From a virus: 64,000 nucleotides of DNA. The notes beneath the pieces are model-generated. The model did no database searches and was not told where the DNA came from. It saw nothing but the letters and a program-made list of their open reading frames with translations. Location of the stretch: positions 29,687 to 93,686 of IMG/VR virus record IMGVR_UViG_3300024307_000003; one strand, 5' to 3'. Shown piece after piece: positions 1 through 64,000 of the stretch (position 1 is the first letter of the stretch; every line of letters starts with the position of its first letter). The translations under genes and the position numbers were made by a program.

Positions 1-1369
1 CATTCACAGCTACAATTCTATTACGAGTGGCTGTGTTAAGGGCTACGAATACAAGTTGTGTGTTATACAACATCTCTCCTATCCGAATTTCATCAAAGAA
101 ATCCTGAAGGCCAGCAACCATTGCCGACCTCTCTAAATTAGAGAGGGGAACTCTATCTGTCGTTCTGTAGTCAATTCTAACATCAACATTCACTTGAACT
201 GCTTTGGAATGTCGGATTGTCTCCGTTCCACCATCAAGGGTGTTGACTGTGTAGCTTGTGCTTCCACTTGTCTGCGTGTTAATTGGTTTAGACGCATATA
301 TAGCTTGTGAGATTTCCGCAGTAGAACCACCAAGCACCACAACATGAAAAGACAGAGCATCAGCATCATCCCGGTTAACAGCCGTAGGGTTGTCATAGAT
401 AGTTACCTTCTCTACTCCACCAACACGAAAGACATTACTCACTACGCCATCTCGGGTAGAAGCCCCTATAGCTTGTATTTCAGAGAAATATCTGTTTCTG
501 TATTCAGCATCTGTCTCCACCTCACTACCAGAGTAGAAAGGAAGGACATTTGTGGCATCTACAAAGCCCGTAAATGTTGGAGTCATTGCATCAATACCAC
601 CAGAAGCCAGAGGATAAAATCCGTCTGTCAAACTAGTGACACCCACTGCTGCCCACTTGTGACCAATAACGGGTGTTATCTGAAACTCTGTTTGTTCCGA
701 AAGTCCTATCAATTGCTTTGAAACGACATAGAATCCAACGTATAAAGTGTCTTCTGTTGTGTCTACAAATACTCTGTCAATATTCCCATCTGTGTAAGTG
801 AGAAACATTGAAGAAATTGCATCAAGCATTAGTCTCTTACTAGCATCTGTTCCATCATTCGTAAACACGAAGTTCTGGGTAGCTCCGTCAATAGTACTCA
901 ACAGGACAACAGAATAGGATGTATCTGTGATTTCAGAGATTGAAAGCTTATATGCAACCACTGTAGTGGTTAATAGAAAATCATCATCAGCTTGATACAC
1001 TTTACCATTAGAAGATGTAAACTGAGTTGTGTCTGGGAGGATTGTATTGTTAGGAGCATCTTCGTCCATTTCAATGTAGACAATCCCTGTCCCCGGTTGC
1101 TTCCCTCTTCGATACACCCCATTCTTTGAGAAGATGTCATCAAGGTAGATCCCCTCAGCACCATCCAGACGCTGAGAAGACCAAATAGCTTCCGCTACAC
1201 GATTATTGTCATTTTGAAGCTTTGCCAGAATAGCCGCAATTTGTCCTAGAGGATTATCATCCCCAAGTTGGGCTTCCACTCCCATATCTTGCCGAAACAT
1301 ATTCTTGATCGTTTCAAGCACTTCTTCATAGGTTTCTCTTTCAAAACCATATCTTGTTATTTCAGCCAT
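1..1369 (-). CDS. Baseplate J-like protein (partial, 3' end outside window)
   Basis: This frame stays open from an ATG at 1369, preceded by AAGGAA, to the left edge of the window, so the C-terminus is missing. The start (MAEITRYGFERETYEEVLE, then an LGDDNPLGQ stretch near residue 40) matches the N-terminus of the P2 gpJ / Mu gp47 baseplate family. Later residues include an FYSGSEVETDAEYRNR segment typical of the Baseplate_J domain. Members form the outer wedge of contractile-tail baseplates and link the hub to the tail fibres. It directly follows the gp46-like wedge gene, which is the Mu order (spike, gp46, gp47). The family call is inferred from motifs and gene order. Confidence 0.88.
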   Translation of the reverse strand, partial: MAEITRYGFERETYEEVLETIKNMFRQDMGVEAQLGDDNPLGQIAAILAKLQNDNNRVAEAIWSSQRLDGAEGIYLDDIFSKNGVYRRGKQPGTGIVYIEMDEDAPNNTILPDTTQFTSSNGKVYQADDDFLLTTTVVAYKLSISEITDTSYSVVLLSTIDGATQNFVFTNDGTDASKRLMLDAISSMFLTYTDGNIDRVFVDTTEDTLYVGFYVVSKQLIGLSEQTEFQITPVIGHKWAAVGVTSLTDGFYPLASGGIDAMTPTFTGFVDATNVLPFYSGSEVETDAEYRNRYFSEIQAIGASTRDGVVSNVFRVGGVEKVTIYDNPTAVNRDDADALSFHVVVLGGSTAEISQAIYASKPINTQTSGSTSYTVNTLDGGTETIRHSKAVQVNVDVRIDYRTTDRVPLSNLERSAMVAGLQDFFDEIRIGEMLYNTQLVFVALNTATRNRIVAVN

Positions 1370-1377
1370 ACGATTCC

Positions 1378-4300
1378 TTAAATCTTCCCTGAGTCATACA
1401 GAGAAATTATTTTTGCGTCACTCAAGACAGATTCAAATGTTGCTGCTCGTTCAATAGTTCCAGAGAAAAGAACAGTGACATTTGGCACTATTAAGCTATC
1501 TGCTCCATAGAACACATGTTGTGCCCCTGTTGGAATATTCTCCGCCGAGGACCAAGAACCATCTGTTGTAGAAACAGTAGATACACACTCAACTCCATTT
1601 ATAAATAGCCGCAGAGTATTAACAGCATCAAGATCAACAATAGCGGTTATATGGTATGTCGTGTTCAAAGATAAAACATTATTTCCATAGTTTTCACTGA
1701 AACTTCCGCTTGTTCCTTCCGTTACTAGACTAAGAACCCCAGTGTTACTCATTGCTAGAGTTAACCCTGTACGCCCAGCAGAAATCCCATTACCGTTATC
1801 TGACAGTCCCATAATCGGAACAGGGAAAGTGCTAGGAGCAAATGCTGTTGGTCTCACCCAAACGCTGAATGTCCGCTGTCTTCCGTTTGTGGCTGTGAAG
1901 TTAGTTCTTGGTGAACTATTAAATCCACTTATCCCACCAATGCTCCCACGAGTAAGGTCAGTTCCAGAGAAGCTACCATTTCCGTTGTAAGACAACCTGA
2001 ATCCAGCAGTAAGAGATATATCACTCTGATAAGCATAGTCCTGCTCCAATTCAAATCTAATATAAGAACTTGGGGTGGATTCAAAAATATAATTGTCATG
2101 CAGTGTACGATTACCAGTGTTGAATAACAGTCTTGCATTGGCTTCAGATATTGTACTGTTGTAGGTACTTATCTTCTCGAAAGTTCCTGTATAGTTTCTT
2201 CCAACTTGAATACTGTCATAATCACTATTTCCGGGACTCAAAGATTGGAAATATCCTCCAAAGGTTTGTACAGCAGAAACTCTGCTAGCAATAGTTCCCG
2301 GCCAGTTTCCAGTGTATATCTGACACTTGTTAGTTGTGTTGATCTGGTTTGTATCCAAACTCACAGCAATGAAAGTATTCCATCCTGCTGCTAACACTCC
2401 ATTACCTGATGACCATTGAATATAAGCTCCGTTATCGTGGGTATTGTAGTTATAGAGTCTAAACAGAATAGCACCAGCACTGGTGATTCTCAGATCCCAA
2501 TACACCCAGTTTGTTGTACCATCAAAGTTGTACCCAGCCATTAAAGACGCGTCTGTTAATGTTGCCGGTAAAGATGTCCAGAAAGAGATTCCTAATTTAC
2601 CGGAGCCAACTACTGGAGCAACAGGTAACACATCTGTGGGATAAAGGAACACAACAGGTTCAATTCCATTTAGAGAATTAGCTCTTGCTGAGGTTGTTCT
2701 ACTGCCGTCTCGAATGGTTCCAGCTTGACCCACCAAAGCAACTGATCCATATGTTGCAAGATTTGCTAATGGGTTAACATACTCTCTAACATCTGCTGTG
2801 CTGTAATCATTCATCGGATAGAGTGTTTGAGGAATACGAGAAGCTTTCATAGCTTCTAGGTCATAAAGACCACCGGGGAAAATGTTCCCAGTTGTCACAC
2901 TATTTCCATTTAGGATAGTTGCGGACATTGGTTTAACTTTTCCAATTATCCCAGAGGTTGTGCTTATTCCAGATATGGTACTAGATAATCTCTTAGTTGC
3001 CGAGCCAGTTAATGCTCCAGTTCCTGTTATAGTAGCTACCAAGCGTTTTCTCATTGTCCCAGATAACGCACCACTACCTCCAATAGAGGAACTAACAAAA
3101 GTTCTCAGTCCAGATGCTGTGGTTGTGCTAGAGCCAACTATTGTAGCTGCCATCTGCTTCACTTTAGTGAAATTAGCTGTAATGCTCCCTAAACCACTAA
3201 TTGAAGATGAGCCATATTTAATCTTTCTCAGATTAGCACTTACTGTAGAAGTACCAGCGATAGTTGTGTTACTTCCTTTATTAATAGAAGCTACGACACT
3301 GTGGACACTTGCAATGTTAGCGCTAAACCGCTTGGTGATATTGGCCACTACGTTGGAAGTACCAACCATTACCAATCCAGAAGACTTGTTGATGCTTCCT
3401 GTAATGGCTCCATTTCCTGCTATAGTGGAAACCAATCGCTTGTTCAGAACACCGGAGGTTGTTGTGGTTCCTGTCAGAGTTGCAGACAAGGAGTATGCCG
3501 GGCCTGCGCTTACTAAACTTGTTCCAGCAATTGTAGCAACCATGTTCTTTGCTATAGCTGCTGTTACGTTGGAAGTTCCAGAAATAACTGTTCCGCCACC
3601 AAACGCTGGGGCTGCTGTTACATCCGCTGTTCCAGAAATTGTGCTGCTCATCTGTTTGGACACAGACGCTGTTACAACTCCAGCTCCTGTTATGGTGCTG
3701 GCTACTGGTTTATACACAGTAGCAGTTAATGCTCCGCTTGCTGAAATAGCAGCAGACATCACTGTAGACATATTGGCAGTAATAGCGCCAGAAGCTGTTA
3801 TCGTAGCAGATATGGCTTTAACACCATTACCCGCTGACAATGCGCCACTTCCTGTAATTGTAACGCTCTGGAATGTTCTGACAGCCGTTGCTGTAACAGA
3901 AGAAACTCCTGCTATAGGAGCGGAAACAAACGATATATCATCCTTGGTGAGGATAGCTGATATTCCAGAGGTACCTGCAATGAACGCCGCCATAGATTTG
4001 ATAGACGGAGTGACAGGCGGTAAATATTCTTCTTGCGGAGGAAGAGTGTACACAACTTCCTGTGATGGGGTGAGGGCTACACGTCCGCGCTCTGTTCCAC
4101 CAAGTGTTCTCACAACAAATTCTAAATCATATTGTCTGGAGTTTCTGTTGTATCTGGATTCAAAGAACACCAGCTCCAGCACTTCGGGGTTCAAGAGAAT
4201 TGTTCTTCGATACCAAGCATCCACTTCCAATTTGGTGATTCCGGGCTGTGCAATATAATCCCGGTTAATTCCACCAAACTGTGTGTTATTAAACCATTCC

Positions 4301-4428
4301 CCCTTAAAAGCTCTCAGCGTAACCTCAAGCTCTTGTCTGACACGTTTGTTCGTGTCTCTAACAAGGGACAACCCACCATTCTGGTAGGATAAATCCCCCG
4401 TAGTGGGGTCGATATATAAATCGAACAT
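1378..4428 (-). CDS. Baseplate wedge protein (Mu gp46-like) fused to repeat stalk and LamG-like domains
   Basis: This 1016-residue protein is far longer than a normal gp46-type wedge protein (about 140 residues). Residues 1-122 look like the gp46/gp25-like wedge domain, with FKGEWFNNTQFGGINRDYI near residue 41. After a Pro-rich linker, residues 146 to about 520 are some twenty tandem repeats of about 18 residues with the pattern (S/A)xTIxGTSxVTAxIxK. Residues 520-1016 are beta-rich. The last 170 (SVWVRPTAF..., NTTYHITAIVDL, LFINGVE) read as a concanavalin/LamG-like lectin fold, and a second similar domain lies around 620-760. It sits between spike and J genes, as gp46 does in Mu. The fusion suggests a wedge that carries its own fibre or adhesin; that role is inferred. 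Confidence 0.75.
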   Translation of the reverse strand: MFDLYIDPTTGDLSYQNGGLSLVRDTNKRVRQELEVTLRAFKGEWFNNTQFGGINRDYIAQPGITKLEVDAWYRRTILLNPEVLELVFFESRYNRNSRQYDLEFVVRTLGGTERGRVALTPSQEVVYTLPPQEEYLPPVTPSIKSMAAFIAGTSGISAILTKDDISFVSAPIAGVSSVTATAVRTFQSVTITGSGALSAGNGVKAISATITASGAITANMSTVMSAAISASGALTATVYKPVASTITGAGVVTASVSKQMSSTISGTADVTAAPAFGGGTVISGTSNVTAAIAKNMVATIAGTSLVSAGPAYSLSATLTGTTTTSGVLNKRLVSTIAGNGAITGSINKSSGLVMVGTSNVVANITKRFSANIASVHSVVASINKGSNTTIAGTSTVSANLRKIKYGSSSISGLGSITANFTKVKQMAATIVGSSTTTASGLRTFVSSSIGGSGALSGTMRKRLVATITGTGALTGSATKRLSSTISGISTTSGIIGKVKPMSATILNGNSVTTGNIFPGGLYDLEAMKASRIPQTLYPMNDYSTADVREYVNPLANLATYGSVALVGQAGTIRDGSRTTSARANSLNGIEPVVFLYPTDVLPVAPVVGSGKLGISFWTSLPATLTDASLMAGYNFDGTTNWVYWDLRITSAGAILFRLYNYNTHDNGAYIQWSSGNGVLAAGWNTFIAVSLDTNQINTTNKCQIYTGNWPGTIASRVSAVQTFGGYFQSLSPGNSDYDSIQVGRNYTGTFEKISTYNSTISEANARLLFNTGNRTLHDNYIFESTPSSYIRFELEQDYAYQSDISLTAGFRLSYNGNGSFSGTDLTRGSIGGISGFNSSPRTNFTATNGRQRTFSVWVRPTAFAPSTFPVPIMGLSDNGNGISAGRTGLTLAMSNTGVLSLVTEGTSGSFSENYGNNVLSLNTTYHITAIVDLDAVNTLRLFINGVECVSTVSTTDGSWSSAENIPTGAQHVFYGADSLIVPNVTVLFSGTIERAATFESVLSDAKIISLYDSGKI

Positions 4429-4450
4429 CGTTGTTCTCGTTTAAAATGTA

Positions 4451-5035
4451 TTACGGAATGGGAGTGCTTGTTGGGCTACCCGGAGAAGCTGAAGTGTGTT
4501 TATGTGTTTCAATCGGTAAACCATTCAGAATATAACTTCCTGTGTGTGTAATCGTTCCAACGATCTCAATATTCCCATCCAAGCCAAGAGCAATACGAGA
4601 AGCACCACTCTCAATAACAATCTTCCCCGGCTCTATAGGCTTCTCATCAGGGAGAGCGAAGATACAAGGGAGGGCAGCTATAGGGTGAAACTCATGTGTC
4701 TTCAGATCATCAGGGATAGAGACAGAAGCCCCATTCTGAAGCAGGCTACCGTAGTCCCTATCTGAGAACAACACCAGCACCATATCCCCTACACTCACAG
4801 GAACGGTTATACGGCTCGTTCCACCTCCCCCGCTATACACCATAAGGGGTACGTTAGAAATAGGCGGGAAGGGCTGGATATGGCCATCCTTGTACTTGGT
4901 TTGTGTCAGGATAGTGCCTGAGATTCTGTTCCCCACCACTTTAGTGACAACAGCCGGCTTGATCGTGTGAATGTGCCGCATGTAGTTCATTAGGAACTTG
5001 TTTAAAATATACACAGGATCATTTGTATTAGACAT
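4451..5035 (-). CDS. Baseplate spike / tail-puncturing protein (gpV/Gp138-like)
   Basis: The protein has 194 residues. The N-terminal half contains an OB-fold-like stretch (AVVTKVVGNRISGTILTQ, then VPVSVGDMVLVLFSDRD near residue 105), typical of the N-terminal domain of P2 gpV, Mu gp45 and Gp138 spike proteins. The C-terminal part is a short beta-repeat (IVIESGASRIALGLDGNIEI) ending in an HKHTS motif. Histidines of this kind bind the tip metal ion in other trimeric spikes. The gene lies between the hub and the gp46-like wedge gene, as expected for the central spike that pierces the outer membrane. A short non-coding gap (5036-5088) precedes it. Confidence 0.8.
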   Translation of the reverse strand: MSNTNDPVYILNKFLMNYMRHIHTIKPAVVTKVVGNRISGTILTQTKYKDGHIQPFPPISNVPLMVYSGGGGTSRITVPVSVGDMVLVLFSDRDYGSLLQNGASVSIPDDLKTHEFHPIAALPCIFALPDEKPIEPGKIVIESGASRIALGLDGNIEIVGTITHTGSYILNGLPIETHKHTSASPGSPTSTPIP

Positions 5036-5088
5036 TTGTTACCACTTGTGAAAATCGTTTACGATTGAACAAGAAGGAGGGTATGTGT

Positions 5089-6021
5089 TTACACATACAC
5101 GACTACTTCATCCGCTTCCATGTTCGTTACCCATTCCCCGCCTTCCAAGGTTCCAGAGTGAACCACTGAGGTCACTTTATACCCACCCTTGTAAAATCCA
5201 TCTGAGGATTCCACATACACGGTTTGATTAGGCATAATGGCTCCATTCAGGAGACACTTGATTCTAACGCTCTTCTTGGGGGACGTTTTGTCTTCTGGGT
5301 TGGTGCCCTCACTCTTGTTCAGAGGAGCAATCTCCAATAACCCGCTTTGAGCGGTTAGCTTGATGATTTCTTGTCTGGTGCCTTTATCTTTAGGCATCCA
5401 ACAGACAGCTCCCTCTTGCACACTGAAATCCGAGTTGGTTATCTTGGCTATTCTCCGGAGCTGTTCACAGCTACTCCCGGCAGCATAGAAGTCACTCTTC
5501 GTCACCATCTCTGGGACGTTCAGCAAGCCTCCAGCTTTAGGAAGGCCCATATCCCCTACGATGTCTTCTACAATCGTCTTGTAGGGCGTCCCAAGAGGGT
5601 AGGAGCGTACAGAAACAGTTTCCCGCATGTTGACACTACCATCCCCAAGAGAAAGCTCTAGAATGCTGTCAGGACTATTGAATGTATATGTGTAGCTTTC
5701 AACTGTTCCCTTGAATATCTCTTTGATTCCAGATTCATACCCAGCAGAGAGGATTGCCCCCAAGGGCTTACCATTCAAGTTTTCAAGATACCCGAGAATT
5801 TCCTTGGGCATGTTGTAGATTGTGATGGAACCACTATTGGGGGAATCTGTGACGCTCTTGCGGATATTGAATGAGATGTTGTGTTCTGTCAGGCGGTAGG
5901 CATTGGTGGGACTCTTGGAGTCTACTAACTTCCCAATATCCACCACTTCCGGTGTGACGTAGGTGCGCTTCACTTCAATCGGTTTACCAAAATCCAATTG
6001 ATACTTACGATTAAACAGCAT
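5089..6021 (-). CDS. Baseplate hub protein (gpD/gp44-like)
   Basis: This 310-residue protein begins with a beta-rich domain (LTEHNISFNIRKSV, SGSITIYNMPKEILGYLE). Next comes a segment, LGTPYKTIVEDIVGDMGLP, that is characteristic of phage hub proteins of the late-control gpD / Mu gp44 group. It ends in a second beta domain (PNQTVYVESSDGFYKGGYKVTSVVHSG). Hub trimers join the tail tube to the spike. Its start overlaps the end of the baseplate plug gene by 11 bases, indicating translational coupling. The assignment rests on fold-level motifs and on its place between plug and spike genes. Confidence 0.75.
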   Translation of the reverse strand: MLFNRKYQLDFGKPIEVKRTYVTPEVVDIGKLVDSKSPTNAYRLTEHNISFNIRKSVTDSPNSGSITIYNMPKEILGYLENLNGKPLGAILSAGYESGIKEIFKGTVESYTYTFNSPDSILELSLGDGSVNMRETVSVRSYPLGTPYKTIVEDIVGDMGLPKAGGLLNVPEMVTKSDFYAAGSSCEQLRRIAKITNSDFSVQEGAVCWMPKDKGTRQEIIKLTAQSGLLEIAPLNKSEGTNPEDKTSPKKSVRIKCLLNGAIMPNQTVYVESSDGFYKGGYKVTSVVHSGTLEGGEWVTNMEADEVVVYV

Positions 6022-6391
6022 CTCCTACACTCTCCGCCCAAGCGTTGATATCTTCATCTTCGCTAACAAAAATTAAAAAGAATCTACCATCCCGGAAAGT
6101 TCCTTCTTTAGAAGGTCTTCCCCATTGATCATCCATATCTATTACTTTTAGTAGTCCTTTAGGAACTTCATCATAAGCTTTATAAGGAACAAGAAGATCA
6201 ATACCATTCACAATCTTGAACTTCACTCTGGGGTCTTGCCCCAAGAGACCAACGTAGCAATACCAAGCATCTTCAAATGAGTTGTAACGATACCGGAAAG
6301 CATAATATTGATTTCCTATCTGAACACGTACACGTTGATCCTGATAGAGGTTGTTTGAATCAGGCCCACGCATTGGGAGGACAATCGGCAT
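6011..6391 (-). CDS. Baseplate plug protein (Pam3 gp18-like)
   Basis: The protein has 126 residues, beginning MPIVLPMRGPDSNNLYQDQ and containing YRYNSFEDAWYCYVGLLGQDP. This short beta-rich pattern, with a central YNxxxxxWYxxI-type core, matches the plug family described from the simple myocyanophage Pam3 baseplate. There it closes the end of the tail tube. It overlaps its neighbours on both sides (a 1-base ATG/stop junction with the Dit-like gene and 11 bases with the hub gene). No transmembrane or catalytic motif is visible. Confidence 0.7.
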   Translation of the reverse strand: MPIVLPMRGPDSNNLYQDQRVRVQIGNQYYAFRYRYNSFEDAWYCYVGLLGQDPRVKFKIVNGIDLLVPYKAYDEVPKGLLKVIDMDDQWGRPSKEGTFRDGRFFLIFVSEDEDINAWAESVGDAV

Positions 6392-7011
6392 TAGTTGCTC
6401 TCCTGTGATTTCATGTTAGCTTCATATTGTGCATCAGCAGCTTCTTTGTCATTAAGGAGAGGAACTATTTGGGAATGGTTCTTACCATCATTGAGATCGG
6501 TTGGTTGTTCTGCTCCGTTGTCAGTTGTCCCTTTCCCACTTTCTCCTATTTTAGCAGAGTCAATAATTGTCACTGTTATAGATTGGCTCTCAGCTAAACG
6601 AATAACTTGGATGTCACAATTGAAGTTCAAGGCTTCCATAGACTGTGCTGTGAAATCTGTTGTGTAGGTTTGAAGAATACAATTAGTAAACAGATCAAAC
6701 TCAGTGACAACATCAAAAGGAGTTCTTGAGAACCAAAGTTCTTTCAACAAAGCATGAGCTTCGTCAGCCCTATTAATGTTGTTATAACCCACTTCATTAT
6801 TAGGGTACTCAAACACTGGATGATTGGAGACACTTCCTACAATACTGATCGTAGGATTCTCATTGAACACATGGTCACTAATATTGGAACGAGTGTCCAC
6901 AGGATAGGAGGTTATTTGATTGGTAAATGTCTCCTTAACACTCATCACTGCATCAGCAACAAATGATTTTCTGGAGTCATTTCCTCCTGCCATAAAAACT
7001 GTTATTGGCAT
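6391..7011 (-). CDS. Dit-like distal tail / baseplate protein
   Basis: The protein has 206 residues. The N-terminal 160 residues show the pattern of Dit-like proteins of contractile phages: FVADAVMSVKETFTNQITSYPVD, then DHVFNENPTISIVGSVS, then a helix ADEAHALLKELWFSRTPFDVVTEF. The last 50 residues are low-complexity and charged. Such proteins form the ring joining the tube end to the hub. The gene sits between the tape measure and the plug, the same place as in Pam3-type baseplates. Confidence 0.75.
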   Translation of the reverse strand: MPITVFMAGGNDSRKSFVADAVMSVKETFTNQITSYPVDTRSNISDHVFNENPTISIVGSVSNHPVFEYPNNEVGYNNINRADEAHALLKELWFSRTPFDVVTEFDLFTNCILQTYTTDFTAQSMEALNFNCDIQVIRLAESQSITVTIIDSAKIGESGKGTTDNGAEQPTDLNDGKNHSQIVPLLNDKEAADAQYEANMKSQESN

Positions 7012-7015
7012 AATA

Positions 7016-8875
7016 TTATTCCGTTGTTGCTGTGTTAATGGCTGGCCAAGGATTACTCTGCTTTATTCTTGTTTTTAAATCTTCAGAGGGAGTAATCTGA
7101 ATACTGAGGTTATTTTTGATAGATTCAGCAATCGTAGACCCCATCTTTTCTATATAGCCAAGAATTGCTTGGTCTGAAATCGGGGAAGCAAGTCCCATAG
7201 CTCCAGAAACTTTAGAACCTAAGTTCCCACTAGCTATTCCCAAATAATCATGAATCTCCTTGCGAACATTTTCATCCCCAGCAAGGTAATAAAAGACATC
7301 ATGAAATAGAGCAGGAAGAAGTCTAGCATATGTAGTGACCATCGTAACTAACCAAGATATGGCACTACCAAAAGCATTAAGTAATGGACTAACCATCTTT
7401 AAGAAGAATCCAAGGTTGTCAAACAGGAGCATTAACCTTGGTTCCATTGATTTAAAGAAGGAGTTCATTGTGTCTGCCCACACCATTCCAAGCTTTGATT
7501 TCTTTTGCTCATAAGCAAAGAACTCACTATTCTTGAAATCTCCGGATCTTTCTCGCAATACTTTAGCTAACGCTTTAGCAAATTTCTCTGGAGTGAATTC
7601 TTTATTCTTTAATGCGGCATTAAACTCCGCTCCGTTCCCTTTATATCCTAATGCGTTTTGAAGCAACGCAGAGATACCCGGAATGTGTTCTGACATCTGA
7701 CCATATAATTCTTCAGAGGTAAGAGCACCCTTACCATACGTCTGCATTAAGGCGTGTAAAGTCAAAGCCAACTGTTCTGCTGATAAACCCATAGCCTTAG
7801 AAAAACCAAGCATAGCTGAGAAGAGTTCACGGGTTTCACCCATATTAAACCCACCGAGATCAGCAGATAATCCAATTTTTGTCCATGCTCTTGCTGTATC
7901 AAGAAGACTGGTTCCCAGCGCCTCAGATTCTTTACGAATGTATGCCAACTCTTTTGCAGAGTTTTTTCCAAAGGCTGTTTGCATCATCATATTCATCTGG
8001 TTAAACTTAACACCAGTTTGTTCAGCGCTCATTGCAAGAGAACCAAAACCCACAGCAGCAAGTCCAACCATTCCGGCTTTTACACTACGCAATCCAGCCA
8101 TCATTCCAGCAAAGCCTTGTTTCCCAGCTTTTCTCATCTGAAAGTCAAGGCTAGTTATGCTTTCTTTAAACTTGTTTACTGCGTGCGGGGCATCTCTATA
8201 TTCTCTAATAATCCCTTGCAGAGTTTCATGATGGCGTTTCCATAACCCAGAATCGCTCGAAATATTAAGTTCTCGTGTTGATCTTTCAAATGCTGCGCGA
8301 GCGCGAAAGATCTGCATGTCCTGTTTGCTCTTTGCTCTAGCAATAGCCGCAAGCTGGTTAACAGAACCTTTATTAATATCCTTAGTGTATTTAGGAGGAG
8401 GAACGTTCAGTTGCTTATGAAGGTCACGGGCTTCGCTCTTTATCTTCTTGAGCTGAACAGCAAACTCAGCAGAGATCATTTCTCCGCTCTTTAATCTTTC
8501 CCCATACTTAGCTACAGATTCTGTGAGACGATCCATGTCTGCTTTAGGAATCTTTAGGGTGCGGAAGGTGTTGTGCATACCAGCCTTAGCTGATTCCACC
8601 ATAGCCTCACGCTTACGCATGTTATAGGCAACCTTACCTATGGTGTTCCAATACCACCCTTCTCCTTGTCTTCCACCACCACTTCCTCTGCCCGTTCCTC
8701 CAGAGACAGCGGAGCTTACACGCCCACCAACAGAAATATTAGGAGAGCTTAGGCTCTCCAATTTCTTCTTGAGCTTGTCGATTTTCTTTTCAAACCGATC
8801 AATGTTCCGATAAGCAGATTGATTGATCCTAAAATCTGCTTCAGCGTAAACACTCGCTGCTCTTATTCCATCCAC
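7016..8875 (-). CDS. Tail tape measure protein
   Basis: This 619-residue protein starts with a charged coiled coil (residues about 15-45, KIDKLKKKLESL). Near residues 300-420 it carries the tape measure core (ESEALGTSLLDTARAWTKI, FSKAMGLSAEQLALTLHAL, GQMSEHIPGISALLQNALG). One or two hydrophobic helices follow around 475-520. Tape measures set tail length and are ejected with the DNA. At about 620 residues this predicts a short tail compared with T4-like phages. It lies just downstream of the frameshifted chaperone pair, the usual arrangement. ATG at 8875 is separated from that pair by 18 bases. Confidence 0.9.
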   Translation of the reverse strand: MDGIRAASVYAEADFRINQSAYRNIDRFEKKIDKLKKKLESLSSPNISVGGRVSSAVSGGTGRGSGGGRQGEGWYWNTIGKVAYNMRKREAMVESAKAGMHNTFRTLKIPKADMDRLTESVAKYGERLKSGEMISAEFAVQLKKIKSEARDLHKQLNVPPPKYTKDINKGSVNQLAAIARAKSKQDMQIFRARAAFERSTRELNISSDSGLWKRHHETLQGIIREYRDAPHAVNKFKESITSLDFQMRKAGKQGFAGMMAGLRSVKAGMVGLAAVGFGSLAMSAEQTGVKFNQMNMMMQTAFGKNSAKELAYIRKESEALGTSLLDTARAWTKIGLSADLGGFNMGETRELFSAMLGFSKAMGLSAEQLALTLHALMQTYGKGALTSEELYGQMSEHIPGISALLQNALGYKGNGAEFNAALKNKEFTPEKFAKALAKVLRERSGDFKNSEFFAYEQKKSKLGMVWADTMNSFFKSMEPRLMLLFDNLGFFLKMVSPLLNAFGSAISWLVTMVTTYARLLPALFHDVFYYLAGDENVRKEIHDYLGIASGNLGSKVSGAMGLASPISDQAILGYIEKMGSTIAESIKNNLSIQITPSEDLKTRIKQSNPWPAINTATTE

Positions 8876-8893
8876 TTAATTTCCCCTAGCTTC

Positions 8894-9585
8894 TTATCTG
8901 TGAAGCTTGCTGGCTTGTTGTGCTTTCTCAATTTCTTCTTTGGCCTGTTCATGGTGTAACAATTCAACAGAATTTCTGATTCTCCGAAACTCATTTATCT
9001 TCGATAGAAGATCAAGATCAAGGTCCAGAAGGTTTACAGTTACATTACATTTTTCATCAAAGATGGGTTCAAGCCATAACATATCTTGCGCTGTTAGCGA
9101 TGACTCTTTGTCTATCCTTTCATACAGCGCGGCCTCCTTCCTACTTAGCTCTCGATTGGAGCTGCCGGGAGGAAGAAAGCCAATAAATCTTTTTTTAGCA
9201 GTGTACCGTAATTCTGATTGATGATCTCAACACACAGTTGAAGAACACCAGTAAGCCCTACACCTTGTTCTGCCAAAATATCCAGCGTTGCTGGTTTCTT
9301 GGATGCGCCATTTTTGGGACGATACCAAACGCCGTCAATCAAACGATCTGCCAGTTTTTCTAAATCAATTCCAGCTAATGCCCCCATAATCCCTTCGATC
9401 ATGGCAATCACTTGCATTCCTTCTTCAAAGCTTCCTGACACTGCCAGAGCATTTACAAAAGGTTCTTTAATGAGAGGGATAACAATGTTGTTCTCACGGA
9501 GCTGACGACGCAAGTCCCACGAGTTGAGCGTAACTTCTAATTGTGTCCCATCTTCACACGGGACGTGAATAATTTTCTCTTGCAT
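8894..9585 (-). CDS. Tail assembly chaperone, -1 frameshift (gpGT-type) product
   Basis: This is the long product of a predicted programmed -1 frameshift. Ribosomes translating the 9145-9585 frame reach an A AAA AAA G slip site (9190-9196), move back one base, and read on through RFIGFLPPGSSNRELSRK into a charged helical tail ending at 8894. I checked that the -1 frame is open with no stop from the slip site to 8894. This is the lambda G/GT logic: a minority extended chaperone recruits tube subunits to the tape measure. The gene lies immediately upstream of the tape measure. The frameshift is inferred from sequence and context. Confidence 0.8.
9145..9585 (-). CDS. Tail assembly chaperone, short (gpG-type) product
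   Basis: This 146-residue protein is the unshifted product, beginning MQEKIIHVPCEDGTQLEVTL and ending ...LLAFFLPAAPIES. Its position between tail tube and tape measure genes, its helical content, and the slip site 45 bases before its stop all fit the gpG role in lambda-like tails. It follows a terminator-like hairpin after the tube gene, which should lower its expression relative to the tube. No sequence motif alone identifies it. Confidence 0.75.
   Translation of the reverse strand: MQEKIIHVPCEDGTQLEVTLNSWDLRRQLRENNIVIPLIKEPFVNALAVSGSFEEGMQVIAMIEGIMGALAGIDLEKLADRLIDGVWYRPKNGASKKPATLDILAEQGVGLTGVLQLCVEIINQNYGTLLKKDLLAFFLPAAPIES
9190..9196 (-). other. Programmed -1 frameshift slip site
   Basis: Read on the minus strand, the zero-frame codons are CTA AAA AAA GAT, giving the heptamer A AAA AAA followed by G. 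About ten bases downstream a stem-loop can form: CTTCCT pairs with AGGAAG, enclosing a perfect AGCTC/GAGCT helix. That is the usual combination of slip site and stimulator. Confidence 0.8.
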
Positions 9586-9611
9586 ATTTATCTACCTACA
9601 AAAATTTAAAC

Positions 9612-9649
9612 AATAAAAAGGAGGAATGCGATTCCTCACATCCTCCTTT
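9612..9649 (-). terminator. Terminator-like hairpin after tail tube gene
   Basis: On the minus strand a stem of 9 bp (AAAGGAGGA/TCCTCCTTT, arms at 9617-9625 and 9641-9649) is followed by TTTTTATTG. It lies between the tube gene and the chaperone gene. It probably acts as a partial terminator that keeps sheath and tube transcripts more abundant than those for chaperone, tape measure and baseplate. Confidence 0.7.
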
Positions 9650-9702
9650 ATAATCTCCACTTACAGGAGCGATTTACAACTAGCTAGTTATAGCTATTTA
9701 CT

Positions 9703-10206
9703 TCAAGTTCCCGGAATTCCACCAGAGATTAAATCTGCTGTTTGCGCTGCTACGCTCAGAGCGCTGTTAGACGCAGTGATCAGAGCTACACCAAACAGGC
9801 TATACTCCCTAGCTTCTACGTTATTACTCCAAACCCGTTGAGGGTCTTTCTGAATCCAGCAGTTAGCTACAAACACGGTTTCAAAAGCCGCAGGATCGTA
9901 GATTTCCAGAGTCATCAGAGGAGGAACGGACAAGATGTTCCCTACAACTTTTAAATCTTCAAGCTTCTTAATGGAAGGAGAAGTTTGTTGCAAGCGAAGG
10001 GTGATAGTACAAGTGGCATCACGGTTAGCAGCTCGGCTAACTTCCCCACGAGTTCCAACATGATTATTGAAGAATTCTTGATTGCGTTCAACTGTGATCA
10101 TTTCCCCTTCAGGAAACCCCACCAACTCAACTTTTGCACCAAGTGCTTTCAATGTGATTATAACGTCATTAGGATCATAAGTCCCAAGTAATGCAGGTAT
10201 TGGCAT
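9703..10206 (-). CDS. Tail tube protein
   Basis: The protein has 167 residues, starting MPIPALLGTYDPNDVIITL. The pattern of a short beta-rich protein with GEMITVERNQEFFNNHVG and a C-terminal AALITASNSALS-type segment resembles DUF3277-type tube proteins found directly after sheath genes. It follows the sheath gene by 17 bases and is followed by a terminator-like hairpin, as expected for a high-copy subunit. The role is inferred from size, order and fold pattern. Confidence 0.8.
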   Translation of the reverse strand: MPIPALLGTYDPNDVIITLKALGAKVELVGFPEGEMITVERNQEFFNNHVGTRGEVSRAANRDATCTITLRLQQTSPSIKKLEDLKVVGNILSVPPLMTLEIYDPAAFETVFVANCWIQKDPQRVWSNNVEAREYSLFGVALITASNSALSVAAQTADLISGGIPGT

Positions 10207-10223
10207 ATTTTATTCTCCTAATA

Positions 10224-11546
10224 TCACAATTTGACAAAACCGGAAATTTTGAAAGTATGCCAAACTGGATTAATCGTTGCTTCAAACGGAATATCCGGCA
10301 GGAAGCGATTAGCCTTGTTGTTTGTGCTGATGTCAGATGCTTTAGGTGGGAACACTTTGTAAGAAGCAAGCCACCCGTATTTAACAAACTCATCCAGCAC
10401 AACATTCATTTCACTGACAACTTCACGAATACCTTCATCTCCAGCCAGACGTTTCCCCAAGTCGGAAACACGTTTGATCAAACCAAACACGCCTTCCTGC
10501 ATACGGGCTTCAAGAGCCAGAGAACCGTGGATATTATCGAAGAACCTCCCGCTAGAAACCTTACCGTCTTCCATCCAACCCACACCGCCACGACGAACAT
10601 AAATATTCGCAGACTTACCTTTAGCAAAAGTAGCTTCAGTGGTGGAGATAGAATCAACAGCAACACCTATCAGGGTCTTGGCAAACAAGTCACCAGTTCC
10701 GGGGAAGGAAGTTGCGATAGTTCCAAGAGCAGCACCCTCGGCAAATTCTTTATCCGCACCTTTATACGCAACCAACATAACGTTGTCATATTGTGCAGCA
10801 TTCAGAATAGAGGCGATGTCAACAGTGGAGCTAGTGAAGATTGCGCTTTCCTGCGAAGACACAAAATAAATCTTCTTATTGGCAGCAGCATATTCTGCAA
10901 AGTCTTCAATGTCTGTTCCATCGTGGCTATCAGACAAAATGAAGAACCATTGATCATTCACATCCACAATTGCACTCAGAGCCTGAGTTGCAGTTTCACT
11001 CGAAGTGAAGGACAGAGTGATGTTGGAAGTGGAAGCTCCCAAGCTCACCTTACCAGTAGAAGCAGGGGCTACAATCAATGTAGAGGTACTATTGGTTGCA
11101 GTGACAAAAGAGTTGATATCTGTGTCAGCTTCAATCAAAGCAGCCAGCCCAGCAGCAATCTCTGTTCCTGTTGCATCAGCATCGGAAGTGTAAGTAAATG
11201 CTTTATCATAAGAAGCACTACCAGTGTTGACACTCAAGGTGATCGTGTAAGCAGTGGTGTTAGCAACGTCAAAGGTTGCTCTGTAATCAGTGAGCGCTCT
11301 GCGACCAATTACAACTTGATTCGGAGCTTTGATACCTGCAAAAATATCAGCTACCATTTTATAAACCGGGCTACCATCGGCAAAACCATCAGCCAGCAGA
11401 TCATCAGCATCCGTATAAATACGAACACGATCTGTCCACACATTATGTGCAGAAACAATCACTGGGATGTCAAACGATGCTACAGATATTGGTCGATCAC
11501 CAAGGGTGATAACGACATCTACAATATCTTCAATATCAAATGCCAT
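10224..11546 (-). CDS. Tail sheath protein (DUF3383-like)
   Basis: I place the start at ATG 11546, after GGAGAAATTG; a TTG one codon upstream is also possible. The 440-residue product begins MAFDIEDIVDVVITLGDRPIS and contains IGRRALTDYRATFDVAN. A variable insertion domain rich in Ala and Thr (about residues 105-190) separates the N- and C-terminal parts, which is usual for sheath proteins. It ends with a compact domain (NPVWHTFKISGFVKL) of the type that completes the handshake between sheath subunits. Contraction of this polymer drives the tube through the envelope. Confidence 0.88.
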   Translation of the reverse strand: MAFDIEDIVDVVITLGDRPISVASFDIPVIVSAHNVWTDRVRIYTDADDLLADGFADGSPVYKMVADIFAGIKAPNQVVIGRRALTDYRATFDVANTTAYTITLSVNTGSASYDKAFTYTSDADATGTEIAAGLAALIEADTDINSFVTATNSTSTLIVAPASTGKVSLGASTSNITLSFTSSETATQALSAIVDVNDQWFFILSDSHDGTDIEDFAEYAAANKKIYFVSSQESAIFTSSTVDIASILNAAQYDNVMLVAYKGADKEFAEGAALGTIATSFPGTGDLFAKTLIGVAVDSISTTEATFAKGKSANIYVRRGGVGWMEDGKVSSGRFFDNIHGSLALEARMQEGVFGLIKRVSDLGKRLAGDEGIREVVSEMNVVLDEFVKYGWLASYKVFPPKASDISTNNKANRFLPDIPFEATINPVWHTFKISGFVKL

Positions 11547-11561
11547 CAATTTCTCCTATTA

Positions 11562-12065
11562 TTATATACTGTAAGAGCCAGTGGCTCCTTCAAATGTTTC
11601 GATGGTGAAAGGAGCTTCGCCCTTTTCAGGTCCACCTTGAATAAATCTAAACTGGCATAGAAACTCATAACGCTTTTCACGTTTGTCTAACCACGAAATA
11701 GATGTGTCTCTAACTGGTGTGCTATTGAAATAAGCAACCCCTTTAGGACGTAGTGTGTTTCTTAAAAGATTCTTATCCCGTAGGGAGCAAGAAATAACTT
11801 GAGCTTTCGTGATGGCATTCTTACCAATAGCAAGAATTCTCATTGTGGTTTCATACGTTGTGTAGTTGTGATAGACTCCGTTGGAGTCGGTGTCATAAGC
11901 ACTATTTCCCCAAGCAATTGGGTTGATAGTCTCAATCTTCACAGCAACATAATCCCCGCAAGGAGGATTGAAATCTTCATCCATCAAATAAGGACGTTCT
12001 TGAATAGCAACGAGAATGAAATCAGAGACAGGATTGAAAAGGAATTCCTCAAGACGTGAACGCAT
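11562..12065 (-). CDS. Tail terminator / neck protein
   Basis: The protein has 167 residues. The segment MRSRLEEFLFNPVSDFILVAIQERP with YEFLCQFRFIQGG is the pattern of neck-terminator proteins of the LIC_12616 type, which cap the tail tube and sheath before head joining. The gene immediately precedes the sheath gene, the standard position of a terminator. Confidence 0.65.
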   Translation of the reverse strand: MRSRLEEFLFNPVSDFILVAIQERPYLMDEDFNPPCGDYVAVKIETINPIAWGNSAYDTDSNGVYHNYTTYETTMRILAIGKNAITKAQVISCSLRDKNLLRNTLRPKGVAYFNSTPVRDTSISWLDKREKRYEFLCQFRFIQGGPEKGEAPFTIETFEGATGSYSI

Positions 12066-12067
12066 TG

Positions 12068-12433
12068 TTATCTCCCATTCTCACTTACCATGTAAACACA
12101 ATAGTGAGCATCCAAACCATCGAGCCAAGGCTCAACCTTGAACACTGAATACCACACGTCTCTATATTTGATTTTGTCTGGGAGATTAATTGAACCTTCC
12201 TTTCCAGCAATGACTTCTGTTGGAGTGTAAACCTTGAACACAGACTTCACTCTGTATCCTTCTTCCAACGTTAAAAGCTCATTTCCTTTAACAGGTTGAA
12301 CATCCGCATCTTTCACAGTGAAAGAAAATTCTTTTCTTGTGACAGCGTGATACTCATCCTCTTCTTGGAACACACGCTTGGCTTCAAGCTCAATCATTGG
12401 GATAAATTTTCTTACCCAAATACTTCTACTCAT
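12068..12433 (-). CDS. Neck or head-tail joining protein of unknown family
   Basis: The coding frame extends to 12535, but I prefer the ATG at 12433. It overlaps the upstream gene's stop by only 8 bases and has AGGA nine bases upstream. The 121-residue product (MSRSIWVRKFIPMIEL...) is mainly beta strands with no motif I recognise. Its position between an HK97-gp10-like protein and the tail terminator makes a neck role likely. Confidence 0.6.
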   Translation of the reverse strand: MSRSIWVRKFIPMIELEAKRVFQEEDEYHAVTRKEFSFTVKDADVQPVKGNELLTLEEGYRVKSVFKVYTPTEVIAGKEGSINLPDKIKYRDVWYSVFKVEPWLDGLDAHYCVYMVSENGR

Positions 12434-12917
12434 CTGCATCTTTCCTGCGTGTCTTGGTTTTAACGTTCTCAGAGAGCCAGCCAGTTTCATACAACGGCCT
12501 ATCAAAGCCTTTCTGTTCGACTGTATAAGGAGCATTTCTGGAGTAGTTATTAAACAAAATTCTAGTTGCTATCCATCGGGCCATGGCGTCTGCCATTGGT
12601 TTCAGAATAGCTCTTGGTGTTTTCTTTCTTTCTACAAAATTGTAGAAAGCTGAAACATACATAGACCTTAGTTCTATTAAGCTATCCATAGCCCCATCAT
12701 GTATGAAAGGACGAGGAGGAATAAACCCCGGCTTACCGTAGTTGGCTCCATACTCAAGAATATTTGCCAGCTCGGCAGCATTAAGCTTCTTGTTGGGATG
12801 TTTCTGTTCTTGCCAGAATCCAGCCTTACCTGACCAGTCGTCTAGGTTCTTCAGTCTGGCTCGGAGGTTAAGCAACTCTTTCTTGTCACACTTAACCTTA
12901 ACTCTCACAGAGGACAT
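12426..12917 (-). CDS. HK97 gp10-like neck / tail completion protein
   Basis: The protein has 163 residues. The central block ELANILEYGANYGKPGFIPPRPFIH is characteristic of the HK97 gp10 / Mu gpG-like tail completion group: a helix, then a Pro-rich RPF segment. These proteins join the capsid connector to the tail. It precedes the small joining protein and is separated by nine bases from the connector-like gene upstream. Confidence 0.75.
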   Translation of the reverse strand: MSSVRVKVKCDKKELLNLRARLKNLDDWSGKAGFWQEQKHPNKKLNAAELANILEYGANYGKPGFIPPRPFIHDGAMDSLIELRSMYVSAFYNFVERKKTPRAILKPMADAMARWIATRILFNNYSRNAPYTVEQKGFDRPLYETGWLSENVKTKTRRKDADE

Positions 12918-12926
12918 CTAAACTCC

Positions 12927-13373
12927 CTATGACAAATCGTCATAGAACCAACCAATCTCAGCATTCGCTGGGACATAAGCTGGGTCACATTTCAAATCAT
13001 CCACATAACTCTTCATTGTCCCACCAAACACCGGGAGAACAAAACCACTGGCTCCGGACTCGCTCGGGGGATTCTCTTCCAACCAATCCAAGAGATCAGA
13101 GACAGCTTTATATTTTTCTTGTCTGTATTCTTCTACTTCCCGTCCACCTTCTCTCTCACGTCTACGTGAGCCTTGGACAGCAAACTTGGATTTAATCCAC
13201 TTCAAACACTGAATACTGGATTTATAAACCCTAGTTGTTTGTGTGTCCGAAGAAAACATATCCAAAGAATGAAGAACCATAATATCGGGAAGTTCATAGG
13301 GGACATCAACATCCCCTATGGAAAACCTCACCAACCAACTTTCATCTGTTGCATCAATGACTGGATCAGCCAT
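12927..13373 (-). CDS. Putative head-tail connector protein
   Basis: The protein has 148 residues with an acidic N-terminus (MADPVIDATDESWLVRFS) and a helical middle containing a basic stretch (GSRRREREGGREVEEYRQ). No clear family motif is visible. Its place as the first of the run of neck genes after the surface-protein block, ahead of the gp10-like gene, suggests a head completion or connector adaptor. Confidence 0.55.
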   Translation of the reverse strand: MADPVIDATDESWLVRFSIGDVDVPYELPDIMVLHSLDMFSSDTQTTRVYKSSIQCLKWIKSKFAVQGSRRREREGGREVEEYRQEKYKAVSDLLDWLEENPPSESGASGFVLPVFGGTMKSYVDDLKCDPAYVPANAEIGWFYDDLS

Positions 13374-13401
13374 AAATCTTCTCCAATCTCATTGTTGGTT
13401 A

Positions 13402-13782
13402 TTAATCTTCAGTGATGGTGATCTGACCAATCGCGAAGGTACCACTCTCACCGTTGTTCAGGGTGATGTTGGAAGTCAGCGGGCCGTAGTACTTAACATT
13501 TCCACCTGAACCTGTTGCTGCTGAAACAATAAAAATATGCGTAGCTGTTGCCCATGCGCCTCCAGAGGCGGTAAAAGTTACAGCTCCTGTATTGGTAGCA
13601 GTACTCCCAGTTACTGTAAAACTTACAGACTGACGTGTGTAACCATTACCAGTAAGCTCCACAGCCGATATAGTGGTACCAGTGTGAGCATCTGTAGGGG
13701 TTGCACTGCACAGTCCAACCCAGTTGGAACCACCCAGTAAGTTGGTAAGGGCCGCATTTTCTGCGTAATCTGATTTTGGCAT
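13402..13782 (-). CDS. Small gp80-like virion surface domain protein (copy 1)
   Basis: The protein has 126 residues: an N-terminal helix MPKSDYAENAALTNLLGG, followed by Thr/Gly-rich beta strands (TPTDAHTGTTISAVELTGNGYTR). It ends in a hydrophobic ITITED strand. It is clearly related to the product of 14159-14566, with the same order N-helix, TDAHTGxTI, NGYxRQxVxF, NTGAVxFTAS, ATHxFI. The pattern resembles the mycobacteriophage gp80-like domain seen in fibre or decoration proteins. Role unproven. Confidence 0.65.
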   Translation of the reverse strand: MPKSDYAENAALTNLLGGSNWVGLCSATPTDAHTGTTISAVELTGNGYTRQSVSFTVTGSTATNTGAVTFTASGGAWATATHIFIVSAATGSGGNVKYYGPLTSNITLNNGESGTFAIGQITITED

Positions 13783-13792
13783 TTAATCCTCC

Positions 13793-14137
13793 TTAACAAA
13801 CAGAAACGTAAAGCAGAGGAGATTCACATCCCTCTCCCAATACAATCCCGTTTGGTGTTAAAATATCGTAAATAGTTAGACGTGCAGGAAGTGGTGTACA
13901 ATTCCTTGACGTAAGATAAGGGCCTAGTTTTAACCAGATTTCCCCTGTCTCAAATGGGTCTTCAGGAGTTCCTATCCAAGTGAAAGCATCATCATCAACA
14001 TCGCTGTCAACAAATTCACCATCACACTCAAGGGTCATCCTGAGAACACCAGAGAGGTCTACCGGAATCTCTTTATCCAACACCTTAATTCGGGTTGTTG
14101 TATCTGATCCTGCATAGACTGAAACGAAAATGGTCAT
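13793..14137 (-). CDS. Small virion adaptor-like protein
   Basis: I chose ATG 14137 because GGAGG lies six bases upstream; the ATG at 14149 has no ribosome site. The 114-residue beta-rich protein (TIFVSVYAGSDTTTRIKV...) has the layout of short fibre adaptors: two sheets of strands with a conserved RxTLECDGE turn. It sits between the two gp80-like genes. It is distantly similar in layout to the 30224-30535 protein (short strands, disks of about 100 residues), but I cannot show homology. Confidence 0.5.
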   Translation of the reverse strand: MTIFVSVYAGSDTTTRIKVLDKEIPVDLSGVLRMTLECDGEFVDSDVDDDAFTWIGTPEDPFETGEIWLKLGPYLTSRNCTPLPARLTIYDILTPNGIVLGEGCESPLLYVSVC

Positions 14138-14158
14138 ACAAACCTCCAAATGAAGGAG

Positions 14159-14566
14159 TTACGCCACTTCCAGACGCAGTTCACCGATAGGAAACTGACG
14201 TACTTGACCAGAAAGAACAGTAACCGGAGAAGTTAATGCAAAGTGCATAATGACATTACCAGCACCATGTGTGGCACTATCAGTGATAAAAGCATGTGTT
14301 GCAGTTACCCAATCAGCCGATGCTGTAAAGTTTACTGCACCCGTATTTGCAATACGGTTGTTTGCACCTCCAGACGGGGCACCAAAAGTAACCGCTTGAC
14401 GAGCATAGCCGTTAGAGTTGGCCAGCTCGGGAATGGTTGCTCCTGTGTGAGCATCTGTTGTGGCAGACGAAGCCAAACCAACGTACACAGTTGTTGGGGC
14501 TGTAATGTTGGTGCCACGAATCCAATTAAGGATTGCGTTTTCCATATAATCTGAAAAAGCGGACAT
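14159..14566 (-). CDS. Small gp80-like virion surface domain protein (copy 2)
   Basis: This 135-residue paralogue of the 13402-13782 product begins MSAFSDYMENAILNWIRG, then TTDAHTGATIPELANSNGYARQ, NTGAVNFTAS and ATHAFITDSA. The N-terminal helix (YMENAILNWI) is the usual start of this domain. The tandem arrangement with the paralogue suggests local duplication around the intervening adaptor gene. Confidence 0.65.
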   Translation of the reverse strand: MSAFSDYMENAILNWIRGTNITAPTTVYVGLASSATTDAHTGATIPELANSNGYARQAVTFGAPSGGANNRIANTGAVNFTASADWVTATHAFITDSATHGAGNVIMHFALTSPVTVLSGQVRQFPIGELRLEVA

Positions 14567-14594
14567 CTGTTATTGTTTTCCTCTATGTTGTGCC

Positions 14595-15470
14595 CTAAAG
14601 AGCGTTCCTGTTAATTGAATGAACAAGACGAATTTTTTGTAATCTTTGGAGACGAAGCGATGGGGAACGAATTGTTCCTGAAGCAAATCCACTTCCTAAT
14701 AGCGATCCTGCTAAATCAGACCCAGTAGCCAAGAATGTGGAGTTAACCACTCCAGTTCCTGTTCCAGAAGCTGTCCCTGCAAGGTCAGCAGCTTGAGAAA
14801 GGATTGTGTTTCCTGTTCCAGTGGCTACCCCTTGGCTTTGTCCAGCAAAGCCCGTGTAGAGGCCCCCAGAGGCTATAGCTGTCCCTACGGAGTCCCCAGA
14901 GATATAATCAGGTTGGTCAATTCCCCCTTCTACTAACCCGCTTCCCAGAGCAGAAGCCCTGAAGGTCAGAAGAACTGTTCCTGTTGCGGTAGAGGATGCC
15001 ACTCCAGAGGCTCGTAGAGGCTCATAGAGACCTCCTGATACAAACCCGCTACCTAAGCCTTGGGCACTCCATATTTCGCTAAGGGAAGCTCCACCAGAGC
15101 CTGTGCCTACAGCATCAGCCTTGATGTCTTGGATTGTTGTAACAGAAGCAACGCTTCCAATTCCAACCCCTAGAACCTCTGCTCTAAATACATCATCGTC
15201 TATATTTCCATCAGCTACACCCGAGCCAAGGGCTACGGACTGTAGGGCTGGATAACTTGTGGCCTCTCCTGATCCAACTCCAGAAGCATCAGCTTCCAAG
15301 ACAGAATAGATTCCCCCAGAAGCTAACGCTTGTCCTACAGGGGCGGCAGTGAAGTATTGAACGAGGTTGGCAGTGGCAAATCCACTACCGAGAGCATCAG
15401 CTTCAAACGCGGGTAAGTAATCAAACCCACTATCTTCAGGTGTTAGAAAGCTGCGATCTAAGACAGCCAT
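14595..15470 (-). CDS. Gly/Ser/Ala repeat virion protein
   Basis: This 291-residue protein is built almost entirely of irregular repeats, about 20-25 residues long, with the core ALGSGxAxGxI. They are seen about ten times from residue 25 to 275, and the end is a basic tail (RLQRLQKIRLVHSINRNAL). Such repeats are expected to form a rod or beta-solenoid. It lies in the surface-protein block between capsid and neck genes. Function unknown. Confidence 0.55.
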   Translation of the reverse strand: MAVLDRSFLTPEDSGFDYLPAFEADALGSGFATANLVQYFTAAPVGQALASGGIYSVLEADASGVGSGEATSYPALQSVALGSGVADGNIDDDVFRAEVLGVGIGSVASVTTIQDIKADAVGTGSGGASLSEIWSAQGLGSGFVSGGLYEPLRASGVASSTATGTVLLTFRASALGSGLVEGGIDQPDYISGDSVGTAIASGGLYTGFAGQSQGVATGTGNTILSQAADLAGTASGTGTGVVNSTFLATGSDLAGSLLGSGFASGTIRSPSLRLQRLQKIRLVHSINRNAL

Positions 15471-15526
15471 ATTATTCTCCTGAGACTTTTAAAGTCGAAG
15501 ACAGCGTGAACATCTTTATGGACACG

Positions 15527-15883
15527 CTACACCTCAACTACTGTGCCTGTTAATCTGAAGTAATGACTCTCATCATCATCAAATGCCACCAAACGGTACA
15601 CTTGTCCTGTTGTAGCAGCACTCAGCGTTATTTCTCCAATCCCGTTAGTGATAACTAGGTTGGTTCCTTTATCCACAGCAGTGATTGCTTGCCCGTTGTA
15701 ATTCGCTATATCAATGTCCGTCTGAGTGATAAACCAGTATTGAAACGTGTGGGTAACAGGATTCCCGGCAGTATTAACTACCGGGTTTCCGCTTCCAATG
15801 ATAATCTTCTTTGGAACATCACCAACTTGAAGAGCACCAGTTAACCATCCATTCTCAACTAAACTACCTGTTAACCATGCCAT
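15527..15883 (-). CDS. Hypothetical small virion protein
   Basis: The protein has 118 residues and begins MAWLTGSLVENGWLTGAL, with a duplicated (G)WLTGxL motif. The rest is beta-rich with no recognised domain (TTGQVYRLVAFDDDESHYFRLTG). It is co-transcribed with the large Ig/LamG-like protein upstream (11-base gap). It probably belongs to the same surface structure. Confidence 0.5.
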   Translation of the reverse strand: MAWLTGSLVENGWLTGALQVGDVPKKIIIGSGNPVVNTAGNPVTHTFQYWFITQTDIDIANYNGQAITAVDKGTNLVITNGIGEITLSAATTGQVYRLVAFDDDESHYFRLTGTVVEV

Positions 15884-15893
15884 TTAAATCCCC

Positions 15894-18257
15894 TTATAAT
15901 GTGTAGCTAAAACCGGAATAACTTCCGCTTCCGCTATCAGGAAACTCAACGTATACAGTTTCACCAGTAACACCCATCACATTGTTAGTTAATGTCCAGA
16001 TTCCCGAACCATTTGTATTAACTGTGGTACTAAGTGCTATAGTTCCATCTGCTCTACGAATACGTACAGGGATGTTAGATACGCTAGCTCTTATTTGTTT
16101 TGTAGAAGCGTCTCTCATCACTTGACTAGTGATTGTTACGTTTGCGGGGTTAACTGTCAAACCAACTGTGTTGGAATAGACAATACCACCTTCAGAGCTT
16201 GTCACTCGACAATAGAAAGATTTTCCATTATCTCCAAGAACTGTTGTTCTAGCATAAGTAGAAGAAGTTGCTCCTGACACTAATATATCAGTTGTACCAT
16301 TTTCTTCAAACCATTGATAAGCAGAAGCTCCTGTAGCAGACAGAACGAACGAGGCTACTTGACCTGCTGTTACGTTTTGAGCCGAAGGTTGAACAGTGAT
16401 AGTGGGTACGCTAGCTGCCCGTGTAGTTACGCTTACAGAGTCTGTTACTCCTCCCGAAGCTACGCCACCTGTTACAACAGCACCATAAGTACCAGAAGTC
16501 AGTTTCATATAAACTGTCTGACCAAGCTGTCTTACTACAGAACTTCCATATGTTCCGTTGCTTGCATCAGACACTGTAGCACTTCCTGTAGCAGCAAAAG
16601 TAACGTTTGTAGCTGCTGTAGTTCCTGCTACAACAAAAGAACGTATTGTGTCTGTATTAGGATTGGCTCCTGTTACATCAGCTCCAAGATCAAACTGTGT
16701 TGGAATAATGTCTGCTGGTGGATCATAATTTATAGTAGCAAAAGCTGAATGTGCTCCATCCGTCTGATCTACAACTGCAACACTCATCGTTCCATCAAAA
16801 GCGCCCGTGAAGGTTGGAATACCATTCGCAGCAATACTAATTGTGTTGGTTTCATTGTTGTAAACCAACTGATCCCCATTCGCTGCTGCTGGGGATGTCT
16901 CCACCTCTCCTGTAGTAGAAGCTGGATTGTAGCCAGATAAAGTTACATGACTATATCCTGTAGCAGGAGTCATTGATGTTGACCCAGAAGCACTTCCACT
17001 AGTAAGGGTTACAGTTGCACCATAAAGAGTGGCAGGCCAGTTAGAGGATGTTCTAGCTACAGCGGTTGTTGTAGAATTTACAGCAGTGTGTGCACCTTGT
17101 GCAACTCCGTTAATTGTAACTGCCGATAACGACCCCGGCGCTTCATCCCATGTAATCTGAAAACTAGTCTGGTCATAACGGATAGGATTTCCGCCATTGA
17201 TAGACAGGATTGAGTTACTAACTGCCAAAGTAGTTACGTTGACAGAAGCATATATTTTAGCTCCTAAACCCCCTACTTCTTGAGCACGAACCCAGTATCT
17301 TCGTTGTGTATTTGCCGGTAAATCTATAGTGGTGTCATAGAACACAGTAGCCGCCACACTAGTACCATCAGTTGGTGCAGCATCAAAGGTGGCATCCGAG
17401 GGTTGAGCTTGTGATATGTTGTCATAACCGATTATCTTAATAGTGGCAGCAAGGGATGTTGTGAGTGCCATCCTGAAACTACTAGCGGTTATCTGGTCCG
17501 CAGAAGGAGTAGCCAACCAAGACAATGTAGGTGTTGTCGATGGCATCGTATCGTCATCAGCTGCGATAGCAAGTAACACATCTTCAATAGTAGCTTCATC
17601 TAGGGCTGCTGTTTCCCACGCAGCACACTTAATCATTCCTTCGCCATTATCAAAAGCTGTCTGGCGATTACCTATAACTAATTGGGCTGTACCAGTAAGA
17701 CCACTTATGGTAGCGTTCTGTGGGAGAGTATAACCACCATAACCACCATCAGGTGTTATCGGCGTAAGCACACCACCCGACAACGTATAGAACTTTATTC
17801 GTTCCTGAATCGTTGCCTGAGTGGTGTCGATACGGACAGCAATAAGGGATTGGGAATTGTAAAAATTAAAACTATTACCAGCGAAATTAAAACCATGTAG
17901 ACCAAAAACACTACGCTCATACATTAAGGCCGGTGTACCACCATCTGGTCCAAGTATAAACATAGTGGACCAGTCGTCTACAGAATACCCAGCCCATTTA
18001 AGGAAGAATGTTCCTTGGTTTGTTCCATTAAGTTCCGTAGCTATTGTAGAACCAATTGCAGCCCAAGCCCTAGCGTCACTTGTTTCGCTTGCAGCGGTCC
18101 AATTTAAACCGCTACCCTCCCCATCAGCCGAGAAGGCCATTCCTCCCGGACCATAATCGAGCGTTAGAGGTAGAGAAGCAGTGCCTTGGTTGGCAGTAGT
18201 GGTTGGTGTAGTTCCGCTAGTAGCTTCGTCTAAACCGTAGAAAAATTTAAAACTCAT
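15894..18257 (-). CDS. Large LamG-like / Ig-like virion surface protein
   Basis: The protein has 787 residues. Residues 1-235 read as a LamG-like jelly roll (SFKFFYGLDEATSG..., QGTFFLKWAGY, ALDEATIEDVLLAIA). Fibronectin-type or Ig-like beta domains follow, including a clear Ig domain near 615-700: TVQPSAQNVTAGQVASFVL, AYQWFEENG, KSFYCRVTS. The C-terminus is another small beta domain (PVRIRRADGTIALSTTV). Ig-like domains are common on phage capsids and fibres, where they bind carbohydrates weakly. Location between capsid and neck genes suggests a head fibre or decoration. Confidence 0.6.
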   Translation of the reverse strand: MSFKFFYGLDEATSGTTPTTTANQGTASLPLTLDYGPGGMAFSADGEGSGLNWTAASETSDARAWAAIGSTIATELNGTNQGTFFLKWAGYSVDDWSTMFILGPDGGTPALMYERSVFGLHGFNFAGNSFNFYNSQSLIAVRIDTTQATIQERIKFYTLSGGVLTPITPDGGYGGYTLPQNATISGLTGTAQLVIGNRQTAFDNGEGMIKCAAWETAALDEATIEDVLLAIAADDDTMPSTTPTLSWLATPSADQITASSFRMALTTSLAATIKIIGYDNISQAQPSDATFDAAPTDGTSVAATVFYDTTIDLPANTQRRYWVRAQEVGGLGAKIYASVNVTTLAVSNSILSINGGNPIRYDQTSFQITWDEAPGSLSAVTINGVAQGAHTAVNSTTTAVARTSSNWPATLYGATVTLTSGSASGSTSMTPATGYSHVTLSGYNPASTTGEVETSPAAANGDQLVYNNETNTISIAANGIPTFTGAFDGTMSVAVVDQTDGAHSAFATINYDPPADIIPTQFDLGADVTGANPNTDTIRSFVVAGTTAATNVTFAATGSATVSDASNGTYGSSVVRQLGQTVYMKLTSGTYGAVVTGGVASGGVTDSVSVTTRAASVPTITVQPSAQNVTAGQVASFVLSATGASAYQWFEENGTTDILVSGATSSTYARTTVLGDNGKSFYCRVTSSEGGIVYSNTVGLTVNPANVTITSQVMRDASTKQIRASVSNIPVRIRRADGTIALSTTVNTNGSGIWTLTNNVMGVTGETVYVEFPDSGSGSYSGFSYTL

Positions 18258-18258
18258 A

Positions 18259-19551
18259 TTATCTAGTCCCTAAATCATAGACTTCATATCCCGGCGCGGA
18301 AGCTCCGAATCTACTATCAGCACCATAATCTACGGAAGTCACTAGAAGATTCTGTTCGTAATCGTAGTAAGCACCGCCAATACGATGGTAGTATGCACTT
18401 CGCATAGTGCTATGGTTCCAGTAACCATGCTTGTATGGGCGTATCATGTGCGGAGGATTCAAACTTGGATTACCAAATGAATCTGCTAAATCCTGCAAAT
18501 CAAATAACCAGTAATAGTTTGCGTATGCTTGATGATAATAAGCGCGGTAAGCTTGCGAGGTATCACCATTATCACTAGGTTGACTTGCACCGTAGCAGAT
18601 GAATAAACCACCGGGAGGATTATTGTATGGGGCACGACGGTCTAAATTAGACCCGATACACATCAGTGTATTTGTGTTTGGAAGAATGAAGGCCCCTGCG
18701 ATTGCTGATAGGTGATTCCACAGTTGCGATTGTAAATCATCAGATAGTTGTGTTCCCGGGCCAAAGGGAAAATCCATGGCAGGAGTTGTGCTGATAAGCG
18801 TAGGAGTATCGCTTACTTGCATATCGTCAAAATTAACCGGCCATGCCGTTGGACCAACAGCCATCCGGGAGATGATAGGCCAATATCCTACCCCACCACA
18901 CATTAAGTGGGATGCCCCACCAAACGATGATCGCCATGATGCAGGTAATTTAACTGCGCGCCCAGCACTGCGGGCAGCACCAGAAATCTGGAACATACCG
19001 TAACGTGTGAACGTTGAAAGTGCTGCTGCGTTACGCAATAACGCAGAGTTATATGCATCAAGTGTGTTACTGTAGTAGCTATGACCGCCTAAATGTAATT
19101 GTCCTGTTCCTACATAACTTGGATCAAGCGGATGCGAAACTGCATCATAGGAAATGGCAGCCAGCTTGAAATCGGCGCTCATGTTGGTGAACTGAGTGTG
19201 TAAACGTTTGAACCCCTGCCGATTAGTTCCAACGTTCATCGCCGCACGATTAGTTGTGTTGACCAGCGCCGGAATGTTGAATTCACCCACCGACTGGCGA
19301 CCATTTGTTTCAGTGCCCTGCACAAAAATACGGCCAGTTGCTGTACCTTTGCTGATGCACTGACGACCGATGTAAAACATATCATCTTCGCCGGCAGTGT
19401 TTGGGTCCAGTAAAAAATGACCGATGACGACAGGCGCGGTAACGTCTGGGTCATACAACCCAGCAGAAGCTTGGGGATAAGGTCTGTAAAAACTGTCTGT
19501 ATGTTCGTAAAGAGGAACAGTTGAGCCGGGTACAACAATAGTCTTAGACAT
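18259..19551 (-). CDS. Virion surface protein with shared N-terminal anchor
   Basis: The protein has 430 residues. The first 26 residues (KTIVVPGSTVPLYEHTDSF, then YRPYP) match the start of the beta-helix protein encoded next to it, so both probably use the same attachment module. The remainder is rich in aromatic residues and Gly, with no family I recognise. It overlaps the beta-helix gene by eight bases and is followed after one base by the large LamG/Ig gene. Confidence 0.5.
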   Translation of the reverse strand: MSKTIVVPGSTVPLYEHTDSFYRPYPQASAGLYDPDVTAPVVIGHFLLDPNTAGEDDMFYIGRQCISKGTATGRIFVQGTETNGRQSVGEFNIPALVNTTNRAAMNVGTNRQGFKRLHTQFTNMSADFKLAAISYDAVSHPLDPSYVGTGQLHLGGHSYYSNTLDAYNSALLRNAAALSTFTRYGMFQISGAARSAGRAVKLPASWRSSFGGASHLMCGGVGYWPIISRMAVGPTAWPVNFDDMQVSDTPTLISTTPAMDFPFGPGTQLSDDLQSQLWNHLSAIAGAFILPNTNTLMCIGSNLDRRAPYNNPPGGLFICYGASQPSDNGDTSQAYRAYYHQAYANYYWLFDLQDLADSFGNPSLNPPHMIRPYKHGYWNHSTMRSAYYHRIGGAYYDYEQNLLVTSVDYGADSRFGASAPGYEVYDLGTR

Positions 19552-20785
19552 AATGGTGTGCCCCTCTCTTAGTTGTGGTTGGTCTTACTGTGTCGTCAAC
19601 ATCGTACAGAACATCCGCTGATCTATTAGAAGATGGGACAGCTGCGCCTCCTGTGGAGTTCAATCTTAGGTTCCCTGTTGAGGGATTTACAAACCACGAT
19701 GAACTTGCGTTTAATGTATTATTGTCTCCAGTATAGTTAGCAGAATCTCTCATTCTTATACTGTCATCAGATAGATTATTATCCACTACTAAACCACTAG
19801 ACCATCTACCTTGGAAAGCATCATTAACTTGGCCATTTGTTACCACGGTATTGTTTATGGCTTTACCATTAGGACAATCCCACAGATTAATTGCTCCATC
19901 TGACCCAGCTATTGTTTCAGCACTGAACCTGCCTGCGGCCATATAAACCATATTGTTTCTAGCAATACCACCATAGCAATCATTTTCTCCGCCGCCCCTT
20001 AAAATCAAACCTAGAGATATAGATCGGGCACAATTAATAAAAGTGTTCTGTTCCACAATAGGGTTTGTTGATCTGTTCCAGAAATAAACGGCTGGGCTAT
20101 ATAAGTAGTAGGTTGCTCCTCCGGGAAGAGCTGCAATTTCTGCTGCTGTTGGAGTGTTCTCAATAAATTGATTCTTTCGTACTACCCAACCACTACTATT
20201 GTGGACATCTATCATTCCACCATAAAAATAACCTGCACCTTCATGGTCTGTTGTAGGGCGTCCGTTTGTATATGCAAAATAACTATTTTCTACAAGTCCA
20301 TTATTAATGGCGTCGGGAAATGCGCTGACTTTCAAAAACTGTTGGCCCATATCCAACATTCTTACGTTTCTTAATGTAGGGCTAGTTGCTCCGGCTCCGA
20401 AGGTAACACCGTGAAAATAAAATTGCTCTATTGTTAAATCTTCTACTGTCAAACCGGGGTATTGGGAATATATACCGTGAGGACAACCACCGTAGCTGGA
20501 GTTGTCCATTCCCCTTCCCCTCAATACAATATCTGAAGCTACTCCAGAGGCACCTTTTATTGTTACATTGCTAGCTGCTGGAACTAAAGTATTATTGAGA
20601 ACATAAACACCCGGCCAGACAATTTCAATTATGTCGTTTGGTTGGGCAGAACTTATAGCCGCCTCTAACCCGGACAAGGTGCCTACTTGTACAATACGCC
20701 CGTTGTATGGGTAAGGATACCAGTACGTATCTGGGTGTTGGTATAAAGTTATTGCCGATCCCGGCACCGTTATTGTTTTAGCCAT
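19544..20785 (-). CDS. Parallel beta-helix virion protein (pectate-lyase-like fold)
   Basis: I chose ATG 20785 (after GAGGG), not the more distal start at 20824, because it aligns with the neighbour's MSKTIVVPGS start. After the N-terminal anchor (KTITVPGSAITLYQHPDTY), the 413-residue protein shows solenoid spacing: IIEIVWPGVYVLNNT, VTIKGASGVASDIVLRG, LTVEDLTIEQFYFHG, then many N-x-x asparagine-ladder turns. This is the Pectate_lyase_3/right-handed beta-helix pattern of tailspikes that bind or cut polysaccharide. Catalytic residues cannot be assigned. Confidence 0.65.
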   Translation of the reverse strand: MAKTITVPGSAITLYQHPDTYWYPYPYNGRIVQVGTLSGLEAAISSAQPNDIIEIVWPGVYVLNNTLVPAASNVTIKGASGVASDIVLRGRGMDNSSYGGCPHGIYSQYPGLTVEDLTIEQFYFHGVTFGAGATSPTLRNVRMLDMGQQFLKVSAFPDAINNGLVENSYFAYTNGRPTTDHEGAGYFYGGMIDVHNSSGWVVRKNQFIENTPTAAEIAALPGGATYYLYSPAVYFWNRSTNPIVEQNTFINCARSISLGLILRGGGENDCYGGIARNNMVYMAAGRFSAETIAGSDGAINLWDCPNGKAINNTVVTNGQVNDAFQGRWSSGLVVDNNLSDDSIRMRDSANYTGDNNTLNASSSWFVNPSTGNLRLNSTGGAAVPSSNRSADVLYDVDDTVRPTTTKRGAHHYV

Positions 20786-20860
20786 ATTCCCTCTTCTTAT
20801 TTTGGGGAATGCACATTCGTGCAAAGAAGACCCGTCTTGTGCGTGTCTTCGGAATTCTAT

Positions 20861-20887
20861 AAAGAAAAGGAGGGATTGCTCCCTCCT
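20861..20887 (-). terminator. Intrinsic terminator after major capsid gene
   Basis: On the minus strand AGGAGGGA-GCAA-TCCCTCCT is followed by TTTCTTTATAG: an 8-bp GC-rich stem closed by a GCAA tetraloop with a T-rich tract. It follows the capsid gene by 18 bases and would separate abundant capsid transcripts from those for the surface-protein block. Confidence 0.8.
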
Positions 20888-20905
20888 CTTGTTCTTTAAC
20901 TACTA

Positions 20906-21931
20906 TTAGGTAATAGTAGCTTTTACAATCAACTGAGGCTTGGCACAGAAGTGTGCGAAGTTGGATTCAGTTTCAATGTCATAACCTTGACCACGGTCAT
21001 TCTCATAAACAAAAGCGTACATCGGAACACCAACGGTGTTGACATAGCTGTTGTGTGACATTGGAGCATAAATAGTCTTGAACAGACCACTTACCATCGG
21101 GATAATACGAGCTTCACCAGCAGGAATCAGTGGGGTGCCTTTCATCTGACCGCGATATTCGATGTGCAGAATACCAGCTTGATCAACGAAGGTACGATGG
21201 CCACGACCAACAGTCGGCAGACGATCCCGCAGGAAGTTACCGTTAGCGTTAGTAGCAGCAAACTGACTGTAAGCTTCTTTAACGTTAGTGTTGGTAGTCA
21301 GCTTAGCGAAGAACTCTGGAGAGTCCAGAGAAATAAAGTCAGTTACAATCATACCGTCTTGCAGGTTGTCTTGAATGTAAGCAATAACTTCTTCAGACTT
21401 AGCTTGAGGAACACCAGTACCACCAGTGTCGATATCATAATCTACAACTTTCTGAGTTACACCCAGATCAGTGAAATAGTTGGTAGATACAGTTCCGTTA
21501 GGAGCGTACACAGTACCGTCTTTAATCAGTTGCAGACGCGACCATTCGCGCAGTTGTGCCCAAGAGTTATTGATGCGCAGCAACTCTTCTGCTACTTTAG
21601 CGTCAAAGCTGGAGAACTCCTGATCAGTACCCGGAGCGCGCTGGCTTTGAACGTCTTCTGGCATAATGCGGCCATCAAACGGGAAGTGAGGAATAGAGAA
21701 AGAGAAGGTTTTTACAATCCCTTTATCTACGAACTGATCACGACGGCTTCCCCACATGCGATCTTCTGGCAGACTGAAACCAGACTCAATTTGATCGTAC
21801 TGGAAAGTACGGGTGCGAACACCAGTTTCTTCAAACAAACCCAACTGGTTAACAAGACCATACATATTCTCAATCTTGTTAACGTCCGGGGTACGGTCCT
21901 CAAGGAAATTTGTGTCTTTACGAACTGCCAT
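20906..21931 (-). CDS. Major capsid protein (Cap_E family)
   Basis: The protein has 341 residues, the usual length for lambda gpE-type HK97-fold capsid proteins. Diagnostic segments are KTFSFSIPHFPFDGRIMPEDV (residues about 75-95), AKVAEELLRINNSWAQLREW (spine helix) and near the C-terminus GVPMYAFVYENDRGQGYDIE. It has no N-terminal delta domain, consistent with the separate scaffold in the protease gene. It follows the decoration protein gene and precedes a strong terminator. Confidence 0.92.
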   Translation of the reverse strand: MAVRKDTNFLEDRTPDVNKIENMYGLVNQLGLFEETGVRTRTFQYDQIESGFSLPEDRMWGSRRDQFVDKGIVKTFSFSIPHFPFDGRIMPEDVQSQRAPGTDQEFSSFDAKVAEELLRINNSWAQLREWSRLQLIKDGTVYAPNGTVSTNYFTDLGVTQKVVDYDIDTGGTGVPQAKSEEVIAYIQDNLQDGMIVTDFISLDSPEFFAKLTTNTNVKEAYSQFAATNANGNFLRDRLPTVGRGHRTFVDQAGILHIEYRGQMKGTPLIPAGEARIIPMVSGLFKTIYAPMSHNSYVNTVGVPMYAFVYENDRGQGYDIETESNFAHFCAKPQLIVKATIT

Positions 21932-21956
21932 TAATTATTCTCCTTATTATTCTAAA

Positions 21957-22661
21957 TTACAGCAATGGGCCAAAAGCTTTGGTTTCTGCAACAACAATCG
22001 AAGCAGCTTCCATCGCATCATAGATAACTTGTTTTTTGGTGGCGTTATCGTAAGTGGCATCAAGAATCATGCCTTCTGCGCTCACCATTGCATCCCGTAC
22101 CAGAACAACTACTTGGTAGTCAGTGTTGGCAGCAAAAGTTTGTTCCAATTGTGCATCTTGTGTGCACATAAAAATACCCGCAAAAACTTTACTACCATCA
22201 GTAGCAGTTTCTACAGCAGGCTTGTACTTTTCAGAAGTCTTAACTACAGTGATGTCAAAAGCATCGCCGCCAGCGAAATCGGTAGAACCGTCTGCCAGAG
22301 TAAATGCCAAACCACCAGCAGAGAACGCGGAAGCTACAACACCATAACCGATGATAATACCGTCCGGGTCTTCTACAGAGAAGTCACCGAGGTTAGTACC
22401 GGGTTCCAGAATAGTAAGTTTATATACACCAGCTTTAGCACCACCGGATACAGTTACAGCACCCATGGTTCCGTTACCAGTGTTACCAGCAACAGCTGCG
22501 CCGGAAGCAGTACCAGCAAACAACTTGCCCAGTACAGTACCAACTTTAACTGTGGTTTCTGCGGCTACGCGCAGGGTTACAGTTTTACGGCTCATTCCTT
22601 TCGGCAGTTCAAATTTGACTACGTTAGAAATAGGCTTGATAGAGGTTTCGAGTAATCCCAT
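21957..22661 (-). CDS. Head decoration protein
   Basis: The 234-residue protein sits between the protease/scaffold and capsid genes, where lambda gpD is found. The C-terminal half (KYKPAVETATDGSKVFAGI, then ANTDYQVVVLVRDAMVS) has the HDPD-like pattern of decoration proteins. The N-terminal half is an Ala/Gly/Thr-rich beta domain that makes it about twice the lambda gpD length. Likely role: stabilising capsid three-fold sites. Confidence 0.75.
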   Translation of the reverse strand: MGLLETSIKPISNVVKFELPKGMSRKTVTLRVAAETTVKVGTVLGKLFAGTASGAAVAGNTGNGTMGAVTVSGGAKAGVYKLTILEPGTNLGDFSVEDPDGIIIGYGVVASAFSAGGLAFTLADGSTDFAGGDAFDITVVKTSEKYKPAVETATDGSKVFAGIFMCTQDAQLEQTFAANTDYQVVVLVRDAMVSAEGMILDATYDNATKKQVIYDAMEAASIVVAETKAFGPLL

Positions 22662-22671
22662 TTTCCACTCC

Positions 22672-23955
22672 TTATTGTTTTACTTTGATATTTTTGTTTT
22701 TAGCTGCTTGCGCTTGCAAGGCAGCATTAAATCCATCTTTCTTGACTTCTGGTTTGATTTCAGAATCACTAACACCAACTTCCTTCATTGCTTCAACTTC
22801 GTCTTTCATTTTAGCAATAGTGGCGTCTTTAGTGGCGATAACGTCAGCAGCCATTTTCATAGCAGCATCAAACATATCAATAGAGACAGACCCATTGAGA
22901 GCGGAACTTGCATAGGCATTTACATCAACCCCGGCAAACGCCCATTCTTGTGCTTTGGCTTTGAAACCTTCCAGTTTCAGATTATCAGCTTCATCTTTAG
23001 CTGCTTTAAGTTGAGCAGCGAATTCTTCTTTTTGTTTTTCAAAAGCGGCTTGAAGATCAGCAAACTGAGCTTTCAGTTCATTATCTACACCAGCTTTAGC
23101 AGTAGGTTCTGCCATTGGTTTATTTACCCCTTCTTTCAAATAGGAATTAAATTCATCACGGGTCATTAGCTTGTGAACCAAACCCTTTTCTTGTGCTTCT
23201 TGGGCAAGGAACACACCAGCTTTGGTGTTTATAATTGCCTCTTCAGAAAGCCCCATCATTTCAGACGTATATCCAACAAACTCTGAATACAACGTACTCA
23301 CCTTGTTTTGAATATCAGTCAGAAACTCCTCTCTCCATCCACCATCTGCATTGAACGGGATCTTGTTATCCCCAGCAAAGATGTAAGTTCTTTCAACTCC
23401 AGCTTTCTCCAGAGCCTTATTAACGTTCGTGAGCTGTACAACAACTCCAATACTTCCTGCTTGTGCTGAAGGATTCATAATTACTTCATGAGCAGAAACA
23501 GCCAAACCATAAGCAGCAGAAGCAGCATATCCGTCAACATAGGAAATCAGACGAACACCAAACTCGTCTGCTTTAGATCGCATGTAGCGGCCAGTCTCAA
23601 ACATTCCGTAGGCTTCTCCACCCGGAGAATCCACAATCAAAGCAATCGTTTTGTACCCAGCAGCAACTGCTGTATCAAATTGAGTGACAATGGATTGGTA
23701 AGATGTATTCTCTGTGCAGGTGGCCATATCAAAATAAGATTTGTATGTCAGCACACCATCAACATTAATAGCCCCAATCTTGTCATCTCCCGGAATAGGA
23801 TTCCGACGAGCTTCCTTGGTTTGGATGTTGGCAAACTCAATAGCTTCGTCATTACGAGAAGCCAGATACTGCTCAATCCTTTCCAATACATCTGGAGACA
23901 CTAAGTGTGGGGTGTTGTATAATGCTTTTGTAATTCTTAATAGCTGTCGTGCCAT
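22672..23955 (-). CDS. Head maturation protease (S49) with C-terminal scaffold
   Basis: The protein has 427 residues. Residues 55-265 are a signal-peptide-peptidase-like S49 protease. Visible features are VDSPGGEAYG (108-117), the nucleophile Ser146 in DGYAASAAYG, QAGSIGVV (165-172) and the likely base Lys198 in AGDNKIPF, as in lambda gpC. Residues from about 281 on are a charged coiled coil (ELKAQFADLQAAFEKQKEEF) resembling a scaffold. An in-frame ATG at 23115 (Met281) preceded by AAGGGG could start a separate scaffold like lambda Nu3. It cuts scaffold and connector during head maturation. Confidence 0.88.
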   Translation of the reverse strand: MARQLLRITKALYNTPHLVSPDVLERIEQYLASRNDEAIEFANIQTKEARRNPIPGDDKIGAINVDGVLTYKSYFDMATCTENTSYQSIVTQFDTAVAAGYKTIALIVDSPGGEAYGMFETGRYMRSKADEFGVRLISYVDGYAASAAYGLAVSAHEVIMNPSAQAGSIGVVVQLTNVNKALEKAGVERTYIFAGDNKIPFNADGGWREEFLTDIQNKVSTLYSEFVGYTSEMMGLSEEAIINTKAGVFLAQEAQEKGLVHKLMTRDEFNSYLKEGVNKPMAEPTAKAGVDNELKAQFADLQAAFEKQKEEFAAQLKAAKDEADNLKLEGFKAKAQEWAFAGVDVNAYASSALNGSVSIDMFDAAMKMAADVIATKDATIAKMKDEVEAMKEVGVSDSEIKPEVKKDGFNAALQAQAAKNKNIKVKQ

Positions 23956-25433
23956 TATTTACTCCTGTTCCCGGCAGCTTTATCACCACCACCTGTTCCT
24001 GATCCAGTACCCGATCCCAATCCAGACTCCATACCTTGTCCGGCCTTGGAAGCAGCAGGAGGCTCTTTCACAACCTCTTCAGGATCACCATCAATACTCT
24101 CAAGACCCAACACCTTACGAACACGGTTGTACTCGTCTCTACGGCCTTCTACAGCACCTACAGCGAATATCCGTTGAATGGCTTGGGACATCACATCTAC
24201 ATCTTCTTTCTCAATGTCTCCGTACTTCAGGATAGGAGTTTCTTCCTTGGTCCATTCATTGTAGAGAGCCAGTTGCTCAATCAATTGTTTCTGAAGAGTG
24301 TGGGTGATAAAGGACAAATGTTCTTCTGCGGCTTGTGCTACAAGATTTGTTTTGCTGTCTGCCAGAGAGAAACTACCGTGAGAGTCGTTGCCGAGATTGA
24401 TAAGGTCAGCAAAATAAGCCATCAGTATCTCTGTCTTACGACGCTGTATGATAGCTCCTACATCATGGTTTTTCTTACCTCCGTCAACACCCATAAGGGA
24501 TACGTTGTACAGAGGCTTACCTGTGTCGGTGTAATCTACAGGGCACACAATGCACGATTGGTTTCCATTCTGGAAAGCCTGTGCCTGATTGAACATGGTG
24601 TTGTAGAGAACAGCTTCTTCACTCTTAGGGTCCATAGTGGCCTTAACCATTACAGACTTGGGAAGGTCTACTTTCAGAACACCTGACATGTCCTTGCTGA
24701 TACCTGTTCCTTCAATATCTTCAAAAAGACATTTGAATTTCCAAGTGACGTAAGCTTTAAGTAGAGGAGAGCGCCCTTCTGGATTATTCTTTGTTGAGTT
24801 GTAAGAGAACAATAAGAGTTTAGAGAGTGGAATATCTACTGTTGTAGATACAATCCCATTACCATAAAGCCTACTGGATTTGACGTTCTGTCTAACACCC
24901 TTAAGCTTTCTTCCTGTCTCTTTGTCCCAGAGCCATTTATCAATAGATATTTGTGCTCTTGGTTCTAATCCTTTAACACGATACCAACCTTCGTATTCCC
25001 CTTCTTTGATAGTCTCAAATATCTTTTCAAGGATTGAGAATCCTGCCCAAGAATAGGTTAGAATGTCGTTCTTAACTGTCTGGAAAGATTGTCCATCCAG
25101 ATTGTCAAACATCCAGTTTACGAAGTCAGCGTTGGCTTTCGCCTTTTCGTTTGTTTTATCAAGAGGCTCTGCATAGATAGGGACTTTCTTCACTAGCATT
25201 AAGAACAAGTCCACTGCTGTAGCGACAGAAACATCATAAAGCATCGTCTTGAACGTCTGAATGCTCTGAGGGAATACTAGTTCCCGTTTAGCTTCTTCAT
25301 AGATACGGCCATTAACGATGTTTAATCCTGAGTCCCCTATTGCAGAGTCCTTGAATCTCATCACCCCTGTTGAAAGGTCATAAGAAATACTATCTAACTC
25401 TGACAAGTAACCTCCGGAGGAAATCTCCATCAC
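23955..25433 (-). CDS. Portal protein (DUF935-like)
   Basis: The protein has 492 residues. Segments such as DILTYSWAGFSILEKIFE, LSKLLLFSYNSTKNNPEGRSPLLKAYV and RRKTEILMAYFADLINLGND match the Mu gp29 / DUF935 portal group. The C-terminus is a Gly/Ser-rich tail (SGLGSGTGSGTGGG). It forms the dodecameric DNA gate at one capsid vertex and docks the terminase. It overlaps the terminase stop by four bases and shares a base with the next start. Confidence 0.87.
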   Translation of the reverse strand: MMEISSGGYLSELDSISYDLSTGVMRFKDSAIGDSGLNIVNGRIYEEAKRELVFPQSIQTFKTMLYDVSVATAVDLFLMLVKKVPIYAEPLDKTNEKAKANADFVNWMFDNLDGQSFQTVKNDILTYSWAGFSILEKIFETIKEGEYEGWYRVKGLEPRAQISIDKWLWDKETGRKLKGVRQNVKSSRLYGNGIVSTTVDIPLSKLLLFSYNSTKNNPEGRSPLLKAYVTWKFKCLFEDIEGTGISKDMSGVLKVDLPKSVMVKATMDPKSEEAVLYNTMFNQAQAFQNGNQSCIVCPVDYTDTGKPLYNVSLMGVDGGKKNHDVGAIIQRRKTEILMAYFADLINLGNDSHGSFSLADSKTNLVAQAAEEHLSFITHTLQKQLIEQLALYNEWTKEETPILKYGDIEKEDVDVMSQAIQRIFAVGAVEGRRDEYNRVRKVLGLESIDGDPEEVVKEPPAASKAGQGMESGLGSGTGSGTGGGDKAAGNRSK

Positions 25434-27758
25434 TCTCTGTGATGTAAAAATCCACTAATATTTGTAAATTGATTTTGAACTGGTGCCTGTACAGATGCTG
25501 ACATGGCTCCGGCTAATCCTTTAATGTCCACTACTTGTTCTCTAGCGAGGAAATTGAAACACGATGCTGAGCTATCCGCCCAATCAATTTTTACCCGCGC
25601 TGTAGCTTCTTGACCAACAAACTGCTCTAATTCCTTTAAGAAGGCTTCAAGAGATGCTTGGTTTTTGAAAGAGGACTTTACAATCCTCACCAGTCCATTC
25701 ATACATGCAGCAGAAAATGGTTCAAAACGTGTAAGCTTGCTTTTATTTCCCGGCATAGGATCAGCTCTTACAACAAAACCTTTCTCTATAAGTTTTTTTG
25801 CGGACTCAAGAAACTCTGTATCTCCTGCTTGAGCAGGATCGCGGCTGAACACAACGGAACACTCAGGCCCATCTGACTCGGCCTGTTTTTGTATCAGAAG
25901 ATCACGTTCACCCGGAAGCCTTCTGAACTTACCAAAAATACCCGTATCTGCGTCTGTACATTCAGGATGATGATTACCCATCAAATAATAATATCCATCT
26001 TTATCTTTAGCCATATGCGTTGAGGCTGTGTAGTCTGGATACTTATTAATGTCTGTCGGAACTGAAGAGGCTTTATCCCATGCTCTTGCATGTTTAGCGT
26101 TTGCTGGTACTTTATCTACTACAGTCAACCAATCCCTATTGAAATAACTTCCTTCGTTAAGGACGTATTTCCAACACCCATCTAACAATGCAGCTTTCTC
26201 TGCTTTAGTGTTAGCATCAAGAACGTCTGCGTATTCGGGGTTGTTGTCCAACAACTTTTGGTTGTCGGTCAGCTTGGAAGGTATGAAGGTGTAGGTAAGA
26301 GGATTCTTACCGGGGAAGTTAGTGCGGAGTTCTTCTTCACTCCAAGAAGTGAAGAGATTTCCTTCGAAGAATATGAAGTAGCGTATTTTTCCAGACAATT
26401 CCAGAATTGCATAACCATCTTCATCAAGCCAAGGTTCTATCCATTCCTTAATCCAGCAATCAGGTTCAGGGTTACAACTCACCCGAACAAAAGACCTATG
26501 TACGGAAGCAGAACGTGTTCTTGTTCTAACATAATTGAAATGATCGAACTTGAACTGTGTTCCTTCATCGAAATATATACCTGTATACTGAGCACCTTGA
26601 TAAGTCTTCTTGTGCTTATCTAATTCGAGATAAGAAAATTTACAGCTTGCTCCTGAAGGGAATATAATTCTATGGTCTTTCTCTTTTATTCTAGCCTTAC
26701 CTTTAAACTTACCAGTAAGGGGTCCAGAAGTATGAACAAGGAAGGGAAGATAAAGCTCCTGAGCTTCTGGCCATAAAGATTCATCCAGCTGTGTTGTGTT
26801 CTGTCGAAAATAGATAGCTTTGTATTTAGGATCATCTATATACTTCAAGCTATCCATGAGAAGGGCGTAGCTCTTGCCGCCGCCTGCTGCCTATTTGTTT
26901 CTCAAGTCTCCTTGAGGATCGGACTATATCTTCACCCTTTTAGGGGCACCTTGTTTCGGGCTGTAATTACAGCCCTACTCTACTCCCTTCCAGCTATGCC
27001 GTGGTTTCGATAGTCTCTGAACGTAGTTCTTTTGTCAGGTCGCATAACTTCCTGCCAGTAAGAAGTTCACCAATATAGTCTTGTCTGCAATGTAGCCCAA
27101 AGTAATTCTTTATTTCTTTGTAGCTTTTACCTTGTCTGTGCATAACGAATATTGATGTTATCTCATCCATTGATAGGTGAGAAAAGGTCTTACCTTTTGT
27201 TTTTATATTTCCAGTTCTTACAGCGTGACGCACATTCTCATAACCGCTAACATATTCTAAATTTTCGAGCCTGTTGTTGAGTTTTATGCCGTCTTTATGG
27301 TTTACTTGGTGCTTACCTTCTGGTTTTAATATAAATGTTTCAGCAATTAGAATATGCGTCCGTACAGAACGTCTTTTATTGCCATCTACAAGTATAATTT
27401 CTTCGTATCCGTCCCATGTAATTTTACCTTTAAGACGGGCACACCTTTTTCCTTGAATAAAACCTTCACTATCTGCAAAATAACCGGGAAAATTAAAAAT
27501 CTCTTTCTTCAAAAGAACCTCCGCTGCTGATTGTCTAATCTTATTTGTTTTCATACCTTCACGCTCTATGTTACCATACACGTTGTGGTCAAACAAGCTT
27601 TAAAGAGTTTCCAGCAATTAAAGGTGTTTATTTTGACGCATTACTGCGAAAGGTGGCACATTTCTACCACCGTAAAATACTAAATGAATCTCGGTAGGAA
27701 CATTTATGAAAGCCGATTGTGGACCGCGCTGTGGTTGTACAATATAGTATTCACTCAT
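25430..27758 (-). CDS. Terminase large subunit, split by a group I intron (join 27758..27666, 26890..25430)
   Basis: Exon 1 (27758-27666) begins with ATG after AAGGAGG and encodes 31 residues ending ...EIHLVFYGG. Exon 2 (26890-25430) continues in frame with AAGGGKSYALL and 475 more residues, giving 517 residues. The joined sequence YGG-AAGGGKS is the ATPase Walker A motif, which neither piece contains alone. Later features are Walker B-like TGIYFDEG and a nuclease domain with Asp residues (HARAWDKAS, VVFSRDPAQAG, VKIDWADSS). The enzyme cuts and pumps DNA into the head through the portal. Without splicing, exon 1 runs to a stop 17 codons into the intron. Confidence 0.9.
26891..27665 (-). ncRNA. 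Group I intron in the terminase P-loop
   Basis: The 775-nt insertion has visible group I hallmarks. P1 forms between the exon end GGUGGU (27671-27666) and the internal guide GCCACC (27657-27652), with a U-G wobble at the 5' splice site. The P element reads AATTGCTGGAAA (27619-27608), the R element GTTCAGAGACTA (27022-27011) and the S element AAGATATAGTCC (26932-26921). The last intron base is G at 26891. P7 can pair between GACTA (R) and TAGTC (S). The HNH gene lies between P and R. Removal restores the terminase frame exactly. Confidence 0.92.
26994..27554 (-). CDS. HNH homing endonuclease inside the intron
   Basis: I chose ATG 27554 (186 residues, MKTNKIRQSAAEVL) over a TTG 14 codons upstream. 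The protein has a NUMOD4-like start (FNFPGYFADSEGFIQG) and an HNH core, THILIAETFI...HQVNHKDGIKLNNRLENLEYVS. Its C-terminal region has DNA-binding repeats (MDEITSIFVMHRQGKSYKEI). Such enzymes cut intronless alleles and spread the intron. Its last codons overlap the intron's R element, so coding and ribozyme constraints coincide there. Confidence 0.88.
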   Translation of the reverse strand: MKTNKIRQSAAEVLLKKEIFNFPGYFADSEGFIQGKRCARLKGKITWDGYEEIILVDGNKRRSVRTHILIAETFILKPEGKHQVNHKDGIKLNNRLENLEYVSGYENVRHAVRTGNIKTKGKTFSHLSMDEITSIFVMHRQGKSYKEIKNYFGLHCRQDYIGELLTGRKLCDLTKELRSETIETTA

Positions 27759-27790
27759 TGTCCCTCCTTAGGTCATAGCCCTTGTATTTA

Positions 27791-29257
27791 TTATTCCCAG
27801 TAATAGTCATACTGGATGTTAGTTGCAATTGTTCCCGAAGTACCTACCGTACCAATATGCTTGACGCACAGCTGAACAAATTCTCCGGGGTTGACATAAA
27901 TCGGGTTCTTAAACGTAGCTACAGGGTTTATTTGAGAAACAATAGTGTTAACAGCTTGTGCAGCTGTCACTGTCTGTGTAAGTTCTGGAAGCAGTACAAT
28001 ACGGCGGGCTTTTGTTGTAGCAGCTTCTGCTGTAGCCAACGATACTGCTGTATGTCCAAACGCCAGAGTAAATATCCGGTTCATAGGTCCACCAGCCAGT
28101 ACAGTTTGAACAAAAGAAGACAACTTAATACCAGTGATAACCAAACGCTTACCTGTTGTGTTGGCACCTGCTGCTGGAACCTGATAAGAATTCAGAATAC
28201 CGTCTGTGTTAACTGCCAACGTAAAAGTTTCCCAAGCCTGACCACCAAGACCGCCCGGTAAGTTTGCAGTGAGGGCAGTGTTAGACGGAACGGCTGCGGT
28301 TGGGTTGGTGGAGTTGGTATAGGTAGCCAAACTACCCATTGTTCCGCCAGTTAAACCTTGGTAACTTCCGTATATACCATTAGCTATATTACCTGCTTCG
28401 CGGGTAATATTCATACCACCTACACGAACGTTATAGTTGGATAGGTTGCAGTTTAGAGTGGCCGAAGCAGCACCACCTACAATTGCGTGCCGCAAGAAAA
28501 CCGGGAGAGCTGGGGAGGCATGTGGTTGTCCTTGACCACTGGGAGTATTTATCACTGCGTAAAGGTCTGTAGATTCACCATCGTTAATCCAGAACTCTGT
28601 GGCCCTGTGGTGAATATAAACAATAAACTGGTATTTCTGGTTAAGAGAGGGGGTAAAGTTCATTACAGAACTAACTCTCTCTGTACCGTTAAAGTTTGAT
28701 ACCCCAAATAAACCTGCCGATGTTACACGGAAATATGCCCCGTCTGTAGGAGCATAGGGGTTCGATGTGGCGTTAAGACCTAAACCAAAATCGACAACTG
28801 TGTTTGCTACTAACCAAGCAGAGAAAGAAATTTCAATATCTGCTGATGTTGTACAAGTTCCGTAAGTAGGAAACGTTGCGTATGTGCGGAAAGATGTTCC
28901 TGTGGTGGTGGTTGTGATATTACCACCATTGGTTTGCATACCAGCAGTACCCCATGTATTTGTCATGGTGGTGTTATGGTATTGATGCTTACCTGTGTTC
29001 TGTGCCGTAGAATTAAGTGTCTCGTCGTCATACATGGTGTCGAGAGCAACCCGAAGACGATAATCTAAATCTGTTTCTGGTGAATACATTTGAGGGTCTG
29101 TTGCAAGGACAGTGCCCGTATCATTCTCAGAATAAATACGAATACCTCCAACAGAGGCAGGTGTATCACTATTTGCTAGAGTAACTTTTGCATAACCGTT
29201 GGCGTCAGCCGTAAGTTCTGTTATTCCACTTCCGAAGCCAATTTTTGCTCCACTCAT
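27791..29257 (-). CDS. Virion surface protein with jelly-roll and C-terminal beta domain
   Basis: The protein has 488 residues. Residues 90-270 look like a lectin-type jelly roll (ISFSAWLVANTVVDFGLGL, QKYQFIVYIHHRATEFWIND). The C-terminal 180 residues contain RLVITGIKLSSFVQTVLAGGP, FTLAFGHTAVSLATAEAATTKA and VNPGEFVQLCVKHIG. I recognise this pattern from uncharacterised structural proteins of many tailed phages. It follows the collagen-like gene by one base, and together they may form a head or tail fibre. Exact role unknown. Confidence 0.55.
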   Translation of the reverse strand: MSGAKIGFGSGITELTADANGYAKVTLANSDTPASVGGIRIYSENDTGTVLATDPQMYSPETDLDYRLRVALDTMYDDETLNSTAQNTGKHQYHNTTMTNTWGTAGMQTNGGNITTTTTGTSFRTYATFPTYGTCTTSADIEISFSAWLVANTVVDFGLGLNATSNPYAPTDGAYFRVTSAGLFGVSNFNGTERVSSVMNFTPSLNQKYQFIVYIHHRATEFWINDGESTDLYAVINTPSGQGQPHASPALPVFLRHAIVGGAASATLNCNLSNYNVRVGGMNITREAGNIANGIYGSYQGLTGGTMGSLATYTNSTNPTAAVPSNTALTANLPGGLGGQAWETFTLAVNTDGILNSYQVPAAGANTTGKRLVITGIKLSSFVQTVLAGGPMNRIFTLAFGHTAVSLATAEAATTKARRIVLLPELTQTVTAAQAVNTIVSQINPVATFKNPIYVNPGEFVQLCVKHIGTVGTSGTIATNIQYDYYWE

Positions 29258-29258
29258 T

Positions 29259-30227
29259 TTAAATTCCTATACACATAACCGAATACTGGCCTTTAGCCTC
29301 TGCTTCGGAATAGAGGGTTATTGTGAAACCTGTTCCAGCAACAATGTCGCTTACAACAGGTCTGATATTCAGAAGATACATTTCGTCTGGATCAACTCCG
29401 GAGGGGGTTAGAACATTACAAACAACTTCGCTGCTAACACCTACCCAAGATTGTCCTGTTACTATTGTCTGCGCTTTGTCCGTAAAGGAACTACCAAAAT
29501 CACATACAACGTTTACACTACTACCACTTACACCAGCTGGACCAGTAGCGCCCGTAGCGCCTGTTGCACCAGTCTCTCCTTGTATCCCCTGAACGCCTTG
29601 AATGCCCTGAATACCTTGTATTCCCTGCGGACCCTGTAAAGAAGATAATGTTACGATGTTGGTCCACGAAACATCTCCGACATAACGCCACTGAATGTAT
29701 GTACCATTACTTTGAAGCTCTACTTCTCTACCATCAACTCCATTTGTACCTGCCGGACCTTGTATTCCTTGAGCACCAGAAGGCCCTTGAGGGCCAACTT
29801 CGCCTTGTATACCTTGGGGTCCGGTGTTACCCTGAATCCCTTGTGAACCTTGCGGTCCTACTTCTCCCTGTATTCCCTGTATTCCTTGTGGGCCTGTAAT
29901 CTCTGAAAGAAGAATTAAGTTTGTCCAGCTAACATCCCCAACATATCTCCACTGGACGTGTGTAGCAGACTTTTGTAATTCAACTTCCCTTCCATCTACT
30001 CCATCACTTCCGTCAACCCCTGCTGCGCCTGTATCTCCTGTTGGTCCAACCGAACCTGTGGGACCAGTGGCTCCAGTAGGGCCTATAGGCCCTCTTATAC
30101 CTTGTTGGATGGAGGAGACAACACCTCCAGCGTCAACTCCAAAGGAGAGTGTCCCACTATCCCCTTCCTCAAGAAACACTTTCGTGTCAATTGGAGACGA
30201 TTGGAGAATCTTTGTGACAATACTCAC
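29259..30227 (-). CDS. Collagen-like fibre protein
   Basis: The protein has 322 residues. An N-terminal anchor of about 40 residues is followed by three runs of collagen G-x-y triplets (roughly residues 43-80, 111-165 and 195-230). These are separated by two near-identical copies of a globular module with core GREVELQ and WRYVGDVSWTN. A C-terminal beta domain of about 90 residues closes it and probably nucleates trimer folding. Such proteins form thin triple-helical fibres on phage particles. Its start overlaps the upstream adaptor gene by four bases. Confidence 0.85.
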   Translation of the reverse strand: MSIVTKILQSSPIDTKVFLEEGDSGTLSFGVDAGGVVSSIQQGIRGPIGPTGATGPTGSVGPTGDTGAAGVDGSDGVDGREVELQKSATHVQWRYVGDVSWTNLILLSEITGPQGIQGIQGEVGPQGSQGIQGNTGPQGIQGEVGPQGPSGAQGIQGPAGTNGVDGREVELQSNGTYIQWRYVGDVSWTNIVTLSSLQGPQGIQGIQGIQGVQGIQGETGATGATGATGPAGVSGSSVNVVCDFGSSFTDKAQTIVTGQSWVGVSSEVVCNVLTPSGVDPDEMYLLNIRPVVSDIVAGTGFTITLYSEAEAKGQYSVMCIGI

Positions 30228-30535
30228 TGTGTAACACTCCGAAGAACATTGATTTCAAATGTCTCTGTGTATACGACTTCTGTAGAGGGGAGGGTGTAAC
30301 GAATGTCACAATAGAGAATACATATGGGCCAATCATCTGTAGAGCTGTCTGAGAGAGTGAAAATCCCGTTAACGTTGTCTGTACGTGTGACAGTTAATTG
30401 TGAAACAAGTTTGTTACTCTTGTCTCTAATTTGTGCTGCAATTGTCCAGCTTGCAAAATCGGATGGAACTACTCCATCGGATTTAACGGATATATCACGG
30501 GAGAAGGTGGCTCCACGTTTGTGTGAAATCTGCAT
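30224..30535 (-). CDS. Small fibre-adaptor-like protein
   Basis: The protein has 103 residues and begins MQISHKRGATFSRDISVKSDG, then IAAQIRDKSNKLVSQLTVT. It is a short all-beta domain of the kind found at the base of collagen-like phage fibres (BppU/adaptor type). It is the first gene after the leader with alternative hairpins. Its stop overlaps the start of the collagen-like gene, so they are translationally coupled. Confidence 0.55.
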   Translation of the reverse strand: MQISHKRGATFSRDISVKSDGVVPSDFASWTIAAQIRDKSNKLVSQLTVTRTDNVNGIFTLSDSSTDDWPICILYCDIRYTLPSTEVVYTETFEINVLRSVTQ

Positions 30536-30547
30536 GTTCTCTCCGAA

Positions 30548-30625
30548 AGAAAAAAGAAGAGCTACATTTGCAGCTCTGAGGTAGGAGAGCTAATCTCCTA
30601 TGAGGAGAAAGCTTATCGTTCTTGT
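30548..30625 (-). promoter_or_regulatory. Attenuator-like leader ahead of the virion operon
   Basis: On the minus strand two hairpins share one arm: TCTCCT-cat-AGGAGA and AGGAGA-ttagc-TCTCCT. They are followed by a terminator hairpin (AGAGCT/AGCTCT, arms at 30572-30577 and 30558-30563) with a TCTTTTTTCTTT tract. The terminator lies directly ahead of the first structural gene of this segment. Mutually exclusive pairing followed by a terminator is the layout of an attenuator; regulation is inferred. Confidence 0.5.
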
Positions 30626-30650
30626 TATTGTTCAATGCTTTCTTCGAAAC

Positions 30651-30686
30651 AAAGAAAAGCCCGCAACTAGAAATCTCTAGGCGGGC
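30651..30686 (-). terminator. Intrinsic terminator ending the tRNA/structured RNA operon
   Basis: On the minus strand GCCCGC (30686-30681) pairs with GCGGGC (30664-30659). An inner CTAGAgatTTCTAG helix lies between, and TTTTCTTTG follows. It marks the 3' end of the leftward transcript that carries the tRNAs. Confidence 0.75.
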
Positions 30687-30689
30687 TGA

Positions 30690-31670
30690 AGGCTCTATAA
30701 CGAGCACCAATAAAAACGGATACGTTAATGTTGGCTATGTCTGCACGGCTGGCACGGCTGTGCTTGTTGTTATTTCCCAAGAGGAGGGCAATGAAATAGT
30801 TGTGGGTAGTCAGGCCGAACTTCATTTCTGACTCCTGCGACGTTAAGGGTCTGCTTGCAGGCTTTCTCCCTTCGCTTCTACGTGTGGTATCGGATCACCA
30901 ATTTTACCCACACAAATACATTCTCCTAACTAGTATTCAGCCGCTAGGAACCTCCCGGCAACTGTGGAAAATGTATTTATATAGGCACTAGATTTACCAA
31001 CATGCTCTTCGTGGAAACCCACTGTAATATATCCTATGATCTACTCTGTTCTTTCACCAACCACAAAAGTTAACGAACTACTGAGAGTTAGGATATATTA
31101 CGGTGAGGGCCTGTTGATTTCCCTGTTATCAGGCTCAGGGAAGATGCTGGAGGAAATACAGCAAGCATCTCAATTCACTGAATATCTGGATTCTTCCAGT
31201 TTAACATTTATTGATTATGCAGAGTTATACGCTGCAAATAACAATTCTTATAAACCAGAGGATTTTCTTTCCAACCCCTTGTTGGAAAGCTTATTCCTCA
31301 CAACCGCAAGGATTTCTAATTTGTGCAGAACTGGATAACAATCTTTTTTCTCTTGACACGCCATCAATATTTCTATTCATTTCGTGGAATCGGGATTGCT
31401 ATCTCATTCTCTGTCGGCTTTCCTGCTCTTCCAACATCATCTTAGGCGCGACCTAAGCACCATCGAATTTACGTTAGGCGTTGTTGTGTTTCAGCAAGCC
31501 TAGTCCCGGCAGGCCACGCGCATAGCGTCCGGTCTTCTCTACTATCATTGATCACTGCATCAACACAAAGCTGTGATTTTCGAGTAGTCTCTACGTAAAA
31601 CTTTTAATATTCTGGTGGCGTTTTATGACGCGAATATCAGCAGACGCTGCCCGTCGCACGGGGCCATAAT
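30690..31670 (-). ncRNA. Candidate large structured non-coding RNA (3' part)
   Basis: About 980 nt between the last tRNA and the terminator holds no credible gene but many perfect helices on the minus strand. These include CTTAGG/CCTAAG, CTTTCCAAC/GTTGGAAAG (31281-31289 with 31267-31275), CTGGA/TCCAG, AGATGCT/AGCATCT and GTAATATATCCTA/TAGGATATATTAC (31101-31089 with 31036-31024). The last encloses ACTCT/AGAGT and GTTC/GAAC. Further pairs are AAATACATT/AATGTATTT, GTGTGG/CCACAC and AAGGG/CCCTT. Nested long-range pairing next to tRNAs in a phage is typical of large ornate RNAs such as GOLLD or ROOL. Family membership is untested. Confidence 0.6.
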
Positions 31671-31745
31671 TGGTGTTCGTGCAGAGAATTGAACTCTGAT
31701 TAACAGGTTGAAAACCTGCTGTCCTCACCATTGGACGACACGAAC
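31671..31745 (-). tRNA. tRNA-Glu (anticodon TTC)
   Basis: The 75-nt cloverleaf has acceptor GTTCGTG/CACGAAC, discriminator A and an encoded CCA. The anticodon arm AGGTTTTCAACCT gives TTC. The T arm is AGAGTTCAATTCTCT. It is the last tRNA of the cluster, followed directly by the structured RNA. Confidence 0.93.
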
Positions 31746-31751
31746 AATATT

Positions 31752-31825
31752 TGGAGCGGGAAGAGGGGTTCGAACCCTCGCTATCAACTTGGAAGGATGA
31801 AGTGCTACCATTACACCATTCCCGC
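31752..31825 (-). tRNA. tRNA-Gly (anticodon TCC)
   Basis: The 74-nt gene has acceptor GCGGGAA/TTCCCGC, an encoded CCA and a T arm GAGGGTTCGAACCCCTC. The anticodon loop CTTCCAA gives TCC. Six bases separate it from tRNA-Glu. Confidence 0.93.
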
Positions 31826-31830
31826 AAATT

Positions 31831-31906
31831 TGGTGCTGCCATCAGGACTCGAACCTGAAACCTACCGCTTACGAAACGGTTGCTCTACCAGTTGAGCTAC
31901 AGCAGC
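31831..31906 (-). tRNA. tRNA-Thr (anticodon CGT)
   Basis: The 76-nt gene has acceptor GCTGCTG/TGGCAGC, D stem GCTC/GAGC and T arm TCAGGTTCGAGTCCTGA. The anticodon loop TTCGTAA gives CGT. CCA is encoded. All parts fit a standard cloverleaf. Confidence 0.93.
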
Positions 31907-31914
31907 ATACTTCG

Positions 31915-32040
31915 TGGGGGAGGCTGGAGTCGAACCAGCAAGCCAGATAAACTACTCACAAGGCTTAAAGCCGGCTGCCTTGTTTTCACTCACGAGACTA
32001 CCCCTCTCTGGGGCTGCGTATCCCATTCCGCCACTCCCCC
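31915..32040 (-). tRNA. Leu-like class II tRNA gene with about 38 extra nucleotides
   Basis: The ends are tRNA-like: acceptor GGGGGAG/CTCCCCC, a Leu-type D region (TGGCGGAATGGG, ATACGC) and a perfect T arm GCTGGTTCGACTCCAGC. But the middle is 76 nt where a class II tRNA has 31-38. It contains CCCC/GGGG, a 7-bp ACAAGGC/GCCTTGT stem with a 12-nt loop containing TTTAA, and GCAGCC twice. No standard anticodon arm can be drawn, so the anticodon is undetermined. CCA is not encoded. It may be a decayed or insertion-bearing tRNA. Confidence 0.6.
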
Positions 32041-32046
32041 GTAATT

Positions 32047-32122
32047 TGGTCGGAGATACAGGATTTGAACCTGTGACATTTTGCTCCCAAAGCAAACGCG
32101 CTACCAGACTGCGCTAATCTCC
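32047..32122 (-). tRNA. tRNA-Pro (anticodon TGG)
   Basis: The 76-nt gene has acceptor GGAGATT/TATCTCC-type pairing and D stem GCGC/GCGC. The anticodon arm TTTGC-TTTGGGA-GCAAA gives TGG. The T arm is CACAGGTTCAAATCCTGT and CCA is encoded. It is the first tRNA of the cluster after the structured leader. Confidence 0.93.
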
Positions 32123-32482
32123 AATAAACGATCCGGACACCACTTGGAAACAACAACGTTGTCCCTCGGCCCGCCTTGGCGCGAGCACAGGGAAGAGTAT
32201 GAATCCTCCCTGCTGGGTAGCGCTCGATCTCATCCGGTGTTCCCTTTTCAGGGAGTCGCTACGTTCGTGTGTCCAGAAGGGGAGGAACTATGTTCCCACG
32301 AATCTTCTGGCACGCAATTGATTAATCTTAAAATGTGCCTACCCGAAGTTACCTTCCGTCTGCAAGCAACAAACTCCCTTGTCAGTTCAAGGGAAGGTAG
32401 GGCTTAAGTCATCACCGGTATGGAGGCCGGGAGAGGTGTCCTCAGAAGATGGAACACATAATTAACAAACTTCCCTATTTGT
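32123..32482 (-). ncRNA. Structured leader of the tRNA operon
   Basis: Between the promoter and tRNA-Pro there is no gene but strong helices on the minus strand. CCCTTG/CAAGGG lies inside ACCTTCC/GGAAGGT. CCAGAAG/CTTCTGG encloses GGAAC-ATA-GTTCC. GTAGCG/CGCTAC encloses CCCT-GAAA-AGGG (a GNRA tetraloop). GCAGGGA/TCCCTGTGC also forms. It may be the 5' half of the same large RNA as 30690-31670, with the tRNAs embedded. Confidence 0.5.
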
Positions 32483-32488
32483 ATTTAC

Positions 32489-32517
32489 ATCCTAGCAGAT
32501 TATTTTCTGTTTGTCAA
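32489..32517 (-). promoter_or_regulatory. Promoter of the tRNA/structured RNA operon
   Basis: The minus strand shows TTGACA (32517-32512), a 17-base spacer ending in TGC, and TAGGAT (32494-32489). This is a near-consensus sigma70-type promoter with an extended -10. No protein start follows within 1.9 kb, so it appears dedicated to RNA genes. Confidence 0.8.
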
Positions 32518-32533
32518 CACCCAATCTGAAATT

Positions 32534-32839
32534 TTATACAGCTACAGGGAAGCGTCTGAATTCGGCTACAACACCTTTCCCAACTTCCTGCTTACGCTCT
32601 TCTTCCCTGTTGGCAGGTTCGCCCATAAGCTTCTCAGCAGCTTGGGCGTACAGCCAATGCAGCTTCAGGATTTTATCCAGAATCCCAGCACGAGTAGCAG
32701 GATTAACCGCAGGATCAAACGCCAGCTTCGACATGGCCTCGTAGGCAGGAACTGCGTCTTTGTTCACCAGATCCTGAAGCTCTGTGATATTGTCAAATGT
32801 CTTCTTGGCTGCTCTTACATTCTTGGATACATTAGCCAT
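32534..32839 (-). CDS. Small helical protein, possible terminase small subunit
   Basis: The 101-residue protein is almost entirely helical: MANVSKNVRAAKKTFDNIT, then DPAVNPATRAGILDKILKLH. Segments like the latter occur in small terminase proteins, and no other candidate is present. But the large terminase is 5 kb further downstream, so the call is tentative. It overlaps the upstream gene by eight bases. Confidence 0.4.
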   Translation of the reverse strand: MANVSKNVRAAKKTFDNITELQDLVNKDAVPAYEAMSKLAFDPAVNPATRAGILDKILKLHWLYAQAAEKLMGEPANREEERKQEVGKGVVAEFRRFPVAV

Positions 32840-33134
32840 CTAATTCTTCTTCCTCTCCTGAATCTCTTAGGGCTTGTAGAACATTTTCTAATAGCTCTAT
32901 CAACACCCATGTATCTTGTGTATTGCTTTGGATCAGTTTGTAATTGCTATCATCTTGTAACACTGTAAGTCCTACAGTGGGTTTGAAGTCGTATTCGTTC
33001 CCCTCCTCGTCTCGGAGGTAGATAGCGTTCTCTTCAAGGGCTACTACTAAACTAGCTAGGTTGTTTAGGATGTTCTCTATCTCATCGGCAACAGGAGGAG
33101 AGGAACGTTTGAACTCAAGAATCTTTCCAGACAT
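32832..33134 (-). CDS. Hypothetical acidic protein
   Basis: The 100-residue protein is acidic at the C-terminus (DSGEEEELDG), with a helical ADEIENILNNLASLVVALEE segment followed by YLRDEEGNEYDF. I do not recognise a family. It is the first gene behind the leftward promoter of the divergent control region and is coupled by overlap to the next gene. Confidence 0.6.
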   Translation of the reverse strand: MSGKILEFKRSSPPVADEIENILNNLASLVVALEENAIYLRDEEGNEYDFKPTVGLTVLQDDSNYKLIQSNTQDTWVLIELLENVLQALRDSGEEEELDG

Positions 33135-33378
33135 ACTACCAATCCTCTTGTTGTTTTAATCCAGATAAGTTAAAATCTAAAAGAAAGAAAAAGAACCAAA
33201 AAGAAAGAAAATAACTAAATAAGTATATAATACTATAATCTATACATAGCTTTGTACTATACCTTGCTATACTATGCGTTGCTACTTCTTAACCTACTAA
33301 GGAAACTCACTACGTTCGTTTCTATTCCTTGCTTAGGCGGACAATATCGTTTCACTCATTGTCCTGTTCAGTAGGACC

Positions 33379-33407
33379 ATTTTAGCAATAATTTTTTAGT
33401 TTGTCAA
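33379..33407 (-). promoter_or_regulatory. Leftward promoter
   Basis: The minus strand shows TTGACA (33407-33402), 17 bases ending in TGC, and TAAAAT (33384-33379). It lies about 250 bases ahead of the 33134 start and would drive the leftward genes. Confidence 0.75.
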
Positions 33408-33634
33408 TACCTAATTACTAATCTTTACAAAATTAATACTAATTAGTTACATTAGTGTATACTTTATTTACTAGTTGGATTAGGAAAAGATTCGTTAGCT
33501 GTAGACTCTACGCTTCGCTTCGTAGTCTACTTGAAGCTGTGTCCTAGTGAGTCGGACACAGCGAATATAATATAATAATAAAGTAACTTAACTAATATCT
33601 TTGGTGTAAATCTCTTCTTCAAAGAAGAATTGTC

Positions 33635-33662
33635 TTGACTTTGTGTCAGAATCTGCTAAGAT
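33635..33662 (+). promoter_or_regulatory. Rightward promoter
   Basis: TTGACT, a 16-base spacer ending in TGC, and TAAGAT form a near-consensus promoter 45 bases ahead of the first rightward gene. It shares the extended TGCTAnnAT -10 with the leftward promoters. Confidence 0.75.
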
Positions 33663-33706
33663 TTGAACATGGGAACTGTTTGTAAAACAAACTGAATGGA
33701 GGAATA

Positions 33707-33874
33707 ATGATCAGTTATTACATTGGTGTATTACAGGACTACCTATCCGAATTTGGACATTTCGTAAACTCCTGTGTTGACAGAATTCTGATGTGGGTGT
33801 TCAATGCAAAGACCCCTGACGCATTGTTCGGAAACATGATCGAATGGGTGGAGAGAACTATCGCATCTAACTAA
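33707..33874 (+). CDS. Hypothetical 55-residue protein
   Basis: A GGAGG site four bases before ATG and close position behind a good promoter support this short gene. The product (MISYYIGVLQDYLSEFGHF...) is predicted to be two helices, the second WVFNAKTPDALFGNMIEWV. No family recognised. It leads the rightward operon. Confidence 0.65.
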   Translation: MISYYIGVLQDYLSEFGHFVNSCVDRILMWVFNAKTPDALFGNMIEWVERTIASN

Positions 33875-33892
33875 TACAACTAGGAGAATTGA

Positions 33893-34141
33893 GTGAATAA
33901 AGATCGAGCATTGGTGTTACAGATGGCTTTGGAGGAGCAATGCCTCCTACGCACACAGGAAGAAATCATCAAGGACGAGATACGAAAGCTCCCGAGCAAA
34001 TACATCCCCGAAGCAGCCAAAGAACGTAATTACATTATGAGCTGTTTCAACCTCTGGACAGAATATGAGCTATACCGTTTCTGTCAATCAACCCAAACTA
34101 ATATTGGGGAAATCAAGAAAAGATCACGTTACGAAGAATAA
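33893..34141 (+). CDS. Hypothetical helical protein
   Basis: Translation starts at GTG 33893, with TAGGAG upstream. The 82-residue product is charged and helical (ALEEQCLLRTQEEIIKDEIRK). No motif recognised. It is separated by 18 bases from neighbours on each side. Confidence 0.6.
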   Translation: MNKDRALVLQMALEEQCLLRTQEEIIKDEIRKLPSKYIPEAAKERNYIMSCFNLWTEYELYRFCQSTQTNIGEIKKRSRYEE

Positions 34142-34158
34142 CTACAACAAGGAGAAGT

Positions 34159-34557
34159 ATGAAATACGCTACAGTTTACAAATGGGTAAGTATCTACGAT
34201 TTAATGCGTGTAGGATATGACTTTAAGATTGTTCCCCCTGAAACATCTCAAGACGATTACAAGATTGAATACATCACCCATTGTGGAATGGGGATGACCC
34301 TCGAAACATTCAAAGAACAGCTCTGGCACCTCGGTATTGACACTTCCGTTGCTTTCCTGATGAAGAGCAGCATCCATCGTTCTGTGCAAGATGGGAAACG
34401 CCAGTTTGGCCTTCGCTTTGGTGGCTTGGAACGAGAAGACAATGATTGGATTCAAAGCGGTTTTGCCACTAAGGAAGTGATTATGAAGATGTCTAATTTC
34501 CACGATATGGACGAAGTGGACGAAGCCTTGTCTAATGGGAATAGGGAGGGGTACTAA
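34159..34557 (+). CDS. Hypothetical protein
   Basis: The protein has 132 residues with an AAGGAG ribosome site. It contains GMTLETFKEQLWHLGIDTSVAFLMK and a C-terminal acidic HDMDEVDEALSN helix. No domain recognised. Its stop overlaps the next start (TAATG). Confidence 0.6.
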   Translation: MKYATVYKWVSIYDLMRVGYDFKIVPPETSQDDYKIEYITHCGMGMTLETFKEQLWHLGIDTSVAFLMKSSIHRSVQDGKRQFGLRFGGLEREDNDWIQSGFATKEVIMKMSNFHDMDEVDEALSNGNREGY

Positions 34558-34796
34558 TGTCTATCACGAAAGAAGAAGTTCTTAATTATTTTAAGAAGGT
34601 GGAAGAATACCGGAAAGAGCTTGATGCTCAAATGGCCTTGCCGGATATTGATAGGGTGTTTCATACAGCCTTGAAAACTCTCCCTCCAGATATTCTTGAT
34701 TACGATTTTCAAGAGTGGGGCACGATGATTCGACGGAGTATTACATTTGCTACACAGTTTGTTAATACCTTTGATTTATCGCAAGGACGTGAGTGA
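34557..34796 (+). CDS. Hypothetical protein
   Basis: The 79-residue helical protein (MSITKEEVLNYFKKVEEYRK) is coupled to the preceding gene by a TAATG overlap and to the following phosphoesterase by a TGATG-type overlap. Family unknown. Confidence 0.6.
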   Translation: MSITKEEVLNYFKKVEEYRKELDAQMALPDIDRVFHTALKTLPPDILDYDFQEWGTMIRRSITFATQFVNTFDLSQGRE

Positions 34797-35644
34797 TGGA
34801 CTGGCGAGAGGTTGCTGTACTCCTGTCAGAGACAGAGATGAGCTGGAGGCAAATTGCTGATAGGCTGGAAGTTCCCAAAAGCACTCTATCAGATTATTTG
34901 AGAACCTTCTATGCTGAAAAAGGAAATACGCTAGATAGAAACCAGTTTTCCATTAGAGGAAAAGATCAGAATAAAGACAATAGCGTTGTATTATTTATAA
35001 GTGATTTACATGCACCATACAATCACCCAGATGCTCTCGACTTCCTTTCACAACTGAAGGAGAAATACAAACCAACAAGAGTGATTTCACTTGGGGATGA
35101 GCTTGATCAACACGCGCTTAGTTTTCATGATTCTGATCCTGATCTGCCCAGCGCCGGAGACGAGCTTAAAAGAGCTAGAAAGACAATTAAACAATTGCAC
35201 AAGTTGTTCCCTGAAATGGATGTGATTGAATCCAATCACGGAAGTTTGGTGTGGAGGAAAGCGAAAACACATGGGATACCAAGGCACTATATTAAGTCCT
35301 ATAATTCTGTGTTGGATGTTGACGGAGGATGGAAATGGTCTTTTGATTTAACAATAAAGCTCCCAAACGGACAATCGTGTTACATTCATCATGGGAAGAC
35401 GAATAACGTTCTGCGCTTGAGTCAGCTAATGGGAATGTGTGCAGTACAAGGGCACTACCACGAACATTTTAAGATTGATTATTGGAGCAATCCTACTGGA
35501 TTATATTGGGGAATGCAGTGTGGTTGTTTAATTGAAGACAGTAATTATGCGTTTGCTTACAATAATACAAATGTAAAACGCCCAATCATTGGAACTGGGT
35601 TGATTGTTGACAGTAAGCCAATTCTTGAGCCTATGGTTTTGTAG
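34796..35644 (+). CDS. Metallophosphoesterase with N-terminal helix-turn-helix
   Basis: I chose ATG 34796, with AAGGA upstream. The 282-residue protein begins with a helix-turn-helix-like segment (MSWRQIADRLEVPKSTLSDYL, residues about 15-36). A calcineurin-type phosphoesterase follows. Metal-binding motifs are visible: ISDLHAPYN (about 69), LGDELDQH (about 99), ESNHGS, IHHGK and the late QGHYHEH. The fold cleaves phosphodiesters or phosphoproteins. The HTH suggests a DNA-linked role, but the substrate is unknown. Confidence 0.78.
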   Translation: MDWREVAVLLSETEMSWRQIADRLEVPKSTLSDYLRTFYAEKGNTLDRNQFSIRGKDQNKDNSVVLFISDLHAPYNHPDALDFLSQLKEKYKPTRVISLGDELDQHALSFHDSDPDLPSAGDELKRARKTIKQLHKLFPEMDVIESNHGSLVWRKAKTHGIPRHYIKSYNSVLDVDGGWKWSFDLTIKLPNGQSCYIHHGKTNNVLRLSQLMGMCAVQGHYHEHFKIDYWSNPTGLYWGMQCGCLIEDSNYAFAYNNTNVKRPIIGTGLIVDSKPILEPMVL

Positions 35645-35645
35645 T

Positions 35646-36128
35646 ATGGTAAAATACCCAAAAAGTTGTTCCCGGTGTAGTGTTCTTAAAGAGAGGGAAG
35701 ATTTTCCAAAAAGACACCACGGGGCCTGTTGTCGCCAATGTGTAAACGAAAAACAGAGGATACAACGCAAAGAAAATTCCAACAAGCATTCAAAAGCATA
35801 TGAAAAAGCTCCTTCTGGTTATTTAATGAGAACATACCGAAATATGCTATCAAGAACAAATGGGGTCTTAAAAAGTAAAGCCCATTTATATTTTGGATTA
35901 GAGATAATGAGTAAAGAAGAATTCTATTCTTGGAGTCTAAAAGATGAAGCTTTTCTTTCTTTATTCGCAACATACAAAGAAAGCGGTTGGGATTTTAAAA
36001 ATGCGCCATCAATTGATCGAATAAATACCCAGAAAGGATATACACGAGAAAACTCAAGATGGATTTCACATAAAGAAAACTCAAGACTTGGTGCAATATC
36101 CCGCCACTCAGGAGGTAAGAATGATTAA
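35646..36128 (+). CDS. HNH-type endonuclease, probably free-standing homing enzyme
   Basis: The start is ATG 35646, one base after the phosphoesterase stop (160 residues). The N-terminus has a zinc-ribbon-like pair CSRC...CCRQC (residues 8-38). The C-terminal part has PSIDRINTQKGYTRENSRWISHKENS, the pattern of phage HNH proteins (DRI-N-x(6)-N-WI). It is inserted between unrelated genes and its composition is AT-rich, consistent with a mobile gene. Its end overlaps the next gene by eight bases. Confidence 0.72.
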   Translation: MVKYPKSCSRCSVLKEREDFPKRHHGACCRQCVNEKQRIQRKENSNKHSKAYEKAPSGYLMRTYRNMLSRTNGVLKSKAHLYFGLEIMSKEEFYSWSLKDEAFLSLFATYKESGWDFKNAPSIDRINTQKGYTRENSRWISHKENSRLGAISRHSGGKND

Positions 36129-36330
36129 TCGGTTATATTTTATATCTACAACTTATGAACTCCACCATGGAGAAATAAAGAGTTGGCGTCTTTACACGTA
36201 TAAATCTTTGTTTGAAGATAGTGTTGCAGCCTTCTACAAAGGCCAAGATATAATTGCAAAAGCAATCATGACATCTGAAGGTTCGTATAAAGAAGACCGA
36301 TTATCTATCGTGTCATTTAATAGGGTGTGA
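36121..36330 (+). CDS. Hypothetical small protein
   Basis: ATG 36121 with AGGAGG five bases upstream is preferred to a more distal start at 36088. The 69-residue product (MINRLYFISTTYELHHGEIKSW) resembles short phage proteins with a WRxYxYxxLFEDSVAAFYKG core. Function unknown. Confidence 0.6.
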   Translation: MINRLYFISTTYELHHGEIKSWRLYTYKSLFEDSVAAFYKGQDIIAKAIMTSEGSYKEDRLSIVSFNRV

Positions 36331-36602
36331 TAATGAGACAACTAATTCTAACAACAGAACAGAAGATGATGCTCATCACTCTCTATGTTATGGGCACCAC
36401 TCTAGGAAGCTTTGAAGACTTCTGTAAAGCTGTAAATGGCTTTGAGAAAGATGAAGTGGAGAAAGCATTTGATGCTCTTGAAGCTGAGAGCATGGAAGAT
36501 TTATTGTGTGTTGTAGATAAGCTTCTTGGAGAGATGAATGAAGCCTCTAGGGAGCTTTATGTCTACTGGGAGGAGAAACAAAACTCCTCTAAAGGAGGAT
36601 AA
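36327..36602 (+). CDS. Hypothetical helical protein
   Basis: The frame begins at GTG 36327, but ATG 36333 is an equal candidate. The 91-residue product is helical (LTTEQKMMLITLYVMGTTL, then FEKDEVEKAFDALEAE). No known family. A four-base overlap couples it to the previous gene. Confidence 0.58.
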   Translation: MIMRQLILTTEQKMMLITLYVMGTTLGSFEDFCKAVNGFEKDEVEKAFDALEAESMEDLLCVVDKLLGEMNEASRELYVYWEEKQNSSKGG

Positions 36603-36884
36603 ATGCAATACCTATTAATGGGGATGATGACTTTCGCTTTCATCTTTTGTAAGGCGTTTCAACAAAGGAACGTAATTCACAACAATTGGAAGCTGATTCC
36701 GCTGTTTACAGTCTCTATGGCTTTCTTAGAGATCAGTACAGTGGCAATGGGAGTGCTGGACATCTCTACTAATGGGTGGGGAAGCATCCTCCCTATAGCC
36801 TCCGCAAACGGGCTTGGAGGGACGTTCGGTTGTTGGGGAGCTATGTATTTACACAACAAGTATTTTAAACGGGAGGCTGTATGA
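36603..36884 (+). CDS. Small membrane protein
   Basis: The protein has 93 residues, with a strong AAAGGAGG site. Two or three hydrophobic segments are visible: LLMGMMTFAFIFC (4-16), LIPLFTVSMAFLEISTVAMGV (31-51) and LPIASANGLGGTFGCWGAMYL (63-83). A basic tail (KYFKREAV) follows. It resembles small polytopic phage membrane proteins of unknown role. Confidence 0.62.
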   Translation: MQYLLMGMMTFAFIFCKAFQQRNVIHNNWKLIPLFTVSMAFLEISTVAMGVLDISTNGWGSILPIASANGLGGTFGCWGAMYLHNKYFKREAV

Positions 36885-37531
36885 CAAAAGTGATAGGAAT
36901 AACAGGATTAGCAGGACATGGAAAAACCACTGTAGCAAATATGATTGCAGAATCTTATGGCTACCAAGAGTATGCTCTTGCTTCTCCAATCAAAAACACA
37001 ATCAATAATATGTTTGGTTGGGATGATCGGCATAGTAATGGAGTAATGAAAGAAGAAGAACAGTACACACGAATTGTACACTCGTCTTCTCTCCCTATCT
37101 TCTTGTGGCAGTGCTTCCCAGAAGAGGATTTGGATGTGTCTCTTGCTAGAGATTTCGTTGCTGTGTTCTCTAAATACCAAACGTATGATCTTCATGGGGT
37201 GTTGCAATATAAGATATCCCCGAGGAAGGCATACCAGCTCTTTGGAACTGAGTTTGGTCGTAACTGTGTAGATGATGACGTATGGTTGGACATGATCCCT
37301 AAAGGGAACGTAGTGATCAGCGACATACGTTTTGAGAACGAAGCTAATTACATTGTTCGTAATGGAGGCCGTATTATTAAAGTGGTGTCTGATCGTTCTA
37401 CAACAAAAAATAACTCTCATATTTCGGAGAAGGGTATTGATCTTTCTTATATTTCTGCTACAATCGAAAACAATGGGACGCTAAGACAATTAGAGGAGAA
37501 GGTGAGAGATATATGTTTATTGATGAAGTAA
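36881..37531 (+). CDS. Deoxynucleoside monophosphate kinase
   Basis: The protein has 216 residues. The P-loop GLAGHGKTT (9-17) opens the protein. ISPRKAYQLFGTEFGR and ISDIRFENEA are the diagnostic segments of the T4 gp1-like dNMP kinase family. It phosphorylates dNMPs to dNDPs, feeding the dNTP pool together with the ThyX and ribonucleotide reductase encoded nearby. It overlaps both neighbours (4 and 19 bases). Confidence 0.85.
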   Translation: MTKVIGITGLAGHGKTTVANMIAESYGYQEYALASPIKNTINNMFGWDDRHSNGVMKEEEQYTRIVHSSSLPIFLWQCFPEEDLDVSLARDFVAVFSKYQTYDLHGVLQYKISPRKAYQLFGTEFGRNCVDDDVWLDMIPKGNVVISDIRFENEANYIVRNGGRIIKVVSDRSTTKNNSHISEKGIDLSYISATIENNGTLRQLEEKVRDICLLMK

Positions 37532-38121
37532 ATAAGATTAAGAGTGTGCAGAACATCACAGATTATTCTGCTTATTTGGATGATGTGATTGATTGGAATC
37601 GTACATGCGAAGCAGAGCCTCCCACGCTGGAGAAGCAGATGCGCTTAGTGAAGGAAGAAGCTGCTGAATTGTTTGAAGCCTTTGATGAAGGTAACATCCA
37701 GAACTTCTTTAAAGAGCTTTGTGATTTATTCGTGACAGCGGGATATGCCTCAGTAGTTAAATACAATGAGACAACAGCCACTACTTGCTATCAGGACGAC
37801 ATTGAATACATTCTTAGTTGTATTGAAGATATTGTGTTTGAAGGGAATGCTGTTCGTGCTTTCGATTTAACACTTCAGCTTATGAATAGTGTGAATCAGG
37901 AAGCCCTGCATAAAACAATGAATGCTGTGTTGCGGAGCAACTGGAGCAAGATATTCCCTGTGGGCGAAGCAGACGATGAGTTGCGTTTTGCTAAAGTGGG
38001 GTATCTTGGTAGATACGAAGGCATTTATGTCCAACACAAAGAATCTGGATGTGTTCTGAAGGATAAGAACGGGAAGGTGCTGAAGCCTTCTTCGTATAAA
38101 TCTTATGAGGAGTATCTTTAA
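37513..38121 (+). CDS. MazG-like nucleotide pyrophosphohydrolase
   Basis: The protein has 202 residues. LVKEEAAELFEAFDEG (residues about 45-60) supplies the EExxE metal motif, and KELCDLFVTAGYA about 15 residues later supplies the ExxD motif, as in MazG/HisE-type all-alpha hydrolases. The C-terminus (VLKDKNGKVLKPSSYKSYEEYL) is common in phage members. Likely role: hydrolysing (d)NTPs or alarmones. The neighbourhood is nucleotide metabolism. Confidence 0.78.
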   Translation: MFIDEVNKIKSVQNITDYSAYLDDVIDWNRTCEAEPPTLEKQMRLVKEEAAELFEAFDEGNIQNFFKELCDLFVTAGYASVVKYNETTATTCYQDDIEYILSCIEDIVFEGNAVRAFDLTLQLMNSVNQEALHKTMNAVLRSNWSKIFPVGEADDELRFAKVGYLGRYEGIYVQHKESGCVLKDKNGKVLKPSSYKSYEEYL

Positions 38122-38417
38122 TGACACCAGAACAGTTTGTTTATTTTGTAAAAGGGGTGTTGGGGTGGGAAGGTGTTCCAAATAGCATACAAATAAAAAC
38201 TATTGCCGACATTTTGGAACATGTAAAACTAAACGAGTTGACTAAGGTTAATGAGCTTGAAAAGGAAATAGCTAAGGAAATAGAATCTTATCCTGAATGG
38301 TTCCATCCAAAGACCCCTGTCAGCCCTTTTTGGATTGCTCCTGAATACTATCGTCAATATCCTTTTTATGATCCTTATCGAGTTACTTATACAATGCACA
38401 CGGAGGCTATTTCATGA
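38121..38417 (+). CDS. Hypothetical protein
   Basis: The 98-residue protein has MTPEQFVYFVKGVLGWEGVPN, then a basic-acidic helix and a Pro/Tyr/His-rich C-terminus (EYYRQYPFYDPYRV). This layout is common in uncharacterised phage proteins downstream of MazG-like genes. It shares a base with both neighbours' ends. Confidence 0.6.
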   Translation: MTPEQFVYFVKGVLGWEGVPNSIQIKTIADILEHVKLNELTKVNELEKEIAKEIESYPEWFHPKTPVSPFWIAPEYYRQYPFYDPYRVTYTMHTEAIS

Positions 38418-38644
38418 AGATTAAAGATTTGTTAATGGAAATTGGTGAAGTGTTGGTGAAGCACAGCCACAAGCTGGATTGGGGATTTCTAATCCTTATC
38501 GGAGTGTTCTTTCTACCATCTGATGTTTATCAAGGTAGACCACTGATGACCGTTTTTGATTTACTGCTGTTAGGATTAATCGGGTCTTCATTGTATCAAC
38601 ACTATAAGGGAGAGGAAAGTGACCCAACAAAACCCCAAGCTTAA
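38414..38644 (+). CDS. Small two-segment membrane protein
   Basis: The protein has 76 residues. Hydrophobic stretches FLILIGVFFLPSDV (25-38) and LLLLGLIGSSLYQH (50-63) are flanked by charged ends. It is not next to the endolysin, so a holin role is only a possibility. Confidence 0.55.
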   Translation: MKIKDLLMEIGEVLVKHSHKLDWGFLILIGVFFLPSDVYQGRPLMTVFDLLLLGLIGSSLYQHYKGEESDPTKPQA

Positions 38645-38885
38645 AGTCATTACTCATTATTCCAAAGATGATCCTAAGATGATTGGAGATTATACTGGGG
38701 TTGAAATATTTAAGGAGGAAACAAACGGAATGTTCACTCTCCTGAAGCGTTATGGTGATTATTATCACGATAAAGGTTTGGAAAGAGCTGCTGGCTTCTT
38801 ACAGGGATATTCGGCAGCTTTAGGAGATTGTGACGTTAGTGTAGAAGGAATGGCAGACACTGATGAAGGAGGGGATTGGTTTTGA
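38619..38885 (+). CDS. Hypothetical protein
   Basis: Starts at GTG 38619 behind GGAGAGGAAA, overlapping the previous gene by 26 bases. The 88-residue product (MIGDYTGVEIFKEETNGMF..., acidic end DTDEGGDWF) has no recognised domain. Its stop lies inside the ThyX start region. Confidence 0.58.
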   Translation: MTQQNPKLKVITHYSKDDPKMIGDYTGVEIFKEETNGMFTLLKRYGDYYHDKGLERAAGFLQGYSAALGDCDVSVEGMADTDEGGDWF

Positions 38886-39550
38886 GTATAAAGGTTACAG
38901 ATATAGAGGCTACTTATGTGGATCACATGGGTAGTGACATTAATGTTGTGAATGCTGCTAGGGTATCATTTGCAAAAGAAGTAGACTCCTTTGATGACGA
39001 TAAAGATACCAAGCTGATAAACTACTTGGCTAAACATAATCACTGGAGTCCACTTGCTCACACAAGTATTTCACTACGAATAAAAGCTCCTATTTTCTTG
39101 GCTAGGCAATTTGTCAAACACCAAGTTGGTGGGGTTTGGAATGAAGAGAGTAGGCGTTATGTAGACTTCGAGCCTGAGTTTTATCTTCCTAAGTCGTGGC
39201 GAGAAAAGCCAGAAAATGCGAAACAAGGTAGTGGTGGGGAGCTTAAAGGACAAGAATACTATAATAACACGGTTGAGGATATATCTAATAGTTGTTTGAG
39301 TGTCTATAACAAATTGCTGTCTCATGGAGTGGCCCCTGAACAGGCCCGTATGTGTCTTCCACAAAACACAATGACTAATTGGGTGTGGACAGGTAGTGTT
39401 GTGTTCTTTGCTAGGGTTTGTAAACTAAGGCTAGATAGTCATGCACAAAAAGAAGCTCAAGAGCTTGCTGAAAAGATCAACGATGTTGTGAGTGTTATTT
39501 ATCCCGTAAGCTGGAAGGCTCTTATGGACAATATGAAAGTACAACAATAA
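38882..39550 (+). CDS. thyX: Flavin-dependent thymidylate synthase ThyX
   Basis: I chose TTG 38882, nine bases after GGAGG; it overlaps the previous stop. The 222-residue enzyme methylates dUMP using folate and FAD. The ThyX core appears as ARQFVKHQVGGVWNEESRRYV, with the usual RHR replaced by KHQ, as in several phage enzymes. PEQARMCLPQNTMTNWVWTG and a C-terminal SHAQKEAQELAEKI (RxDxxAQxEI-like) complete the fold. It precedes the ribonucleotide reductase by nine bases. Confidence 0.92.
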   Translation: MSIKVTDIEATYVDHMGSDINVVNAARVSFAKEVDSFDDDKDTKLINYLAKHNHWSPLAHTSISLRIKAPIFLARQFVKHQVGGVWNEESRRYVDFEPEFYLPKSWREKPENAKQGSGGELKGQEYYNNTVEDISNSCLSVYNKLLSHGVAPEQARMCLPQNTMTNWVWTGSVVFFARVCKLRLDSHAQKEAQELAEKINDVVSVIYPVSWKALMDNMKVQQ

Positions 39551-39559
39551 GGAGAAGTA

Positions 39560-41470
39560 ATGACCGGCAATGTGTTTAATGATTACCAACAATATATTCA
39601 TAAGAGTAGATACGCCAGATGGAGAGAAAAAGAAAATCGTCGTGAGACGTGGGAAGAAACAGTAAGCAGGTATGTAGATTATTTTCATAGTGATCCAAGA
39701 ACCAGTGCGTTAAATGGAGAAGACTTCTCGGAAATTTACAAAGCAATTGCAAACTTAGATGTTATGCCTTCAATGCGCTGCATGATGACAGCCGGAAAGG
39801 CATTACAGAAAGATCAGGTTGCCGGGTATAACTGTTCATATCTTGTGTTTGATCATCCCCGTGCTTTTGATGAAATGATGTACATTCTGATGTGCGGAAC
39901 TGGGGTGGGATATTCAGTTGAGCGGCAGTATATTGCAAAGCTTCCCGAGATTGCTGAAGACTTTCATCTTACGGACACCGTTATCCGAGTGGATGATAGT
40001 AAGATTGGTTGGGCAAAAGCATTCAGAGAATTACTATCGCTTTTGTGGACAGGCCAAATCCCTAAATGGGATGTGAGTAAAGTAAGACTCGCAGGCACTC
40101 GTCTAAAAACATTCGGGGGATTTGCCAGCGGTCCTGAGCCTTTAGTTGATCTGTTTGAGTTTACTACTAGATTATTTCAACGGGCAGCTGGGAGAAAATT
40201 AAACAGCCTCGAAGTGCATGACATTGCTTGTAAGATTGCAGATATTGTTGTTGTAGGTGGTGTTAGACGGTCGGCGTGTATTAGCCTCTCCAATTTGTCT
40301 GATGATCGTATGCGCAAAGCTAAAAGCGGCGCATGGTGGGAAGAGAATGGTCATAGACGCTTAGCAAACAACAGTGCTTGCTATACTGAGAAGCCAGACT
40401 TTGAAGCTTTTATGGGAGAATGGATTTCATTATATGAGAGTAAGGCTGGTGAACGCGGTATCTTCAGTCGTGTAGCGAGTCAGAGGAAAGCAGCTTCTAA
40501 TGGTCGCCGTGATCCAGATTTTGAATTTGGTACAAATCCGTGTTCAGAAATTATTCTGCGGCCGTACCAATTCTGTAATTTATCTGAGGTGGTTGTACGT
40601 TCCACCGACACACTTGAAGACCTTAAACGTAAAGTTAAGATAGCAACAATCTTAGGAACACTACAATCAACACAGACAGACTTCCGTTATCTGCGAAACA
40701 TCTGGAGAAAGAACACTGAAGAAGAGCGGTTGTTGGGTGTTAGTCTTACAGGAATCATGGATCACCTTGTTCTTAGTGGGCGTCGATATAAAGAAACAGC
40801 AGTTCTGAAAGAATGGCTAGAAGAACTAAAACAAGTTGCTATCGAAACCAATAAAGAGTGGGCAGAGAAACTAGGGATTAACCCGAGTGTAGCAATTACT
40901 TGTGTAAAGCCGTCAGGAACAGTTAGCCAGTTAGTTGATTCAGCAAGCGGTATCCATAGCAGGCACAGCCCTTTCTACGTTCGCCGTGTACGAGGAGATG
41001 TGAAAGACCCCCTTACACAGTTCATGAGGGACCAAGGTATTCCTAACGAAGTTGATGTAATGAATAAAGACAATTATGTCTTTTCATTTCCAATGAAATC
41101 ACCTGATGGAGCTGTATGTTCTAAAGATATTGAAGCTCTCTCTCAGTTGGACCATTGGAAAATCTTCAATGAGTATTGGTGTGAGCATAAACCATCTGTG
41201 ACGATCTACTATAAGGATAAAGAATTCCTTGCATTAGGACAAGAGGTATATAACAACTTTGATTCGATCAGTGGTATTTCTTTCCTACCCTTCAGTGATC
41301 ACAAGTATGTCCAATCACCTTACGAAGAAATCACAGAAGAACAGTATAACAATATGAAGGAATCCTTTCCTGTTGTTGATTGGGAATCCTTCGTCACGTA
41401 TGAGAAGGAAGATACTGTCAGTGGAACAAGAGAGTTGGCCTGTAGTGCTGGCGTGTGCGACATCTTTTAA
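39560..41470 (+). CDS. nrdJ: Class II (B12-dependent) ribonucleoside-triphosphate reductase
   Basis: The 636-residue protein matches the monomeric RTPR type. Cys92 in YNCSY and Cys339 in FCNLSE form the substrate-side redox pair. The thiyl-radical Cys328 lies in TNPCSE, 11 residues before Cys339 as in the Lactobacillus enzyme. KPSGTVSQLVDSASGIH binds phosphate. C-terminal Cys628/Cys633 (ACSAGVC) would re-reduce the site. It makes deoxyribonucleotides without oxygen dependence, needing host adenosylcobalamin. No NrdB-type subunit is nearby, in line with class II. Confidence 0.9.
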   Translation: MTGNVFNDYQQYIHKSRYARWREKENRRETWEETVSRYVDYFHSDPRTSALNGEDFSEIYKAIANLDVMPSMRCMMTAGKALQKDQVAGYNCSYLVFDHPRAFDEMMYILMCGTGVGYSVERQYIAKLPEIAEDFHLTDTVIRVDDSKIGWAKAFRELLSLLWTGQIPKWDVSKVRLAGTRLKTFGGFASGPEPLVDLFEFTTRLFQRAAGRKLNSLEVHDIACKIADIVVVGGVRRSACISLSNLSDDRMRKAKSGAWWEENGHRRLANNSACYTEKPDFEAFMGEWISLYESKAGERGIFSRVASQRKAASNGRRDPDFEFGTNPCSEIILRPYQFCNLSEVVVRSTDTLEDLKRKVKIATILGTLQSTQTDFRYLRNIWRKNTEEERLLGVSLTGIMDHLVLSGRRYKETAVLKEWLEELKQVAIETNKEWAEKLGINPSVAITCVKPSGTVSQLVDSASGIHSRHSPFYVRRVRGDVKDPLTQFMRDQGIPNEVDVMNKDNYVFSFPMKSPDGAVCSKDIEALSQLDHWKIFNEYWCEHKPSVTIYYKDKEFLALGQEVYNNFDSISGISFLPFSDHKYVQSPYEEITEEQYNNMKESFPVVDWESFVTYEKEDTVSGTRELACSAGVCDIF

Positions 41471-41481
41471 GGAGAATATTA

Positions 41482-41868
41482 GTGTCTAATGATGATTATG
41501 TTGTAGGGGAGAATTTCTCCTATGTAACTGCTTGGGGTAAGATGGCAATGCTTCGCGCTGTTGACCACGCTTACAGGAATGGGTATGAAATTGATTTCGA
41601 TAGTGAGTACACAGGAACTATCGGGTTGTCACAGATTAAAGTGATGCTCAAGCCAAAAGATAGTGGACGGGAGAAGAAGATTCGTGCTATCCTACTCAGT
41701 GTGTTGAAAGAACGTATTCCGGAGCTGGATGCCCGCTCCTGCAAGACTGTAGACAACTGCCTAAGTAAATTTGAGGAGCTTGAGAATGCAAAAACTGATG
41801 GACAAATGGACGTACAAACTGGCGGGGATGACGTTGGGGCAACGTCTGATGACAGCAATAGCCCTTGA
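41482..41868 (+). CDS. Hypothetical protein
   Basis: Starts at GTG 41482 behind AAGGAG; the frame is open further upstream into the reductase gene. The 128-residue product (MSNDDYVVGENFSYVTAWGK...) is followed by a low-complexity acidic tail (GGDDVGATSDDSNSP). Unknown function. A short membrane-peptide gene overlaps its 3' end in another frame. Confidence 0.55.
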   Translation: MSNDDYVVGENFSYVTAWGKMAMLRAVDHAYRNGYEIDFDSEYTGTIGLSQIKVMLKPKDSGREKKIRAILLSVLKERIPELDARSCKTVDNCLSKFEELENAKTDGQMDVQTGGDDVGATSDDSNSP

Positions 41869-41926
41869 TGTTGGTACCATCCTTGTGGTGGGGTATGTGT
41901 TCTTAAAGGTTATGGGAATTATTTGA
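41786..41926 (+). CDS. Short membrane peptide, holin candidate
   Basis: The 46-residue product has a basic amphipathic N-terminus (MQKLMDKWTYKLAGM) and one transmembrane segment (AIALDVGTILVVGYVFLKV). GGAG lies seven bases before ATG. It overlaps the preceding gene out of frame and its TGA overlaps the endolysin ATG, so the two are translationally coupled. That position is classical for a holin. Being so short, it could instead be a pinholin or regulator. Confidence 0.45.
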   Translation: MQKLMDKWTYKLAGMTLGQRLMTAIALDVGTILVVGYVFLKVMGII

Positions 41927-42480
41927 TGAATATCCCTCCTATCACAAAAACCATATCAGACATTCTGGACGAGATTATAGGGGTGGAAGGAGGATACTCT
42001 AACCACTCCTCAGACCTCGGAGGAGAGACGATGTGGGGTATTACAAGGCGTGTTGCGCGTGCTCATGGCTACGAGGGGGACATGAAGTCCCTCTCTAAGG
42101 TCCAAGCGAAGGAAATCTACTACAGCAGTTATGTGTTAGCTCCAAAGTATCACACTATCGAAACAATTAGTTCCAGAATCATGAAACTGCTGATTGACAT
42201 CGAAGTGAATATGGGTCCAATATGGGGTGTGAAGTGGATGCAACGTACCTTGAACCTAACGCTTCCTTTAGATAGACAGCTTGAAGTGGACGGTAAGCTT
42301 GGTCCTAAGACAGTGGACAGCTTGAGGGAGCTAATCCTCAAAAGAGGTCCACAAGGGATTGACTTCGTGTTGAAAGGAATTAATATTTGTAGAGGGCAAC
42401 GTTATTTCGACATCACAGAGATACGTCCTGACAACAAAGCATTTATTGTTGGTTGGATAAATTCAAGGATTAATTTGTAA
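41926..42480 (+). CDS. Endolysin (GH108 family with PG_binding_3)
   Basis: I chose ATG 41926, coupled to the membrane peptide; a TTG one codon earlier is possible. The 184-residue protein begins DILDEIIGVEGGYSNHSSDLGGETMWGIT, the catalytic EGGYxNxxxDxGGxTxxGIT signature of GH108 (Glu near residue 20). A C-terminal peptidoglycan-binding domain follows (VDGKLGPKTVDSLREL). No signal peptide is visible, so export needs a holin. It degrades the murein at lysis. Confidence 0.88.
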   Translation: MNIPPITKTISDILDEIIGVEGGYSNHSSDLGGETMWGITRRVARAHGYEGDMKSLSKVQAKEIYYSSYVLAPKYHTIETISSRIMKLLIDIEVNMGPIWGVKWMQRTLNLTLPLDRQLEVDGKLGPKTVDSLRELILKRGPQGIDFVLKGINICRGQRYFDITEIRPDNKAFIVGWINSRINL

Positions 42481-43151
42481 ATGATAAAGGGTAAAAAGTA
42501 TGGAAGGTTAACAGTCCTTAGAAAAGAATTTGAAGAAAATGCAGCAAGCTCTACAAAATGGGTGTGTTTATGCGATTGTGGAAAAGAGTTACTAGTAAAA
42601 TACGCATCCTTAATAGGGAACAACACGAAGTCTTGTGGTTGTTTGAAAATGGACATGCTTATTAAAAGGAGTATTAAACATAATAAATCTAATACTCCAA
42701 TATGGACATGCTATAAGAACATGAGAAGTCGTTGCTTAAACCCCAAACATAAACATTATAATTACTATGGTGGTAGAGGAATAACCATTTGTGCTCGTTG
42801 GATGGAGCCTGATGGAAAAGGATTTCTTAATTTTCTAGAGGACATGGGAGACCAACCAACAGGGTTAGAATTGGATAGAATTGATGTTAACGCTGATTCT
42901 CAAAAGAAAACTGTCGTTGGGCAAACCGCAGGATTCAAGCTATAAATAAAAGACCCAGATATAACAGTAAATCAGGTAAAGCTGGGGTATCGTGGTATAG
43001 AAAAATTAGTAAATGGATGGTTAGAATAAGTTTTGAAAATAAAGAAATTTTCTTAGGATACTACGCTGATCTTTCAGAAGCTATCAAAATTAGAGAAGAA
43101 GCAGAAATGAAATACTATGGGCAAATTTTTACAAACAGAATTCATTTGTAG
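42481..43151 (+). pseudogene. HNH/AP2 homing endonuclease gene broken by a one-base deletion
   Basis: The first frame (42481-42945) encodes a Zn-type N-terminus (GKKYGRLTVLRK, VCLCDCGKE, TKSCGCL) and half an HNH core (RSRCLNPKHKHYNYYGGRGI, LELDRID). At about 42896 one base appears to be missing. Shifting frame restores SKENCRWANRRIQA and a complete AP2 DNA-binding domain (GVSWYRKISKWMVRISF...) to a stop at 43151. Intact relatives have N(Y/F)SKENCRWA here. It abuts the endolysin stop. A sequencing error is an alternative explanation. Confidence 0.82.
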
Positions 43152-43167
43152 ATAACAGGAGACGAAC

Positions 43168-43422
43168 ATGAAAATGACATCAGCACAGTTTGTAAAATCA
43201 ATTAGCAAAGACATTCCGTCTGGAACGTCTATTCGTGTTCGTCATCCTTACACAGAGGCAACATTTGAATTTGATTCCCTTCCGGAGGAGACATTCCTGT
43301 ATTTGAAGCAACACGCAGATTGTGTCGATAGCAACTTTGACCATTCCCAATACGGGTTTGTTATTGATGCTAAAATGACATTCAAGTGCGTGGGTGAGGA
43401 AACCTACTATGAAGTTATTTGA
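43168..43422 (+). CDS. Hypothetical protein
   Basis: The 84-residue beta-rich protein (MKMTSAQFVKSISKDIPSG, then FEFDSLPEETFLYLKQHAD) has CAGGAG upstream. No family recognised. It follows the broken homing gene by 16 bases. Confidence 0.6.
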   Translation: MKMTSAQFVKSISKDIPSGTSIRVRHPYTEATFEFDSLPEETFLYLKQHADCVDSNFDHSQYGFVIDAKMTFKCVGEETYYEVI

Positions 43423-43627
43423 TCATAGCGTGTACACAGCCCTTTGTGAAGCAATAGAATGTGGTTGCACAGTTAAAACCGGGTCTGGCTCGGAGATAGA
43501 CTATGTTGATAAAGACGGCGTATGGTTCTATCGTGCTGAGGATAATTATCCTCAAATGGCTCCTGTTAATTACAAGACAATAATCATGCAAAATTTACAA
43601 GACAATGAAGAATGGGAGATACTGTAA
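43409..43627 (+). CDS. Hypothetical protein
   Basis: ATG 43409 (MKLFDHSVYTAL) is preferred to GTG 43394, because GAGG precedes it by about nine bases. The 72-residue product has no motif I recognise. It overlaps the previous stop by 14 bases and abuts the next start. Confidence 0.55.
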   Translation: MKLFDHSVYTALCEAIECGCTVKTGSGSEIDYVDKDGVWFYRAEDNYPQMAPVNYKTIIMQNLQDNEEWEIL

Positions 43628-43852
43628 ATGACTATTAAGAAATTTGGAACAGCAACAAAACTATGTGAACACTTTAAAGAACATCCAGAATTAACAGTAG
43701 AAGAAATGACTCTCCTGTTAAGTGCGTCTATGATTGAGATCATGGCTCAGCAAATTAAACACACAAAGGATTTGATTTCCGAAGTGTTTGACGAAACCCT
43801 TAATATGTTGGGGTGCGCTTTAGTCTCTTTGGAGAATGAAGAAGATGAATAA
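43628..43852 (+). CDS. Hypothetical helical protein
   Basis: The 74-residue acidic helical protein (LCEHFKEHPELTVEEMTLLL) follows the upstream stop with no gap. No recognised domain. Its end overlaps the next start. Confidence 0.58.
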   Translation: MTIKKFGTATKLCEHFKEHPELTVEEMTLLLSASMIEIMAQQIKHTKDLISEVFDETLNMLGCALVSLENEEDE

Positions 43853-44033
43853 CAAGAAAGCTAAGCTGCTGCGTAAAGCCGCAAAAGAAATGGTTAAAGA
43901 GCCTGACAACAATCTTGTTCAGTTGGGAAATAGAATGTTAATGTATAAAGTGGGGTCTGTGAACAGTATCTACACGCGCCTGAAACGAGCGTATAGCCGT
44001 CACCAATTCAAAATTTCCAAACAAGGAGAATGA
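43845..44033 (+). CDS. Small basic protein
   Basis: ATG 43845 has GGAG seven bases upstream; an ATG at 43836 is also in frame. The 62-residue product is strongly basic (NNKKAKLLRKAAKEM, YTRLKRAYSRHQFKISKQGE) and could bind nucleic acid. No family is recognised, but the RLKRAY-type end occurs in many small phage proteins. Confidence 0.55.
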   Translation: MNNKKAKLLRKAAKEMVKEPDNNLVQLGNRMLMYKVGSVNSIYTRLKRAYSRHQFKISKQGE

Positions 44034-44285
44034 ATGGAAACTGTAGAATTCAAACACACACTTGGTTCTGAAGCACAATCCCTAGTTACCAAAATTGTTG
44101 GAACATTAACAGCTAGAAGTGAAAATTTATATGGTTGTAATCGCTACTACATTCAACCTTGTGTAGGGTTAGACATGAAGGTTCCAGAGGGTTGGTGGGT
44201 GGATGAAGATGACATTCAAATTCTTGGAATTAATGTTCAACGCCAAGTAAAAAATACTGGTGGTCCAATGAGTCAAATTTGCTAA
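44034..44285 (+). CDS. Hypothetical protein
   Basis: The 83-residue product has the segment GTLTARSENLYGCNRYYIQP and then VPEGWWVDEDDIQIL. This layout is shared by small uncharacterised phage proteins related to SH3-like folds (family not named with confidence). It begins directly after the preceding stop (TGAATG). Confidence 0.55.
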   Translation: METVEFKHTLGSEAQSLVTKIVGTLTARSENLYGCNRYYIQPCVGLDMKVPEGWWVDEDDIQILGINVQRQVKNTGGPMSQIC

Positions 44286-44300
44286 CAAATAAGGAATCCT

Positions 44301-45041
44301 ATGAGCGAGAATGCAGAACGCTTCAAAGCAAAGAAGGAACGAAAGCCAAAAGCCAAGTTTCAAGAACAAAGGGAAGAGGAAATTAAAAGTAATCCCCTTG
44401 TTCCTCTGAATGATAAACAAAGGGATTATATCCGAATGATGGATGATCCGGAATGCGCTCTGATTATTGCTACGGGGTATGCGGGAACTTCGAAAACGTT
44501 TATCCCTGTTGTTAAAGCGTGTGAGTGGTATCGAACAAAGCAAATTGATAAGATCGTTTTCACTCGTCCTAATATCTCAAATAGTAAATCACTTGGGATG
44601 TTCAAGGGAGATTTGATTGAGAAGATTTCCAACTGGCTGATGCCAGTTCTTAACATCCTTCGTGAAAGATTGGGAGATGCTGTTCTGGAGATCGCTATCA
44701 AGCGTGGAGACATTTCTTTTGTTCCTATGGAGATAATCAAAGGGTATAGCGCAGAAGACTGTGTGTTCATTGTGGATGAGGCTGAAGACATCTCGATGGA
44801 TGAGGCTAAGAAAATTGTCACTCGCCAAGGGAAGAATTGCAAGATGGTGCTGGCTGGGGACATTAGCCAAAGTGAATTGAAGTCACAGAGTGGGTTACGT
44901 CATCTTCTAAACATGGCTAATAAATATGATACGCTCAAAGTAGGAATCATCGACTTCAATAACATCAACGATATTGTTCGTTCTGACCAATGCAAACAAT
45001 GGGTGATAGCATATCGCAAGGAGGAAGGCGAGGGAGCATGA
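44301..45041 (+). CDS. phoH: PhoH-like ATPase
   Basis: The protein has 246 residues. After a basic N-terminus, Walker A reads GYAGTSKT (59-66), a variant of GxxGTGKT with Ser for Gly. KIVFTRPNISNSKSLGMFKGDLIEK and Walker B VFIVDEAED (about 156-164) are diagnostic of PhoH. Members are RNA-binding NTPases of debated role, frequent in phages. The family usually has G(T/K)GKT, so the Ser deserves notice. Confidence 0.88.
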   Translation: MSENAERFKAKKERKPKAKFQEQREEEIKSNPLVPLNDKQRDYIRMMDDPECALIIATGYAGTSKTFIPVVKACEWYRTKQIDKIVFTRPNISNSKSLGMFKGDLIEKISNWLMPVLNILRERLGDAVLEIAIKRGDISFVPMEIIKGYSAEDCVFIVDEAEDISMDEAKKIVTRQGKNCKMVLAGDISQSELKSQSGLRHLLNMANKYDTLKVGIIDFNNINDIVRSDQCKQWVIAYRKEEGEGA

Positions 45042-45610
45042 AGAAAATTATAATGTTGGTGTTTCTCTTGTTGTTTTCAATTCAAGCACAAGCAGGACTC
45101 ACCTTGGTGTCACAACCAAGAGATACGATTCTCCGTGTTGGAGAAAGCACCACCTTTACAATGGGGGCTACGAGCAATCGTAGCCTTCGCTACTACTGGT
45201 ATAAGAATGGGACGATGCTTAGCAACAAAACCAAGAGTATTACCATCAAAGCTGGAGCTGAAGGAGAGACAACATATACGTGTCTCGTGACAGATGGGAA
45301 GGACAAGGCCCGCTGTCAACCTTTCACGCTCTTCGTTGTTAAGGGAGGGGTGATTCAGTTCTCTTGGAACAAACCAACAACAAGAGCAGATGGGACAACA
45401 CTAAAGCCTGAAGAAATCCAGAAATACAGGCTTTATAAGCTAGACCCAGTTACAAAGCAAATGGTGTTCTTGACAGATATTGGTGGATTCCAAGAGACAC
45501 AGGCTGTGTATAATTTTCCTCCGGGGAGTTATACATTCAAGATGTCAACTGTTGACACTAATAATTTGGAAGGGGCTATGAGCGATAGCATTATTCAGGA
45601 AGTGAAATAA
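45038..45610 (+). CDS. Exported Ig-like domain protein
   Basis: ATG 45038 with AAGGAGG upstream overlaps the PhoH stop. The 190-residue protein starts with a signal peptide (MKKIIMLVFLLLFSIQAQA, cut predicted after AQA). An Ig-like domain follows (QPRDTILRVGESTTFTMGA, YYWYKNGT, TYTCLVTDGK), then a fibronectin-like beta domain (IQFSWNKPTTRADGTTL, YRLYKLDP). It should reach the periplasm or cell surface. Possible jobs are superinfection exclusion or a surface factor; nothing identifies which. A strong terminator follows. Confidence 0.65.
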   Translation: MKKIIMLVFLLLFSIQAQAGLTLVSQPRDTILRVGESTTFTMGATSNRSLRYYWYKNGTMLSNKTKSITIKAGAEGETTYTCLVTDGKDKARCQPFTLFVVKGGVIQFSWNKPTTRADGTTLKPEEIQKYRLYKLDPVTKQMVFLTDIGGFQETQAVYNFPPGSYTFKMSTVDTNNLEGAMSDSIIQEVK

Positions 45611-45638
45611 AGGGAGCTAATGCTCCCTTTCTTTTTAT
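45609..45638. terminator. Bidirectional intrinsic terminator
   Basis: AAAGGGAGC-TAAT-GCTCCCTTT followed by CTTTTTA on the plus strand (and TTTATTTC on the minus) lies between two convergent genes. It can serve both. Confidence 0.88.
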
Positions 45639-46144
45639 CCGTGTATCCAATCCTCTTTCAGTTTATTCTCCTCTATCCTTGCTCTCACTTCATCAAATGT
45701 AATGGGAGCAAGCCCTACGTTCTCTACACAGCAATTGAAATACCGACTATCTTTGATTGTCTCGTAATGAACATGCCCGTGACACGACACATGTCCTCTC
45801 AGTTCGTCGGGGTGGATCGGGGCATGGCTCATCCACACTCCGTTCTTCTTCCATATCCCATACACTTCGTTAAACACTCCCAGATACTTCCTGATGTTCA
45901 AGACATCATGGTTGCCCCTGATAAGTACCTTCATCCCCTTCAGCTTCTTGATAGCCTCCAGTCCTTCGTCTGTGAAGGCTGCATCCCCTAGAATGTATGT
46001 TGTGTCGTGTTTCTTCACTAAAGAATTCCAAGCCTCTATCACTGCCTCCCTGTGTTCCAGCTCTGTTGTCCAAAGACCTTTCCTGAAGTTAGCAATATTC
46101 TTATGACCAAAATGAAGGTCAGATATAACTCTAACTATTGACAT
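45635..46144 (-). CDS. Calcineurin-like phosphoesterase (copy 1)
   Basis: The protein has 169 residues. Motifs are ISDLHFGHKN (8-17), YILGDAAF, GMKVLIRGNHD and SCHGHVHYE, giving the full DxH/GDxx/GNHD/GHxH metal set. It is paralogous to the rightward 55306-55815 product (shared SHxPIHxDELRG and YFNCCVE/YYNCCVE). Substrate unknown; relatives hydrolyse cyclic or linear phosphodiesters. It is the only leftward gene in a long rightward region, with its own AGGAGG site. Confidence 0.8.
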   Translation of the reverse strand: MSIVRVISDLHFGHKNIANFRKGLWTTELEHREAVIEAWNSLVKKHDTTYILGDAAFTDEGLEAIKKLKGMKVLIRGNHDVLNIRKYLGVFNEVYGIWKKNGVWMSHAPIHPDELRGHVSCHGHVHYETIKDSRYFNCCVENVGLAPITFDEVRARIEENKLKEDWIHG

Positions 46145-46234
46145 GATTCCTCCTTACAATAGATTTTCGTATAGTGTTTACGTTGTCTGCTCTGCACTCG
46201 TTCGCGTTTTTTCTCATATTCATCTATCCTCCTA

Positions 46235-46263
46235 TTGACATCGTTTATGTGTTGCTCTACTCT
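46235..46263 (+). promoter_or_regulatory. Rightward promoter
   Basis: TTGACA, 17 bases and TACTCT lie 35 bases upstream of the 46298 gene, in the 150-base gap between divergent genes. The -35 is perfect and the -10 weak. Confidence 0.5.
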
Positions 46264-46297
46264 TCACATTATACACACAACAGAGAGGAAAGCAACA

Positions 46298-46480
46298 ATG
46301 CCCTTAGTTAATGAAGATAATATGCACGATGTAATGCACAAGCTCACTGAGGCTCTGATGCGGATAGAAGAGCTGGAAGCAGATGTGAAGCACCTGAAAG
46401 CTTGTCGTGACTTGGTTACAGACATTCTGGAAGGTGTAAACTCTACACTCCGTGTTTTGTGTTTGAGGGTACAGGAATGA
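46298..46480 (+). CDS. Small coiled-coil protein
   Basis: The 60-residue product (MPLVNEDNMHDVMHKLTEAL) is a heptad-like helix (ALMRIEELEADVKHLKACRD). GAGAGG precedes ATG 46298. First gene after the local promoter; it overlaps the next start by four bases. Function unknown. Confidence 0.6.
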   Translation: MPLVNEDNMHDVMHKLTEALMRIEELEADVKHLKACRDLVTDILEGVNSTLRVLCLRVQE

Positions 46481-46908
46481 AAGGGATTACTAAAGCACTA
46501 GCTCTTGTCGCTCTAGGAATGCTGTTGGTTCTGGCTCTTGTCTCCTTTTCTCCTGAGTGCAAAGCTGATACTCTTTATCTGGGGGCTAAGAGCCACCATT
46601 TCAACCCTGTGGATGATAACATTGTCAGGGAGAGCCATGCTCTCGTTGTCTATGAACACTCCTCTGGGTGGATGGGAGGCTACTGGAGGAATAGCTATGA
46701 CAAGGACACTTTCACTCTCGGGTATCACTATTATTTGTGGAAGACATCAAATAAAGGAGAGCCTGATATGTCTTTGGGCTTGAAAGGTGGGATTGTCTCA
46801 GGGTATAATTACCCTGTGTTTGGAGCTATCAATGTTCAGATGGGGTATTTCGATGTGAATATCGTTCCCACTGAAGTGGTGTCTATCGGACTAAAATTTG
46901 ACTTCTAG
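46477..46908 (+). CDS. Exported beta-barrel-like small protein
   Basis: ATG 46477 gives 143 residues. A signal peptide or anchor (MKGITKALALVALGMLLVLALVSFSPECKAD) precedes a beta-rich domain: LYLGAKSHHFNPVDDN, ALVVYEHSSGWMGGYWRNSYDKDTF, FDVNIVPTEVVSIGLKFDF. Alternating hydrophobic strands and a terminal Phe suggest a small outer-membrane or periplasmic barrel of unknown function. Confidence 0.6.
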   Translation: MKGITKALALVALGMLLVLALVSFSPECKADTLYLGAKSHHFNPVDDNIVRESHALVVYEHSSGWMGGYWRNSYDKDTFTLGYHYYLWKTSNKGEPDMSLGLKGGIVSGYNYPVFGAINVQMGYFDVNIVPTEVVSIGLKFDF

Positions 46909-46916
46909 GAGAAATT

Positions 46917-47483
46917 ATGAAGAATGTAATCGTAGTGCAGGATGTTGACACTATAAATCAACCTATGCCAGATGGACAATCGTTTGTTCAATATTATAAC
47001 CATAAACTAAGATCTGCTCCATCTCCTAGTTTGATGAGCTATGTTGTTGCTGTTGATAACCTACAAGTGTTTTCTGCTTCAACCACAGAGAAGTATGAGA
47101 TACACTCTGAAACAGAGAAGGAACAGCAAGAAGAAATTGAGAGAATTAAAAAAGAAGATCCAGAGGCTATCTACACAGTGGATTCCCCTTGGAACTCTTC
47201 CGAAAAAACTTTGACAAAGACAAAAGAATTTCATTATGCCATTACGAAAGAGGCCATGAAATCTCTTCCGTTTATCGAATACATGCAAAATGAGTTGGAA
47301 TCCCTCCGTTGGGATAATCTATCATTACGAGGGGCTGTATTGAGATGGAAAGGAGTTGTAGAGGAATATCAGGATTACTCCCGGATGGTGGAACATGACG
47401 AGAGATCGCTGCGAGCAAAGCTGAAAGAAATCAAGAATCTCTCATTGTGGAAACGTATCTTTAGTTGGAGGAAATATGCTTAA
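46917..47483 (+). CDS. Hypothetical coiled-coil protein
   Basis: The protein has 188 residues, with GGAGAAATT before ATG. The middle contains an acidic helix (EKEQQEEIERIKKEDPEA) and the C-terminus is basic (LKEIKNLSLWKRIFSWRKYA). No domain recognised. It overlaps the Macro-domain gene by eight bases. Confidence 0.6.
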   Translation: MKNVIVVQDVDTINQPMPDGQSFVQYYNHKLRSAPSPSLMSYVVAVDNLQVFSASTTEKYEIHSETEKEQQEEIERIKKEDPEAIYTVDSPWNSSEKTLTKTKEFHYAITKEAMKSLPFIEYMQNELESLRWDNLSLRGAVLRWKGVVEEYQDYSRMVEHDERSLRAKLKEIKNLSLWKRIFSWRKYA

Positions 47484-47925
47484 ATATAAGAAAGGAAATC
47501 TGCTGGACGCTTTTGACAACGGGGAAGTGAATATCGTTGTACACTGTGCTAACTGCTTTCACACCTTTGGTAGTGGGATTGCAAGAGAGATTGCACAACG
47601 GTATCCTGATGCTTATAAAGCAGATCATTGTACACCTTACGCCGATATTAATAAGCTTGGTACGGCTTCCGTTTGTTGGCTTGGTAAATCAAATTGGATT
47701 GTAAACCTATATGGACAATATGATTATGGAAAGAATAAACGGCAAGTGAACTACGGAGCGCTGGGTTCAGGTTTTTCTTCTGTAGTTAAATCCTTTGGGG
47801 AATCTGGAAATTCTTTTGGCTTTCCATTAATCGGCTGTGGACTAGCAGGCGGGGATTGGAGTATAGTGAGTGAATTGATTGAATTCTATTTCCGAGATGA
47901 GGATGTTACAATTTATGAACTTTAA
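47476..47925 (+). CDS. Macro-domain protein
   Basis: The protein has 149 residues. The ADP-ribose-binding features are VNIVVHCANCFHTFGSGIA (the N-x-x-x-x-x-x-GSGIA loop) and GFPLIGCGLAGGDWSIV. Macro domains bind or hydrolyse ADP-ribose derivatives such as ADP-ribose 1''-phosphate. In a phage it could reverse host ADP-ribosylation or remove NAD-derived defence signals; that role is inference. Confidence 0.85.
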   Translation: MLKYKKGNLLDAFDNGEVNIVVHCANCFHTFGSGIAREIAQRYPDAYKADHCTPYADINKLGTASVCWLGKSNWIVNLYGQYDYGKNKRQVNYGALGSGFSSVVKSFGESGNSFGFPLIGCGLAGGDWSIVSELIEFYFRDEDVTIYEL

Positions 47926-48163
47926 AAGAACATTAGTTACCATCACCACAGGAATGCTCCTCTCTGCTTGTCTACAAACTATTGCAGCAGAAACAACCAT
48001 CATCTGTGAGAAAGGACGATTGCATAACACTTGTCTGGATAATGGGAAAACTGTTTCTGTCAGAGCTTATGTAAACGAACATTCAAAGTACAAGAGAGTG
48101 GTTGACACTAAGACAGTGGGTAAATATGATAATCGTAAGGTAGAGATAAAGGTAAAGAAATAA
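47915..48163 (+). CDS. Small exported protein (copy 1)
   Basis: ATG 47915 gives 82 residues: a signal peptide (MNFKRTLVTITTGMLLSACLQTIAA) with a lipobox-like LSAC. Next come ETTIICEKGRLHNTC, a middle TVSVRAYVNEHSKYKRVVDTK and a basic end KVEIKVKK. It is about two-thirds identical over the mature part to the 48639-48875 product. Two conserved Cys could form a disulfide in the periplasm. Function unknown. Confidence 0.65.
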   Translation: MNFKRTLVTITTGMLLSACLQTIAAETTIICEKGRLHNTCLDNGKTVSVRAYVNEHSKYKRVVDTKTVGKYDNRKVEIKVKK

Positions 48164-48171
48164 AAGACTAC

Positions 48172-48247
48172 GGGGTAGCAATAAGAGTCTTTATGTATGG
48201 GCTTGTAACCCAAGCCTCAGAGGGTTAGGCACCCTCCTACTCCACCA
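48172..48247 (+). tRNA. Atypical tRNA-Thr-like gene (anticodon TGT)
   Basis: The length is exactly 76 nt. Acceptor GGGGTAG pairs with CTACTCC (one G-T wobble), then A and an encoded CCA. The anticodon arm TGGG-CTTGTAA-CCCA gives TGT. The T stem is GAGGG/CCCTC. But the T loop (TTAGGCA) lacks the TTCRA consensus, and the D arm (ATAA/TTAT) lacks GG. It may be a degenerate or unusual tRNA, or a tRNA mimic. Confidence 0.55.
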
Positions 48248-48275
48248 ATTACAACTGTGAGGTTGAAAAAGCAAC

Positions 48276-48593
48276 ATGCAACTAAAGATAGGAAGACCAA
48301 ACAACTTCCATAAAGTTCTGTTTGCAGTAGACTTGTTTAAGTCTTATTGGAGATACAACGACATTTTTGTGGAGAATGTGAAAGTCAGTTATAATGACTT
48401 TCATAGTTTCTGGGATATATCTGTAAACAGAGGATTATTGTATAAAGAAGGGTGTGGTAGGGGTAGTGTTGAGTATCAGAAGAACAAATGGAGAGATAAT
48501 ATCGAAAAGATAGAACAACTACATCTCACAGCCGAAACAAACGAATCTTGGTCGTGGGAGTTTATAACCGAAGATTGTTACTGTGGATGCTAA
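48276..48593 (+). CDS. Hypothetical protein
   Basis: The 105-residue product (MQLKIGRPNNFHKVLFAVDLF, then NDFHSFWDISVNRGLLYKEG) has GAGG upstream. The C-terminus is acidic and Trp-rich, ending ITEDCYCGC. No domain recognised. It lies between the tRNA-like gene and the second copy of the small exported protein. Confidence 0.58.
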   Translation: MQLKIGRPNNFHKVLFAVDLFKSYWRYNDIFVENVKVSYNDFHSFWDISVNRGLLYKEGCGRGSVEYQKNKWRDNIEKIEQLHLTAETNESWSWEFITEDCYCGC

Positions 48594-48638
48594 CAGCAAC
48601 AAGTCTAAGTTTTCTGGTTCTTATGTGACGGAGATAAA

Positions 48639-48875
48639 ATGAAATCTGTAACCTACGTTATTTTCTTGTTGTTGTTTTCATGTCAACCCTCTTACGCGAA
48701 AGAAACGACTATTGTCTGCCAGAAAGGTAAATATCACAACACATGCCTCTCAGATGGGCGGACAGTGACAACAAGGCAATATATAAAAGAACATTCGAAA
48801 TATCAAAAGATCGTTGACACCAAGACAACTGGTAAATATAATGATCGTAAGATAGAGATAAAGGTAAAGAAATGA
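48639..48875 (+). CDS. Small exported protein (copy 2)
   Basis: The 78-residue paralogue of 47915-48163 has signal peptide MKSVTYVIFLLLFSCQPSYA, then KETTIVCQKGKYHNTC, SKYQKIVDTKTTGKY and the ending KIEIKVKK. The lipobox residue seen in copy 1 is altered to LFSC. The pair probably arose by duplication of a unit that also spans the tRNA-like gene. Function unknown. Confidence 0.65.
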   Translation: MKSVTYVIFLLLFSCQPSYAKETTIVCQKGKYHNTCLSDGRTVTTRQYIKEHSKYQKIVDTKTTGKYNDRKIEIKVKK

Positions 48876-49084
48876 GAACTAAGGATTTAGTTATTGGGGA
48901 GTATTACCGACACAAGGATAATCCTGCTGTGGGTTGGGCTAGGGCGCTTGAGGTGTTACCTCCAAAGCAGAGAGGAAATACACAAAACTGTGTAATTGTC
49001 CGCTGTGAGTGGACAACGCACAAGAACGATAAGTTTGGATTAATCAAACATTTTAGAATTTCAAATCTCGTAAAGGAGAAATAG
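48872..49084 (+). CDS. Hypothetical protein
   Basis: The 70-residue protein (MRTKDLVIGEYYRHKDNPAVGWARAL) looks like a small SH3-like beta barrel with VIVRCEWTTHKNDKFG. It overlaps the preceding stop (ATGA). No assigned family. Confidence 0.58.
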   Translation: MRTKDLVIGEYYRHKDNPAVGWARALEVLPPKQRGNTQNCVIVRCEWTTHKNDKFGLIKHFRISNLVKEK

Positions 49085-49495
49085 ATGAAAGATTATTGTG
49101 TACAAGGCGTAAAATGGGAAAGTGCTAAAACAGAGAAAGATCTGAAGATTGCAGATAACGTAGTTGTGTCTATTGAAAAACTCGGAAGCAAAATTCAGTC
49201 TGTAACGATCATGGCACAAGACCATACACTCAAGATTGTGACCGGGGATTATGGTAGCGACGGTTTGAAGTTGTTCACTATCGCACCCTCGGAAGCCACA
49301 AAGAAGAAAGTGACGGTTATTGCATCCAAAGGTGGGGATCAAATCCAAGCCACTCGGGATACAATGCAGGAAGCAGAAGAAAAGAAATACGATCTGGAAT
49401 GTGATGGCTGGAAAGCAGAAATCATTGAAACAGAAGAACGTGTGAAGATTGACATCATCTCTGGAAAAGAGGAAGATTTCGATATTCCCTTCTGA
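49085..49495 (+). CDS. Hypothetical protein ending in an SSB-like acidic tip
   Basis: The 136-residue protein starts right after the preceding stop, with AAGGAGAAATAG upstream. It contains beta strands (VVVSIEKLGSKIQSVTIMA), a short acidic linker and the end GKEEDFDIPF. This closely resembles the DFDDDIPF tip by which bacterial single-stranded DNA-binding proteins recruit partners. It may be a divergent SSB or a mimic of the tip; no OB-fold signature is certain. Confidence 0.55.
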   Translation: MKDYCVQGVKWESAKTEKDLKIADNVVVSIEKLGSKIQSVTIMAQDHTLKIVTGDYGSDGLKLFTIAPSEATKKKVTVIASKGGDQIQATRDTMQEAEEKKYDLECDGWKAEIIETEERVKIDIISGKEEDFDIPF

Positions 49496-49507
49496 GAGGA
49501 GAACACA

Positions 49508-49867
49508 ATGGATTTTTATGGGTTGGATGATTTTCGATTGAAACTGGAGGAGCTTGGATACCGCTCTTATCCTGATCACTTAAAAAGTGATATGAATGAT
49601 TGCAATTGGATTGCTTGTAAACGTGTGCAGGAGCCTTGCAGGGAGTGCGAGACGAATGAACGTAAAGTCCAGTATGTCATCCACCCATACCACTTTACAA
49701 TACACAGCAACACACATAGAAGCTACACTCTGGAGATTGTTGGCGAACATGCCGGTGTATGGTATAAGTTAGAAGCCTACGGTTTGGACGTTGATACTCT
49801 GTCTAATATAAATGAAGTGGAATCCAAACTACTGAAAGCTTGGAATGCCTTGGGAGAACAAATATGA
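49508..49867 (+). CDS. Hypothetical protein
   Basis: The 119-residue product (MDFYGLDDFRLKLEELGYRS) contains a Cys pair region (CKRVQEPCRECETNERK) that may bind zinc, then beta strands (YTLEIVGEHAGVWYKLEAYG). It overlaps the next gene by four bases. Family unknown. Confidence 0.58.
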   Translation: MDFYGLDDFRLKLEELGYRSYPDHLKSDMNDCNWIACKRVQEPCRECETNERKVQYVIHPYHFTIHSNTHRSYTLEIVGEHAGVWYKLEAYGLDVDTLSNINEVESKLLKAWNALGEQI

Positions 49868-50070
49868 AAGCTAAAGAAATTAAAACAGAGATGATGACTG
49901 GAGTGTGTGATAAGCAAAACATCCACATGCTCATTGAGAGTTTGTATGGAAATAAGTTTTCATTCTCTTATATATGCACTGACGATGGTAAAACTGTGTT
50001 GCAGTTGTCTGTTGCACAATACTACGAGTCTGTTGTAGAAGACAATCCTCCTGAAGTGATGGTGGCCTAA
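49864..50070 (+). CDS. Hypothetical protein
   Basis: ATG 49864, with GGAG eight bases upstream, gives 68 residues (MKAKEIKTEMMTGVCDKQN...). No motif recognised. Its TAA overlaps the ATG of the short membrane-protein gene. Confidence 0.55.
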   Translation: MKAKEIKTEMMTGVCDKQNIHMLIESLYGNKFSFSYICTDDGKTVLQLSVAQYYESVVEDNPPEVMVA

Positions 50071-50222
50071 TGATTCCTGTAATCTTTACTTTCGTTGTTG
50101 TCGGGGCATTTCTTGGGTGTGTTGTTTGTCAGGGAATCTTGATAACCATCGTGTCTTGCATAGCCTACTTTCTATTGGATGATTGGCGGAATGAATATAA
50201 GGAGAGAGAAGATGACCTTTGA
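50070..50222 (+). CDS. Short two-segment membrane protein
   Basis: The 50-residue product has nearly continuous hydrophobic sequence: IPVIFTFVVVGAFLGCVVC, then ILITIVSCIAYFLL. A charged tail follows (DDWRNEYKEREDDL). TAATG coupling to the preceding gene supports translation. Function unknown. Confidence 0.55.
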   Translation: MIPVIFTFVVVGAFLGCVVCQGILITIVSCIAYFLLDDWRNEYKEREDDL

Positions 50223-50547
50223 AAAACTACCTCCACTGAAAAAGGGAGAGTTACATATCGGGTGTTTGAATTGTTCATCAGCAGCTCTTGTTGCTCCTAT
50301 GGATATGTTGATTGCTGTGGGATTTGGAGCAGCTTTTGTAACTAAGAATGATGAAATTATTTACAATGAGAGATATGCTGGAGAAGACGAAGAATATTGG
50401 ACAACGCAAGATGCAGAGAACCTTGCTAAACTTGATCCAGATAACGACTGGAGAATTGTGAAACACGGCCCTTTGCACGGAGAGACGTTCCAACGTCAAG
50501 GGGAAAATAACTGGGTGTGTGTTGAATCTAACGAGGGATTTGCATAA
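50212..50547 (+). CDS. Hypothetical protein
   Basis: ATG 50212, behind AAGGAGAGAG, gives 111 residues (MTFEKLPPLKKGELHIGCLN...). A hydrophobic segment VAPMDMLIAVGFGAAFVTKN is followed by an acidic region with WTTQDAENLAKLDPDNDW. Similar small phage proteins occur, but I cannot name the family. Confidence 0.57.
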   Translation: MTFEKLPPLKKGELHIGCLNCSSAALVAPMDMLIAVGFGAAFVTKNDEIIYNERYAGEDEEYWTTQDAENLAKLDPDNDWRIVKHGPLHGETFQRQGENNWVCVESNEGFA

Positions 50548-50548
50548 T

Positions 50549-50707
50549 ATGAGGTTACTCCATGTAGGAAAATGTGAATTCTGTGATCACACTAGGAAAG
50601 TAATAGAATTTGAGACGCGACCAAGAAGCGACTACCCTGATACTATTACGGTGTGTGAGGAGTGCCTAAAAGAAGGCTTGGAGAAGATCAATGACACAAA
50701 TAAATAA
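50549..50707 (+). CDS. Small zinc-ribbon protein
   Basis: ATG 50549 gives 52 residues with two CxxC pairs (CEFC near residue 8, CEEC near 37), a typical zinc ribbon. It probably binds nucleic acid or a partner protein. It overlaps the next start by 17 bases. Confidence 0.58.
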   Translation: MRLLHVGKCEFCDHTRKVIEFETRPRSDYPDTITVCEECLKEGLEKINDTNK

Positions 50708-51056
50708 AGAGTGGACAATTGAATCTTTGATCAACTCAATGTCCCACAAGGAAACGGTGGACTTTGCTTATTGGCTCTCCCACTTAACTGAGTATGGAGA
50801 GCAAGAGCTGTTGGACTTCTATCGTGATCATATCAATGGGGTGCAGAGCTTCCAATGCTTCTTCCGTCACACGCCTGTGCGTTCTCTCTCGTTTTATTCA
50901 AACGAAGGTATGTATGTTGTGTGTAAAGGAAAGACATTAGAAGACGCTGTTCGTAATTATAAACGTGAATTCGATAAGACACGCTGGAAGGCAGTGGAGT
51001 TCATTACACACGTTGTAAACAAGAACACGCAAGGAGAGAAGAGTGCAAACAATTAA
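50691..51056 (+). CDS. Hypothetical protein
   Basis: The 121-residue product (MTQINKEWTIESLINSMSHK) is helical, then FFRHTPVRSLSFYSNEGMYVVC and TLEDAVRNYKREFDK. GGAG precedes ATG. No domain recognised. It overlaps the nucleotidyltransferase-like gene by 14 bases. Confidence 0.58.
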   Translation: MTQINKEWTIESLINSMSHKETVDFAYWLSHLTEYGEQELLDFYRDHINGVQSFQCFFRHTPVRSLSFYSNEGMYVVCKGKTLEDAVRNYKREFDKTRWKAVEFITHVVNKNTQGEKSANN

Positions 51057-52218
51057 GAATGAACGTCTCACTAAAACAATACAATCTAGTTTGGGGAATG
51101 TCTATGATCTCCTGAAGGAAGAGAAAGCTTTCCTTGCTGGGGGAGCTATTACATCCCTGTTCTGTAATCGTGAAATCAACGATTGGGACATTTACTTCCG
51201 TAGTAAGTGGAGCGCAGGTCGTGTGGCGCTTGACGCATACGAGGACAATGAGTTCTTAAGTTCTCATGAGTTGTTGTTTAATAGTTTGACAGGAAAGAGC
51301 CTGATGTGCACTAGCACTGAGACACAAGCTTCCATTCAACTTATTACATTCCAATATTTCAAAGACGTTGCATCTTTGTTTAATACCTTTGATTTCACTG
51401 TTTGTATGGGAGCTTATGACTTCGAAACGGAGACGTTTATCCTGCATCCGGATTTTATGATGCACAATAGTCAACGTTTCTTGAAGTACAACCCTAAGAC
51501 AGCTTATCCTATGATTTCTGCTCTTCGTGTTCAGAAGTATGTAGACAAAGGCTACACTATATCCAAGCTAGAGATGATGCGAATTCTAGCTACTATCTCC
51601 CAGATCAAGATAGACTCTTGGGGAGACGCAGAAGAACACCTTGGTGGTATGTATGCTCAAACCATTACACAGCTTGAAGAGGCTAATGGGGAGTTCTCGA
51701 TGGATGCTCTGCTGGAAGCTTTAGGTAAAGAGCTGTATAGAGACTCTGTTCTTCAGCAGCTCCCAACTTCCGTTGATCTTAGGGAAGTGATGAAGCACCT
51801 GAGTATTCCTGATTTGGAAGAGCATATAGACAAACAGCACGCAGAGAAAGAAGAGAAGTATGGTAAGTATTACTACAAACGCATAGGTCAGGACTTCAAG
51901 AGCACTAACAATCCTCGCAATGTACTGCCTATCGAATACAAGGAAGGCGAAATAGTCAATGGCGGTAGGAACGGAATCTATTGTAGAAAGTGGGATCGTA
52001 TAGAGCAAGTGGCAACAGAATATAAAGGACCATTTTTCGTTGTAATGGAAAAAGCAGATGAGGTTTGCTACTGGAACGGTGCTTCTCTTATAGGTGATGT
52101 CCGAGTTTTGAAGATAGTGCCTTGGAGTGGTTGTGAAGCTCTGGAATATCGTCAGATGTACAAGAGTGATATATTGAATATGTTGGAGGCTGAAGATGAA
52201 GCCAATGTTAGCTTGTGA
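51043..52218 (+). CDS. Nucleotidyltransferase-fold protein
   Basis: Starts at GTG 51043 behind GGAGAGAAGA. Of 391 residues, the N-terminal part shows the polymerase-beta superfamily pattern: AFLAGGAITSLF (GG at 33-34), then NDWDIYF with Asp47 and Asp49. Further strands (FDFTVCMGAYD) may give the third acid. The rest is helical with a C-terminal beta domain. It overlaps the ligase gene by 23 bases. Such folds modify RNA, tRNA or proteins; the substrate cannot be read from sequence. Confidence 0.62.
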   Translation: MQTIKNERLTKTIQSSLGNVYDLLKEEKAFLAGGAITSLFCNREINDWDIYFRSKWSAGRVALDAYEDNEFLSSHELLFNSLTGKSLMCTSTETQASIQLITFQYFKDVASLFNTFDFTVCMGAYDFETETFILHPDFMMHNSQRFLKYNPKTAYPMISALRVQKYVDKGYTISKLEMMRILATISQIKIDSWGDAEEHLGGMYAQTITQLEEANGEFSMDALLEALGKELYRDSVLQQLPTSVDLREVMKHLSIPDLEEHIDKQHAEKEEKYGKYYYKRIGQDFKSTNNPRNVLPIEYKEGEIVNGGRNGIYCRKWDRIEQVATEYKGPFFVVMEKADEVCYWNGASLIGDVRVLKIVPWSGCEALEYRQMYKSDILNMLEAEDEANVSL

Positions 52219-53098
52219 TATTGATTTTGACAAAGCACAATACCCGTTATGGGGTTTTCCTAAGCTTGATGGAGTACGAGCTAGTAATTACAACGGAAAA
52301 CTATTAGCCCGAAGCATGGAGCCGCATGAGAACTTGTTTACAACAAACAAATACTCTGGACCATTATTTTCTGGATTAGATGGGGAGCTTGTTGTAGGTT
52401 CTCCAATAGCAGAGGATGTTCTGAACAAGACCTCCTCAGCAACAAGAACTATAAACTGGGAAGGGAATATTTCTTGGTATGTATTCGATTTCATAGGCAA
52501 CTGTATAAACACAAACCCTTCATACGAAGAACGATACAACGCTCTCTTGTATGTTGTAGAAGACTCTAATCTTGCTAAACATAATGTCTATGTTTTAAAC
52601 TACAAAATTGTGAATAGTAAAGAAGAAGCTATTGACTTCTACAAGTCTTGCCTTACCGAAGGATACGAGGGAGCTATCTTTCGTAACCCTAAAGCTAAAC
52701 GAAAGAACGGAAGGTCTTCTGTGAAGTACAACGACTTTCTGAGAGCTAAGCCACAATCAGACAAAGAAGCAAGGATTGTTAGTGTCTACGAGGCTATGGA
52801 AAATCGGAATGAAGCTAAGACAAACGCACTAGGAAGAACAGAGCGAAGCTCCCACAAAGAAAACCTTGTAGGAAAGAACACTCTTGGTGGTATGGTGGGG
52901 ATTGATTTAGAGACAGGACAACAGATCAACATAGCGCCGGGAAAGTTGCTTCACAGTGAACGAGAACACCTGTGGCACAACCAGCAAGAGATTGTAGGAA
53001 AGATTGTTAAATACAGAAGTATGGATAAGGGCGTTAAAGACAAACCCCGTTTCGCTAGGTTCATTTCCTTTAGAAGTGAGAGGGATATGTCCAAATGA
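52196..53098 (+). CDS. ATP-dependent DNA ligase
   Basis: The protein has 300 residues. The adenylation motif KxDG appears as FPKLDGVRAS with Lys23. Motif III-like WYVFDFIG, motif IV EGYEGAIFR and motif V VKYNDFLRAK follow. The C-terminal OB domain starts near residue 210. The length suits a compact T7-type ligase. It seals nicks during replication or repair. Confidence 0.85.
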   Translation: MKPMLACDIDFDKAQYPLWGFPKLDGVRASNYNGKLLARSMEPHENLFTTNKYSGPLFSGLDGELVVGSPIAEDVLNKTSSATRTINWEGNISWYVFDFIGNCINTNPSYEERYNALLYVVEDSNLAKHNVYVLNYKIVNSKEEAIDFYKSCLTEGYEGAIFRNPKAKRKNGRSSVKYNDFLRAKPQSDKEARIVSVYEAMENRNEAKTNALGRTERSSHKENLVGKNTLGGMVGIDLETGQQINIAPGKLLHSEREHLWHNQQEIVGKIVKYRSMDKGVKDKPRFARFISFRSERDMSK

Positions 53099-53391
53099 CT
53101 GTAACTCCCGCAAAGACGTACAAGGATTTATTTAAACAATTTAATTGTCTTCTGGATATGTACAATAGGACGGAAGAAATGTTCTATACACAACAAAACA
53201 AGTTAGAACAAGAGAGACAAGAAAGAAAATTCCTGTCTCAAATTCTTGATGATATAGCTGATGTTGTGTTAAAAACAACAGGGCATGTCTGGCACGAAGA
53301 TGTGTATTATGACTCTCTGTTTGATCTGTTCAGAGATACAGTGGGAGTTGAATTTGGAGAAGGAGAGGCTAATGATTCCACAATCAATTGA
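53095..53391 (+). CDS. Hypothetical coiled-coil protein
   Basis: The 98-residue helical protein (YNRTEEMFYTQQNKLEQERQ) overlaps the ligase stop (ATGA). The second half may form a domain (DDIADVVLKTTGHVWHEDVY). No family recognised. Confidence 0.58.
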   Translation: MTVTPAKTYKDLFKQFNCLLDMYNRTEEMFYTQQNKLEQERQERKFLSQILDDIADVVLKTTGHVWHEDVYYDSLFDLFRDTVGVEFGEGEANDSTIN

Positions 53392-53689
53392 AGAAGCTAT
53401 TACAAACATTCTGACTTGGGAAGACTTGGAAGATGTGATAAACCAATCTCTCGAAGAGTTCTCTGCTGTTTCACACTTCACAGCCGGAAGATGGATTCGG
53501 AATCAATGGGGACTGTGGCAACAAGAAGGGGGTCTTTACAAAGAGCTTAAAGGTCTTGGATTGACACACGCAGACGACATGAGCGGATATATCTTCACTC
53601 TCGTATGGTGCACCTATCATGATAAGCCATTTAATATGGAAGGGGTCATAGCACAATATAAAGAGCATTGGGATACTTATGGGAATTAA
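53372..53689 (+). CDS. Conserved phage protein with IRNQWGLW core
   Basis: ATG 53372 with GGAG upstream is preferred to 53285. The 105-residue product has IPQSIEEAITNIL, then HFTAGRWIRNQWGLW and LGLTHADDMSGYIF. I recognise this combination from small uncharacterised bacterial and phage proteins. Function unknown. It overlaps both neighbours. Confidence 0.65.
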   Translation: MIPQSIEEAITNILTWEDLEDVINQSLEEFSAVSHFTAGRWIRNQWGLWQQEGGLYKELKGLGLTHADDMSGYIFTLVWCTYHDKPFNMEGVIAQYKEHWDTYGN

Positions 53690-54251
53690 CTATTGGATAG
53701 GTATTGGTAGTAGAGATATAACACAGGAAGAATACCAATGGGCTGTTCTCGTAGGGGAACAGCTCACTCGTCGTTATGGGATGGTTCTTCGTAGTGGAGG
53801 TGCCGGAGGAGCTGACACAGCTTTCCAGCATGGCGTGTGTAATGTGGACTTCCGTAGGTGTGAGATATGGATACCGTGGGAAGGGTTTCTCCCTGAACAA
53901 GTACATCCAGATTTCGGCGGTTGTGAATATATTGTTGCTGGATACAAAAGAACCCTTGATGCTGGATGGTTTTACACTGAATACACAAACATTATGCCTT
54001 GGTTCAGCAATATGAAAGCAAGTAATCAACTACTTCATGGAAGAAATTATTATCAGGTGGTGGGGAAAGAGAAAGCACCAAAATCCTCTGTCTGCATCTT
54101 CATAGCCGACGAGAACAGCAACGGCGACATCTCAGGAGGCACTAGGAGCGCTGTTCTAGTAGCTAGGCACTACAAGATACCCACTTACAATTTACGCAAT
54201 ACAGAACAGCGTGAGAAGCTGTTCAGCCTTATAGGAGTAGAGTATGCCTAG
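53679..54251 (+). CDS. SLOG/DprA-like Rossmann-fold protein
   Basis: The protein has 190 residues. GIGSRD at the first strand and VLRSGGAGGADTAFQ (about 36-50) form the nucleotide-binding signature of the SLOG superfamily (DprA/Smf and YspA relatives). The C-terminal VCIFIADENSNGDISGGTRSAV carries the second SGGT-type loop. Relatives bind nucleotide-derived ligands or single-stranded DNA. Frequent in phages, role unknown. Confidence 0.72.
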   Translation: MGINYWIGIGSRDITQEEYQWAVLVGEQLTRRYGMVLRSGGAGGADTAFQHGVCNVDFRRCEIWIPWEGFLPEQVHPDFGGCEYIVAGYKRTLDAGWFYTEYTNIMPWFSNMKASNQLLHGRNYYQVVGKEKAPKSSVCIFIADENSNGDISGGTRSAVLVARHYKIPTYNLRNTEQREKLFSLIGVEYA

Positions 54252-54615
54252 CTTCGAACGAGACAGGGAGTGTGGTGCAGCACCGGGAGTCTGTGGTTGG
54301 TTAGCTTGCCGATATTCTCCCGGCTGTGGATGTGGAGGGAGTACATACGAAGACCCCTTACCTCCAACAATACCTTCAGAATATGAGAATAAATACACAT
54401 ACACGCCTGTTTCTAGGTGGAAGTCAATTTATTTTAATAATCCTAGAAAAGTTCCTATTGGATATGGCCTAGAGGTTACGATAGGAGATAAAACTTTCCT
54501 ATTGAATAAACCATTAAAATTTAAGATTGTTGGAAAACAGAATGTCGTATTTCTTGAAGAGTTAGAACAGTACAACACCATTAGAGATGTATTTATTGAG
54601 GTTACAGGAGCGTGA
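54244..54615 (+). CDS. Hypothetical Cys-rich N-terminus protein
   Basis: The 123-residue product has four to six cysteines in its first 32 residues (RECGAAPGVCGWLACRYSPG), possibly a metal site. A Pro-rich linker and a beta domain (YGLEVTIGDKTFLLNKPLKF) follow. No family recognised. It overlaps the previous gene by eight bases. Confidence 0.57.
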   Translation: MPSFERDRECGAAPGVCGWLACRYSPGCGCGGSTYEDPLPPTIPSEYENKYTYTPVSRWKSIYFNNPRKVPIGYGLEVTIGDKTFLLNKPLKFKIVGKQNVVFLEELEQYNTIRDVFIEVTGA

Positions 54616-54616
54616 T

Positions 54617-54859
54617 ATGGACAGTGAAGCATTGAAACTTAAGATAGGAAACCTGCCAACAATAAAGAGCGATGTGTTTGAAGACAATATTGCAACAGCT
54701 TTATGTTGTTATTTTGAACGTCATTGTGATAGGCCCATTGACGATCCAGATGATGAAGATTGTCCGGGATGGGGTGTATGGGTAGTGGAGAAAATGAATG
54801 AACTGATAGATAGTATAGTTGATGCTGTTATCGAACATTTAGAAGAGGAAAAGGAATGA
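54617..54859 (+). CDS. Hypothetical acidic protein
   Basis: ATG 54617, behind AGGAG, gives 80 residues. It is strongly acidic (PIDDPDDEDCPGWGVWVVEK, ending HLEEEKE) and could act as a DNA mimic or inhibitor, though there is no direct evidence. It overlaps the next start by four bases. Confidence 0.55.
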   Translation: MDSEALKLKIGNLPTIKSDVFEDNIATALCCYFERHCDRPIDDPDDEDCPGWGVWVVEKMNELIDSIVDAVIEHLEEEKE

Positions 54860-55083
54860 CACTAACAATAGAACAAATTAAAGAACACCTACTGAAAGGG
54901 AAGTGTGTATCTGTTAATCCTGTTTGGAGATATGGTCTTGGTAAGAGTCTTACTTGGGGTTGGACTGGATGTTCCAGCGATCCGGGGTGTTGTGAAGACT
55001 CTTTTAATACACTAGAAGAACTTCTGGAAAGTATTCTGGAAAGATGCGATGGAGATTTAAGTGAAGTCGGGCTTGAGCAGTAA
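54856..55083 (+). CDS. Hypothetical protein
   Basis: The 75-residue product (MTLTIEQIKEHLLKGKCVSV) has a short Cys/Gly-rich middle (WTGCSSDPGCCEDSFNTLEEL). No domain recognised. It belongs to the run of overlapping small genes before the second phosphoesterase. Confidence 0.55.
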   Translation: MTLTIEQIKEHLLKGKCVSVNPVWRYGLGKSLTWGWTGCSSDPGCCEDSFNTLEELLESILERCDGDLSEVGLEQ

Positions 55084-55093
55084 AGGAGACAAT

Positions 55094-55306
55094 ATGTGGA
55101 TTTGTTATGATGAAGAGAAACCAAAGACTCCCGGTTGGTATGCCGTTCTGTATTGCTGGGAGATTCAGGAAGGAGTTTTTAACCAAGCTAGCTACTGGAA
55201 TGACGGGTGGGATGAAAAGCTCCCTATTGGCTTCTGGTGGGGTCCGTTCGACACAGCACAAGAAGCTGAAGAGTACGCAGAAGAATCTAATTGGGATAAT
55301 AGGTGA
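55094..55306 (+). CDS. Hypothetical protein
   Basis: ATG 55094, behind AAAGGAGA, gives 70 residues (MWICYDEEKPKTPGWYAVL, ASYWNDGWDEKLPIGFWWGP). This resembles small DUF551-like phage proteins that start with a W-x-P-x(n)-P-x-PGWY pattern. Function unknown. Confidence 0.6.
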   Translation: MWICYDEEKPKTPGWYAVLYCWEIQEGVFNQASYWNDGWDEKLPIGFWWGPFDTAQEAEEYAEESNWDNR

Positions 55307-55815
55307 TGGCAGGATTATATTTTGCTTCTGACTTCCACTTAGATCATAAGAACATCGGAAAGTACAGATTGGAAGTAAGGGACGCACAAGATAACGAAGA
55401 ACGAATAGAGAAGGTTTGGAAGACAACAATCACTAAACGTGATCTTGTGTATTGTCTTGGGGATATGTGTTTCTCTGAAGCTTCGCTAGATCGTTTTAAG
55501 ACATGGCCCGGAAGGAAGATACTGATATGTGGAAATCACGACAGGGATCACCTGTCTATGCAACAATTAGTGGATTCCTTTGATGAAGTGTATTCTCTGC
55601 TAAAGTACAAAGAGTTCTGGTTGTCACACCCTCCAATACACTCTGATGAGCTACGTGGTAGATATAATCTACACGGTCACTTACACTACCACACAGTTAA
55701 AGATTGGAGATATTATAACTGTTGTGTTGAACACGGTATACTTCATTCTCTGCAAGAGGTAAGAGATGTACTAGAACAACGGAAGAAACAAAGAGAATAT
55801 GAATATGGACTTTAA
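55306..55815 (+). CDS. Calcineurin-like phosphoesterase (copy 2)
   Basis: ATG 55306 is preferred; GTG one codon upstream is possible. The 169-residue protein has FASDFHLDHKN, YCLGDMCF, KILICGNHDRDH and LHGHLHYHT: the complete metallophosphoesterase set. It is paralogous to the leftward 45635-46144 product. It ends the rightward gene block and is followed by a bidirectional terminator. Confidence 0.8.
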   Translation: MAGLYFASDFHLDHKNIGKYRLEVRDAQDNEERIEKVWKTTITKRDLVYCLGDMCFSEASLDRFKTWPGRKILICGNHDRDHLSMQQLVDSFDEVYSLLKYKEFWLSHPPIHSDELRGRYNLHGHLHYHTVKDWRYYNCCVEHGILHSLQEVRDVLEQRKKQREYEYGL

Positions 55816-55822
55816 GCCAAAG

Positions 55823-55850
55823 AAGGGAGCTAAACGCTCCCTTTCTGTTT
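55823..55850. terminator. Bidirectional intrinsic terminator
   Basis: AAGGGAGC-TAAAC-GCTCCCTT followed by TCTGTTTTG lies between the convergent 55815 and 55830 gene ends. Its stem (GGGAGC/GCTCCC) is nearly identical to the terminator at 45609. Confidence 0.85.
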
Positions 55851-56105
55851 TGCTTTATAATAACAAACATGCCAAAGCCATACAGCGTTAGTTAGAACGA
55901 TAGCCATACCCCCGTACCAACTGAGGTACTGTTCAAGGTTGTAGTAATAAAATAAATTCCATACACCCCAACTCGTAAAGAACACAGTCACCTTCGGATC
56001 AACTCCCTTTACAACCTTGTCTTTACGTATTTGAAAGATATTGGAACAAATCGACACCGCCCCAAACAATTCAAAGCAACCATTTACTAAATCTGGAATG
56101 TTCAA
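55830..56105 (-). CDS. Small polytopic membrane protein
   Basis: The 91-residue protein has three hydrophobic segments: FELFGAVSICSNIFQI, VTVFFTSWGVWNLFYYY and YGGMAIVLTNAVWLWHVCYY. A basic tail follows (KAKQKGSV). The layout resembles PQ-loop-like small phage membrane proteins. Role unknown. Confidence 0.65.
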   Translation of the reverse strand: MNIPDLVNGCFELFGAVSICSNIFQIRKDKVVKGVDPKVTVFFTSWGVWNLFYYYNLEQYLSWYGGMAIVLTNAVWLWHVCYYKAKQKGSV

Positions 56106-56185
56106 TATTAAACTCCTTATTTTGTTTGTTCAATTACAATTTTAAATCCATCTTTACATCTATCGTCATACTTTTTGCAAGTGTT

Positions 56186-56479
56186 TTACGTTTTTTCGTT
56201 CTCTCTTTCAGCCTTAAATTCTTCTATTGTTTTTTCATCAGGTTTAAGTGGCATCAAATACTTCGCTGGTGTGCAGTTGCTAACACTATTGTCTTTATAC
56301 ACAAGAGAAGGGGAGCAAACCCAGAGGTCTACTCCCGCTATATCATCAGGATTCTCACAATGCTCAATACGAAGGCGTTGCCCAGAACGGTAGAAAGCAA
56401 CAGTAGTGACAATCTGATTGCCTACTAGACAAGGGCTGAAAGCAAGACAGAGCTGGTTTGGATAAATATCTCTGCTCAT
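56186..56479 (-). CDS. Hypothetical protein
   Basis: The 97-residue product (MSRDIYPNQLCLAFSPCLVG) has GGAG before ATG. It contains FYRSGQRLRIEHCENPDDIAG and an acidic-basic tail (FKAERENEKT). It follows the coiled-coil gene without a gap. The 80 bases between it and the membrane-protein gene hold nothing I recognise. Confidence 0.55.
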   Translation of the reverse strand: MSRDIYPNQLCLAFSPCLVGNQIVTTVAFYRSGQRLRIEHCENPDDIAGVDLWVCSPSLVYKDNSVSNCTPAKYLMPLKPDEKTIEEFKAERENEKT

Positions 56480-56480
56480 A

Positions 56481-56945
56481 TTAATACTCCAAACTATCTA
56501 GTCTATGAGATGCTTCACGAAGCTCTTGCTGAATACTTCTAATGTCATCATTCAATGAAGAGATTTCATTCTCATATCCAGTAATATCAGATTCCAAACT
56601 TTCTACTTCTTCCTGTAGACAAGTGACTTCAGATTGAGCGCTATCAAGTTCGTTCTCTAGCTCACTGATTCGTTCTTCTGCTGTCTCTAGCTCTTCTTGG
56701 AGCTTCTCAGCTTCTTTCTCCCAATGGCTTCCCCACTCCCTAATCTCAGAATTAGCAGAGCGAATATCTTCAATAGCATCTACAAGAAGTCCTTTTGTAC
56801 TGGTCCAAGAGTAAAGACCTTTCTTACTGAAGAAGTAATCAAGAATATCTTCATAAGGTTCTTCTTGCTTTAATCTTTGTTCTAAATCTCTAAGTTCTCT
56901 GATTAGATCATCAATCATTGGACAAGTTTGTTTAGGCTCTTTCAT
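56481..56945 (-). CDS. Long coiled-coil protein
   Basis: ATG 56945, behind AGGAGATTAAGA, gives 154 residues. From about residue 75 to the end it is a continuous heptad helix (EEVESLESDITGYENEISSL and similar). The N-terminal part (DDLIRELRDLEQRLKQ) is also helical. It could be a scaffold or structural spacer for a complex. Function unknown. Confidence 0.6.
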   Translation of the reverse strand: MKEPKQTCPMIDDLIRELRDLEQRLKQEEPYEDILDYFFSKKGLYSWTSTKGLLVDAIEDIRSANSEIREWGSHWEKEAEKLQEELETAEERISELENELDSAQSEVTCLQEEVESLESDITGYENEISSLNDDIRSIQQELREASHRLDSLEY

Positions 56946-57171
56946 TCTTAATCTCCTTAGTCTTTTTAAAAACAAGGTATGAATTCCAAACAGAGTTTCT
57001 ACCTGTATAGCAAAACTCCCATCCCCTCTCTTTTAAAAATTTATCCAGAATATCTAATGTAGGTCGCATAGTACAATTGGAAATTAAAATATAACATTCA
57101 GACTCCTCTCCTATATCGTATTCAAAAGTTGGAATTTCTTTCGGTTTGTCCTTTATCTTAAATGGCCACAC
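56932..57171 (-). CDS. Hypothetical protein
   Basis: Starts at GTG 57171, eight bases after GAGGAGG. The 79-residue product (MWPFKIKDKPKEIPTFEYDI, then LDKFLKERGWEFCYTGRN) has no recognised motif. It overlaps the coiled-coil gene by 14 bases. Confidence 0.57.
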   Translation of the reverse strand: MWPFKIKDKPKEIPTFEYDIGEESECYILISNCTMRPTLDILDKFLKERGWEFCYTGRNSVWNSYLVFKKTKEIKNERA

Positions 57172-57214
57172 TTAACGTTCCTCCTCTATGGCAATCAAAT
57201 AACCAATTAGTGTT

Positions 57215-57355
57215 TTAAATTCTTCGTGTCTCTCTAGGAAAGATAAAGCTATCCTGAACAGCATACACACATTCATTTCCCGGAAACACTATCTTCCCAT
57301 CTGTCGTCTTAGCTGTCTCTGCTATCTTCATTAGGTTGTTTACTTTTCTGTTCAT
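57215..57355 (-). CDS. Hypothetical 46-residue protein
   Basis: A strong AAAGGAGAA site precedes ATG 57355, which lies inside the end of the 57309-57584 gene in another frame. The product (MNRKVNNLMKIAETAKTTDG..., VFPGNECVYAVQDSFIFP) is small and unrecognised. It fills most of the gap between neighbouring genes, which supports it. Confidence 0.5.
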   Translation of the reverse strand: MNRKVNNLMKIAETAKTTDGKIVFPGNECVYAVQDSFIFPRETRRI

Positions 57356-57584
57356 TTCTCCTTTCCTTTCGTTTATCATATTTAGTCAACCACTTACTAA
57401 ACTCAGGCCACACAGGATCATCCTCATCTTCTGGCCAATAAGGACATTCTTCTCCGTTCTTAATTGTGTAGAAGCTAGGACCGCAGTAATCGTGGAAGCT
57501 TACCCAGATGTATCTGTTCCCTACGTGGAGTCTTCCCCAAGGATTGACACAGACAATCCCGTTAGGTATTCGAATACAAGTCAT
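57309..57584 (-). CDS. Hypothetical protein
   Basis: The 91-residue product (MTCIRIPNGIVCVNPWGRLH) has GAGGAGG upstream. It has several aromatic-Cys segments (YIWVSFHDYCGPSFYTIKNG) and a basic tail (DKRKERRNEQKSKQ). Similar short phage proteins begin the same way, with C-x-P-x-G-I-V-C. Function unknown. Confidence 0.6.
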   Translation of the reverse strand: MTCIRIPNGIVCVNPWGRLHVGNRYIWVSFHDYCGPSFYTIKNGEECPYWPEDEDDPVWPEFSKWLTKYDKRKERRNEQKSKQPNEDSRDS

Positions 57585-57594
57585 CTTATCCTCC

Positions 57595-57660
57595 TCAATG
57601 TTTAAGGTAGTAAGCTGCTAAGGTAAATATCCAACCAATTACCACATTACCAATTATCAC
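57595..57660 (-). CDS. Possible 21-residue membrane peptide
   Basis: From GTG 57660, overlapping the stop of the 30-residue peptide upstream, a single hydrophobic helix is encoded (MIIGNVVIGWIFTLAAYYLK). There is no clear ribosome site beyond coupling. Kept because of hydrophobicity and tight overlap; it may not be translated. Confidence 0.25.
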   Translation of the reverse strand: MIIGNVVIGWIFTLAAYYLKH

Positions 57661-57749
57661 CCACTTTTCATTTCTAATAAAAAGTAAGAGAAAATACCTG
57701 CAACTGATAAATAGGCTAACAAAAATAACTCCGCTTGTCCTTGATTCAT
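57657..57749 (-). CDS. 30-residue membrane peptide
   Basis: A GGAGG site six bases before ATG 57749 and overlap with the previous stop support this short gene. The product has one transmembrane segment (ELFLLAYLSVAGIFSYFLL). Function unknown. Confidence 0.45.
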   Translation of the reverse strand: MNQGQAELFLLAYLSVAGIFSYFLLEMKSG

Positions 57750-57934
57750 TTCATCCTCCCAACAATTTCTTTAAGGATTTCTTTATCTACTTGCGATATG
57801 TTTTCAATCAACCAACTAGGATCTTCTGAGATCCACTGTACAAGGCAATTGATCAATCCCTTGGAGGTAGTGGCAGGGTGATTCACCCAGTCGTCTAGTG
57901 TGTCTGTCAGGTTCTGGTAGAAGGGGTTTTTCAT
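57746..57934 (-). CDS. Hypothetical helical protein
   Basis: The 62-residue product (MKNPFYQNLTDTLDDWVNHP, then WISEDPSWLIENISQVDKEI) has no recognised family. It overlaps both neighbours by four bases, forming an overlapping run of small genes. Confidence 0.57.
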   Translation of the reverse strand: MKNPFYQNLTDTLDDWVNHPATTSKGLINCLVQWISEDPSWLIENISQVDKEILKEIVGRMK

Positions 57935-58155
57935 TCTATTACTCCTATGATGGTTTCTTCATTATCTCTCTTTGGAACATAGAGAGTGTTTAGGGTTTCA
58001 AAACTCCCGTCCTCTGCAACAGAGACAACAGGTGTAGTCAACACCCACCCTTGCTCATAATAAGAGTTCGGGTGGTTGATAGCCCACACGGTAGCATTCC
58101 TCCCTTCCATTATGAAGCTTCCTTGGGTCTTGTCGTATTGGATTGTTTTCTTCAT
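57931..58155 (-). CDS. Hypothetical protein
   Basis: The 74-residue beta-rich product (MKKTIQYDKTQGSFIMEGRN, then YYEQGWVLTTPVVSV) has GGAGGGACAATGAAG at its start. Four-base overlaps with both neighbours. Family unknown. Confidence 0.57.
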   Translation of the reverse strand: MKKTIQYDKTQGSFIMEGRNATVWAINHPNSYYEQGWVLTTPVVSVAEDGSFETLNTLYVPKRDNEETIIGVIE

Positions 58156-58391
58156 TGTCCCTCCTGTGGGCGTTCTGGTTTAGGTTGTTTGGGAGTGCCA
58201 AAGGCTGCGCCTGAGAAGTAGTGACCGCTAAAGGCACTGTAGAGATCCTTAGCACTTTGTCCAAGTGCTTCCGCTATACCCTGTAGCTCTCGCCCTTTTG
58301 CGTTGCCTGCGCTATACACACGGTGATCATCTGAATAACCGTAGTACCAATCATGTGTTTCTAGCAAGTCATAAAATTTATTGAGAGTCAT
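58152..58391 (-). CDS. Hypothetical protein
   Basis: The 79-residue product (MTLNKFYDLLETHDWYYGYS, then LGQSAKDLYSAFSGHYFSG) has a Pro-rich tail. The pattern of a YxxLxxHDWYYxxSDD start recurs in small phage proteins, function unknown. Its ATG has AAGGAGATAG upstream. Confidence 0.58.
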   Translation of the reverse strand: MTLNKFYDLLETHDWYYGYSDDHRVYSAGNAKGRELQGIAEALGQSAKDLYSAFSGHYFSGAAFGTPKQPKPERPQEGQ

Positions 58392-58500
58392 TACCTATCT
58401 CCTTCTTTCTCTTTGTTTGTTTACTCTGCTCTTTTGGCTCGTAGACCTTGTCGTCGAAGTATTGAGGAAAGTTACCTCACCCAAAAGGACAATTAAACAT
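58378..58500 (-). pseudogene. Tiny gene with an in-frame TGA at codon 8
   Basis: AGGAGGATGT precedes ATG 58500. The frame reads MFNCPFG, TGA, then 32 open codons (GNFPQYFDDKVYEPKEQSKQ...) to TAA at 58378. The open stretch and good ribosome site suggest a small gene inactivated by a nonsense change, or UGA readthrough. It overlaps the start of the next gene. Confidence 0.35.
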
Positions 58501-58508
58501 ACATCCTC

Positions 58509-59468
58509 CTATATACTTGACAAAATATGTGATATGACATCCACGGTCCAACCGTTCCCCAGCATCTTATATCGTTGAGAATCGGACACACAAGCAGTGT
58601 AATTGTCAGGAATGGTTTGCAATCTCTCGCACTCAATTGGTGTTAATTTTCTCACCACTCCCTCGCGTAGTAGGAGATTGTTGGCAGGCCATGACGATGT
58701 GGTTAAAGATGGAACCTTCCCATCAATAGCACGTATTCCACCAGCGTTCCCTCCATGTGGCCACTGTAGAATGTATGTACAATTCCATGACAGTTCGGCC
58801 CGAACCGTCAAACATTTTGCTTTCGTTGGATTGAATGCAACATATCCTCCCCTCTCTTTAACTTCTCCGAATTTTTGCAACCAAGACAATCTACCACCCT
58901 TTACATAGTATTTGTCGTCTACTGCGGGTTGGAGAATATCTTGCAATACCAACCCTCTGTCGCTTGGTTGTGTAACAGCAACATTGGACCAATACAATCT
59001 ATACCTATTTTGCGCTGATACAAGGTTAGAGTTTATGACAACAGGCACAACCCCTAGCCGTTTTGTAATTATATCCTTATACTCTTGTTTCATTTTGACA
59101 TTTTCTAGTAACCAATATCTGGGGTTTGTCTCGTTTTTAAGTCTTTCAAACTCAAAGTACAACGCACTTCTGGGATCGTCAAAAGCTAACCCTTTACCGG
59201 CAGTTGAAAATCCTTGGCAGGGTGATCCTGCCAATAAAATGTCCACTTTGCCAATGTATGTCTCGCCATCTTCATAATACAACGTACCATTTTCATACCT
59301 AATCTTTGTCACATCTCCAATATGGGTTATATCTTTCCAGTTGTGCTTGCTTGCTTTAATAGCCCACTTGTCAATCTCTGAAGCAAAATACCGTGTTACA
59401 GGAATTCCTGCTCTTTCTAAGGCAATCCTTCCACAACTCATACCATCAAATAAACTCAGTACAATCAT
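58509..59468 (-). CDS. dcm: DNA (cytosine-5-)-methyltransferase
   Basis: The 319-residue protein has motif I LSLFDGMSCGRIAL (5-18), motif IV GSPCQGFST with catalytic Cys84, motif VI ENV (122-124) and motif VIII QNRYRLY (153-159). A target-recognition region follows, then motif IX-X (LTPIECERLQTIPDNYT, MLGNGWTVDVI). It methylates C5 of cytosine in a specific site, probably protecting phage DNA from restriction. No cognate nuclease is nearby. It has its own promoter. Confidence 0.92.
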   Translation of the reverse strand: MIVLSLFDGMSCGRIALERAGIPVTRYFASEIDKWAIKASKHNWKDITHIGDVTKIRYENGTLYYEDGETYIGKVDILLAGSPCQGFSTAGKGLAFDDPRSALYFEFERLKNETNPRYWLLENVKMKQEYKDIITKRLGVVPVVINSNLVSAQNRYRLYWSNVAVTQPSDRGLVLQDILQPAVDDKYYVKGGRLSWLQKFGEVKERGGYVAFNPTKAKCLTVRAELSWNCTYILQWPHGGNAGGIRAIDGKVPSLTTSSWPANNLLLREGVVRKLTPIECERLQTIPDNYTACVSDSQRYKMLGNGWTVDVISHILSSI

Positions 59469-59505
59469 TAACTCCTCCTATTCAAAGCTCCGACCATTCA
59501 GAGCC

Positions 59506-59534
59506 ACGATAACCCAAAGCTTCGTATCTGTCAA
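59506..59534 (-). promoter_or_regulatory. Promoter of the cytosine methyltransferase gene
   Basis: On the minus strand TTGACA (59534-59529), a 17-base spacer and TATCGT (59511-59506) lie 38 bases before the start. GGAGGAG sits just ahead of the ATG. Confidence 0.65.
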
Positions 59535-60538
59535 GGGAGCATAATGTAATCCTAACGAATCTCTTCCCTGCTACCTCCTCCCCTCCTACATACCTCCCTT
59601 GCTATATCAATCATAGCTTAGAAATATCCATATAAGAAATATCCTTTGGTGTATACGAAGCCACGTATCTAACAAAGCTTTGTATGTCCGTAGCCACGAA
59701 TACAACGAACAGCATAGCTCTACGTAAGAGCTTTGAATCAGCTATGCGCCTAAGCAGGACAGACCGTATTCGGAGAATATGTGTCTGGACTAAGACAGAC
59801 CAGCTCCTGTGGAGATGTGTCTGGCCCCCCACCCCTGCCCCGTACCTTACCTAGCTAGCTTTTTGGAAATATCCAATAGGCCCTACGGACCTCTTGTTTC
59901 CAATCGTAGCCTTGCTACGGCTGGCCTATGCCATGCCCCTACCTTGTGCCAGCGCTCTTTGCCTTGTGCTGGATACAAAGCCTATACCCTGATTTCCAGC
60001 ATACAAAGCTTTGTACTATTCGTGGCTCTGTATAGTACATGGCAAGGTATATGCAATAGCAATGAATATGCCAATACTAAGGATAGATATAGCTATGTAT
60101 AGCTTTAGCTATGTTACTCACTAGTAAGGTAATGCAACAAAGTGGTGCATGGGGTGGCCTGATAAATCAGTCCCCAATAGACATAATCTATGTGAATATA
60201 CATAGCCTTGACTATTCATAGCAATGATACATACAAAGCCACGTCTGATACAAAGCCACGTATGGTACATAGCCTTGAATAGTGCGTTGATTTATATAGA
60301 TTATTAGGCGTTTTGGTGGATACTTATTAGGTGGGATAAGACAAGACAAAACGCCATGTAAGAATACACAAGACTATTGTTTTGTTTACAGGGTTAAAGG
60401 TAAGAAAGGGAGCATTAGGTTTGCATTACCGATGCCCGTAGGACTGCATAGGAAGGGCTACAGGGAGCGTTTATTAGCTCCCTATAGGGTAGGATAGGGG
60501 AGGGATTAGAAAGGGATTAAAGGGCCTTATCGGACCCT
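59535..60538. repeat. Repeat- and palindrome-rich non-coding region
   Basis: No gene can be supported in this kilobase. Direct repeats include a 17-bp tandem pair (60231-60247 and 60248-60264, core ATACAAAGCCACGT) and scattered ACAAAGC and CATAGCCTTGA copies. Perfect hairpin arms include GCATAGCT/AGCTATGC, CGTAGC/GCTACG inside TAGGCC/GGCCTA, GCTGGA/TCCAGC, GTACTAT/ATAGTAC and the palindrome TACAAAGCTTTGTA near 60001. Possible roles are replication origin, regulatory hub or structured RNA. Confidence 0.6.
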
Positions 60539-60540
60539 TT
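60519..60540 (-). terminator. Weak terminator-like hairpin
   Basis: AAAGGG/CCCTTT arms (60519-60524, 60535-60540) overlap the stop of the zinc-finger-like gene. The following T tract is poor, so termination is uncertain. Confidence 0.35.
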
Positions 60541-60940
60541 ATATTTCATCCCACTTACAAATAACTTGGCCTTTGTAGGTTAGATTCCCGTTAAAATCAA
60601 TTTTCAGCGCCTTAAAGCGCATACTTTTTCCGTCGTGAATTTTTACTACTCCATTAGGTAGAATCCTTTCAGCGTCCTCTTTGTATCCAGTTAGGGAACA
60701 CACTTTCAACGCGAAGGAAACGCCATTGATAGAACCTGTAGCGTGCATCCACCACAAACATGTCTCGGTATCTTGCACATAAGTGGTAATGGCTGGTAAG
60801 AATTTACCTTTTTCCTTTTTGGCCTTGCCACCTACCTTAGTTATACAGGTATAACCATACACTTTGCCGTTATGAAAGTAAGGGCAAGTGACTTGCTCAC
60901 CACACAAAGCACAAGTGTAAAAAATTGCCTTGTTTGCCAT
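60539..60940 (-). CDS. Zinc-binding protein of unknown function
   Basis: The 133-residue product begins ANKAIFYTCALCGEQVTCPYFHNGKVYGYTC (shown here as features only: CxxC at 10-13, further Cys/His near 19-32), a likely zinc site. The rest is beta-rich (GVSFALKVCSLTGYKEDAE, then SMRFKALKIDFNGNLTYKG). Possibly nucleic-acid binding. It has a promoter candidate just upstream. Confidence 0.6.
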   Translation of the reverse strand: MANKAIFYTCALCGEQVTCPYFHNGKVYGYTCITKVGGKAKKEKGKFLPAITTYVQDTETCLWWMHATGSINGVSFALKVCSLTGYKEDAERILPNGVVKIHDGKSMRFKALKIDFNGNLTYKGQVICKWDEI

Positions 60941-60976
60941 TCTACTATCCTCGGGTTATTTCGTTTCAGTAGGAAC

Positions 60977-61006
60977 AGAATAGACTAATGCCGAACCCCT
61001 TTGCAA
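60977..61006 (-). promoter_or_regulatory. Promoter candidate with overlapping inverted repeat
   Basis: On the minus strand TTGCAA (61006-61001), 18 bases and TATTCT (60982-60977) precede the 60940 gene by 37 bases. An inverted repeat TGCCGAA/TTCGGCA (60990-60996, 61012-61018) brackets the -35, as an operator would. Confidence 0.5.
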
Positions 61007-61101
61007 GCGAATTCGGCATTTTATTTTATGTATTTCATCTAACGTTATTAGGCTTACATAAAATGCTCCTTTGTTGATTAGGCTAGGATAGGGGAATTAT
61101 T

Positions 61102-61126
61102 AAGGGGCCATTCAGGCCCCTTTGTT
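61102..61126 (-). terminator. Terminator-like hairpin
   Basis: AAGGGGCC-ATTCA-GGCCCCTT lies just after the 61145 gene end. T tracts follow on the plus strand (TTTGTTT); on the minus strand the tract is TTAATAATT. Probably serves the leftward gene. Confidence 0.6.
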
Positions 61127-61144
61127 TAAGCTACTTTGATCCAT

Positions 61145-61432
61145 TTAAAGGTTATGCTTCTTGCCGCATTCTACGTGGTATTTGTTCGGAACCTTCGCTA
61201 CCGTCCTGTCACACGCATCTGTGAAAATTTCAGCCAGCGCGCCGTCCTCGACATAGGCCCATGACCTGCATTTGTCGTCGTCCCTTACTAAAACGACGTG
61301 CAACTCTTCCCCTACAGGTACGTTAAAGGATTTAACAAAATTCAAGCAATCTGCGTAAGATTCCTGATGGTAGTGTTCCAATACTTCATCATCGCAGACG
61401 CGTTCCACGTCCCATTCGTGTACTGTTTTCAT
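61145..61432 (-). CDS. Hypothetical acidic protein
   Basis: The 95-residue product (MKTVHEWDVERVCDDEVLEH, then GEELHVVLVRDDDKCRSWAYV) has AGAAAGGT before ATG. No recognised domain. Similar small, acidic proteins of this layout are typical of early phage regions. Confidence 0.6.
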   Translation of the reverse strand: MKTVHEWDVERVCDDEVLEHYHQESYADCLNFVKSFNVPVGEELHVVLVRDDDKCRSWAYVEDGALAEIFTDACDRTVAKVPNKYHVECGKKHNL

Positions 61433-61438
61433 ACCTTT

Positions 61439-61534
61439 CTACCTTTGGTTGTTTTGTTGTTGTGGGTTAAGGGCGCTGTACGTCATGTGCTTTCGTTTGG
61501 TCTGGCGTTTCCTATGTCCCGCCGCCTTTGCCAT
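61439..61534 (-). CDS. Possible 31-residue basic peptide
   Basis: The frame from ATG 61534 encodes MAKAAGHRKRQTKRKHMTYS and a Gln/Asn-rich tail. A weak AGGG lies upstream. It occupies an otherwise empty gap; translation is uncertain. Confidence 0.3.
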   Translation of the reverse strand: MAKAAGHRKRQTKRKHMTYSALNPQQQNNQR

Positions 61535-61565
61535 CGTTGCCCTAGGCCACAAACCAAGAATAGAG

Positions 61566-61600
61566 AAAGCCACCTGTGATTGCAAGTGGCTTTTTATAAT
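61566..61600. terminator. Bidirectional terminator-like hairpin
   Basis: AAAGCCAC (61566-61573) pairs with GTGGCTTT (61586-61593), followed on the plus strand by TTATAATTT. It sits directly after the stop of the leftward 55-residue gene. Confidence 0.6.
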
Positions 61601-61768
61601 TTATAGTTTTAAACTGTTGTATCCATTATACCAGCCGTGCCAGTAGGCTGTTTTTGCCCACTTAGGCCAGCCTGATGATTCTGACCACTTGAGCCTAAGC
61701 GGTAATCCCTGTTTGGCTTCTGATTGACCAAGCCAATAGAAATACCGCTTTCCTGATAGCTTTTTCAT
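61601..61768 (-). CDS. Hypothetical 55-residue protein
   Basis: ATG 61768 with GGAG nine bases upstream gives a Trp-rich basic product (MKKLSGKRYFYWLGQSEAKQ, WPKWAKTAYWHGWYNGYNSL). The even spread of codons and the terminator right after the stop support a real gene. Family unknown. The 117 bases upstream (61769-61885) hold nothing clear. Confidence 0.6.
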   Translation of the reverse strand: MKKLSGKRYFYWLGQSEAKQGLPLRLKWSESSGWPKWAKTAYWHGWYNGYNSLKL

Positions 61769-61885
61769 TTGGTTACACTCCGCCTATAGCTTTATTAAAT
61801 ACTGTTGTTATTGCTCATTTGGTCATGATAACCCTTGAACACTTGCTTTAGTGCCCAATTAGGGAATCTGAGGGTTAACCCTTAA

Positions 61886-62161
61886 TCAGCGTAAATAACG
61901 ATTGATATATTCAATAGCTTGTTGTGTATTGATCGGAAAACTACTAATTTCGTTAGGCATTGCCCCTGTTATAATGAGGGCGTTTTGTAGTTCCCGTAGC
62001 TCTACGCTGTACAACTCTGCCGCATAACGTAAGTATGTTTTTGCAGTAATATAGCCTCTAGCCTGTTCCTTTTTTTGCCATGATTTGCCACTCCCAAACC
62101 AATTAATCCCGGCAAGAGCAATAGCCTTTCCTTTGTCCCTGTAATAGGCTTTTGTGTGCAT
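61886..62161 (-). CDS. Hypothetical protein
   Basis: The 91-residue helical product (YYRDKGKAIALAGINWFGSG, then YLRYAAELYSVELRELQNAL) contains a short basic region. No family recognised. Its ATG overlaps the preceding TAA, so it is coupled to the 56-residue gene. Confidence 0.57.
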   Translation of the reverse strand: MHTKAYYRDKGKAIALAGINWFGSGKSWQKKEQARGYITAKTYLRYAAELYSVELRELQNALIITGAMPNEISSFPINTQQAIEYINRYLR

Positions 62162-62331
62162 TATGCTTTTCCCTGAATGATCAAGTCGATTGATTGAATG
62201 ATTTTTGTTCGTTGATCAGTCCAATATGTTGCAGCATCATATTCCTGATCATGTGCAAGGTATTCAGCCCTTGTTTTGAGTTTAACAGCTAGAGCCATAA
62301 GGCAAACAATCCTTACCGCGTCACAATACAT
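62161..62331 (-). CDS. Hypothetical 56-residue protein
   Basis: ATG 62331, behind AAGGATTAAGG, encodes MYCDAVRIVCLMALAVKLKT and a charged helix (YLAHDQEYDAATYWTDQRTK). TAATG coupling to the next gene supports it. Function unknown. Confidence 0.55.
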   Translation of the reverse strand: MYCDAVRIVCLMALAVKLKTRAEYLAHDQEYDAATYWTDQRTKIIQSIDLIIQGKA

Positions 62332-62359
62332 AGCCTTAATCCTTTCTGTATTCGATTGT

Positions 62360-62377
62360 GGGAGGCTTTCGCCTCCC
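62360..62377 (-). terminator. GNRA-capped hairpin after the 62392 gene
   Basis: On the minus strand GGGAGGC-GAAA-GCCTCCC forms a 7-bp stem immediately downstream of the 62392 stop. There is no T tract, so it may stabilise the mRNA end and not terminate transcription. Confidence 0.4.
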
Positions 62378-62391
62378 TCCCTTGAGTAGCC

Positions 62392-62583
62392 TTAGCCTAC
62401 CAGATAAGCGGCTTTGCCAGACCATACAGGCTTTAATGCTGCCAGTTTGGCAGCCAAGGGAGCCGCCTTGCGGCTTTCCATCCTGTTTTCACTGATAGCT
62501 TTGCAAGCGCAAGCCGCGCCCAAACGAAAACGAAAAGATCCTTTCATGCTCATAACCTTTTGCATTGTCTGAGTTGCTTTCAT
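62392..62583 (-). CDS. Small basic Ala-rich protein
   Basis: The frame is open to 62655, but I prefer ATG 62583 (MKATQTMQKVMSMKGSF, 63 residues); ATGs at 62556 and 62550 region are alternatives. The product is basic and Ala-rich (RKAAPLAAKLAALKPVWSGK). No family recognised. A promoter candidate lies 45 bases upstream. Confidence 0.5.
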   Translation of the reverse strand: MKATQTMQKVMSMKGSFRFRLGAACACKAISENRMESRKAAPLAAKLAALKPVWSGKAAYLVG

Positions 62584-62627
62584 TGTCTTGATTCTCGCTT
62601 GTTGGTTTTCAATTATGCCCTGAATCA

Positions 62628-62655
62628 ATAATAGCAGGGCACAACAGAAAAGCAA
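62628..62655 (-). promoter_or_regulatory. Leftward promoter with extended -10
   Basis: On the minus strand TTGCTT (62655-62650), 16 bases ending in TGC, and TATTAT (62633-62628) lie in the gap before the 62583 start. The -10 repeats the TGCTAnnAT motif seen at other promoters here. Confidence 0.5.
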
Positions 62656-62662
62656 CTAGATT

Positions 62663-62926
62663 TTATTCAATCCCGTAAAATAGTTTAAACATAGCAAGAT
62701 TTAAATAGTGTTCCTTTGTGATCTTACCTGTATTGAAATCAGACTTAAAGACCACTATTGAACAATTGGGCATTCGTGTGATAGTTATATCACCGCTTTC
62801 AATTGGGATTAGTAATTCCGCAAAACCCTGAACACTGCTAGCAGCCACTTGCATATTATAGAAAGTGGTAGCTTCTGTTTTGTTCAAGATATTGCATACT
62901 GGCAAGTTCCACTTTTGATTGTTCAT
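62663..62926 (-). CDS. Hypothetical protein
   Basis: ATG 62926, with AGAGG eight bases upstream, gives 87 residues (MNNQKWNLPVCNILNKTEAT, then ESGDITITRMPNCSIVVFKS). No recognised family. It follows the upstream gene by four bases. Confidence 0.55.
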   Translation of the reverse strand: MNNQKWNLPVCNILNKTEATTFYNMQVAASSVQGFAELLIPIESGDITITRMPNCSIVVFKSDFNTGKITKEHYLNLAMFKLFYGIE

Positions 62927-62930
62927 TTGT

Positions 62931-63311
62931 TTAGCCTCTTGCCTGAATGCGCTTATCTTTTTCCAGTATGTCACCAACAGACGCAACAATATAACGACCA
63001 TCATACAAACATAGAGTTGGAGTATACATTTCCCCGGTATTGCAGTATTCCAACCAAGGCCAGACTGAGCTACCCTCGAATACGGCTTCTGTACCGAACA
63101 ACTCTAGCAGCTCATTAGCTGCAAACATTCTTATCTCAGATTCAGACGGACGATGATAACATTGTCTAATCAATCTGTTAGTATCAGGGAACTTTTCCGG
63201 CATATCATCAGGGATAACCTCCCCGGAAAGAACAGATCGCAAGAGTTTAGCGTCTTCTTTCGTCAAATCACGAAAGGCAGCACAAAAGGTTTTAATTGAA
63301 GGCAAGCGCAT
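62931..63311 (-). CDS. Hypothetical protein
   Basis: The 126-residue product (MRLPSIKTFCAAFRDLTKED) has a helical N-terminal half (LIRQCYHRPSESEIRMFAAN) and a beta C-terminal half (EMYTPTLCLYDGRYIVASVG). No assigned family. It follows the basic-peptide gene by three bases. Confidence 0.57.
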   Translation of the reverse strand: MRLPSIKTFCAAFRDLTKEDAKLLRSVLSGEVIPDDMPEKFPDTNRLIRQCYHRPSESEIRMFAANELLELFGTEAVFEGSSVWPWLEYCNTGEMYTPTLCLYDGRYIVASVGDILEKDKRIQARG

Positions 63312-63314
63312 TTG

Positions 63315-63470
63315 TCAATCCTCGAATGTATGGCGTTGTTTGCGTTCTTTCCTTTGTGTATATTCTTTTTTCCTTTCTTTCTTGTCAATCCTTTTTCCGT
63401 CTACACTGGCGCTAAATTCTTTATTGATTTTAGCCTTGACAATCTTTTGTTTTCCTGTATTGCTTTGCAT
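63315..63470 (-). CDS. Small very basic protein
   Basis: ATG 63470, after AGGAAAAACAAA, gives 51 residues with about one-third Lys/Arg (GKQKIVKAKINKEF, KKERKKEYTQRKERKQRH). It may bind nucleic acid. A longer in-frame start exists but would overlap the upstream gene. Confidence 0.5.
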   Translation of the reverse strand: MQSNTGKQKIVKAKINKEFSASVDGKRIDKKERKKEYTQRKERKQRHTFED

Positions 63471-63483
63471 TTTGTTTTTCCTG

Positions 63484-63912
63484 TTAGCCGATGGAATAAT
63501 AAACTTTCTGTGTTTCTGGCACATAAAAGATATTGCCGGAATATGTCCCTTCTTGCTGTCCCTGTTCGGAGGCTTCCCAGTCGATTTCTGACCAATGATC
63601 ATTATCCAAACCAGCATCCCGAATATCGCCGCTGATAAACTGAATCAATAAGGCAATCAATTCTTGATCATTCCAGCCTGCTATTTCATCTTTTTCCCAT
63701 GCACCAAACTGGCCAAACCAATAACGCAAAACGTCCCTACATTCTGTGCCATTGTAGGCTTTTGTGTCAAGCCAATAAAGGTAATTTTCTGCCTCTTTTT
63801 TGGCATTGTTCCATGTAATAGTTCCAGCATTGTCGCCCATTTCAAAACAACTAGCCGAAAAGTTGTAGGGCTCTTCTGTTTGGAAAAAATCTGTAATGTC
63901 AAGTTCTAACAT
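63484..63912 (-). CDS. Hypothetical acidic protein
   Basis: ATG 63912, behind AGAGG, gives 142 residues (MLELDITDFFQTEEPYNFSA). The sequence is acidic and aromatic, with TITWNNAKKEAENYLYWLDT, DQELIALLIQFISGDIRDAG and a C-terminal GNIFYVPETQKVYYSIG. Proteins of this layout (about 140 residues, early region) are common in phages but uncharacterised. Confidence 0.58.
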   Translation of the reverse strand: MLELDITDFFQTEEPYNFSASCFEMGDNAGTITWNNAKKEAENYLYWLDTKAYNGTECRDVLRYWFGQFGAWEKDEIAGWNDQELIALLIQFISGDIRDAGLDNDHWSEIDWEASEQGQQEGTYSGNIFYVPETQKVYYSIG

Positions 63913-64000
63913 TGTTATTGCCTCTTTTTGTCGGCACATATCCACAATAATCAGGGGAATTAACCAAACGAGTTATCAAACGTTTCGCACCCAAAAAAGT
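63899..64000 (-). CDS. Hypothetical protein, C-terminal end only
   Basis: The frame is open from the right edge to a TGA at 63899, encoding 33 residues (FLGAKRLITRLVNSPDYCGY, then VPTKRGNNN). It overlaps the next start by 14 bases, as many genes here do. Too little is visible to name it. Confidence 0.4.
   Translation of the reverse strand, partial: TFLGAKRLITRLVNSPDYCGYVPTKRGNNNVRT

Follow-up and report, generated by a model that had tools for sequence, protein, structure and literature searches.

What is the function of a gene-free kilobase next to the methyltransferase gene of an uncultured phage? An initial annotation had described this DNA as non-coding and rich in short repeats and perfect palindromes, and had named a replication origin, a partition-like site or a structured RNA as candidate roles. 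The DNA analysed as a whole, referred to as the window, comprises 64,000 nt and corresponds to bases 29687-93686 of the source record, which has 93,686 bases; positions refer to the window unless stated otherwise, and negative positions precede its first base.

The phage and its relatives

The record is classed as linear. Despite this class, its ends (window 63872-64000 versus record 1-129) overlap by 129 bp with 99.2% identity, which suggests a genome that is probably complete or nearly so and closes on itself. The gene set is that of a contractile-tailed phage (myovirus) with terminase, portal, capsid, tail sheath and baseplate genes, and replication and nucleotide genes are present as well (DNA polymerase, primase-helicase, ribonucleotide reductase, thymidylate synthase, ligase). 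Four tRNA genes (Glu, Gly, Thr, Pro) lie at 31671-32123 within a gap of about 2 kb. Limnohabitans phage DC31 (40.0% identity for the capsid, 53.7% for the polymerase) and Curvibacter phage P26059A (polymerase, 52.5%) are its nearest isolates, both of them remote. Pseudomonas phage vB_PseuGesM_254 is also related (major capsid protein, 38.8%). Since DC31 and P26059A are the nearest isolates, our guess is a host among the freshwater Burkholderiales.

DNA searches of a phage collection returned no match for 24 kb of the structural region and no close relative carrying the gene-free stretch. Terminase and capsid searches in IMG/VR gave one 5.9-kb contig at 100% as the sole near match. For the assignment of protein families, 86 of the 130 listed proteins were placed by alignment (38 in set A1, 48 in set A2) and 3 were added by hand. 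Profile scans covered 30 mostly larger proteins and then overlapping sets of 10; 25 of 29 families were displayed, and the gene of the 'DNA binding protein' family phrog_624 was sought among 10 proteins and not located there.

A gene-free stretch between two minus-strand genes

The stretch is flanked by two genes on the minus strand, a DNA (cytosine-5-)-methyltransferase gene (58509-59468; TIGR00675, E 3.4e-41; PF00145, E 2.9e-41) and a gene for a 133-aa protein without assigned function (60539-60940). For each of the five open reading frames of at least 40 aa between them, the codon-usage log-odds fall below zero (-4.9 to -7.7), which confirms that no gene fits here, but the limits of the gene-free DNA are better set at 59469-60538 than at 59535-60538 as first annotated. 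It is the third-largest gap of the record according to a home-made gene caller, whose list of gaps shifts with the threshold. On the circularised genome the stretch is located near the distal end of a leftward block that also holds the DNA polymerase and primase-helicase genes.

The 133-aa protein matches no Pfam family above the cut-off, and its single relative, a weak one, comes from Vibrio phage vB_CoeS_P1; beside the gene of that relative no array was seen when judged by eye. A stem-loop with a stem of 7 at the end of its gene (60518-60541, minus strand) is probably the terminator. The best promoter-like site for the methyltransferase gene, TTGACA-17-TATCGT with 10 of 12 matches, is found on the minus strand at 59534-59506; we grade it as weak, because the scan yielded fewer sites than its shuffles. 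The stretch had been placed upstream of the methyltransferase promoter, which is nearly right, since this site falls inside the stretch.

Repeats and hairpins compared with chance

To judge the repeats in 59469-60538 we used dinucleotide shuffles (300, and 1000 for tandem autocorrelation). Of the two words highlighted in the initial annotation, ACAAAGC has 7 of the record's 35 copies here; the other, CATAGCC, is weaker (2 of 15 copies in the stretch; 8 of 49 for CATAGC). The local tandem autocorrelation was 0.60, compared to a maximum of 0.545 in the shuffles. Where at least five perfect hairpins had been noted, some of them nested, we list ten stem-loops with perfect stems of at least 6 bp, some nested or overlapping (59712-59747 encloses 59716-59732, and 59974-60015 adjoins 60012-60039).

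In the shuffle comparison, 9 stems of at least 6 bp were observed versus a mean of 3.5 (reached in 5 of 300 shuffles), 2 perfect 12-bp palindromes versus 0.38 (15 of 300), and 6 dyads with at least 6 of 7 pairs versus 1.9 (5 of 300). Palindromes of 8 bp were not enriched (6 versus 5.8), those of 10 bp hardly so (3 versus 1.6; 64 of 300), and those of 6 bp were rarer than in the shuffles (13 versus 21.2). As many 6-bp stems occur in 28 of 174 equal-sized windows of the record, so that the number of hairpins does not by itself set the stretch apart. The number of dyads does, being reached in 2 of the 174. Two further structures are a 9-bp stem with an inner stem of 5-6 bp at 60307-60355 (z -6.0 as DNA; as RNA, -5.2 for one strand and -5.9 for the other) and a 7-bp stem-loop, AGGGAGC/GCTCCCT, at 60462-60483 (z -4.6 as DNA).

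One rival reading is a structured RNA: the stretch would give rise to a folded non-coding transcript or a long leader. The folding z values for the whole stretch (-5.9 for the plus and -6.9 for the minus strand, 30 shuffles) speak for this. However, both strands fold about equally, as inverted repeats in DNA would. Further support comes from a tandem pair of hairpins on the plus strand at 59760-59787 and 59796-59823. Both copies form one bulged structure, but their inner stems differ in sequence, and copy 1 is more stable on the plus strand (-14.2 kcal/mol) than on the minus strand (-8.4). As the pair keeps its fold despite the changed stem sequence, some role as RNA or single-stranded DNA is possible for these two hairpins. 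A search of 136 sequences (1.78 Mb) turned up no further copy of the tandem hairpin, the only Rfam match to the stretch was at chance level (E 2.6), and the halves of the dyad units described below do not co-vary. For the stretch as a whole we regard a structured RNA as improbable.

A family of phased dyads in four arrays

The repeated words reduce to one unit, a degenerate 14-bp dyad centred on GC with the consensus TACRNRGCYNYGTA. Fourteen such units form four arrays with a spacing of 16 or 17 bp. Array A (59481-59526) has three dyads with centres at 59487, 59503 and 59519 (spacing 16, 16), array B (59654-59700) three with centres at 59660, 59677 and 59693 (17, 16), and array C (60002-60049) three with centres at 60008, 60025 and 60042 (17, 17). 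The five dyads of array D (60199-60279; centres 60205, 60221, 60238, 60255 and 60272; spacing 16, 17, 17, 17) include the previously noted 17-bp tandem repeat, which we find at 60231-60274 (period 17, 2.6 copies, 88% matches). In the literature searched, to which most subscription journals do not belong, we found no published description of these arrays.

Of the 26 copies of the core CRNRGCYNYG that the record contains, 13 lie in the stretch, which makes up 1.1% of the record length. Among GC-centred sites, at least 5 of 6 arm bases were present in 8 of 64 within the stretch versus 23 of 3827 elsewhere (Fisher p 2e-8), a value to be read beside a held-out test, since the motif was derived from the stretch itself. 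For this reason weight matrices were applied to arrays that had not contributed to them. With a matrix from array D alone, the units of array B ranked 5, 8 and 15 among all positions of the record, those of array C 6, 10 and 20, and those of array A 17, 18 and 39; a site at 33249, outside the stretch, ranked 7. With a matrix trained on arrays A, B and C, the units of array D ranked 4, 7, 8, 9 and 27, and the site at 33249 ranked 3.

We also compared the two halves of each unit with re-dealt halves. At the inner positions 17 of 42 agreed (17.1 for re-dealt halves), and over all positions 59 of 112 (57.5). This lack of co-variation argues against small cruciforms or RNA stems within the units, and for separate half-sites: judged from their sequence, the dyads look like candidate protein half-sites, each read separately as by a dimer, and not like hairpins. 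The sequence AGCT was considered as a methylation-site signal (15 in the stretch versus 6.05 expected from the rest) and rejected, as it is no more than a part of the motif.

Could the dyads be short repeats that are decaying or multiplying freely, or relics of a lost gene, with no present function? The copies in the stretch differ widely, and in three other phages that we examined, selected gaps are likewise enriched in words particular to the phage; both would fit such a history. Against it stand the exact phasing of 16-17 bp within four separate arrays, the conservation of arm and centre positions among the units while the intervening bases vary, and the tandem hairpins, which keep their pairing when folded. 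We consider it rather unlikely that the arrays are without function.

Dyad arrays near small genes would also suit a partition-like site, as the initial annotation had proposed, here a parS-like site of a plasmid-like prophage. Among the scanned proteins there was no ParA, ParB, RepA, integrase or repressor family name; as no partner genes were found there, we consider this proposal very unlikely.

Motif copies outside the stretch and GC skew

An isolated further copy, TACATAGCTTTGTA, is located at 33243-33256 (centre 33249) in another long intergenic stretch at the start of rightward genes, and weaker units continue from there to about 33290. Like the copy at 33243, one at -15394 (record 14293) in yet another long intergenic stretch has full arms, and there is one more at -18098; a high-scoring copy at -15179 (record 14508) lies in a long intergenic stretch that precedes rightward genes. 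In the long intergenic stretches at window 33135-33706 and record 13847-15115, both ahead of rightward genes, stem-loops and promoter-like sequences occur together with copies of the motif.

The main rival to a replication role is an operator array, in which a phage transcription regulator would bind the dyads and so control the early operons as well as the methyltransferase gene, with no part in replication. It owes this rank to two observations: the last dyad of array A occupies the 17-bp spacer of the methyltransferase promoter-like site, and two other intergenic stretches, each ahead of rightward genes, also contain high-scoring copies (33249 and -15179). However, arrays B to D are located 120-760 bp from the promoter-like site, beyond what a single operator needs, and no repressor family was recognised among the scanned proteins. 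The closest relative of the methyltransferase (L004, 60% identity) has no such leader, with 23 bp to the upstream ORF; the same comparison led us to reject the methyltransferase as the cause of the arrays. We rate an operator array as possible but, on balance, doubtful.

Recording the GC skew had been suggested as a way to locate an origin. The cumulative skew has its minimum at 33439, inside the gap at 33135-33706, and its maximum at 55829, so that the stretch is at neither extreme. In this record the skew follows gene direction. If it is trusted nevertheless, the origin could be at the minimum, which is close to the gap with the copy at 33249.

A DnaA-box element in distant relatives

An origin-like element, situated in a gap between small early genes, is common to DC31 and P26059A (20225-20360 of the DC31 record, 30311-30388 of the P26059A record; 79 aligned positions, 82.3% identical, E 5e-13), with five exact DnaA boxes in DC31 and one in P26059A. 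A 19-base core of this element was found in 20 IMG/VR contigs (L120-L139). At least two exact DnaA boxes within 700 bases are present in 14 of the 20, mostly at fixed offsets around CTTATATAAG, and none in L132 and L138. Beside the core, 12 of the 20 contigs and DC31 have a strong tandem array (score at least 0.64) with a period of 16 or 20 bp, while P26059A and 8 contigs are without one. These counts are not independent, since L120 and L127, L123 and L130, and L124 and P26059A look like near copies. The 20-bp units are dyads, ACTNNNNAGT, in contigs L123, L125, L130, L131, L133 and L135-L137, where 5 to 11 occur per 500 nt versus 0.1-0.3 expected. A description of the element of DC31, P26059A and the 20 contigs was not found in the literature searched.

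This element resembles the stretch in being a gene-free gap among small genes with phased arrays of degenerate repeats or dyads (16 or 20 bp) in most copies. It differs in its conserved DnaA-box core and in its repeat sequences, which are unrelated: in our phage the stretch has no DnaA box even when one mismatch is allowed, and the conserved core of the relatives is absent from the whole record. The flanking genes of the stretch have no match in DC31, so that gene order and position are not demonstrably homologous.

Pattern searches led to no relative of the arrays. One tandem-unit pattern had no match in IMG/VR; two IMG/VR and two bacterial-genome matches were rejected as unrelated near-perfect tandem repeats, and a pair pattern was present in 1 of 13 records, that of this phage. 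The IMG/VR contigs L097 (4920-5240) and L098 (9565-9880) have in common a non-coding GC-rich tandem array of the GGAGCCGCGACTGTTAC type, unrelated to this phage.

The stretch as a candidate replication origin

Taken together, the anatomy of the stretch and the analogy to other systems lead us to favour, tentatively and at somewhat less than even chances, an iteron-like array of sites for a putative dimeric protein that would most likely be part of a replication origin. Like iteron origins, the stretch has a number of short repeats in phase (14 units in four arrays, recovered in the held-out test). Replication is our first choice because of the comparison with the phased arrays of the relatives and the precedent of repeat-bearing non-coding origins, and of the three roles proposed in the initial annotation it is the best supported, on grounds of anatomy and analogy and with no help from the GC skew. 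We infer the following course of events. A dimeric DNA-binding protein, of the phage or the host, would occupy the TACRNRGCYNYGTA dyads side by side. Loading of this protein on the arrays may melt adjacent AT-rich DNA, either at 59603-59652, a possible unwinding element that has the lowest duplex stability of all 50-bp segments in the stretch (99.3rd percentile of instability in the record), or at 60284-60306 beside array D (97.4th percentile for 60282-60306). The phage's own primase-helicase and DNA polymerase could then enter and start replication.

Several observations speak against an origin. DnaA boxes are absent from the stretch, the extremes of the GC skew lie elsewhere, and array A coincides in part with the promoter-like site of the methyltransferase gene, a position that would suit an operator. 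No initiator was recognised either: no Rep family was found among the scanned proteins, but as many of these have no family at all, an initiator of unrecognised type may be among them.

A broader reading, which we consider rather improbable, is that the origin of this freshwater phage group is a swap-in module, with host DnaA boxes in some phages and phage-specific phased dyad arrays in others. Pitch (16, 17 or 20 bp) and sequence would change between phages, perhaps because satellites or origin-directed nucleases select for change, and the phage studied here would have dropped the DnaA boxes and would rely on its array and an unrecognised initiator. To our knowledge, origins of large virulent phages are hardly known beyond a few models. 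If our preferred reading of the stretch as part of an origin is true, it names a 1-kb candidate origin and provides a lead to an unrecognised initiator; related phages would then renew the sequence of their origin arrays, yet keep the design.

The origin of bacteriophage lambda has adjacent iterons with internal dyad symmetry that are bound by a dimeric initiator. The neighbouring repeats with internal dyads in our stretch resemble this arrangement, but the lambda iterons sit inside the O gene and their initiator is known. The iteron origins of plasmids and of PLE, a satellite of the Vibrio cholerae phage ICP1, are like our stretch non-coding, with short semi-palindromic repeats (PMC7145576, PMC8263062), and repeat-bearing non-coding regions can serve as origins (PMC7145576). 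In PLE the iterons number three, each about 30 bp long, and the initiator is of the RepA_N type (PMC7145576, PMC8263062), in contrast to the 14-bp dyads at 16-17 bp without recognised initiator found here. For Pseudomonas phage vB_PseuGesM_254, an origin with AT repeats and DnaA boxes was predicted by Ori-Finder (PMC11512268); these features set it apart from our stretch, which it resembles in having repeats at the end of a primase/DNA polymerase block.
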